Positions 1 to 33,545 of a stretch of 33,545 nucleotides of DNA are shown here, one piece after another. Under the pieces are notes generated by a model. That model was given only the letters and a program-made list of their open reading frames with translations, ran no database searches and was not told where the DNA came from. A program made the position numbers and the translations under genes. The DNA is taken from the NCBI GenBank assembly GCA_021838635.1, contig JAKCDC010000031.1, positions 1 to 33,545 on the forward strand, read 5' to 3'. The number at the start of each line of letters is the position of its first letter. Position 1 is the stretch's first letter. This DNA is from Pseudomonadota bacterium. Its GTDB lineage: Bacteria; Pseudomonadota; Gammaproteobacteria; Steroidobacterales; Steroidobacteraceae.

Positions 1-2
1 TG

Positions 3-212
3 CGTGGATTCAAGGTTCTGCGAGCGCTGGCTGCCGCCAGTGGTGCGCTCGGCCTACAGATCTCGCACTCGGGAAGCGTGGCAGGGCTGCTCTTCGATCC
101 CCAGACCGCTCCGCGCACGCTCAATCCACTGCTGAGGCAACTACGCGCGCTGCAGATGGCACCGCTCGGAATTTCCCGCACCGGACACGATCACTCTCCC
201 GGCACCGCGTAA
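3..212 (+). CDS. GHMP-kinase-like protein, C-terminal fragment (PduX-type, possibly L-threonine kinase)
   Basis: An open frame enters from the left edge and ends at TAA 210-212, leaving 69 residues. The segment GALGLQISHSGSVAGLLFDP resembles the C-terminal part of GHMP kinases of the PduX/L-threonine kinase type, which supply L-threonine phosphate for the aminopropanol arm of cobalamin. The B12 reading is supported by context: the next gene, convergent, is a TonB receptor behind a cobalamin riboswitch. The catalytic GHMP motifs lie outside the window, so family assignment rests on a short tail and on neighbourhood. Another GHMP kinase subfamily remains possible. Confidence 0.45.
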   Translation, partial: RGFKVLRALAAASGALGLQISHSGSVAGLLFDPQTAPRTLNPLLRQLRALQMAPLGISRTGHDHSPGTA

Positions 213-409
213 CGGTTCGCGGGAAGCGATCACCCCGTCCCGGCCCGCGCACGGTCACCTCACAGCTGCACCTGTGCACGTCGATCTCATTTTTTCAACG
301 TGCAGAGAAGATCCCGGTGAACGCCGTGCTCGGGATACGGCTACCACGCCCACCGCCGGGATTCCCGTCGACGATCATACGCATCGATTGATTTTCGTCT
401 CAGCGGACG

Positions 410-441
410 GAAGGGCCGCGCACACACTTGCGCGGCCCTTC
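410..441. terminator. Hairpin between convergent genes, probable bidirectional terminator
   Basis: Perfect 12-bp inverted repeat, arms 410-421 and 430-441 (GAAGGGCCGCGC and its complement) with an 8-nt loop. It lies between the end of the kinase fragment and the stop codon of the TonB receptor. There is no clear T-tract on either side, so intrinsic termination is plausible but not certain. Confidence 0.5.
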
Positions 442-466
442 GACTCAGCACTCGGCGACCGTCACC

Positions 467-2485
467 TCAGAATCCAAACGGACTCCACGTCAATCCCACG
501 AACACCCCGAACGGCATGGTGTTGTAGCTGTAGGCCACCTGATAGCGTTTATCGAACAGGTTCTCGACACGCGCGTTCCACCGAAGATCTCGGCCCATTG
601 GACCATCCGCGGTCAGACCGACCGTGGTGTAGCTCCCCAGGGTCACGGGAATTGCGGTAAACGACGGCGTATATGCCACATCCGGTCGCGGCCCCGTGTA
701 ATGAATGACCAGTCCAGTCGTTACCCGCCCAAAGTCGTACCCCAGAGTAAGGTTGGCCATGCTCCGAGCGAGACGTTGTAACGTGGGATTACCGAGTTCG
801 CTCAGCGCGACCGGCTGCTGCAAGGTCACGTTCGCGTCATAACGCCATTGCCGCCAGCCGCCCCGTCCAGAAAGCTCCACGCCACGCGTACGCGTGCGTG
901 CGATATTTTGGAACTGGGTCATTCCGCTTGGCGTCGAACCGAAGCCCCACATGTCGTTACCCGTGGTCTGGAACACCGTCACGCGCACCGTCGCCGGGAC
1001 CCCTGACCACTGCAGCGCTGCCTGCACGGTGTGCGCCGATTCCGGCTTCAGCAGCGGATTCGCCGCCCAATACGGATTGCTGTAGTAGAGATAACCCAGT
1101 GGCGGCACATTGAAAGCGCTCGAATAGCTGGCGATCGCCTCGAACCCATACCCCAACTGCCGGCCATAACCTGCGTAGAAGGTGTTTTTGTTGCTTGCAT
1201 AACCGCCAAACTGGTCATGCCGCAGGTTCAACTGAATTTCATTGCCGGCAAATGAACCATTCAAACCGGCAAAGGCCGCAGTGACGTTGCGCGAGGCACT
1301 CGGAATGCCACCCTGACCACTGCTCGTGACCGACTGGTGCTGATAGGTCGCACCACCGGTCAGTATCCAGACCTTGGAAAGGCGGACGACGTTGCGCCAG
1401 AGTAAATCGAGGTGCGTCGATCGATACATCGCGGGGTAGCTGCCAAGATTGATGTTCTCAGTGCGTTGGCGAGACACACTGACGTGCGACGTCCAGATGG
1501 AGGCGATTCGATTATTGCTGAACAGCTGAAAGAGCGTCTCCTTCGTACGTCCTCCAGCGGTTTCGTTGTCGTAGCTATAACGCCCATCGCTCAAAAACGC
1601 ACGCACACCGAGCTGCTCGTGAGCGCCAAAGCCCTGCACGACCGATCCGTTGGCGGTCACATTGTGATATCCATCGGAGTGGTTCGTGGTCACCAGCGTG
1701 CTTTGCGCTGGGTTGATGGACGGAATGCCCGCGGTCGTGAAACGACTCACGCCGATTTGTAGGCGCGTATTGTGAATCCGGCCGCTGGCATTGGCCGAAA
1801 CCGTCACCGTGTTGCGGCTGCCTGCCGCCATGGAAAGGTGTACTTGGGGTTTGGAGCGTCCTTCGCGCGTGGTAATCAGAACGACGCCCCCAATGGCGCC
1901 CGAACCATAGATCGCTGATACGTTGCCGTGGATGACCTCGATACGCTCAATCTGATCGGTAGTAAGGTTCTCGAGATAATCGCCGCCACCAGATGCGTCT
2001 TCAGCGGTAAGCGGCACGCCATCGAGCAGGATCAAGACCCCCGCGTCCGTGCCACCGAATCCCTCTAGGTAGATGGTCGAGGTGTGTCCGGGTCCGCCGT
2101 TCGAGGTGATTTGAACGCCGGCCACGCGTTGGAGCAGCGTCGCGAGGTTTTTCACACCGCTCTGCTCGATCTGGGTGCGGGTGATTACGCTCACGCTAGG
2201 CAACGTCTGTGCCAAAGGTTGAGGAAATGTGGCCGCCGAGATGACCACGGTCGACACGTTGGTAGGCGCAAGTGCCGCCATCGCCGGTGACGCGATCATC
2301 ATGCAGCACAATAGCGCCGTCCATCCCAGGCGCTCCGAGATCCGGACCCACCGGGACTTGGCTGCCCGACTGACGCGCATCACGCGACGCGAACAGGCTC
2401 GCACATCGTGCGAACTGGTCACCTCCAGGGTGCGCTCGCCCGGTACGCGCCGAAAAAGATCGGCCAAAGTGAGGATCATTTGCAT
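467..2485 (-). CDS. btuB: TonB-dependent outer membrane receptor, BtuB-like (cobalamin uptake)
   Basis: Outer membrane beta-barrel receptor predicted to take up cobalamin or a related corrinoid with TonB energy. A TonB-box-like STVVISA is followed by a plug domain (LLDGVPL, IERIEVIHGNVSAIYGSGAIGGVV) and an alternating barrel ending in WSPFGF, a typical C-terminal aromatic signature. The substrate is assigned from the cobalamin riboswitch upstream at about 2699-2876. The frame is open to an ATG at 2551; I chose ATG 2483-2485 because GGAG lies 7 nt before it. A third ATG at 2380 starts just before a normal signal peptide (WTALLCCMMIASPAMA) but has no visible ribosome site. The chosen start gives 672 aa and an unusually long region before the signal peptide. 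E. coli BtuB is about 614 aa. Confidence 0.85.
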   Translation of the reverse strand: MQMILTLADLFRRVPGERTLEVTSSHDVRACSRRVMRVSRAAKSRWVRISERLGWTALLCCMMIASPAMAALAPTNVSTVVISAATFPQPLAQTLPSVSVITRTQIEQSGVKNLATLLQRVAGVQITSNGGPGHTSTIYLEGFGGTDAGVLILLDGVPLTAEDASGGGDYLENLTTDQIERIEVIHGNVSAIYGSGAIGGVVLITTREGRSKPQVHLSMAAGSRNTVTVSANASGRIHNTRLQIGVSRFTTAGIPSINPAQSTLVTTNHSDGYHNVTANGSVVQGFGAHEQLGVRAFLSDGRYSYDNETAGGRTKETLFQLFSNNRIASIWTSHVSVSRQRTENINLGSYPAMYRSTHLDLLWRNVVRLSKVWILTGGATYQHQSVTSSGQGGIPSASRNVTAAFAGLNGSFAGNEIQLNLRHDQFGGYASNKNTFYAGYGRQLGYGFEAIASYSSAFNVPPLGYLYYSNPYWAANPLLKPESAHTVQAALQWSGVPATVRVTVFQTTGNDMWGFGSTPSGMTQFQNIARTRTRGVELSGRGGWRQWRYDANVTLQQPVALSELGNPTLQRLARSMANLTLGYDFGRVTTGLVIHYTGPRPDVAYTPSFTAIPVTLGSYTTVGLTADGPMGRDLRWNARVENLFDKRYQVAYSYNTMPFGVFVGLTWSPFGF

Positions 2486-2698
2486 CGCAGTGCTCCGTTC
2501 ATGTGCCCCATCTGGGGTGTAGTAACGACAGCCGATGCGAAGCACGCGCATGCAAACCGTGACTGCGGGGCTTTCGCTCCGCTCACACGGCTGAATTCGG
2601 TGGTGATGGATGTCACCCCACGGCCCCGCATCGGTCTCAATGTCACCGCTGCGAATGACCGCTCCGTGTGGTACTCCCCGCCCACCGGTTGGGTGACC

Positions 2699-2876
2699 GT
2701 ACTGGCAGGTCTCCTGGCTCGCGGGTCGTGATCCTGCGCCCGGCCTTCCCAGTTTCCCAGTGGCCGTCTTGGGCGCGGACTCGCCGCTTACAGTTACGGG
2801 GGTAGCTGCGGCATCGACTCATGTCTCACCGCATTCCCTCTTGCCTCCCCGGTGTCACCCGGGGAACCAGCACGCG
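2699..2876 (-). promoter_or_regulatory. Cobalamin (AdoCbl) riboswitch
   Basis: Read on the minus strand, the segment has the conserved cobalamin-riboswitch landmarks in order: GGTTCCCC stem, AAGAGGGAA, the core GCAGCTACCCCCGTAACTGT followed by AAGCGG, the B12 box GCCACTG (plus-strand 2758-2764), GGGAAGG, and the closing CGCGAGCCAGGAGACCTGCC. It lies about 210 nt upstream of the chosen receptor start. Known members of this class lower expression of B12 uptake or synthesis genes when AdoCbl is abundant. A short CCCC-AGAT-GGGG hairpin just before the gene's GGAG could take part in translational control, but this is inference. Confidence 0.95.
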
Positions 2877-2950
2877 GGCGTGAGTCTCTCCCTAAGCGGG
2901 TCCGCCGTCAAGTGACGGGGTCCGTATGCCGCAGACTTCCTCGACGGGTC

Positions 2951-3336
2951 TCAATCAATGTGTTTCATCCGGCACGCATACTCGTTGGGCGAGAATCGTC
3001 CAAGCGATCAGTGCAGAATTATTGGATTGTAAGGTCGGTGAATGTACAGCTTGATTGGGCGGACAGCTTCCTGTTTTGTGCACAGATCCGGAGTCTCTTC
3101 GGCTTTGAGTACCGCAAAGAAGCTCTCCATCACTACAGTATCTCAGCCATTTCCTTGACGACTCATGCTGACCTCCATGCCGAGCGCACCGAGCGCCTCA
3201 CGAAAGTCATCGTTGACGTACTGACTGCCGAGAGTGGCTATAGGACACTGTCGATCGTGCGCCGCCGCAGAAGCGTTGCGCGTTCGCGATCGGCCTTGGT
3301 GAGCTTGCCTGCGGAAACGGCCCCCTGCCGACCGAG
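2951..3336 (-). pseudogene. Degraded IS3-family transposase
   Basis: On the minus strand, one frame reads YVNDDFREALGALGMEVSMS, then RQGNG, a stop, DTVVMESFFAVLKAEE, then YIHRPYNPIILH, a stop, SLGRFSPNEYACRM, ending at a stop at 2951. This follows the C-terminal end of IS3-type OrfB (HSDRGSQY, then NCWDNAVMESFF, then YNRQRRHSSLGYLSPNEYE). The Trp of CWDN has become TGA, another TGA follows the His of the RRHS region, and HSDRGSQY is damaged by a small deletion. Further upstream, KLTKADRERATLLRRR resembles OrfA, implying a large internal deletion. The element cannot make an active transposase. I found no terminal inverted repeats. Confidence 0.75.
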
Positions 3337-3570
3337 CGCTCCGGATACCTGCGAGTCCTCTGGACTAACATTCGCGCCGCGCCCCATGCCGATCTTCAGG
3401 CGGCGGCATCAGCACAGACCAAGTCTAGATTTCCTCTGTCCGGCTCAGGTGGGCGCCGCACCCATTCATTACCGGAATCGACAGCTCAAACTGCGAACAA
3501 AAGGCCCCATCCGGTACCCTGGCGCTCGGTTTGAATCCTCACCGCCCGATGCGGACCTCTTCGGTTCTCC

Positions 3571-5058
3571 TTAATTGATGGTGAATACCGTGCCACCACC
3601 GTTCGCGCCACCGTACGCCGTCGTTCCATAGAGGTTTCCGGCGCCATCCATGACCAGATTTCCCACCGGGTTCGCCCCGTCGGTTGGACCACCCGCGAAG
3701 GAGTACAGGACGGTTTCTGTACCGGTGGGGCTGACTGTGAACACAGTGCCGTCACCATTCGTTCCACCAGAGGTCGTCGTTCCATAGAGATTTCCGGCAC
3801 TGTCAATAATAAGCCCCGCCAACGGCCCGGATCCGTCGGATGAGCCTCCCGTAAAGGAGTGCAGGATCGTTTCCGTACCAGTGGTGCTAAGCTTAAACAC
3901 CGTACCGTCGCCTTTCATGCCGCCCGCAAAAGTCGTTCCATAAAGGTTTCCGGCGCTGTCCATCACCACGCTCGCGCGTGGCCCTAGGCCGTCTGTTGTG
4001 CCGCCAGCAAAGGAATGCAGGAGAGTTTCCGTTCCGCCGGAAGTGATCCTGAACACAGTACCAGCGCCTGCCGCGCCCGCACCGAAAGTCGTTCCATAGA
4101 GGTTCCCGGCGCTATCCATGATCAGACCCGCCTCAGGATCTGACCCATCGGTTGTGCCACCCAGAAAGGAGTACAGGACACTTTCCGTGCCGGTAGCGCC
4201 GATCTTGAATACCATGCCGTTGTTGCTCGTGCCACCAGCGTTTGTTGTTCCATAGAGGTTTCCGGAGCTGTCCATGACCAAGCCCCCATACTGACCCGCA
4301 ATCCACGTACCCCCGACAGTCGTGGTGACGGCAGGGATGCTGAACGAGCCGGCAGGAAAGGAGTACAGGACACTTTCCGTACCGTCAACGCTGATCTTGA
4401 ACACGATGCCGCCACCGTTTGCACCACCATACATCGTCATGCCATAGAGGTTCCCCGCGCTGTCCATAATGAGACCCGCATACGGTCCTGATCCGTCTGT
4501 TGCGCCACCTGCAAAAGAGTGCACGACGCTTTCCGACCCAGAGACGCTGACCTTGAACACGGTGCCGTCGCCGCTCGCACCGCCGCCGACTGTCGTTCCA
4601 TAAAGGTCTCCCGCGCCGTCCATCATCAGACCCGCCTCGGGACGGACGCCATCGGTAGTGCCGCCCACAAAGGAGTACACGACGCTTTCCGTGCCGGCGG
4701 TGCAGGACACCATGACACCCGTCACATTCGACTTGCCGACCGTACCGCTGCCGTTACTCACTGCACACACAATTCCAGGCGTGTGCGATTTCACTGTGAC
4801 GTCGTAGGCGGTGCCCGCGGACTGACTGGTGGAAAAGGTGAACCCTCCGTTGCCGGTGGCGCTCAGCGCGTCTGCACCATTGTTCAGAAGTGTCACGCTT
4901 TCGTTGGCGCTCAGTCCGGAAACCGCACCGCCCACCGAACAGGCCGTACACGCCGACGATAATGAAGGGACCGAAGAGTTGCCTCCGCAACCAGACAGCG
5001 ACAGCATCGTGACACAAGCCAGCAATGCGACCGAGCAGCTAAGAAGATTCTGCCTCAT
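3571..5058 (-). CDS. Lipoprotein with seven GloVer-type tandem repeats
   Basis: 495 aa. A type II signal peptide ends in the lipobox LSGC (Cys24), so the protein is predicted to be lipid-anchored in the envelope. Residues about 42-120 form a small Gly/Ser/Val-rich domain (VSGLSANESVTLLNNG to VMVSCT) common at the N-terminus of related secreted proteins. From about residue 122 to the end there are seven repeats of roughly 50-65 residues, each with the plan TE(S/T)VLYSFxGGTTDG, LIMDSAGNLYGTT, GGxxGxGTVFK. This matches the choice-of-anchor tandem-repeat GloVer family, likely a beta-propeller-like fold. Repeat 3 carries an insertion (SIPAVTTTVGGTWIAGQY). GGAG lies 6 nt before the ATG. Ligand and function are unknown. 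It stands alone between degraded sequences. Confidence 0.85.
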   Translation of the reverse strand: MRQNLLSCSVALLACVTMLSLSGCGGNSSVPSLSSACTACSVGGAVSGLSANESVTLLNNGADALSATGNGGFTFSTSQSAGTAYDVTVKSHTPGIVCAVSNGSGTVGKSNVTGVMVSCTAGTESVVYSFVGGTTDGVRPEAGLMMDGAGDLYGTTVGGGASGDGTVFKVSVSGSESVVHSFAGGATDGSGPYAGLIMDSAGNLYGMTMYGGANGGGIVFKISVDGTESVLYSFPAGSFSIPAVTTTVGGTWIAGQYGGLVMDSSGNLYGTTNAGGTSNNGMVFKIGATGTESVLYSFLGGTTDGSDPEAGLIMDSAGNLYGTTFGAGAAGAGTVFRITSGGTETLLHSFAGGTTDGLGPRASVVMDSAGNLYGTTFAGGMKGDGTVFKLSTTGTETILHSFTGGSSDGSGPLAGLIIDSAGNLYGTTTSGGTNGDGTVFTVSPTGTETVLYSFAGGPTDGANPVGNLVMDGAGNLYGTTAYGGANGGGTVFTIN

Positions 5059-5186
5059 GATGATCTCCGTCCGCTTTTCTTCGTTCTGTATCCGCAGTGA
5101 ATCGCTTTGTCCGTTGCGTACAGCGGGTCATCTTCGCTGCATTCAGCGCCCGCACCTGACTGCGGGCAGAAAGACGCTCCGACTCA

Positions 5187-5640
5187 CTATAGCTCGATCT
5201 GATCAAGAACCCAGAGGTTTGGGTGCCCCCAGAGCCATCGGTCACCGGCAATACGGTCGTCAGAGCGAATGCGCAGAAGCCACTCACGGCGTACGCTGCG
5301 ACGCCCGCAAACGGATATGCCGTCGCGGCGCCCCCAGCCACACGATCCACCACTGCCAGTGATGTGTGCGGTGCACGAATCACTCTCGCTGCCCGAATAC
5401 TTGCTCGTTGAAATCGTGAACGGTCCGCACTGCTGCATTAACGCTGCGCTCAGCGACGTTCCGATGAGACGGTGAGGGATGTCGCATGCATTGGGGTCGT
5501 TGTGCCCTATGCTCTGTATCATCGATATCCCGTTCCCCCTGCGTACATTCGCAGCTACGCCGTAACCTCCACTGATCCAGGCACATTCGTCCCCGACCTC
5601 TTCGCCGGCCGAAGGAACGGTCCAACCACCAGCACAACTT
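5187..5640 (-). pseudogene. Possible remnant of a secreted-protein gene
   Basis: A minus-strand frame is open from a stop near 5640 to 5187 without a credible start at its upstream end. It begins GWTVPSAGEEVGDECAWIS, recalling the GDKCAW motif of some secreted bacterial proteins, continues through GTSLSAALMQQCGPFTIS, then turns Arg/Trp-rich, as expected after a frameshift. In a neighbouring minus frame a hydrophobic, Gly/Ala-rich stretch (VAAYAVSGFCAFALTTVLP) runs alongside the later part. I read this as a broken gene; the parent family is not identified with confidence. Confidence 0.3.
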
Positions 5641-5851
5641 TAGTCAGTCCGGAGAACATGCGGTCATGCAAAGACAGCGCATAGAAAATGATCCACGCTC
5701 TGATGCTACACTTCAGTTCTCCTGAACGGACTACTGCGCGACTTCATACGCGGTGACCTACGTCGAGTGTCATGGCCTCAAATGGCCCTGGGAGCACCTC
5801 GGCCAAAAGGCGCTGTGACGCCTGCTCGACTCTCGAACGGAGCATTTCACC
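5641..5851. other. Intergenic DNA, no gene seen
   Basis: Comparatively AT-rich spacer between the putative broken gene and the DUF2845 gene. I see no coding frame with a ribosome site, no hairpin of note and no repeat. Confidence 0.5.
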
Positions 5852-6202
5852 ATGCGATCTCGGATAACCAGAGTTTCTCTCCTCGCTGTTCTTTGTCTCG
5901 TTGCTACCGGTCACGCGTGGGCGGACATGCGTTGCGGCGACAAGCTCGTTATGGTCGGCGATTCCATGGCGGCCGTGAGGGCGTATTGCGGCCGCCCGGC
6001 CGTGGTGCAGCACGGCGTCAAGGTAAGCGCAACCACCGAACGAGTCGGCAGCCGCGGGGTCAGTCAATCGCACACGGTCGGCGCAGCAGTTCCCGTCGAA
6101 ACCTGGACCTACAACCGTGGGCCTAAGAAGCTGCTGATTACCATCCGATTTGTCGACGGGAGCGTCGTTAAGGTCAAAACACTCTCCGAGTACGGCTACT
6201 AG
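5852..6202 (+). CDS. DUF2845 domain-containing periplasmic protein
   Basis: 116 aa with a clear Sec signal peptide (VSLLAVLCLVATGHAWA, cleavage near residue 24/25). The mature part starts DMRCGDKLVMVGDS, then AVRAYCGRPA, and ends in a beta-rich segment VETWTYNRGPKKLLITIRF and SEYGY. This is the DUF2845 layout: CG...VGDS, C-G-xP, EEWxYNxGP. Mature Cys28 and Cys46 may form a disulfide. GGAG lies 9 nt before the ATG. No biochemical role is established for this family that I can cite. It stands alone in a gene-poor stretch and looks intact. Confidence 0.75.
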   Translation: MRSRITRVSLLAVLCLVATGHAWADMRCGDKLVMVGDSMAAVRAYCGRPAVVQHGVKVSATTERVGSRGVSQSHTVGAAVPVETWTYNRGPKKLLITIRFVDGSVVKVKTLSEYGY

Positions 6203-7030
6203 CGCGATGGATGCCATTGCGATGACATGGGCGCCGTCTGGTGGCACTGCGCCTGCCGCGTACTGTGTGAGCGGTCTATCGACTGCGATCCGCCCATGCG
6301 CAGAAGCCCGGGGTGGTGGCATCCGCGCGAAAATTCCCGGCCCTGCGGGACAACGGGGCTGTGAGAAGCGGGACGCACGGCTCGCAATCCTCCGGCGCCC
6401 CTCCTCGATCACGTGCCCGAGTTGCGGGTCCACGACGGTGATACCCATAGCCACCGGTCACCGCCTCTGTGGCGCCAGAGGCGGCGCCAAAACTGACCGC
6501 AGGGTCGCCTGTCGCGCACTGAACGCCGAGTGCCGCTCCAACGCCCGCGCAGTTCTGCGCTCCCTGGCCAAAGTCCGCACTCCCGAGCATACGCTGCCGA
6601 CGGCGCGCATCCCAGATGACCCCAGGGGTGATATCGGCGCTCTTCGGAGGGCTAAGCGTGCCCGCCACCAGGACAGGCCGTGGCGACACAGGGTGGCCGC
6701 TCACGTGTTCGGCAGCTCTTCATCGGAAGTCCCGAGCGATGGCCTCCGCCCGCGCGCCTGCCCGCCTCGACGGGCTCAAAGTACGTGGCTTCGATCGTTC
6801 CCGCTGCAACCGTCTCAGCCCATCGCGTGGCCATGCGGATCTGCGCCTGCACTACAGGCTTTACCCCCCCTTCTGCGCTCTCTGATATTTGCCACATCAC
6901 AGCGCCGTCGAGCGCTTCAATGCAAGCGTGACTCGTTCGGAGGCGGTGCGGAAGCTGCAGCAGAACGGTGGCAAAGGCCACTGCCACGCCTCTCGTTTAG
7001 CGAACAACCGATTGATTCTAGTCAATTTAT
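6203..7030. other. Gene-poor stretch next to tRNA-Arg
   Basis: About 830 bp with several overlapping frames on both strands but none with a recognisable domain, a good ribosome site or a signal peptide. The minus strand has a Gly/Ala-rich frame (6276-6704) and another with IEATYFEPVEA (6652-6987), but neither is convincing. The final 40 bp before the tRNA are AT-rich. It may be a decayed gene or a scar of past insertion at the tRNA 3' end. Confidence 0.5.
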
Positions 7031-7107
7031 TGGCGCGCCCGGAGGGATTCGAACCCCCGACCACCTGGTTCGAAGCCAGGTACTCTATCCAACTGAGCTA
7101 CGGGCGC
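7031..7107 (-). tRNA. tRNA-Arg (anticodon TCG)
   Basis: The minus strand folds as a full cloverleaf. The acceptor GCGCCCG pairs with CGGGCGC, the D-arm is GCTC...GAGT, and the anticodon stem CCTGG/CCAGG encloses the loop CTTCGAA, giving anticodon TCG (reads CGA). The T-arm GGTTCGAATCC is canonical, followed by discriminator G and an encoded CCA (7031-7033). The encoded CCA fits a gammaproteobacterium. Confidence 0.97.
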
Positions 7108-7121
7108 CCGCGAAGCGCCGC

Positions 7122-7127
7122 ATTGTA
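7122..7127 (-). promoter_or_regulatory. Candidate -10 box for tRNA-Arg
   Basis: TACAAT on the minus strand, 14 nt before the first tRNA base, a normal distance for a start near 7115 and a short 5' leader. No good -35 hexamer is visible 16-18 bp upstream, so the call is tentative. Confidence 0.4.
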
Positions 7128-7567
7128 TCAGGGGGGCGGGTTGCCGCGCGGCGCATGTCGCCACGAGCGACCGGCAGGTGACCCCGATCGCGTCGGGGAT
7201 GGGAGCCGCATCTTCGGCACCTACGGCAGACGGCAAGATCTTCACGAGTGCCGAGGACGGCGAGACGCCCGAGACTGAGCACGGTCCGCGCTCGGCCCCG
7301 CAACAGCCACGCACCGCAACAGCCACAGACCTCTGCAATACGCCTCGCCGGGCACGCCGCAGGCTCACCGCCGCAATGGGCCGGGCCACAGGCGGCGGTC
7401 CCGGGCAGCCGGCTGGGAAGCCCGCACCGTCGCAGCGCCGCCGGCCCTGCTCGGAGCGGAGGCCTCACTCGTAACAGCACAGGCCCTGCGGCGGAGTCCA
7501 GCCGGGAGTAACCCCGCCGGCGCGCCGGATTGATAAGATAGTGACTCTGCCACCCTGAGGGTCTCTA
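7128..7567. other. Intergenic DNA between tRNA-Arg and the Moco region
   Basis: About 440 bp of GC-rich DNA. Open frames run on both strands but show only Arg/Ala/Pro-rich composition typical of non-coding high-GC DNA. A small hairpin CCCCGA-TCGCG-TCGGGG is present near 7182-7198. The AT-richer GATTGATAAGATAGTGA near 7530-7546 may hold the promoter of the next gene. Confidence 0.5.
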
Positions 7568-7942
7568 ATGAAATCATTGCTCGCCGCGGCGGCTCTCGCA
7601 GCGCTCACCCTGGCTCCAGCGTATGCCGACTGCACGTACCCGCAGCCGCCTGCGAACCTGCCCGACGGCAACGTCGCGACACTCGCCCAAATGCTTGCCG
7701 CGCAAAAATCGGTGCAGGCGTACAACGGGACGATGAACAGCTATCTCGTCTGCATCAAGAAGCAGAGCGACGCAACCATTGCGAAGCAGTCGCTGAAGCT
7801 GACCAAGAAGCAGATCAGATCGCTGGAGCTCATGGAAATCAAGCGCAACAACGCGGCCGTGGATCAGCTGAAGAGAGTCGCCAACCGCTTCAACACGCAG
7901 GTGCGGATCTACCAGAAGAAGCACGCCAAGAAGAGCCACTAA
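7568..7942 (+). CDS. Small secreted protein of unknown function
   Basis: 124 aa. The signal peptide (LLAAAALAALTLAPAYA) is predicted to be cut after residue 20, giving a mature protein starting DCTYPQPPANLPDG. Two mature cysteines (Cys22, Cys62) could pair. The rest is Lys/Gln-rich and predicted helical (residues about 38-115), ending in a basic tail KKHAKKSH. GAGG lies about 8 nt before the ATG. It ends 23 bp before moeA on the same strand, so co-transcription is possible, though nothing in the sequence ties it to molybdenum cofactor. I do not recognise a named family. Confidence 0.75.
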   Translation: MKSLLAAAALAALTLAPAYADCTYPQPPANLPDGNVATLAQMLAAQKSVQAYNGTMNSYLVCIKKQSDATIAKQSLKLTKKQIRSLELMEIKRNNAAVDQLKRVANRFNTQVRIYQKKHAKKSH

Positions 7943-7965
7943 TCCGCTGGGAAGCGCGACGGACG

Positions 7966-9165
7966 ATGCTCAGCCCTGGACAAGCGGATGAACTGATCGG
8001 CCGGCACTTGACGTGCCTGCCGACGGTTTCCCTGCCCTTGTTGCAGTGCGCCGGAGCGGTGCTGCGCGAGGACATTCACGCCGAGCGCGATCAGCCGCCC
8101 TTCGACCGGGTCGCCATGGACGGCATCGCACTGCAGAGTGCGGCCGTCGCGGCCGGGCAACGCCATTTCCAGATCCAGGCGACCCAGGCCGCCGGCGAAC
8201 CCGCCCTGACGCTCGCCTCGGCGCAGCACTGCATCGAAGTCATGACCGGCACGCCCTTGCCGGTGGACTGCGATTGCGTCGTGCCCGTCGAGCAAATCGG
8301 GGTCGCCGACGGGCACGCGACTCTGATGGAAGGCCTCACGGTGGCCGCCGGTCAGCACCTGCACCACCGCGGCACGGATGCGCGCCAAGGTGAACTGCTG
8401 CTGTGTGCCGGGATGCGCCTTGGCGCCCCGCAGATCGCAGTCGTGGCGGCCGCCGGCAAGGCCAGGGTGCGGGTGGCCAGCCAACCGATGGTCGCAGTGC
8501 TCTCCACCGGCAATGAACTCATCGAGCCGGGTGAGCCGATTCTTGACCATCAGGTGCGCCGCTCGAACGCGTACGCCATAGCCGCGGCGCTCGAACTGCA
8601 CGGTTACCCCCGAATCGCGACGGAACATCTGCGCGATGATGCGGCTGAGCTCGAGTCTCGGCTGAAATTTCACCTCGAGACTCACGATGTGCTGGTGCTG
8701 AGTGGCGGGGTTTCCATGGGCAAACTCGATCTGGTGCCGCAGGCGCTGGAGTCGCTCGGCGTGCGCTGTGTCTTCCACAAGGTCGCGCAACGGCCCGGCA
8801 AGCCGCTCTGGTTCGGCATGGCGCCCTCCGGTGCCGCCGTGCTTGCGCTGCCAGGCAATCCGGTTTCGACCGCGGTGTGCGTCTCGCGCTATGTGCTCCC
8901 GGCACTGGCCGCGGCTCAAGGGCTGCGCTGCGGTCCTGTGGAGCAGATCTCGCTGGCCGAGCCGGTTACCGTAACGGTACCGCTGACATTTTTCCTCCCC
9001 GTCCAACGCGTTACCGACGCGCATGGCTGCTGCCGGGCGATGCCGAAGCGGACCCACGGCTCGGGGGATTTCACTTCGCTTGCAGCGACCGACGGGTTTG
9101 TGCAGCTGCCGCCCGGGCCGAATACCTATCCGGCCGGATTCGTCGCGCCGCTGTACCGCTGGTAG
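7966..9165 (+). CDS. moeA: Molybdopterin molybdenumtransferase MoeA
   Basis: 399 aa cytosolic enzyme that inserts molybdate into adenylylated molybdopterin to form molybdenum cofactor. Family signatures are present along the length: PFDRVAMDG (about 45-53) with the Asp that binds metal/Mg in E. coli MoeA, EVMTGTPLP (91-99), the MPT-binding core VAVLSTGNELIEPGE (176-190), VLSGGVSMGKLD (244-255), RPGKPLWFG (276-284) and LPGNPVST (295-302). Length matches the family (about 400). It is the first of five same-strand Moco genes; the gap to moaA is 47 bp. Its adenylylated substrate needs a MogA/MoaB-type enzyme, which is not encoded in this window. Confidence 0.95.
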   Translation: MLSPGQADELIGRHLTCLPTVSLPLLQCAGAVLREDIHAERDQPPFDRVAMDGIALQSAAVAAGQRHFQIQATQAAGEPALTLASAQHCIEVMTGTPLPVDCDCVVPVEQIGVADGHATLMEGLTVAAGQHLHHRGTDARQGELLLCAGMRLGAPQIAVVAAAGKARVRVASQPMVAVLSTGNELIEPGEPILDHQVRRSNAYAIAAALELHGYPRIATEHLRDDAAELESRLKFHLETHDVLVLSGGVSMGKLDLVPQALESLGVRCVFHKVAQRPGKPLWFGMAPSGAAVLALPGNPVSTAVCVSRYVLPALAAAQGLRCGPVEQISLAEPVTVTVPLTFFLPVQRVTDAHGCCRAMPKRTHGSGDFTSLAATDGFVQLPPGPNTYPAGFVAPLYRW

Positions 9166-9212
9166 CCCTCCGGAGGATGGCGCTCGGCGGCCGCCAGTGG
9201 TAAACGAGTGCG

Positions 9213-10262
9213 ATGACTGTCCGCGATTCCCTGAGCGAGCGCTCACCGACCGGACTGCGCGACCAGCGCGGCAGGGTGCTGCAGGATCTGCGCATCTCGG
9301 TGATGGACCGCTGCAACTTCCGTTGCCCCTACTGCATGCCGCGGGAGACCTTCCACGAGACCTATCGGTTTCTGGCCTCGCGCGAGCGATTGTCGTTCGA
9401 AGAAATCGTGCGCGTGGCGCGGCTGCTGGTGCGCCTCGGGGTGCGCAAGCTGCGCCTGACCGGCGGGGAGCCGCTGCTGCGACCGAACCTCACCGATCTG
9501 ATCGGCGATCTCACCGGAATTGCGGGTATCGAGGATGTCGCGCTGACCACCAATGGGACACTCCTGGCGAAGTACGCATGCGAGCTGCACGCGGCCGGAC
9601 TGAAGCGCGTCACGGTGAGTCTCGACAGTCTCGAACCCGAGGTCTTCCTGCGCATGAGCGGCGGCTTCGGCGGACTGGAAGAGACGCTAAACGGCATCGA
9701 GCAGGCACGCCGGGTCGGTCTCGGCCCCATTAAAATCAACGCGGTGATCCAGCGCGGCGTGAACGACCACACCGTGCTCGGGCTGCTCGAGCGCTTCCGG
9801 GGCACGGGTGTCATCGTGCGCTTCATCGAATACATGGACGTCGGTAACCGCAACCACTGGCAGCCAGAGGCGGTAGTGCCCTCGCGCGAACTGCTCGCGC
9901 GCATCGGCGCCCGCTGGCCGCTCGAGCCGCGCCAGCCGGCCTACCGCGGCGAGGTGGCCGAGCGTTACGTCTTCGCTGACGGCGCCGGGGAGATCGGATT
10001 CATCTCCTCGGTGACCCAGCCGTTCTGCGGGAACTGCTCGCGCGCGCGGCTGTCCTCCGACGGGGTGCTGTACACCTGCCTATTCGCGACGCACGGCACA
10101 GCACTGCGCGACCGCCTGCGCAGCGGCGCCTGCGACGACGAACTGCTCGAGGCGCTGCGCAGCGTATGGCGTGAGCGCACCGATAACTACAGCGAGCAGC
10201 GCCAGGGTCCGCTCGCGGACGACGGCGCGCACAAGGTCGAAATGTTCTACATTGGTGGCTGA
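9213..10262 (+). CDS. moaA: GTP 3',8-cyclase MoaA
   Basis: 349 aa radical-SAM enzyme for the first step of Moco synthesis, GTP to 3',8-cyclo-H2GTP. The N-terminal radical-SAM cluster motif is [12 protein letters not shown] (Cys34, Cys38, Cys41), followed by LTGGEP (83-87) for SAM binding. The second, substrate-binding cluster is supplied by Cys272, Cys275 and Cys289 in [19 protein letters not shown]. The protein ends in Gly-Gly (FYIGG), as MoaA proteins do and as is needed in the family for catalysis. Its stop overlaps the moaC start (TGATG), implying translational coupling in the operon. Confidence 0.97.
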
Positions 10263-10756
10263 TGACGGCGAAGAGACTCTCTCATCTGGACGCGCGCAAC
10301 CGCCCAACGATGGTCGATGTGGGTGCCAAGCAGATCACACTGCGCGAGGCCACGGCCGAGGCGCTCGTGCAGCTGCCCGCACCGGTGGCGAGCGTACTGC
10401 GCCGCAGCGGGCACCGCACCCGCAAGGGTCCGGTGTTCGACACAGCGATCGTCGCCGGAGTCATGGCCGCCAAACGCACCCATGAACTGATCCCCTTCTG
10501 CCATCCGCTCGGGCTTGAGCACTGCTCGGTGGACATCGAACAGCAGCCGCGCGGCCAGATCCGTATCCGCTGCCGCGTCGCGATACACCATCGGACGGGT
10601 GTCGAGATGGAGGCGCTGACCGGTGCCACGGTAGCCGCCCTGACGGTGTACGACATGTGCAAGGCGCTCTCGCACGACATTCAGATCATGAGCGTGCGCC
10701 TGCTCGAGAAGTCCGGTGGGAAACGTCCCTTCCGCCGCACGGGAGCCACCCTGTGA
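10262..10756 (+). CDS. moaC: Cyclic pyranopterin monophosphate synthase MoaC
   Basis: 164 aa. It converts the MoaA product to cyclic pyranopterin monophosphate, working as a homohexamer in characterised homologues. Conserved segments include [16 protein letters not shown] (15-30), [20 protein letters not shown] with the family's catalytic-region Lys, LIPFCHPL, and [20 protein letters not shown] followed by the second key Lys region (CKALSHD). The C-terminus [13 protein letters not shown] is family-like. The ATG overlaps the moaA stop by one base, and its TGA stop overlaps the GTG start of the next gene (GTGA). Confidence 0.96.
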
Positions 10757-11586
10757 CCACAGCGCCGTTGTACGGTCTGGTGCTCTCCGGCGGGCGCAGC
10801 CAGCGCATGCACCGCGACAAGGCCGCTCTGGCCTACCGGGGCGTGAGCCAGCTTGAGCGGACGATGGCGCTGCTTGAAGGCCGGGTCGAACGCGCGTTTG
10901 TCTCAGTGCGCGCCGAGCAGCGCGACGATCCGCTGCGCGCCCGCTACGCCCTCATTGCCGATCAGATCGCCGACCTCGGGCCGGCCGGCGGCATCCTCGC
11001 CGCCCAGGCGAGCGCGCCCGATGTTGCCTGGCTCGTGCTCGCCTGCGATTTGCCGTTTCTCGATGCGCACACCCTGGACCACCTGATCGGCGCACGCCAG
11101 CCGAACCGCTCGGCCACCGCCTACCGCTCGAGCCACGATGGGCTGCCCGAGCCGCTGTGCGCGATCTACGAGCCGGCCAGTCACGCCGCTCTGACCGCAG
11201 CCGTCGTCGCGGGACGCCACTGTCCGCGCAAGTTCCTGCTCTCGGCCGACACCGCACTGCTCGAGCCGCCCTCGCCGCAGGCGCTGGAGAACATCAACAC
11301 CCCGGAACAATTCACGCAGGCGACTGCCGCGCTCGGGGCCCCCGACCGGCAGGTCACCGTGCAGTACTATGCGCTGCTGCGCGAACAGGCCGGCCGCGCG
11401 CAGGAATCGCTACGCACCACGGCAGCCACCGCCGGGGCGCTGTACCAGGAGCTTCGCCAGCGCCACCCCTTCACCCTACCGCCGGAGCTGCTGCGCGTGG
11501 CGGTGAATGCCGAGTTCGCCGAGTGGAGCGCGCCGCTTACCGAGGGCGACACGGTCGTGTTCATCCCGCCGGTGGCAGGTGGCTAG
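10753..11586 (+). CDS. MobA-MoaD fusion: Moco guanylyltransferase plus MPT synthase sulfur carrier
   Basis: 277 aa from GTG 10753, which overlaps the moaC stop as GTGA; the in-frame ATG at 10657 lies inside moaC and is rejected. Residues 1 to about 195 are a MobA nucleotidyltransferase: [14 protein letters not shown] (11-24), LGPAGG (75-80), ACDLPFL (97-103, metal Asp99), and LENINTPE (178-185). The usual Gly after RM is His20. Residues about 199-277 are a MoaD ubiquitin-like domain ([15 protein letters not shown] to FIPPVAGG). It ends exactly in the Gly-Gly that must be free for adenylation and thiocarboxylation, so the fusion order keeps MoaD usable. MobA adds GMP to make the guanylyl cofactor; MoaD carries sulfur to MoaE. 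No linker proteolysis site is evident. Confidence 0.9.
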
Positions 11587-11629
11587 CGGCCCGCTCTGAC
11601 CGCCGCCTGAGCATCGCGCGGACATCCGT

Positions 11630-13213
11630 ATGAGTCTGTTCCAATTCAGCACCAAACCGTTGGATTCCGCCGCGCTGCGCGGCCTGCTGGCGTCCCCTGC
11701 CGCCGGTGGCTACGCCAGCTTCGAAGGGTGGGTCCGCAACCACAACGAGGGCCGCGAGGTACACCGGCTGGAATACGAGGCTTTCGAGGGGCTCGCCGTG
11801 AAGGAGGGCGAGCGCATCGTCACTGAAGCGCTGCAGCGCTTCGGCGTGGAGCGTGCCGCGTGCGTGCACCGTGTGGGCGCGCTCGAAATCGGCGAGCTCG
11901 CCGTGTGGGTCGGGGTCTCGGCGCGGCACCGCCACGAGGCATTCCTCGCCTGCCGGTACATCATTGATGCGGTGAAACACCGCGTACCGATCTGGAAGAA
12001 GGAACACTACCGCGACGGTGACTCCGGGTGGGTCAACTGCGAGCGCTGTGCCGCGCCACCCGATGCGCCCGTGAAGGCGCATAGGCACGAGGCCTGTGCG
12101 CCGCATACGCATCATTCTGAACACGCGCACCCGCCGCGGGGTAATGCACCCCTCGCACCGCGACCCGATTATTCCAGACAAATGGTGCTGCCGGAGGTCG
12201 GGGGAGCAGGTCAAGCACGGCTCGCGCACTCCGCGGCGCTGATCGTCGGCTGCGGCGGACTCGGCGTGCCGGCGATGAGCTATCTGGCGGCCGCCGGGAT
12301 CGGTCGGCTCGGCCTGGTGGATGCCGATCTGCTCGAGGCCTCGAACCTGCATCGCCAACCGCTCTATTCGCTGGCCGACGTCGGTCGCCCGAAGGTCGAA
12401 CTCGCCGCCGAGCGGCTACGCGCGCTGAACCCAACGCTCGACCTGCGGATCCATCGGACCCGCCTGGGTACGGAGAATGTCGCGGCGCTGATCGACGGCT
12501 ACGACGTGATTCTCGACTGCACGGACACTATCGCCAGCAAGCTCGCGTTGAATGACGCCTGCGTGCAGAGTGGCCAGGCGGCGGTATTCGCGAGCGTTTA
12601 CCAGTACGAGGGGCAGCTGCAGGTGCTGCGGCCAGGCGGCGGGCCCTGTCTGCGCTGCGTCTGGCCTGAGACGGTCCGGGACGGCCTGGTGGGCGTATGT
12701 GCCGAGGCCGGCGTGCTCGGACCGGTGCCCGGCATACTCGGCACGCTGCAGGCATTGGAAGCGTTGAAGCTGCTGCTCGGGCTGCCCGGTCAGCTCGCCG
12801 ACGCGGTACTGATGGTGGACCTGACCACGCTCACCGTCACCCGGGTGCGCGCGCACCGTGCCGCGGACTGCCCTCAGCATGCGCGCCGCGGCGCGGCGCA
12901 CGATGTAGAACTTCCGGACATCGAACTTGCGTTTGACTCGCTGCAGGCGGCGCATGCGGCCGGCTTTACGCTCATCGACATTCGCGAGCCGACCGAGCGG
13001 GCGCGCGCGCCCCTGGCGCACTCTGCCGTCGGCGCCGTGCCGTTGGCGGAGCTGCTCTCCGGCGGACGGGCGCTGCCGCAGCGCTGTCTGCTGGTCTGTG
13101 CCGCCGGCATCCGCAGTCTGGCTGCCGCGCGCGAACTTCGCTCGCGCGGTCACGCCGAGGTGTATTCGCTGCGCGGCGGACTCGCTGCGCTTGAGCGGAC
13201 GGCTACGGCCTGA
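11630..13213 (+). CDS. MoaE-MoeB-rhodanese triple fusion (MPT synthase catalytic subunit, MoaD-activating enzyme, sulfurtransferase)
   Basis: 527 aa, three domains. Residues 1 to about 148 are MoaE, with the active-site segment [13 protein letters not shown] (Lys116 and Lys123 match the two catalytic lysines of E. coli MoaE). A His-rich linker follows (about 151-168, [17 protein letters not shown]). Residues about 179-420 are a MoeB/ThiF adenylyltransferase: [14 protein letters not shown]-binding GCGGLG (207-212), VDAD, SNLHRQ, DCTD (297-300), and zinc-site Cys340/Cys343 with a second half CPQH (414-417) where CxxC is usual. Residues about 430-527 are a rhodanese domain with active-site loop CAAGIR (Cys490, Arg495). 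One chain thus holds MoaD's adenylating enzyme, a sulfur donor and MoaD's target. It ends 11 bp inside the convergent proA. Confidence 0.93.
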
Positions 13214-14480
13214 TCTGCCCGGCGCCGCGTACGACGTACTTGTAGCTGGTGAGCTGCTCGACGCCCACCGGGCCGCGTGCATGAAACCGGTCGGTCGAAA
13301 TGCCGATCTCCGCCCCCATGCCGAACTCCCCGCCGTCGGCGAACTGCGTCGAGGCGTTGTGCAGCACGATGGCACTATCGACGTGCTGCAGAAAGCGCTC
13401 AGCTGTGGCCTCGTTTTCGGTCACGATCGACTCGGTGTGCGCCGAACCATAGCGGGCAATGTGTGCGATCGCCCCGTCCACGCCATCGACAACCCGCGCC
13501 GCGATGATGGCATCGAGATACTCGGTGTACCAGTCGTCCTCGCTGGCCGGACGCACGCGCGGATCGGCGCCCTGGATCGTGGCATCCCCGCGGACCTCGC
13601 AGCCGGCATCGAGTAGGGCGCGCACCACCGGCACCATGTGCGTAGCCACACAGGCCCGGTCGATGAGCAGAGTCTCGGCCGCCCCGCAGATGCCGGTGCG
13701 GCGCATCTTCGCGTTGAGCGCAATGGTCTCGGCCATACGTACATCCGCATCGCGATCGACGTAGACGTGGCAGTTCCCATCGAGATGCCCAATCACCGGC
13801 ACCCGCGCTTCCTTCTGCACACGCTCGACGAGACTGCGACCACCGCGCGGCACGATCACATCAAGATAGTCCGTCATGCAGGCAAGCAGATAGCCGACGG
13901 CCGCGCGCTCCTGCGTGGGCACCCGCTGGATACACTCGGCGGGCAACCCGGCGCCGCGCAGGCCCTCGGTGAGACAGTCATGCACCGCGGCATTCGAGCG
14001 CTGGCTCTCCGTCCCGCCCCGCAGGATCACGGCATTGCCGGACTTCATGCACAGCGCACCGGCATCCGCGGTGACGTTCGGCCGGCTCTCATAGATGATT
14101 CCGATCACGCCAAGCGGCACGCGCACGCGCTGGATCCTCAGGCCATTCGGTCGCAGCCATTCGGCTGCGACCGTGCCCACCGGATCGGGCAGGGCCGCGA
14201 CCGCCGCAACTCCGGCGGCCATTGCCTCGATCCGCCCCTCATCGAGCGCCAGCCGATCAATGAGTGCCGTGCCGAGACCGGCGGCCCGCGCAGCGGCCAC
14301 ATCGTGCGCATTGGCCTCGAGAATCCGTGCGCGGTGCGCGCGAATCGCTGCCGCGGCGCGCATCAGCGCATCATTTTTTATCTCGGTGGTAGCGCGAGCG
14401 AGGACTGCAGCGGCGTTCAGCGCCCCGCGGCCAAGCCCCTCCATCAGTTCGCCCAAAACGCTGTCGTTATGCGGATTCAT
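13203..14480 (-). CDS. proA: Gamma-glutamyl phosphate reductase (glutamate-5-semialdehyde dehydrogenase) ProA
   Basis: 425 aa. NADPH-dependent reduction of gamma-glutamyl phosphate to glutamate-5-semialdehyde, second step of proline synthesis. It shows [34 protein letters not shown] for cofactor binding, and the catalytic Cys region [15 protein letters not shown]. The C-terminal part has [21 protein letters not shown], a strong ProA signature. Length agrees with the family (about 417). Its start overlaps the end of proB by 14 nt, so the pair is one transcription unit. Its stop lies inside the end of the convergent Moco fusion gene. Confidence 0.96.
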
Positions 14481-15624
14481 AGGCGAAGGACGGTAGCAGG
14501 ACTAGATCGTCCCGATGGATCAGCTCATCGCGACCGCGGAATCCGAGGATTGCCGGGATCTGTGCCGAATGCCGGCCGATGATCTGCAGCGCATCCGCAT
14601 CCGAATACGCAATGATGCCCCGGGCCACTTCCATGCCCTCGGGGGTGAGCACGCTGACAGTATCACCGCGCTCAAAGCGGCCGCGGGCAGCGGTCACGCC
14701 GGCCGGCAACAGACTGCTGCCGGCGAGCAGCGCGCGCAATGCCCCGTGATCGACCGTCACGGCGCCCGCCGGACGCAACGTGCCGGCGATCCACTGCTTG
14801 CGGGCGGCCGCTGGGCTCGCCGCGGGCAGGAACCACGTGCAGCGCTCCCCTTCTTCCAGGCGCCGCACCGGATGTAGCGGTCGGCCCGCCGCGACGCACA
14901 TGTGGCATCCCGCCGCAACCGCGATACGCGCCGCCATCAGCTTCGTGGCCATACCGCCAGTGCCGAACTCCGAGGCCGACCCTCCGCCCATGGCCTCGAT
15001 CTCAGGCGTCAATTGCGCCACCTCGTGAATGAATCGCGCCTCGGGGTCCCGGTTCGGATCGGCGCTGTAGAGTCCGTCGACGTCCGACAGCAGCACCAGA
15101 CAGTCGGCCGCCGTCATCTGTGCCACGCGCGCAGCCAGGCGGTCGTTATCGCCGTAGCGGATCTCCGCCGTCGCCACGGTGTCGTTCTCGTTGATGACCG
15201 GCAGGGCGCCGAGAGACAGCAGCGTCTCGAGCGTGGCGCGCGCATTGAGATACCGTCGGCGCCGTTCACTGTCCTCAAGCGTGAGCAGAACCTGGGCAAC
15301 CGTCACCTGACGGCGCTCAAGCATCTCCCGGTAGGCGTGCGCGAGACGGATCTGCCCGACGGCGGCGGCGGCCTGGCTTTCCTCCAGGCGCAGCGGCCCC
15401 TTGGCGAGCGACAATTCGCGCCGGCCGAGTGCAACGGCCCCGGAGGAGACCAAGATCACCTGCTGCCCGCGCTCACGCAGACGCAAGAGATCCTCGACGA
15501 GCGTCTCGAGCCAGGCCTGATTGATCCGCCCGGTCTGCGTCTCGACCAGCAACGCCGAACCGACCTTGACCACGACGCGGCGCGCGGTCGCCAGAGGGGA
15601 GCGGGTTGCGGATTTAACGGACAT
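14467..15624 (-). CDS. proB: Glutamate 5-kinase ProB with C-terminal PUA domain
   Basis: 385 aa from ATG 15622-15624. It phosphorylates L-glutamate in the first, usually proline-inhibited, step of proline synthesis. The kinase domain shows [56 protein letters not shown] and [10 protein letters not shown]. The last roughly 110 residues are a PUA domain ([31 protein letters not shown]). An earlier in-frame ATG at 15648 exists, but a TATAGT -10-like hexamer lies just before the chosen ATG with 6 nt between, and would fall inside the longer version. Overlaps proA by 14 nt. Confidence 0.93.
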
Positions 15625-15630
15625 GAGAAA

Positions 15631-15636
15631 ACTATA
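15631..15636 (-). promoter_or_regulatory. Candidate -10 box giving a leaderless proB mRNA
   Basis: TATAGT on the minus strand with only 6 nt to the proB ATG, so a start about 7 nt downstream would coincide with the start codon. There is no ribosome-binding site before that ATG. No convincing -35 hexamer is visible at 16-18 bp. Confidence 0.35.
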
Positions 15637-15738
15637 CGTGGCGCGCATGATCCGCGCGAGTACAAACCGAGCTGCGCGTTGCTCCCAGCCAGCGCAACCC
15701 CTAAACTTGCGCGGCCGCCAAGTCAGAGGATCCCATCG

Positions 15739-16086
15739 GTGAGCAGAGATTACGAACCGGTTCCCGGCAAATGGTACGAGGACCTTGAAGAAGAGGAATC
15801 ATTTCGCGTGCTCAAAGTGGACGAGGACGCCGAGCTGATCGAGATCGAGCATCTCGACGGCGAGATTGAGGAGATCGATTTGGAGACCTGGCACGAGCTG
15901 GATCTCGAGCCGACCGAAGAACCCGAGGGCTGGGCCGAGTCCGAAGAGGAGGAGGAGGAGGAGGAGGAGGAAGAGGAGGACGAAGACGAGGACGACGATG
16001 ACTGGGACGAGGACGACGATGACGAGGATGATGATGATGACGACGACTGGGACGAAGACGAAGAAGACGAGCGCGACGAATATTGA
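15739..16086 (+). CDS. DUF6763-like protein with long acidic tail
   Basis: 115 aa from GTG 15739, chosen because AGAGG stands 9 nt before it and homologue-like sequence begins there (SRDYEPVPGKWYEDL); the frame is open much further upstream but that part is antisense to proB. Residues 1 to about 60 form a compact domain (SFRVLKVDEDAELIEIEH, DGEIEEIDLETWHELDLEP) matching the small DUF6763 family. Residues 69-115 are 43 Asp/Glu out of 47: twelve Glu, then mostly Asp, broken by Trp89, Trp104, Arg112 and Tyr115. Function is unknown; an acidic tail could bind basic proteins or metals, which is inference. It is divergent from proB. Confidence 0.8.
   Translation: MSRDYEPVPGKWYEDLEEEESFRVLKVDEDAELIEIEHLDGEIEEIDLETWHELDLEPTEEPEGWAESEEEEEEEEEEEEDEDEDDDDWDEDDDDEDDDDDDDWDEDEEDERDEY
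15943..16080 (+). repeat. GAN triplet repeat encoding the acidic tail
   Basis: Almost uninterrupted GAA/GAG/GAC/GAT codons. It starts with eight consecutive GAG (15946-15969) and moves into mixed GAC/GAT/GAG/GAA, broken by two TGG codons and an AGCGC near the end. Purine-rich on one strand and repetitive, so length changes by slippage are plausible. Confidence 0.85.
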
Positions 16087-16195
16087 GTCGGCCCGTTGTA
16101 TCGTCCAGGTGCTCTCGTGCCCCCCGCATCGGTACCGCGGTGATCGGCAACCCTGAACGGGCTTCACGGACCTGCGCTGCGGGACCGCTGCGCGC

Positions 16196-17236
16196 ATGAG
16201 CCACGACGCCACCGACAGCTGGCGCCACGAGAAGGAGTCCGCTTGGCTGTATCGGCGGGTCGCGGCGGCGGAACCCGACGCCCACCACCGCCAGCTGTTT
16301 GAACAGCTGGCCGGGGCCGCCGAGGAGCAGGCTGGACATTGGGAGGAGGTGCTGCGACGCGAGCGCACGGCAGCACCTGCCTTCCGGCCCTCGACCCGCG
16401 CGCGGATTGTGGCCGCCCTGGTCGACGGACTCGGGCCGCGCGCACTGCGCTCGGTTTTAGCGGCGATGAAGTTGCGCGGCCTGTCGGTCTACAGCGGACC
16501 GGTCGTCGCCGGCCACGACATGCCGACCACGCTCGCGGACGTTGGCGCCCGCCATCGTGGCGGTCTCGGCGGCAACCTGCGGGCGACCGTGTTCGGCATC
16601 AACGACGGACTGCTCGCCAATGCCAGCCTGGTGATGGGAATCGCCGGCGCAGGCAGCACCCCGCGCCTGGTGTTGATCACCGGACTGGCTGGACTGCTCT
16701 CCGGCGCGTTGTCGATGGCCGCCGGGGAGTACGTTTCGGTGCGGTCGCAGCGCGAGATGTACGAATATCAGATGGCGCTCGAGCGCGCCGAGATCGCCGA
16801 ATATCCCGAAGAGGAAGCCGAAGAGCTGGCCCTGATCTACGCCGCGCGGGGCATGCCGCTGGCGCAGGCGCGAGACGTCAGCCAAACGCTGCTCGCGCGC
16901 CCGGAGCACGCGCTCGATGTACTGGCACGCGAAGAGCTGGGCCTCACCCCGGAGCTGCTCGGCGCACCCTGGGGCGCGGCCACCGCATCATTTCTCGCCT
17001 TCGCCTTCGGTGCCACTGTGCCACTGCTGCCCTTCATGGCCGGCAGCGCCGGGCTGCGCGCGATCGTGACCACCGCCGCCCTGACCGGCGCAACGCTGTT
17101 TGCCGTCGGTCTGGCCATCAGCCTGTTCACCGGCCGCCACGCGCTGCGCGGCGCGCTGCGCATGGTGCTGATCGGCGGAGCGGCCGGCCTCACGACCTAC
17201 CTGCTCGGTCGCGCACTCGGCGCGGCACTGCATTGA
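16196..17236 (+). CDS. Ferritin-like/VIT1-CCC1 family membrane protein
   Basis: 346 aa. Residues 1 to about 60 form a short helical hairpin rich in Glu and His (HEKESAWLYRRVAAAEPD, AAEEQAGHWEEVL), resembling the ferritin-like domain fused to CCC1/VIT1 transporters. The VIT1 domain begins near residue 122 with GGNLRATVFGINDGLLANASLVMG, followed by hydrophobic segments, the cytosolic loop SVRSQREMYEYQMALERAEI with EEEAEEL, and three C-terminal membrane segments. Family members move Fe2+ or Mn2+ out of the cytosol, protecting against metal stress. The classic diiron ExxH is not clear here (EEQAGH), so ferroxidase activity is doubtful. Stands alone on its strand. Confidence 0.85.
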   Translation: MSHDATDSWRHEKESAWLYRRVAAAEPDAHHRQLFEQLAGAAEEQAGHWEEVLRRERTAAPAFRPSTRARIVAALVDGLGPRALRSVLAAMKLRGLSVYSGPVVAGHDMPTTLADVGARHRGGLGGNLRATVFGINDGLLANASLVMGIAGAGSTPRLVLITGLAGLLSGALSMAAGEYVSVRSQREMYEYQMALERAEIAEYPEEEAEELALIYAARGMPLAQARDVSQTLLARPEHALDVLAREELGLTPELLGAPWGAATASFLAFAFGATVPLLPFMAGSAGLRAIVTTAALTGATLFAVGLAISLFTGRHALRGALRMVLIGGAAGLTTYLLGRALGAALH

Positions 17237-17279
17237 GCCGCGACGTGGCTGCGGATCTGGCCGGGGAGCGTCACAGCGC

Positions 17280-18701
17280 ATGAACGCACCAGCATCCGAG
17301 ACGCTCCAGAGGCTTGCGCACATCCTCGGGCCCCACCGCCTGCTCACGGCGGCGAATGACCTGCAGCCGTTTCTCACCGACCATCGCGCCCTCTACCGCG
17401 GTCACGCCTTGGCCGTGGCACAGCCGGAGACGGCAGCCGAAGTCGCTCAACTGCTCGCGGTGTGCAACCAGGCGCGCATCGGGGTCGTTCCGCAGGGCGG
17501 CAATACCGGATACTGCGGCGGCGCGACGCCCGATGAGAGCGGCGCACAGCTGGTGGTCAGCCTGGCGCGAATGAAGCGCATTCGCGCAATCGATGCACTC
17601 AACTACTCGCTGGTCGCCGAGGCCGGCTGCGTACTCGCTGACGTGCAGCGCGCCGCCGAGGACGCCGACCGTTACTTTCCGCTCAGTCTAGGCTCTGAAG
17701 GTAGCTGTCAGATCGGCGGCAACCTTTCGACCAACGCCGGCGGCGTGCACGTCCTGCGCTACGGCATGATGCGCGAATTGGTCCTGGGGCTGGAAGTGGC
17801 CCTGCCCGACGGCCGACTGCTGTCCTCACTCACACGCCTGCGCAAAGACAACACCGGCTATGACATCAAAGCGCTGTTCCTCGGCGCGGAAGGCTCCCTT
17901 GGCATCATCACCGCGGCGAGCCTGAAGCTCTTCCCGCGCATCCGCGCCACGGCGACGACATTCGCCGCCGTACGCGATCCACGTGCCGCCATCGAGCTGC
18001 TCGCCCGGCTGCGGGCGGCGAGCGCAGATCGCGTGAGTTCCTTTGAGCTGATCCCGCGCCTCGCCGTGGAGCTCACCGTCCGTCACATCCAGGGTGTACG
18101 TGACCCGCTACAAGCGTCACATTCGTGGTACGTGTTGTGCGAACTCAGTTCATCGCGCGCGCATGACGCACTGGAGACCATGCTGAGTGAGTGTCTGGAA
18201 CAAGCACTCACAGATGGTCTGCTCGCGGATGCCGTGCTGGCACGCAACGAACGCGAGCGCGCCGCGCTGTGGACGCTGCGCGAATCGATCCCGGAGGCGC
18301 AGCGCCGCGACGGTGCGAGCCTCAAGCACGACATCTCGGTTCCGGTGGCCGCAATAGCCGAGTTCATCGAGCGCGCCGGCAACTGGGTACGCGAGCACGT
18401 GCCCGACGGGCGCCTGGTGGCCTACGGTCACGCCGGCGATGGCAACCTGCACTTCAATATCAATCAGGCCCCCGATGCCGACCGCAGCGCGTTTCTCGCC
18501 CGCGGCGATACCGTGAAGCGCGCCATCCATGACCTGGTACGCGACTTCGACGGCAGCATCAGCGCCGAGCACGGCATCGGACGGCTGAAAGTCGCAGAGC
18601 TGGAGCGTTACGCCCCTGCGGTGGAGTTGGATCTGATGCGCGCTGTCAAACACGCCTTCGATCCCAACGGCATCATGAATCCTGGCAAGGTGCTGCGATG
18701 A
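17280..18701 (+). CDS. FAD-binding D-2-hydroxyacid dehydrogenase (GlcD/D2HGDH-like)
   Basis: 473 aa flavoprotein of the VAO/FAD-oxidase-C superfamily. The N-terminal PCMH-type FAD domain shows VVPQGGNTGYCGG (69-81), SLGSEGSCQIGGNLSTNAGG (136-155), NTGYDIKALFLGAEGSLGIIT (191-211). The C-terminal domain carries the metal/substrate motif YGHAGDGNLHFN (about 382-393) and SAEHGIG (about 429-435). This pattern fits D-lactate, D-2-hydroxyglutarate or glycolate-type dehydrogenases; the substrate cannot be fixed from sequence alone. No CCG (iron-sulfur) domain is fused. The next gene overlaps its stop by 4 nt (ATGA), so the two are probably co-translated. Confidence 0.9.
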   Translation: MNAPASETLQRLAHILGPHRLLTAANDLQPFLTDHRALYRGHALAVAQPETAAEVAQLLAVCNQARIGVVPQGGNTGYCGGATPDESGAQLVVSLARMKRIRAIDALNYSLVAEAGCVLADVQRAAEDADRYFPLSLGSEGSCQIGGNLSTNAGGVHVLRYGMMRELVLGLEVALPDGRLLSSLTRLRKDNTGYDIKALFLGAEGSLGIITAASLKLFPRIRATATTFAAVRDPRAAIELLARLRAASADRVSSFELIPRLAVELTVRHIQGVRDPLQASHSWYVLCELSSSRAHDALETMLSECLEQALTDGLLADAVLARNERERAALWTLRESIPEAQRRDGASLKHDISVPVAAIAEFIERAGNWVREHVPDGRLVAYGHAGDGNLHFNINQAPDADRSAFLARGDTVKRAIHDLVRDFDGSISAEHGIGRLKVAELERYAPAVELDLMRAVKHAFDPNGIMNPGKVLR

Positions 18702-19138
18702 GCACCACCGGCGGCTTTGCGCCCCGCCACGCACTCGGCACGCGGCTGCTCGCCACGGCCGCCCTGGCCAGCTGGACAGTGCCGTTGTGGTGCTTCCGAG
18801 TGCGCTACGGTGGTGCGGACCTCGCCCATCTCGTGCTGCCCGTACTGCTCGGCCTCGGCGTGCTGAGCGCGTCTCTGCGTCTGCTGCTGCACCGGCATGC
18901 CGAGAACTTCGGCATCTTCTTCCCGGCCGCCAGTGAGCAGCGCGGCAGCGTGCAGTCGATCCGACTGACCGCGGTGCTGCTGCTGGTGTTCAATCTTGGC
19001 GCCGCCGGTTTCATGCTGCACGATGCACTCTCGCACACCACGCTCGTGATGCTGATCCTGCTCTCGACGGTCTCGACCATGAATCTCACCGATGAGTGCT
19101 GGATCGCGCGCCGCGGCCGGCTGAACTCGCTCCCGTAG
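18698..19138 (+). CDS. Small integral membrane protein, unknown function
   Basis: 146 aa, overlapping the preceding dehydrogenase by ATGA. About four hydrophobic segments are visible: LLATAALASWTVPLWCF, LAHLVLPVLLGLGVLSASL, LTAVLLLVFNLGAAGFML and LVMLILLSTVSTM. Between segments 2 and 3 lies a hydrophilic loop with HRHAENFGIFFPAASEQRG. Coupling to a membrane-associated flavin dehydrogenase suggests a partner or anchor role, but nothing in the sequence (no haem- or quinone-binding motif) proves it. No named family recognised. Confidence 0.75.
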   Translation: MSTTGGFAPRHALGTRLLATAALASWTVPLWCFRVRYGGADLAHLVLPVLLGLGVLSASLRLLLHRHAENFGIFFPAASEQRGSVQSIRLTAVLLLVFNLGAAGFMLHDALSHTTLVMLILLSTVSTMNLTDECWIARRGRLNSLP

Positions 19139-19412
19139 CGCGACTCAGTCTTGCCGCCAGCGCTGAGGCCAGGGATGTCCGCACGTGAGCACCCGGACTT
19201 GGCCCTGCCCTCAGCGGTTCCCAACAGCAGAGGGCAGCGCCCGTCGGCCTGCCGCGGCGCTCGGATCTGCGCGCAAATAGCCGCTCGGTCAGCACCACCC
19301 CAACCGCCTGCCGCTACGATTGACCGCCGTTCGGGGAGGGCGCGCGCGGCGTGAGCATCTGGTGGGCTGCGGGTACGCGAGCGACACGGTACAATCACTG
19401 CCGAGGTACCTT

Positions 19413-19970
19413 ATGCACCATCACCACCGCTCATCCGCATCCTGGGGCGTGCGCGCCGCATGGCTGGCGGCATTTCTGCTCACCACGCTGCTGTTCAGCG
19501 TGGGACTGACCTGTGCCGTTCCGCTGATCGCCTTCGGTGCGATCTGCGCGCTGCGCCAGAGCCGCGGCCAAGCGCTGGGGCTTACCGCCGCACTGTGGCT
19601 CGCTACGGAACTCATCGGCTTCACGCTGCTGCGCTTCCCGGTGAGCCTTGCGGCCTTTGGCTGGGGCGCGCTGGTCGGCGCGGCGCTGCTGGTGGCGACG
19701 GCGGCCGCGAGTACCGCAGCCCGGCGCGTGCCGGGGACGGCAGGCATCATCGCCACCTACCTCAGCGCGTTCGGCCTCTATGAGGGGATCCTGTGGGCCG
19801 TCAGCCGCCTGGTCGGCGGCGCAAGCGGCGCCTTCACCCCCGGCATCCTGACCCAGGTATTCGTGCTGAACGGCGTGACATTCGCAGCTCTGGTGCTGGT
19901 GGGCGCGCTCACCTCGGGCCGTACCGCCGGCCGCCCGCTTACCGCGCACGCGCAGCGCCGCGCGGCCTGA
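19413..19970 (+). CDS. Integral membrane protein, unknown function, with native N-terminal His run
   Basis: 185 aa from ATG 19413, chosen for GAGG six nt upstream and because the 31 residues before it in the same frame are Arg-rich and unlike coding sequence. The protein starts MHHHHRSS and then has about five hydrophobic stretches: WLAAFLLTTLLFSVGLTCAVPLIAFGAICAL, LTAALWLATELIGFTLL, LAAFGWGALVGAALLVATAA, IIATYLSAFGLYEGILWAVS, and VFVLNGVTFAALVLVGAL. The plan is that of a small membrane protein; no transport signature is recognised. TACAAT at about 19389-19394 may be its -10. It converges on tesB. Confidence 0.75.
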   Translation: MHHHHRSSASWGVRAAWLAAFLLTTLLFSVGLTCAVPLIAFGAICALRQSRGQALGLTAALWLATELIGFTLLRFPVSLAAFGWGALVGAALLVATAAASTAARRVPGTAGIIATYLSAFGLYEGILWAVSRLVGGASGAFTPGILTQVFVLNGVTFAALVLVGALTSGRTAGRPLTAHAQRRAA

Positions 19971-19989
19971 TTCCCCGACGTCGACCGAA

Positions 19990-20016
19990 GTCGCGGCCGC
20001 CCAGAGCGGCCGCGAC
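19990..20016. terminator. Strong hairpin between convergent genes
   Basis: Perfect 11-bp GC-rich stem, arms 19990-20000 and 20006-20016 (GTCGCGGCCGC and complement), 5-nt loop. It sits in the 48-bp gap between the stop codons of the membrane protein and tesB. Neither side has a T-tract, so it may act as a transcript-end stabiliser or a weak bidirectional terminator. Confidence 0.5.
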
Positions 20017-20018
20017 CG

Positions 20019-20888
20019 TCATGGTTGTCCCGTACGGCGCAGCCGGACCAGTCCTTCCTGTGCCGTGCTGGCGACCAGACGGCCGTCGCGCGCATAGACC
20101 CCGGCACGTGCGAATCCGCGCGCACCAGAGGCACTTGGGCTCTCCACCGCGTAGAGCAGCCAGTCATCGACCCGCAGCGGCCGGTGAAACCACATGGCGT
20201 GATCGATACTCGCCATCACCAGCGCGCCGCTGAACGAGGACTTGCCGTGCGGCAGCGTCGCCGTATCGAGCAGGAAGTAATCCGACAGATACGCCAGCAG
20301 CCGGCGGTGCAGACCCTCGTCTGCGGGCAACGCATCGACGGCGCGAAACCAGACCTGGCGCGCTGGCGTGGCCACCCCGGCCGCGAGCGACTCCATCGGC
20401 TGCACCAGACGGAACTCAAACGGCCGCGGCCGCTCCAGGAAACGCCGCACGGCCTGCGGCAGCCGCTCCAGCAGCTCCGGCGGCGGGCGACTGGCATCCG
20501 GCAGCGATTCCGGCGGTGGCACGGCAGGCATCGGGGTCTGATGCTCGAAGCCCTCCTCGGGGATCTGGAACGATGCGGCCATGTTGAAGATCGGCGAGCC
20601 GTGCTGGATCGCAACCACGCGGCGATTGCAGAACGAGTGCCCGTCGAGACTGCGGTCCACTTGATAGACGATCGGCGCGCTGAAATCCCCGCGGCGCAGA
20701 AAGTAGGCATGCAGCGAGTGCACGGTTCGCCCCTCGACCGTGGCGGTGGCGGCCGTGAGCGCCTGGCCCAGCACCTGGCCGCCGAACACCTGCGGGCTGC
20801 CGATGTCGCGGCTTTCGCCGCGGAACAGATCAACCTCGAGCCGCTCCAGATCGAGCAGCTTGATCAAATCGGCCAGTCGCGGATCCAT
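20019..20888 (-). CDS. tesB: Acyl-CoA thioesterase II (TesB)
   Basis: 289 aa from ATG 20886-20888, with GGGGA about 8 nt upstream; the frame is open further upstream but that part is antisense-free overlap with the neighbouring reductase. Double hot-dog fold thioesterase hydrolysing acyl-CoA to free fatty acid and CoA. Seen: FRGESRDIGSPQVFGGQVLGQAL, HSLHAYFLRRGD, then in the second half ASIDHAMWFHRPLRVDDWLLY, ESPSASGARGF and STAQEGLVR. The Asp, Ser/Thr and Gln positions match the catalytic triad region of E. coli TesB (286 aa). It lies 29 bp downstream of the reductase gene on the same strand, probably one operon. Confidence 0.94.
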   Translation of the reverse strand: MDPRLADLIKLLDLERLEVDLFRGESRDIGSPQVFGGQVLGQALTAATATVEGRTVHSLHAYFLRRGDFSAPIVYQVDRSLDGHSFCNRRVVAIQHGSPIFNMAASFQIPEEGFEHQTPMPAVPPPESLPDASRPPPELLERLPQAVRRFLERPRPFEFRLVQPMESLAAGVATPARQVWFRAVDALPADEGLHRRLLAYLSDYFLLDTATLPHGKSSFSGALVMASIDHAMWFHRPLRVDDWLLYAVESPSASGARGFARAGVYARDGRLVASTAQEGLVRLRRTGQP

Positions 20889-20917
20889 CAGGTTGTTCCC
20901 CTTGCCGGACGAGAGGG

Positions 20918-21985
20918 TCAATCGGGTACGCCGAGCCGCTGATGCATGATCGGACTCGTGGTCGTGTACTGGAGAAACTGCCGCTTCTGCGGATACAGGT
21001 GGTGCTGGATCGCGAACGCCGCCAGTGCCGCCTCGTGGAAGCCGGAGAGGATCAGCTTCTTCTTGCCCGGGTAGGTGTTGATGTCGCCGACGGCGAACAC
21101 CCCGGGCACGCTGGTCTGGAACTTCTCGGTATCGACCTGCAGAGCGCGCTTCTCCAGCTCCAGTCCCCACTCGGCGATCGGCCCAAGCTTCGGATGCAGT
21201 CCGAAGAACACCAGCACCTGCTCGGCTGCAAGCGTCTCGAGCGCCCCATCGGGGCGCTTCACGGTGACCCCGGTCAGGCGCTGCGCCAGGCTGCTGAGTG
21301 CGTGCGGCACGGCCTCATGGCACCGCATGCGTCCGGCGGCCACCGCCTCACGCATCTTGGCCACCGACGCTGGAGCGGCGCGGAACTCCGCCCGGCGATG
21401 AACCAGAGTCAGGCTCTTGGCTCGCGCGAGCAGCTCCAGCGTCCAGTCGAGCGCGGAATCACCGCCGCCGAAGATCACGATGTCCTTGCCGGCGAACGCC
21501 GCCGCTTCACGGACCCGGTAGTGAATAGCATCGCCTTCGAATGCCTCGGCGCCCTCGAGGCCGATGCGCCGGGGCTGGAACGATCCGACGCCAGCGGCGA
21601 TCACCACCGCGCCGGCATTGAAGTGCGTACCGGCGGCGGTGCGCAGATCGAAGCGGCCATCGGCACGGCGCGTCATCTCGGTCACTTCCTGGCCGAGGTG
21701 AAACTGCGGATGGAACGGCTTGATCTGCTCAAGCAGCCGGTCGATCAGCTCCTGCGCGCCGCACACCGGCAGCGCCGGGATGTCGTAGATCGGCTTCTGC
21801 GGATACAGCTCGGTGCACTGGCCGCCCGGATGCGCCAGGGAATCGATGAGGTGCGCTCCGATACCGAGCAGACCCAGCTCGAATACCTGGAACAGTCCGC
21901 AGGGTCCGGCACCGATGATCACGACGTCGGCATCGATCGGCGCGCCGGCCTGCTGCGCTGCGCTTTGCGTGCTCACTTGGCTCAC
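20918..21985 (-). CDS. Thioredoxin-reductase-like ferredoxin/flavodoxin-NADP reductase (type 2 FNR)
   Basis: 355 aa. FAD motif VVIIGAGPCGLFQVFELG (21-38), then PGGQCTELYPQKPIYDIPA, a hallmark of the YumC-type ferredoxin-NADP reductases. NADPH motif IVIFGGGDSALDWTLEL, and the C-terminal FAD contact FAVGDINTYPGKKKLILSG. The redox-active CxxC of true thioredoxin reductases is absent, which supports the FNR reading. Family members pass electrons between NADPH and ferredoxin or flavodoxin. No ferredoxin gene is adjacent. It is followed at 29 bp by tesB on the same strand. Confidence 0.88.
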   Translation of the reverse strand: MSQVSTQSAAQQAGAPIDADVVIIGAGPCGLFQVFELGLLGIGAHLIDSLAHPGGQCTELYPQKPIYDIPALPVCGAQELIDRLLEQIKPFHPQFHLGQEVTEMTRRADGRFDLRTAAGTHFNAGAVVIAAGVGSFQPRRIGLEGAEAFEGDAIHYRVREAAAFAGKDIVIFGGGDSALDWTLELLARAKSLTLVHRRAEFRAAPASVAKMREAVAAGRMRCHEAVPHALSSLAQRLTGVTVKRPDGALETLAAEQVLVFFGLHPKLGPIAEWGLELEKRALQVDTEKFQTSVPGVFAVGDINTYPGKKKLILSGFHEAALAAFAIQHHLYPQKRQFLQYTTTSPIMHQRLGVPD

Positions 21986-22043
21986 TTCGTCCCCGCTGGG
22001 TGCAAAGCGGCCATTTTACCGAGCTTGTGTGCGGGATGCGCCC

Positions 22044-22343
22044 CTACGCGCGGCCGGCGTTCGAATCGGTCGGCGTGTGGAAATATTCGCTCTCGGCCGC
22101 CAACTGCTCGATCAGCCGCTTCAGCTCCGCCATGCGGCCCTCGGCCGTGCTGATCGGCATGCAATCCTGGCAGCGCGGATCCCCGCACGGCTGGCGCGAA
22201 TAGAGCCAATACTGCAGCGCGCCGGCGAGTAATCCGTCGGCGATGTCCCACAGGTCGGCGTCCCGGTCTTTGTCCGCGATCTTGTTGCCCAGATCGACGG
22301 CTTTGGTGAAGGCAGAATCGAAGGTATCGGCGATTTCAGTCAT
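22044..22343 (-). CDS. Small conserved-type protein with CxxxxCxxC motif
   Basis: 99 aa from ATG 22341-22343, preceded by GGAGAAG 8-9 nt upstream. The sequence starts MTEIADTFDSAFTKAVDLGNKI, is predicted mainly helical, and contains CGDPRCQDCMPIST near the middle followed by a helical segment GRMAELKRLIEQLAAESEYF. The three close cysteines suggest a metal or redox site, but no domain is recognised and no function can be given. It lies between the reductase and the glycerophosphodiesterase on the same strand, 58 bp upstream of the former. Confidence 0.7.
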   Translation of the reverse strand: MTEIADTFDSAFTKAVDLGNKIADKDRDADLWDIADGLLAGALQYWLYSRQPCGDPRCQDCMPISTAEGRMAELKRLIEQLAAESEYFHTPTDSNAGRA

Positions 22344-22422
22344 GGGCCATCTTCTCCCACAGGCCGCCAGTATACGGCAAAGGGCCCGCACGCATGGCCG
22401 CGACACCGCGGCCCGCTCCAGT

Positions 22423-23475
22423 TCAAGCCTTGTCGCACCCTGCCTGATCGAGGAACGCCGCACGAGCACGCACGCCAATGTCGGGTTGGTCGGTGAAGAA
22501 CCCGTCGACGCCGGCCGCCAGAAAGCGGCTGATTTCCCAAGCCAGATCGCCCCACTCCTGATCGGCTCCGCCCGTGCGCGCCTCGGCCGGCAGAAAGGCG
22601 TTTTCGGCGCGGAAGGTCCACGGAATCACCTTGAGGCCCTGCGCGTGGCTGTCGGCGATGAGCCGCGTCGGGTGCGCCAGGCGTCCAGACGCCTCGCGCG
22701 GAATGAGCAGGGACTTCTCCGGGCCGATGCCCGTGGCGTAGGTGGCGATATCGGCCAGGCCGGCCGGCTGCGCCATCTGCGCGAAGGTCTGCGTCCCGCC
22801 CGCCCGACGCACGTCTTCCGGGGCGCCAGCAGCCTCCAGCAGCTGCACCAACGGCAGGCCCGTCAGACGCTTCAGGGTCCGCAAGATGCCGGTCTCGAAC
22901 GACTCCAGGAGCACACCGGACGCGCGCGCCGTGCAGCCGTGCGTCTCCAGTGCGTGCAGCACAGCGCCGGTCATCTCCAGCCCACAGGCGGCAAAGTGAC
23001 TCGGATGCTTCAGCTCCGCAACCAGCACGATCGGCGGCGGCACCGGCCGGCCGCACTCGGCGGCCGCATCTTCCCGCTCGCGCTGTACTGCGGCGCGCAG
23101 CCGCAGAATCTCCTCGAACGTGGCGATCTCGAACTGTCCGTCGAAGCGGCTGTTGTGCGGGCGCAGCGCCGCGATGCGCTCGCGCACGCGCAGACGCTTC
23201 AGCTCCTGGAGGGTAAAATCCTCGCTGAACCAGCCGGTGACCGCCTCGCCGTCGATCTGCTTGGTGACCCGCCGGGATGCGAACTCGGCATGCTGCGCCA
23301 CGTCCGTCGTACCGCCGAGCTCGTTCTCGTGCCGCGCCACCAGCACCCCGTCGCGCGTCATGACCAGGTCAGGCTCGAATGCGTCCGCACCCTGCTGCAG
23401 CGCCAGGTAGTACGCCGCCAGCGTGTGCTCCGGCAGATAGCCGCTCGCGCCGCGGTGTGCAATCACCAGAGGCAT
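22423..23475 (-). CDS. glpQ: Glycerophosphodiester phosphodiesterase (GDPD family)
   Basis: 350 aa without a signal peptide, so predicted cytosolic (UgpQ-like in location but GlpQ-like in length). It hydrolyses glycerophosphodiesters to glycerol-3-phosphate and an alcohol. Motifs: IAHRGASGYLPEHTLAAY with catalytic His7 and Arg8, FEPDLVMTRDG with metal ligands Glu34 and Asp36, and VARHE with the second catalytic His49. Later conserved parts are VAELKHP, GVLLESFE and the C-terminal GVDGFFTDQPD. The start is 29 bp from the divergent glgB start. Which GDPD substrate it prefers cannot be told. Confidence 0.92.
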   Translation of the reverse strand: MPLVIAHRGASGYLPEHTLAAYYLALQQGADAFEPDLVMTRDGVLVARHENELGGTTDVAQHAEFASRRVTKQIDGEAVTGWFSEDFTLQELKRLRVRERIAALRPHNSRFDGQFEIATFEEILRLRAAVQREREDAAAECGRPVPPPIVLVAELKHPSHFAACGLEMTGAVLHALETHGCTARASGVLLESFETGILRTLKRLTGLPLVQLLEAAGAPEDVRRAGGTQTFAQMAQPAGLADIATYATGIGPEKSLLIPREASGRLAHPTRLIADSHAQGLKVIPWTFRAENAFLPAEARTGGADQEWGDLAWEISRFLAAGVDGFFTDQPDIGVRARAAFLDQAGCDKA

Positions 23476-23492
23476 GATGGCAGCGCAGTTGC

Positions 23493-23498
23493 TACACT
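23493..23498 (+). promoter_or_regulatory. Candidate extended -10 giving a leaderless glgB mRNA
   Basis: TTGCTACACT contains an extended -10 (TGnTACACT). Six nt separate it from the GTG start codon, so transcription would begin at or next to the start. No ribosome-binding site precedes GTG, and an in-frame stop at 23475 rules out a longer reading frame. Confidence 0.4.
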
Positions 23499-23504
23499 CA
23501 GCCC

Positions 23505-25400
23505 GTGCTGCTCACTGAACATGATATTTACCTGTTTCGTGAAGGGACGCACGGCCGGGCCTACGAGAAGCTCGGCGCGCACCTGCTGCCGGCTCACGCC
23601 GGGCGGGCGGCGGGCACGTATTTCGCGGTCTGGGCACCGAATGCCGCCTCGGTGGCGGTCATCGGTGACTTCAACGCGTGGGACCCGCTCGCTCATCCGC
23701 TCGCGCCGCGGCCGGACTCCTCGGGCATCTGGGACGCATTCGTGCCTGGCTTGGGCGCCGGCACGCTGTACAAGTATCACATAGTCTCCCACCAGCAAGG
23801 CTACACGGTCGACAAGAGCGATCCGTTCGCGTTCCGCTGCGAGACCCCGCCGCGCACCGCCTCGGTGGTCTGCGACCTCGCCTACGACTGGAACGATGGG
23901 CAGTGGCTTAAGCAGCGCGCGCAGTACCAATCCCTCAACGCACCGTGGTCGATCTACGAGCTGCACCTCGGTTCCTTCCGGCGCAAGCCCGAGGAGGACA
24001 ACCGGCCACTGAACTACCGCGAGCTCGCCGAGGCGGTCGCCGCCCATGTCACCGATCTGGGCTTTACCCACGTCGAGTTGCTGCCGATCATGGAGCACCC
24101 GTTCTACGGCTCGTGGGGCTACCAGGTCACGGGATTTTTCGCCCCGACGTCGCGCTATGGCACGCCGCAAGATTTCATGTACTTCGTCGATTACCTGCAC
24201 CAGCGCGGCATCGGTGTCGTTCTCGACTGGGTCCCCTCGCACTTCCCCGCCGACCAGCATGGACTGGCATTTTTCGACGGCACGCACCTCTACGAGCATG
24301 CCGACCCGCGCCAGGGCCATCACCCGGACTGGAAAAGTTCGATCTTCAACTACGGCCGTGCCGAGGTCCGCAACTTCCTGCTGAGCAGCGCACTGTTCTG
24401 GATGGAGGTCTACCATATCGACGCGCTGCGAGTCGATGCCGTCGCCTCGATGCTCTATCTCGACTATGCGCGCAAAGACGGCGAGTGGATTGCGAACCGC
24501 TACGGCGGCCACGAGAACCTCGAGGCTGTCGAGTTCCTCAAGCAGCTGAATCAGTCCGTGTACCGCGACCATCCCGACACCCAGACCATCGCGGAGGAAT
24601 CGACGGCCTGGCCGATGGTCTCGCGCCCGACGTATCTCGGCGGCCTCGGGTTCGGCATGAAGTGGAACATGGGCTGGATGCACGACACGCTGAAGTACTT
24701 TGCGGCCGATCCGGTCTACCGCAAGTTCCACCATCACCAGATCACCTTCAGCCTGTGGTACGCGTTCAGCGAGAACTTCGTACTGCCCCTCTCGCACGAC
24801 GAGGTGGTGCACGGCAAGGGCTCTCTGCTTGGCAAGATGGCCGGGGATGAGTGGCAACGTTTCGCGAACCTGAGACTGCTCTACGGGTACCTCTGGACCC
24901 ACCCCGGCAAGAAGCTGATGTTCATGGGCGGGGAGTTCGCCCAGACCTGCGAGTGGCAGCATGAGCAGAGCCTAGAGTGGCACCTGCTGCAATACGCCCC
25001 GCACCAGGGCGTGCAGCACTGGGTGCGCGACCTGAACCGGCTGTACCGCGCACTGCCGGCGCTGCACGCGCGCGACTTCAGCCCCGAGGGGTTCGAATGG
25101 ATCGACTGCGACAATGCCGATGACAGCGTGATTGTCTACTTGCGCCGCGGCGGCGAGGGGCGCGAGGTCGCGCTGGTCGCCTGCAACTTCACGCCCGTGC
25201 CACGCGAGCACTACCGCATCGGCGTCCCGTTCGGCGGCAGATGGATCGAGCGGCTCAACAGCGATGCCCCGCAATACGGCGGCAGCGGCATCGGGAACCT
25301 AGGCGGCACCGACGCGCTCGAGCACGCCCTGCACGGCCGGCCGTATTCGCTAGCACTGCGCCTGCCACCGCTCGCCGTGCTCGTGCTGACGCCCGAATAA
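23505..25400 (+). CDS. glgB: 1,4-alpha-glucan branching enzyme GlgB
   Basis: 631 aa from GTG. GH13 enzyme that makes alpha-1,6 branches in glycogen. An N-terminal CBM48 domain ([22 protein letters not shown]) precedes the barrel: [50 protein letters not shown] with nucleophile Asp311, TIAEEST with the acid/base Glu364/365, and [15 protein letters not shown] with Asp432. The C-terminal beta domain closes with [18 protein letters not shown]. It begins directly at [25 protein letters not shown], so it lacks the extra N1 module of longer GlgB forms such as E. coli (728 aa). No other glycogen gene is adjacent. Confidence 0.95.
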
Positions 25401-25475
25401 GCGCTGACCGTCAACTGCGCGTCGCGCCACGCGTTATCCTTAGCGGGCACGGCCATTGGAGAAGGAGCGGGGCCC

Positions 25476-25913
25476 ATGCGACCCTCGATAGAACGACTGC
25501 TCAGCGCGGCGCTGCTCGGCGCGGCGCTCACCCTCGCGTCCTGTTCGGGCATTCCGCTGGCCCAGCGCCAGAGCGTCCGGCTGCACCGCTACGAGGCCTA
25601 TGCCGGCAAACCGGTCCGCGAGTTCACGTGGAACACCGGCTACAAGAGCTGGTCGCCGCTCTCACGCGACAAGCTGCTGGTGTGGACGGATCTCGACCAA
25701 CCCTATCTGGTGACGGTCTTCCACCCCTGCACCGATCTGCTGTTCGCCCGTCACATCGGCATCACCTCGACGGTCAACACCGTGCAGGCGCGTTTCGACT
25801 TCGTCACCGCGGACGGCTGGCGCTGCATGATCTCGACCATCCAGCCGATCGACTACCGGCGCATGCAGCGTGATGCGCATCGCCCCAAGGCCGCCGGCAA
25901 GGCTCAGCGGTAG
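25476..25913 (+). CDS. DUF6491-like lipoprotein
   Basis: 145 aa. A type II signal peptide (LLSAALLGAALTLASC) ends in the lipobox LASC, then SGIPLAQRQSV. The mature part carries PYLVTVFHPCTDLLFARHIGITST and DGWRCMISTIQPIDYRRM, the pattern of the small DUF6491 family found in Xanthomonadales and relatives, with two cysteines likely to pair. A GGAG lies upstream of the ATG. It follows glgB by 75 bp. Its last 10 bp overlap the convergent ABC transporter. No function is established. Confidence 0.8.
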   Translation: MRPSIERLLSAALLGAALTLASCSGIPLAQRQSVRLHRYEAYAGKPVREFTWNTGYKSWSPLSRDKLLVWTDLDQPYLVTVFHPCTDLLFARHIGITSTVNTVQARFDFVTADGWRCMISTIQPIDYRRMQRDAHRPKAAGKAQR

Positions 25914-27748
25914 CCGCGGGCCTGCAGGTCAAATAGCCGAGCGTAAACGCCGTCGGTGCGCAGCAGCGCCTCGTGAGCGCCCTGCTCGAGAATGCGGCCG
26001 TGCTCCAGCACCACGATCCGGTCGGCCCGCCGCACCGTCGAGAAACGGTGCGAGATCAGGATGATCATGCGTTCGCCGGCAAGCGTGCGGACGTGATCGA
26101 ACACATCGGCCTCGGCCTGAGCGTCCATCGATGCGGTCGGCTCATCAAGCACCAGTACATCGGCGCTGGTGCGCATGAACGCGCGCGACAGCGCCACCTT
26201 CTGCCACTGCCCACCGGAGAGCTCCTGGCCGCCGGCGAACCATTTACCGAGCTGCGTGTGGTAGCCCTGGGGCAGCGTCGCGATGAAATCACTCGCGCGG
26301 CCGAGTTCGGCCGCCGCCTGCCACCGGGCCTCGTCCTCGAAGGCCCGCTCGTCGCCGGCGCCGATGTTGTGTCCGAGCGGCATCTGGTAGCGGGCGAAAT
26401 CCTGGAAGATGACCCCGATGCGCTCGCGCAGCCGCCGCTCGTCCCACTCGGCGAGATCGGTCCCGTCGAGCAGGATGCGCCCGCCGCTCGGTGAGTACAG
26501 ACGCGTCAGCAGCTTGATCAGCGTCGTCTTACCCGAGCCATTCTCCCCGACCAGAGCGAGCGTACTGCCGGCCGGTACGTGCAGCGTGACGTGCTCGAGC
26601 GCCGGACGTTCGGCGCCCGGATAACAGAAGCTCACGTCCTCGAAGCGGATCCCGTCGCCGGGCCGCGCACCCTGCTGCGCCACACCGGGAGGACGTGGCA
26701 CGTCGCTCTCCAGGTACTCGTACAGGGTGGACAGATACAGATTGTCTTCGTACATCCCGCCGATGGCCGCGAGCATCGCCGAGACATCCGCCTGCCCCTG
26801 GCGGAACGCCACCAGGTACATGGTCATGTGGCCGAGGCTGATCGCTCGGCGCACGGTACTGAGGGCGATCCACGCATAGGCGGCGTACAGAGTGAGCGTT
26901 CCAATCAGCCCGAGCACAAACCCCCACGCGCCGCGCCGCAGCGTCAGCGCACGATCAGCGTGGTAGAGGCGCCGGTAAATGTCCCGGTAGCGCTCCAGCA
27001 ACCGCGCTCCGAGTCCGTAGAGCTTGACCTCCTTGGCGTAATCCTCCCGGGCGAGCACGGTCTCGAGGTAGGTCTGCATGCGCGTCTCGGGGGAACGCCA
27101 GCGGAACAGGCGGAACGCATCACCGGAGAACTTCGCCTCGGCGATGAATGCCGGCACGCCGGCGAGCAGCAGCGCGAGCACCGCCCAGGGCGAGAACCCG
27201 GCGAGCAGGACCGCGAAACTCACCAGCGCGATCAGGTGCTGCGCCAGACTGAACGTGCGGGTCACCAGACTCACCGGCCGGCTCGAGGCCTCCCGACGGG
27301 CGCGCGTCAACCGGTCGTAGAACTCCGAGTCCTCGAAATGACGCAGCTCGAGCGTCAGCGCCTTCTGGAGAATCAGCTCATTGACCCGCTGCCCGAGCTG
27401 CACTCGCAGCAGGGACCGCGAGAGGGTCAGGCCGCGCTGGACCGCGGCGAGCGCAGCCACCAGCACCCCCTCCAGGATCACCCACCCGAGCACGGCGTGC
27501 ACCCCCGTACCGTCGGCACGGATCGCAGCGACGACGGCATCGACGATGCGCCCGCTGGCATACGCCACCGAGACCGGAAGCACGCCGGCGAGCAGTGTCA
27601 GGGCGGCCAGGCCGACGGTGAGCGCCCGGTTGGTCGACCAGACGAGCTCGACGGCATGGCGGCTGTAGCGGAAGACCCCGAGGTAGGCCTGCAGCGTCAG
27701 CCCCTCGGACGGCGGCGCAGCGGCAGTGCGGCGGGCGGATGTCGGCAT
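25904..27748 (-). CDS. ABC transporter, fused permease and ATPase (exporter type)
   Basis: 614 aa from ATG 27746-27748; the frame opens 84 bp earlier, but that extension lacks a ribosome site and is Arg/Ala/Pro-rich. The N-terminal half has about six hydrophobic segments of an exporter membrane domain (ALTVGLAALTLLAGVLPVSVAYA, VILEGVLVAALAAV, LIALVSFAVLLAGFSPWAVLALLLAG, WGFVLGLIGTLTLYAAYAWIAL). The C-terminal ATPase shows Walker A LVGENGSGKTTL, Q-loop VIFQDFARYQMPL, signature LSGGQWQKVALSRAF, Walker B VLVLDEPTASMD and the switch His in LISHRFSTV. The substrate is unknown. As a half-transporter it should work as a dimer. Confidence 0.9.
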   Translation of the reverse strand: MPTSARRTAAAPPSEGLTLQAYLGVFRYSRHAVELVWSTNRALTVGLAALTLLAGVLPVSVAYASGRIVDAVVAAIRADGTGVHAVLGWVILEGVLVAALAAVQRGLTLSRSLLRVQLGQRVNELILQKALTLELRHFEDSEFYDRLTRARREASSRPVSLVTRTFSLAQHLIALVSFAVLLAGFSPWAVLALLLAGVPAFIAEAKFSGDAFRLFRWRSPETRMQTYLETVLAREDYAKEVKLYGLGARLLERYRDIYRRLYHADRALTLRRGAWGFVLGLIGTLTLYAAYAWIALSTVRRAISLGHMTMYLVAFRQGQADVSAMLAAIGGMYEDNLYLSTLYEYLESDVPRPPGVAQQGARPGDGIRFEDVSFCYPGAERPALEHVTLHVPAGSTLALVGENGSGKTTLIKLLTRLYSPSGGRILLDGTDLAEWDERRLRERIGVIFQDFARYQMPLGHNIGAGDERAFEDEARWQAAAELGRASDFIATLPQGYHTQLGKWFAGGQELSGGQWQKVALSRAFMRTSADVLVLDEPTASMDAQAEADVFDHVRTLAGERMIILISHRFSTVRRADRIVVLEHGRILEQGAHEALLRTDGVYARLFDLQARGYR

Positions 27749-27915
27749 CGTGTCCCAGGGTGAGGGCGCCGCCGCCCGATCGCAAGCCGGACTCGGCCGA
27801 AACCTAGCGTGGGCGGAGCCGTTCGCGCGCACGGCGGCCAGGCGGGCAGGTTGCCGGAAGTGTGCTATCCTTCGAAGTCTTTGTCATCTGGCCGCATCGC
27901 GGTCCCCGCCCCCTC

Positions 27916-29745
27916 ATGAGCCAACCCATCCGCAACATCGCCATCATTGCGCACGTCGATCATGGCAAGACGACGCTCGTTGACTGCCTGCTGAAGCAGT
28001 CCGGCACGTTCGCCGCACACGAAAAGCTCGCCGAGCGCATCATGGATTCCAACGACCTGGAGCGTGAGCGCGGCATCACCATCCTCGCCAAGAACTGCGC
28101 AATCGAGTACCACGGCGCCCGCATCAACATCGTCGACACCCCCGGTCACGCCGACTTCGGCGGCGAAGTCGAGCGCGTGCTCTCGATGGTCGACGGCGTG
28201 CTGCTGGTGGTCGATGCGGTCGACGGCCCGATGCCGCAGACCCGCTTCGTGACGCGCAAGGCGCTCTCGCTCGGCCTGAAGGCCATCGTGGTGGTGAACA
28301 AGATCGACCGGCCAGGCGCCCGCCCCGACTGGGTGGTCGACCAGACGTTCGAGCTGTTCGACAAGCTCGGCGCGAGCAACGAGCAGTTGGACTTCCCGGT
28401 GATCTATGCCTCGGCGCTGCAGGGGCGCGCCGGCACCGATCACGCCGCGCCCGGCGAGGACATGAGTGCGCTCTTCGAGGCAATTCTGGCACACGTGCCG
28501 CAGCCCGCAGCCGACGAGGCGCGGCCACTGCAGCTGCAGATCTCCACGCTCGATTACAACAGCTATGTCGGCCGGATCGGCATCGGGCGCATCCGCCGCG
28601 GCGTGATCCGTCCCGGGCAGAGCGTCACGCTGCGCTACGGGAATGAGGAGCGAGGCACGGCACGCATCGGGCAGGTGCTCACCTTCACCGGTCTGCAACG
28701 CCACTCGGTCGAGGAAGCCCGAGCCGGCGACATTGTCGCGGTCACGGGCATCGAAGACGTCAACATCGGCCTCACGGTATGCGATCCGGAAGCCGCCGAG
28801 GGCCTGCCGCCGATCCGCGTCGACGAGCCGACGCTCGCGATGCACTTCCAAGTGAACACCTCGCCGTTCGCCGGCCGCGAAGGCAAGTTTGTCACCAGCC
28901 GCCAGCTGCGCGAGCGGCTGCAGCGCGAGCTGCAGAGCAATGTCGCGCTGCGGGTCGAGGACACCGAGTCTCCGGACGTATTCCGGGTGTGCGGCCGCGG
29001 CGAGTTGCATCTGACGATCCTCATCGAGAATATGCGCCGCGAGGGCTATGAACTGGCCGTATCGCGCCCGCAGGTGCTCACGCACATGGTCAACGGCGAG
29101 GTGCACGAGCCGTACGAGGCACTCACCGTGGACGTCGAGGAGACGCACCAGGGCGCCATCATGGAGGCGCTCGGCCGCCGCCGCGGCGAATTGACGGACA
29201 TGGCGATCGACGGCAACGGCCGCGCCCGCCTCGATTACCGGATCCCGGCCCGCGGTCTGATCGGCTTCCAGGGCGATTTCCTGACGCAGACGCGTGGCAC
29301 CGGACTGATGAGCCACATCTTCGACGGCTTCGCACCGGTCAAGGGAGAGATCCCCGACCGTCGCAATGGCGTGCTGGTGAGCAATGAGCAGGGCGAGGCG
29401 GTCGCGTATGCGCTGTTCAACCTGCAGGAGCGCGGCCGGCTGTTCGTCAGCCCCGGGGAGAAGCTCTACGAGGGCATGATCATCGGCATCCACAGCCGCG
29501 ACAATGATCTCGTGGTCAACCCGATCAAGACTAAGAAGCTCACCAATATCCGCGCTGCCGGCAAGGACGATGCCATCCTGCTCACCCCGCCCATCGAGCT
29601 GACGCTGGAATACGCCGTCGAGTTCATCGCCGATGACGAACTGGTCGAGGTCACCCCGGAGTCGATCCGCATCCGCAAGCGCTACCTGAAGGAACAGGAT
29701 CGGCGCCGCGCGCAGCGCGACCCGAACGAAGCCCTCAGCGCTTAA
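27916..29745 (+). CDS. typA: Translational GTPase TypA/BipA
   Basis: 609 aa from ATG 27916 ([20 protein letters not shown]); the frame is open 54 bp further up but homologues start here. Ribosome-binding GTPase of the EF-G family, involved in 50S assembly and stress or low-temperature growth in bacteria studied. GTPase motifs: [10 protein letters not shown] (G1), ERERGITI (switch I), [14 protein letters not shown] (G3), [12 protein letters not shown] (G4), [10 protein letters not shown] (G5). Domain II and the domain V-like [25 protein letters not shown] follow, then the BipA-specific C-terminus ([22 protein letters not shown]). A TGnTATCCT at about 27868-27876 may be its -10. It converges on the XRE gene. 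Confidence 0.96.
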
Positions 29746-29989
29746 GCGAACGCTCCATCCGCGCGACGAGCGCGGATGGAGCGACCTTCAGAACCCGCGC
29801 GAGCTTAAAGAGCGTGGTGAGCGTCGGCTGACGGATGCCGCGCTCGATCTGGCTGACGAAGGTCCGATCGACATCCGCATAGAGCGCCAGCTGTTCCTGT
29901 GAGATGTTCTGGCGCTTGCGCTCCTCGCGCAGCACGTCCCCGAACGCGGCAGGAATGTGATTGGAACTGGTGTGACGCGGCGCCTTCAT
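29735..29989 (-). CDS. Small XRE-family transcriptional regulator
   Basis: 84 aa from ATG 29987-29989 (AAGG 6 nt upstream); the frame is open 171 bp further but that part looks non-coding. Almost the whole protein is one helix-turn-helix domain: [45 protein letters not shown] spread over residues 16-60, then [23 protein letters not shown]. This is a lambda Cro/C1-type HTH with no sensor domain. Regulators of this size often act with a neighbour or autoregulate. The 3' end holds a perfect 13-bp hairpin and overlaps typA by 11 bp. The dyads upstream of its start are candidate operators. Confidence 0.85.
29752..29782. terminator. Perfect 13-bp hairpin after typA, inside the XRE coding end
   Basis: Arms 29752-29764 and 29770-29782 (GCTCCATCCGCGC and complement), 5-nt loop, starting 6 nt after the typA stop. 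It could end or stabilise typA transcripts. For the opposite strand it is part of the coding sequence for the last residues of the XRE protein. No T-tract follows. Confidence 0.5.
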
Positions 29990-30127
29990 GCCGACCTTGA
30001 GCTGAGCCCTTCGGGCGGCGCGAAGATGCGGCGGGCTGTGGGATTTGGTCCACGGGATATATGCCGCAGACGCACAGCACCCCAAGGCGAACCGGTCCTT
30101 TGACCGACGGATAGCGGCCAGTGCGCG

Positions 30128-30149
30128 ACCACGTACGCTCGAACGTGGT
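30128..30149. promoter_or_regulatory. Inverted repeat, candidate operator
   Basis: ACCACGT and ACGTGGT, 7-bp arms with an 8-bp spacer, about 140 bp upstream of the XRE start. The spacer length equals that of the larger dyad at 30357-30388. Could be an autoregulatory site; no direct proof. Confidence 0.3.
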
Positions 30150-30226
30150 ACGGAACCCACGACTCAGCAACGACGGATCCCAGGTTCGCGTGTGATGCAA
30201 CCCGCATGCCGTGGCGCGCATAACTT

Positions 30227-30245
30227 ATTGATAATAATCAGTATC
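30227..30245. promoter_or_regulatory. Fur-box-like site
   Basis: ATTGATAATAATCAGTATC matches 14 of 19 positions of the Fur consensus GATAATGATAATCATTATC by my count. It lies in an AT-rich island in the shared upstream region of the XRE gene and the TonB receptor, about 480 bp before the receptor. Iron control of a TonB receptor would be usual, but the distance is long. Confidence 0.45.
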
Positions 30246-30356
30246 CGCCGCGCTCAGCGCTGCTGTTGCAATTCCGATACATTAAAAATCCAGGCTACAC
30301 AGCGCTGAAGAGGCAGGTATTGCGCTCGGCGCCACAGCTGCTCTTGCATTGATTTC

Positions 30357-30388
30357 ATGACATCGATATCATATGTTATCGATGTCAT
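30357..30388. promoter_or_regulatory. 12-bp perfect dyad, candidate operator
   Basis: Arms ATGACATCGATA (30357-30368) and TATCGATGTCAT (30377-30388) around an 8-nt centre TCATATGT. A partial third copy, ATGACATCG, stands at 30403-30411. AT-rich symmetrical sequence of this kind is typical of a dimeric repressor site or, in RNA, a hairpin. It is 330 bp upstream of the TonB receptor. Confidence 0.5.
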
Positions 30389-30721
30389 CGCCCTTATGCG
30401 GGATGACATCGTCCTTTTAAGCGGTATTTCGGGGGGGGGCCGCCATGCTGTCTGTAGTCGGATCCGCGTCCATCGTCACCGGCTCGCCCCGCGCGAGAAT
30501 GCCGGCGGTGCACGCGTCCGCGCACAGCACGTGGCGGGCGGCGGGGAATATGCCGGTGCAGCCTCGGTCGGGCACCGAGACAGGCATTCAGCCGCAGCGC
30601 ACGAACTGTTCAGTGCTCAAGCGCCACTTCCACTCTCGGAGACGCCTCTGTTGCCGACGCGCGCCAGCCGGCGCGGCAGCCTCGACCTGACACATCCCGT
30701 TTTCCGATAGGAGGATCTTGC

Positions 30722-33367
30722 ATGAGAGCGAACAAGAACAAGGCGTCCCGTACGGGCGTCGGTCCGACGCGACGCGCGTCCTTGAGCGCAACGGCGCGCA
30801 GCGCGACAAACAGCAGTATCGCGGCTGTGGTCGCCGGTATCCTCGGCACCGCCGCAGGCCTGAGCCTGGCACACGCGCAGAACGCGCCCACCACGGCTTC
30901 GCAGCCGACCATCAATGCCGGAAACATTCAGACCTCACAGAACCTGCAGGAAGTCGTCGTCACGGCAACCGCGACGCACGTGCGGCTGTTGAACGCCAGC
31001 TATAACGTGGTGGCCGCCGATCGCCAGTTGATCCAGGAAGCGAATCCGACGAGCTCTGCGGACATCCTGAAGCTCTCCCCGGGCATTTGGCCGGAAGCGA
31101 CCGGCGGTCAGACCGGCGCGAATATTGAGGTGGCGGGATTCCCGAGCGGTGGCGATGCACCGTTCTTCACCAACATGATCGAGGGCATGCCCCTCTACGG
31201 CATGCCCTCGCTGTCGTTCATGGACTCAAGTTCGCTGTTCCGGCTCGATGACACCATCAAGCGGGTGGAAATCGTGCAGGGCGGACCGTCGGCGATCTTC
31301 GGACCAGGGCAGATGGGCGCAACCGCCAACTACATCCTGCGCACCGGATCGGCCAAACCCCGCGGCGAAGTGATGGTGACCTACGGCAACCAGGGCCTGT
31401 GGCGCACCGACATGTTCTACGGCTTCCAGATCGCCCCGGGTTGGTACGGCAGCGTCGGGGGCTTCTACCGTGTATCGAAGGGCGTGCGCGCCCCGCAGTT
31501 CCCGGCCGAAAACGGCGGCCAGTTCACCGCCACTCTGAAGCACGACCTTCGCGGTGGTTCGGTGGTGTTCTGGACCCGCGTGCTCGATGACAAGAACCAG
31601 TTCATGGCGCCCTTCCCGCTCATCCAGAACGCGAGCGGCTCGTACTCAGGGTACCCGGGCTTCAATCCGCTCACCGGCACCTACGGCAGCTACGCGATCC
31701 AAAACGTGACCTTACCGAACCCGGCGGGTGGCTTCGAGAGCGCGAACCTCGCCAATGGCCGCGGCGGCAAACTCTATTTCCTCGGCAGCAACTACAACCA
31801 GACGATCAACGGCTGGACATTCCACAACGGCTTCCTGATCGACGGCGGTGGACTCGACACCAACGCACTGTTCTCCGGCACCAATCCGCGGCCGCTCAGC
31901 TACTTCCTGTACGGCTGCCAGGTGGCCGAACCGACCGGTTTCTGCAACGGCACGACCGCCATCGACAAGAACAACCTTGGCCCCAACGGCCAGGGCCTCT
32001 CACCGAACCTCGGCATTTCGGCGACTTACGCCGGCTCCGGCAATCCGGTTCCGATGAGCCAGAGCGTGATCTCGCAGGGCTGGTGGTACATCCAGAAGTC
32101 GCTGCAGAACATCACCGACGAGTTCCGCGTCAGCCACAGCCTGTTCAAGGGCGACATGCTGACCGCTGGCGTCTACCTGGCCCGTTACAGCATGAACGAC
32201 AACTGGTCGCTCGGTAACCAGATGCTGATGACGAACACCCAGAACGCCACCCCGGTCGTGCTCAACTACGTCCAGGGCGGACAGCAAACCAATCTGACCA
32301 GCAGCCAAGGGTTCTGGAACGAGAACAACAACTACAACATTCTTGAGCACGGCGATGCAACCAATATCGCCGGGTACTTCTCGGACCAATGGCGGCATGG
32401 CCCATGGTTGATCGACCTCGGGGCACGCCTGGAAAACATCAACGCCCGCCAGCGCACCTGTAATACCTCGCCGCAGATGCTCTCCGGACCCAACAATCCG
32501 TGGGACAGCGCAGTTCCGGTCTGCAATGGCACGTGGACTTACCTGCACTACGTGCGCACGCGACCGACTTTCACCGGCGGCGTGAACTACGACTTCTCCT
32601 CGCACATGAGCGCCTACATCCGCATCAACAACGGCGTGCACTTCGACGATTTCGACAACGGCATCCGTGGCACCACCAACGGAAACTTCGGACCTCTGGA
32701 GACGATTCACAACTACGAAATCGGGTACAAATACGAGAACGCGTGGATGTTCGCCGACATCAGCGCGTACGAGCGTATTTTCTACGGACTGCAGAGCGAG
32801 GCCACCAACGCACAGGGCATCGGCATTCCCGGCGACATCGTCAGCTACGGCGCCCGGACGCACGGCATCGACTTCAACGGTTATGTTGAGCCGTTCAAGC
32901 ACGCCACCATCCGGGTCGTGGGTGACTGGATGCAGGGCCACTATAACGGAGCGGCAAGCTGCGAACCGTACTTCACAATCAACGGTTCAGCAGCCTGCGC
33001 GGCGATCAACGGCGCTCCGCTGCAGCGTCAGCCGAACATCCAGGTCCGCGTCACGCCGAGTTACGCCATTCCGACGAACTGGGGCGTGGTGTCGGCCTGG
33101 GTCACCTACGAGTACGTCGGCAAGCGGTATGAGGATACCTTCGGCCTGCAGCCGCTCGGGACCTACAGCGAAATCGGCGGCGGTGTCGTGGCCGACGTCG
33201 GAAGGCACTGGGAGTTTGCCGTGCGCGGCACTAACCTGACCAACACGATCGCCCTCACCGAGGGCAATGCACGTGAAGCAGGCGTCTCACTCGGCGTGAA
33301 CAACGTCCTGCTGGGACGGGCACTGTTCGGCCGGGAAATCAACTTCAGCGCGCGATACAAGTTCTAA
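30722..33367 (+). CDS. TonB-dependent outer membrane receptor, probably iron-siderophore
   Basis: 881 aa. AGGAGG stands 7 nt before ATG, the strongest ribosome site in the window. A long basic N-region leads into a signal peptide (IAAVVAGILGTAAGLSLAHA, cut near residue 52). Then come a TonB-box-like LQEVVVTATAT and a plug domain (SADILKLSPGIW, FTNMIEGMPLYGMP, IKRVEIVQGGPSAIFGPGQMGATANYIL). The large barrel has many Trp/Tyr/Asn-rich strands and ends FSARYKF with the terminal Phe typical of outer membrane proteins. Extracellular loops contain Cys pairs (CQVAEPTGFC, CNTS...PVC, CEPYF...AC). A Fur-box-like site upstream hints at an iron ligand; sequence alone does not fix it. A strong terminator follows directly. 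Confidence 0.9.
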   Translation: MRANKNKASRTGVGPTRRASLSATARSATNSSIAAVVAGILGTAAGLSLAHAQNAPTTASQPTINAGNIQTSQNLQEVVVTATATHVRLLNASYNVVAADRQLIQEANPTSSADILKLSPGIWPEATGGQTGANIEVAGFPSGGDAPFFTNMIEGMPLYGMPSLSFMDSSSLFRLDDTIKRVEIVQGGPSAIFGPGQMGATANYILRTGSAKPRGEVMVTYGNQGLWRTDMFYGFQIAPGWYGSVGGFYRVSKGVRAPQFPAENGGQFTATLKHDLRGGSVVFWTRVLDDKNQFMAPFPLIQNASGSYSGYPGFNPLTGTYGSYAIQNVTLPNPAGGFESANLANGRGGKLYFLGSNYNQTINGWTFHNGFLIDGGGLDTNALFSGTNPRPLSYFLYGCQVAEPTGFCNGTTAIDKNNLGPNGQGLSPNLGISATYAGSGNPVPMSQSVISQGWWYIQKSLQNITDEFRVSHSLFKGDMLTAGVYLARYSMNDNWSLGNQMLMTNTQNATPVVLNYVQGGQQTNLTSSQGFWNENNNYNILEHGDATNIAGYFSDQWRHGPWLIDLGARLENINARQRTCNTSPQMLSGPNNPWDSAVPVCNGTWTYLHYVRTRPTFTGGVNYDFSSHMSAYIRINNGVHFDDFDNGIRGTTNGNFGPLETIHNYEIGYKYENAWMFADISAYERIFYGLQSEATNAQGIGIPGDIVSYGARTHGIDFNGYVEPFKHATIRVVGDWMQGHYNGAASCEPYFTINGSAACAAINGAPLQRQPNIQVRVTPSYAIPTNWGVVSAWVTYEYVGKRYEDTFGLQPLGTYSEIGGGVVADVGRHWEFAVRGTNLTNTIALTEGNAREAGVSLGVNNVLLGRALFGREINFSARYKF

Positions 33368-33381
33368 GTCCGCACCGTCAT

Positions 33382-33417
33382 GCCCCCGCGCCCGTAAGGG
33401 CGCGGGGGCCTTTTTTT
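33382..33417 (+). terminator. Rho-independent terminator of the TonB receptor
   Basis: Perfect 12-bp GC-rich stem, GCCCCCGCGCCC (33382-33393) and its complement (33398-33409), loop GTAA, followed by a run of seven T (33411-33417). Starts 14 bp after the stop codon. Textbook intrinsic terminator. Confidence 0.95.
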
Positions 33418-33521
33418 GGGTTCTTCTCCCGTTTCCGGGGTGACTGGACGCGGGGGGTGAGGCGAACGGTCGCCTCTGCTAACTTGGTGTTACCAGACAT
33501 CAAGCAGGCAGGAGGGCGACC

Positions 33522-33545
33522 GTGGCCCCAGAAGAGTGTATTTCC
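33522..33545 (+). CDS. Start of a gene running off the window
   Basis: GTG start with GGAGGG (33511-33516) five nt upstream, encoding M-APEECIS before the edge. Eight codons are too few to identify a product. The leader contains two mutually exclusive pairings (see findings). A transposase or other mobile gene is possible but unsupported. Confidence 0.5.

Follow-up and report, generated by a model that had tools for sequence, protein, structure and literature searches.

One open reading frame in a gammaproteobacterium of the family Steroidobacteraceae encodes a complete MoaE (the large subunit of molybdopterin synthase), a MoeB/ThiF adenylyltransferase and a rhodanese domain, and we judge it likely, with a probability of about 0.78, that MoaD is both adenylated and sulfurated by this one chain, which then makes molybdopterin with it; the chain might also channel the carrier between its own domains. 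The architecture is widespread and apparently undescribed in the literature searched. The frame runs unbroken through positions 11630-13213 (+) of the window, meaning here the whole stretch of 33,545 nucleotides that was analysed. Its parts are as follows.

11630..13213, + strand: MoaE-MoeB-rhodanese fusion gene, open frame with an ATG start, 527 aa (Pfam; AF2 model)
11651..11983, + strand: MoaE domain, residues 8-118 (Pfam PF02391, 122.9 bits against a cut-off of 23.4)
11975-11977, + strand: K116 of the MoaE part, inside the Pfam match
11996-11998, + strand: K123 of the MoaE part, just past the end of the Pfam match
12038..12049, + strand: CERC motif closing MoaE, residues 137-140 (C137 in 73/74 relatives, C140 in 53/74)
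12050..12157, + strand: His-rich linker, residues 141-176, 7 His in 36 (143-168 with pLDDT below 50, mostly unstructured in the model)
12170..12874, + strand: MoeB/ThiF adenylyltransferase domain, residues 181-415 (Pfam ThiF, 241.6 bits)
12956..13192, + strand: rhodanese domain, residues 443-521 (Pfam PF00581, 25.9 bits; PDB 1wv9)
13097-13099, + strand: Cys490, predicted rhodanese active site in the loop CAAGIR (sequence motif)

The fusion protein and its neighbourhood

The first-pass annotation had placed a MoaE with lysines 116 and 123, a MoeB core with GCGGLG and DCTD, and a rhodanese loop with Cys490 in one chain, and each was recovered where it had been put. K116 and K123 we take to be the catalytic lysines, after K119 and K126 of E. 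coli MoaE, and with a domain score over the curated cut-off they place the N-terminal part in MoaE. The adenylyltransferase part carries GCGGLG at 207, DCTD at 296, a CxxC at 340/343 (CLRC at 340), C357 and a CxxH at 414/417. At 25.9 bits the rhodanese stands barely above its Pfam cut-off of 22.2; its membership is firmer than this score, because the CxxGxR loop is kept in 72/74 aligned relatives and because residues 431-527, taken by themselves, find solved rhodaneses (1wv9 at E 1.2e-8). The AF2 model has a mean pLDDT of 88.9 and a pTM of 0.59, and so the placement of the domains relative to each other is uncertain. Its MoeB part has the fold of ThiF and MoeB from E. coli, in a whole-model structure comparison that covers mostly residues 176-421, the MoaE and rhodanese assignments resting on sequence. 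By E-value the best Foldseek match is Uba4 (6yub_A), the long match having an rmsd of 13.2 with the domains of the fusion placed differently or unsurely.

As in MoeBR, MOCS3 and Uba4, a ThiF core with the first CxxC is followed by a C-terminal rhodanese with a six-residue CxxGxR cysteine loop, and ThiF, Uba4 and MoeB all have a cysteine aligned to C357. Unlike those proteins the fusion has MoaE in front, and its second metal-ligand pair is a CxxH (12869-12880), whereas the available part of PMC3227635 gives the adenylyltransferase domain of MoeBR two CxxC motifs. Among 74 aligned relatives the first CxxC is present in all, and the second pair reads CxxH in 30, CxxC in 18 and neither in 26. The same part of PMC3227635 describes MoeZR with NYRD as first motif and the second mostly missing, unlike the fusion and its relatives. 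The fusion also scores below the NCBIfam MoeB equivalog cut-offs (PRK08762, 290.3 against 449 bits; PRK07411, 226.3 against 633; TIGR02355, 177.4 against 376.55), and judged by its motifs it is MoeBR-like and not a strict MoeBR member. Compared with MoaE proper it has the whole domain with both lysines invariant, but ends that domain in CERC and a His-rich stretch and continues into MoeB. Pfam found nothing of the ThiS family within the 527 aa (E<=0.001), which sets the chain apart from MoaX, the MoaD-MoaE fusion of Mycobacterium tuberculosis described in the available part of PMC4326299.

The gene is the last of a run moeA-moaA-moaC-mobA/moaD-[moaE-moeB-rhodanese] at 7966-13213, and MoaD is the C-terminal part of a MobA-MoaD fusion encoded directly upstream, its GG end free.

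7966..9165, + strand: moeA (Pfam MoeA_N, MoCF_biosynth, MoeA_C)
9213..10262, + strand: moaA (TIGR02666 over cut-off)
10262..10756, + strand: moaC (Pfam; TIGR00581 over cut-off)
10753..11586, + strand: MobA-MoaD fusion with a GlyGly end (Pfam NTP_transf_3 and ThiS)

The MobA-MoaD chain likely starts at the GTG at 10753, the longest frame beginning at 10657, and its AF2 model has a pLDDT of 92.9 and a pTM of 0.77. Neither this second fusion nor the CxxC and His-rich linker was mentioned in the first-pass annotation. On the opposite strand proA and a proB-like kinase gene (AA_kinase, PUA) at 13203-15648 (-) converge on the fusion gene, the 3' end of proA sharing 11 bases with its end, and TonB-dependent receptor-like proteins with a Plug domain lie at both ends of the window (467-2551, -; 30722-33367, +).

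The genome is a draft of 3.47 Mb in 118 contigs, 96.5% complete. It gave one MoaE match, inside the fusion, and two ThiS/MoaD family matches, one being MobA-MoaD and the other lying in a thi run (by Pfam ThiC, an FAD oxidoreductase, ThiG, ThiF and Phos_pyr_kin) whose ThiF has no rhodanese. That ThiF and C94 (E 2.2e-4, the rhodanese end only, with one stop) are the further weak relatives of the fusion in the draft, and beyond them no second Moco-type MoeB was found in it. Since the sole MoaE and the sole Moco-type MoaD found in the draft are these two fusions, molybdopterin should be made by both chains. A MogA/MoaB-type protein was not found in the draft at its 96.5% completeness, MoCF_biosynth being matched in MoeA only.

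Spread, conservation and precedent

From 575 confirmed relatives the best 80 were taken, and with the first 22 loci of the genome set they make 102 loci in all. MoaE and MoeB share one open frame in 95/102, a figure that is no frequency since the loci were chosen for likeness to the query. Of the remaining seven, L002 and L003 are the weak own-genome matches, and in the other five MoaE and MoeB occupy separate, adjacent frames. The fused loci reduce to 88 distinct ones, counting L091, whose MoeB part continues in another frame, and a few cut by contig ends; L091, with its MoeB part broken into a second frame, is from a Krumholzibacteriota MAG. A mapping of the taxa, which the first-pass annotation had proposed, puts the 75 fused loci of the 102 that have record names in 12 phyla, 53 in Pseudomonadota and 22 in eleven others, many being MAGs, so lone odd phylum placements may be mis-binning. 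Named isolates with the fusion are found in Dyella, Rhodanobacter and Frateuria, along with Lysobacter silvestris and Povalibacter uvarum.

Many genomes of the window's family carry the fusion, and few do so in even samples of its class and phylum. By hand count it is present in 113/217 family genomes, of which 110 have a match that starts in MoaE and extends to model position 467 or beyond (of 519) and three are cut by contig ends, and in 16/217 only the MoeB-rhodanese part was matched. The even class sample gave a full-length match in at least 2/369 genomes, both of the window's family (four candidates scored per genome), and a partial match at E<=1e-60 in 300/369; the even phylum sample gave a full-length match in at least 2/398 (E<=1e-120, three candidates scored per genome). 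Twenty-four plasmid records match part of the query, and none among these partial matches covers 80% of it.

K116 and K123 are kept in all 88 distinct fused relatives, D299 in 87, C340 and C343 in 86, C357 in 85 and C490 in 83 (four gaps and one Ser); Pfam finds MoaE and ThiF in 74/74 aligned relatives and the rhodanese in 57/74. A MoaD ending in GG lies no more than 400 bases upstream in 86/88 distinct loci, the other two being a contig without room upstream and L070, whose moaD is some 6 kb downstream. At least 32 of the 86 have MobA and MoaD in a single frame, contig ends cutting some, and the MobA-MoaD frames end in GG in 49/49 distinct cases among the fetched loci (from the best 80 of 575 relatives and others).

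Several pairings of the same pathway partners are on record. Available passages of PMC1779556, PMC2948915, PMC11237513, PMC6147048 and PMC2700814 hold MoaD-MoaE, MoaD-MoeB(R), MoaC-MoaE and other fusions, those from archaea being MoaD-MoaE, MoaD-MoeB, MoaD-MoeBR and MoaC-MoaE (PMC11237513 among the sources), and MoaE-MoeB is not among the fusions in these passages. MoaX and the archaeal fusions thus join the same partners but in another pairing, and MoaX needs cleavage. In the plant Moco complex of Cnx5, Cnx6, Cnx7 and Cnx1 the same activities are held near one another non-covalently, according to the available part of PMC5694649. The literature search found no description of MoaE-MoeB(-rhodanese), in keeping with the first-pass view that the type had not been described, though two corynebacterial comparative-genomics papers containing the string 'MoeBR-MoaE' could mention one and architectures given only in figures escape a text search. 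A text search likewise found no paper on MobA-MoaD or MoaD-MobA. The first-pass annotation had also allowed for an architecture already common and characterised; common it largely is, given the family count and the 12 phyla, and of its characterisation no report was found.

The linker and the history of fused and bare MoaE

Across the 88 distinct fusions the linker is 23.9% His (555/2324), compared with 2.7% in the remainder of those proteins; in 63 of them it is richer in His than every equal-length stretch outside it, and in 25 it is not. HH or HxH occurs in the linker of 74/88 and a CxxC follows WV in 62/88, and short linkers with few His are seen in Kiritimatiellota, Opitutae and others. 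Of the 19 family loci read with a bare MoaE, 17 keep the CxxC and 15 have at least three His following it, and so the CxxC/His tail belongs to this branch of MoaE and not to the join; this, like the short linkers, speaks against a function bound up with the fusion. Five solved MoaE chains were aligned: two extend to position 137 and have no Cys there, and the remaining three come to an end 2 to 4 residues from it. The CxxC and His-rich linker may possibly bind metal and, as a tether, is a possible metal link in the dithiolene-forming step, a role for metal here being a guess. A bolder proposal, which we regard as unlikely, has the join as a working metal site, in which CERC and a mobile His-rich tether would hold zinc or copper at the dithiolene site, shielding or trapping nascent molybdopterin, while the tether would pass the MobA-borne MoaD between MoeB and MoaE. 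Were it true, molybdopterin would be made, metal-capped and passed on within two fused chains. Copper and Cnx1G appear together in a reference title in the available part of PMC11434336; a search on MoaE, histidine-rich and molybdopterin synthase found no paper.

A hand count over 100 genomes of the family gave 57 with the fusion, 34 with bare MoaE, two with adjacent frames, six without MoaE and one with the MoeB part only. Nineteen of the 34 bare loci were read (L106-L124), MoaD directly precedes MoaE in all 19, and MoeB was not matched within the stretch read around them. In eleven, moeA (in part), moaA, moaC, mobA and moaD precede MoaE, nine having MobA-MoaD in one frame; L123 and L124 have no MobA match, and in six (L106, L109, L113, L114, L117 and L121) only part of the run was seen or matched. 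A quick MoeB tree has a branch (support 94) that separates 85 fused and 6 adjacent copies from 20 stand-alone MoeB(-R) together with the own ThiF. The MoaE tree (109 of 114 rows, the long branches L137, L087, L095, L098 and L073 being left out) has the bare MoaE scattered among the fused ones. A single clade holding all 85 fused MoaE is rejected on it (p-AU 0.0033), and so is one holding 17 bare MoaE of the family (p-AU 3.9e-5), L123 and L124 being in the tree but outside this group of 17. With an alignment of 140 columns the number of changes between fused and bare is uncertain (nine or seven, by tree). Taken together the two trees suggest, as the simplest history, one fused MoeB lineage whose MoeB-rhodanese half was later lost several times, independent gains being a less likely alternative. 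The five loci with MoaE and MoeB-rhodanese in adjacent frames (L040, L044, L050, L061 and L125) group together in each of the two domain trees and probably go back to a single splitting of the fused gene.

A further MoeB(-R) match (E<1e-50) was counted in 30/34 genomes with bare MoaE, in 28 of these reaching the rhodanese, against 8/57 with the fusion (Fisher p 1.3e-12, a test that ignores kinship). Allowing for kinship leaves two independent pairs on well-supported branches, for which significance is impossible and the pattern is never contradicted. This fits a MoeB-rhodanese half that acts as the activator of MoaD and is replaced from elsewhere when lost.

A proposed sulfur relay on one chain

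Three intact domains with their key residues, together with the adjoining moaD in 86/88 loci, make a one-chain sulfur relay on MoaD the natural reading. Cys490 of the rhodanese would take a persulfide from a cysteine desulfurase, and MoaD, offered on the C-terminus of MobA with its GG end free, would be adenylated and thiocarboxylated, as expected from the families. It may then dock on the MoaE domain of that chain or of one beside it, where its sulfur would turn cPMP into molybdopterin, the dithiolene forming on MoaE as in that family. The flexible linker may keep spent MoaD near the recharging site, with a faster shuttle as a conjectured benefit. The first-pass annotation had inferred that MoaD could be handled without leaving one protein. 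The intact domains and the adjoining gene support the relay, but not that wording, since MoaD itself sits on another chain, at the C-terminus of MobA. Against the relay, the repeated apparent loss of the MoeB-rhodanese half implies that the fused state is dispensable, and in plants Cnx5 (MoeB-R) and Cnx6 (MoaE) show no direct interaction in vivo in the available part of PMC5694649, so closeness is not needed elsewhere.

A fusion of convenience, in which independent domains gain only co-expression and a fixed ratio without channelling, is a serious contender to which we would give somewhat less than even odds. Fused and bare forms alternate within one family, linker length seems free (an estimated 2 to 91 aa), and MoaE and MoeB lie in separate adjacent frames in 5/102 loci; yet the record names place fused loci in 12 phyla, and a branch of support 94 in the quick tree sets the MoeB domains from fused and adjacent genes together on one side. 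Cutting of the chain after synthesis into MoaE and MoeB-rhodanese appears distinctly improbable. It would recall MoaX, which needs cutting into MoaD and MoaE to work (available part of PMC4326299), and the linker is disordered in the AF2 model, but there is no C-terminus to free, the GG of MoaD already ending another protein, and by eye the linkers have no common motif beyond CxxC and His runs; the full-length chain has an estimated mass of about 56 kDa. That the main work of the MoeB-rhodanese half is for another carrier (ThiS, a CysO-like protein or tRNA thiolation), and that it rides on MoaE, we consider very unlikely, since the gene closes a moeA-moaA-moaC-mobA/moaD run in a genome with its own thi genes and ThiF, even if the mycobacterial MoeZR serves both MoaD and CysO (available part of PMC3227635). 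An assembly error or frameshift joining three genes, which a draft of 118 contigs might suggest and which the first-pass annotation had itself raised, is ruled out by the 95/102 fused loci, including L072 of Dyella jiangningensis, from a record whose title says complete genome, and L046 of the isolate Povalibacter uvarum.

The one-chain relay would bring the activation, sulfuration and use of MoaD into one natural chain, in cultivable bacteria. The same family supplies matched natural versions without the MoeB-rhodanese half, and so a direct handover of MoaD from MoeB to MoaE is testable.
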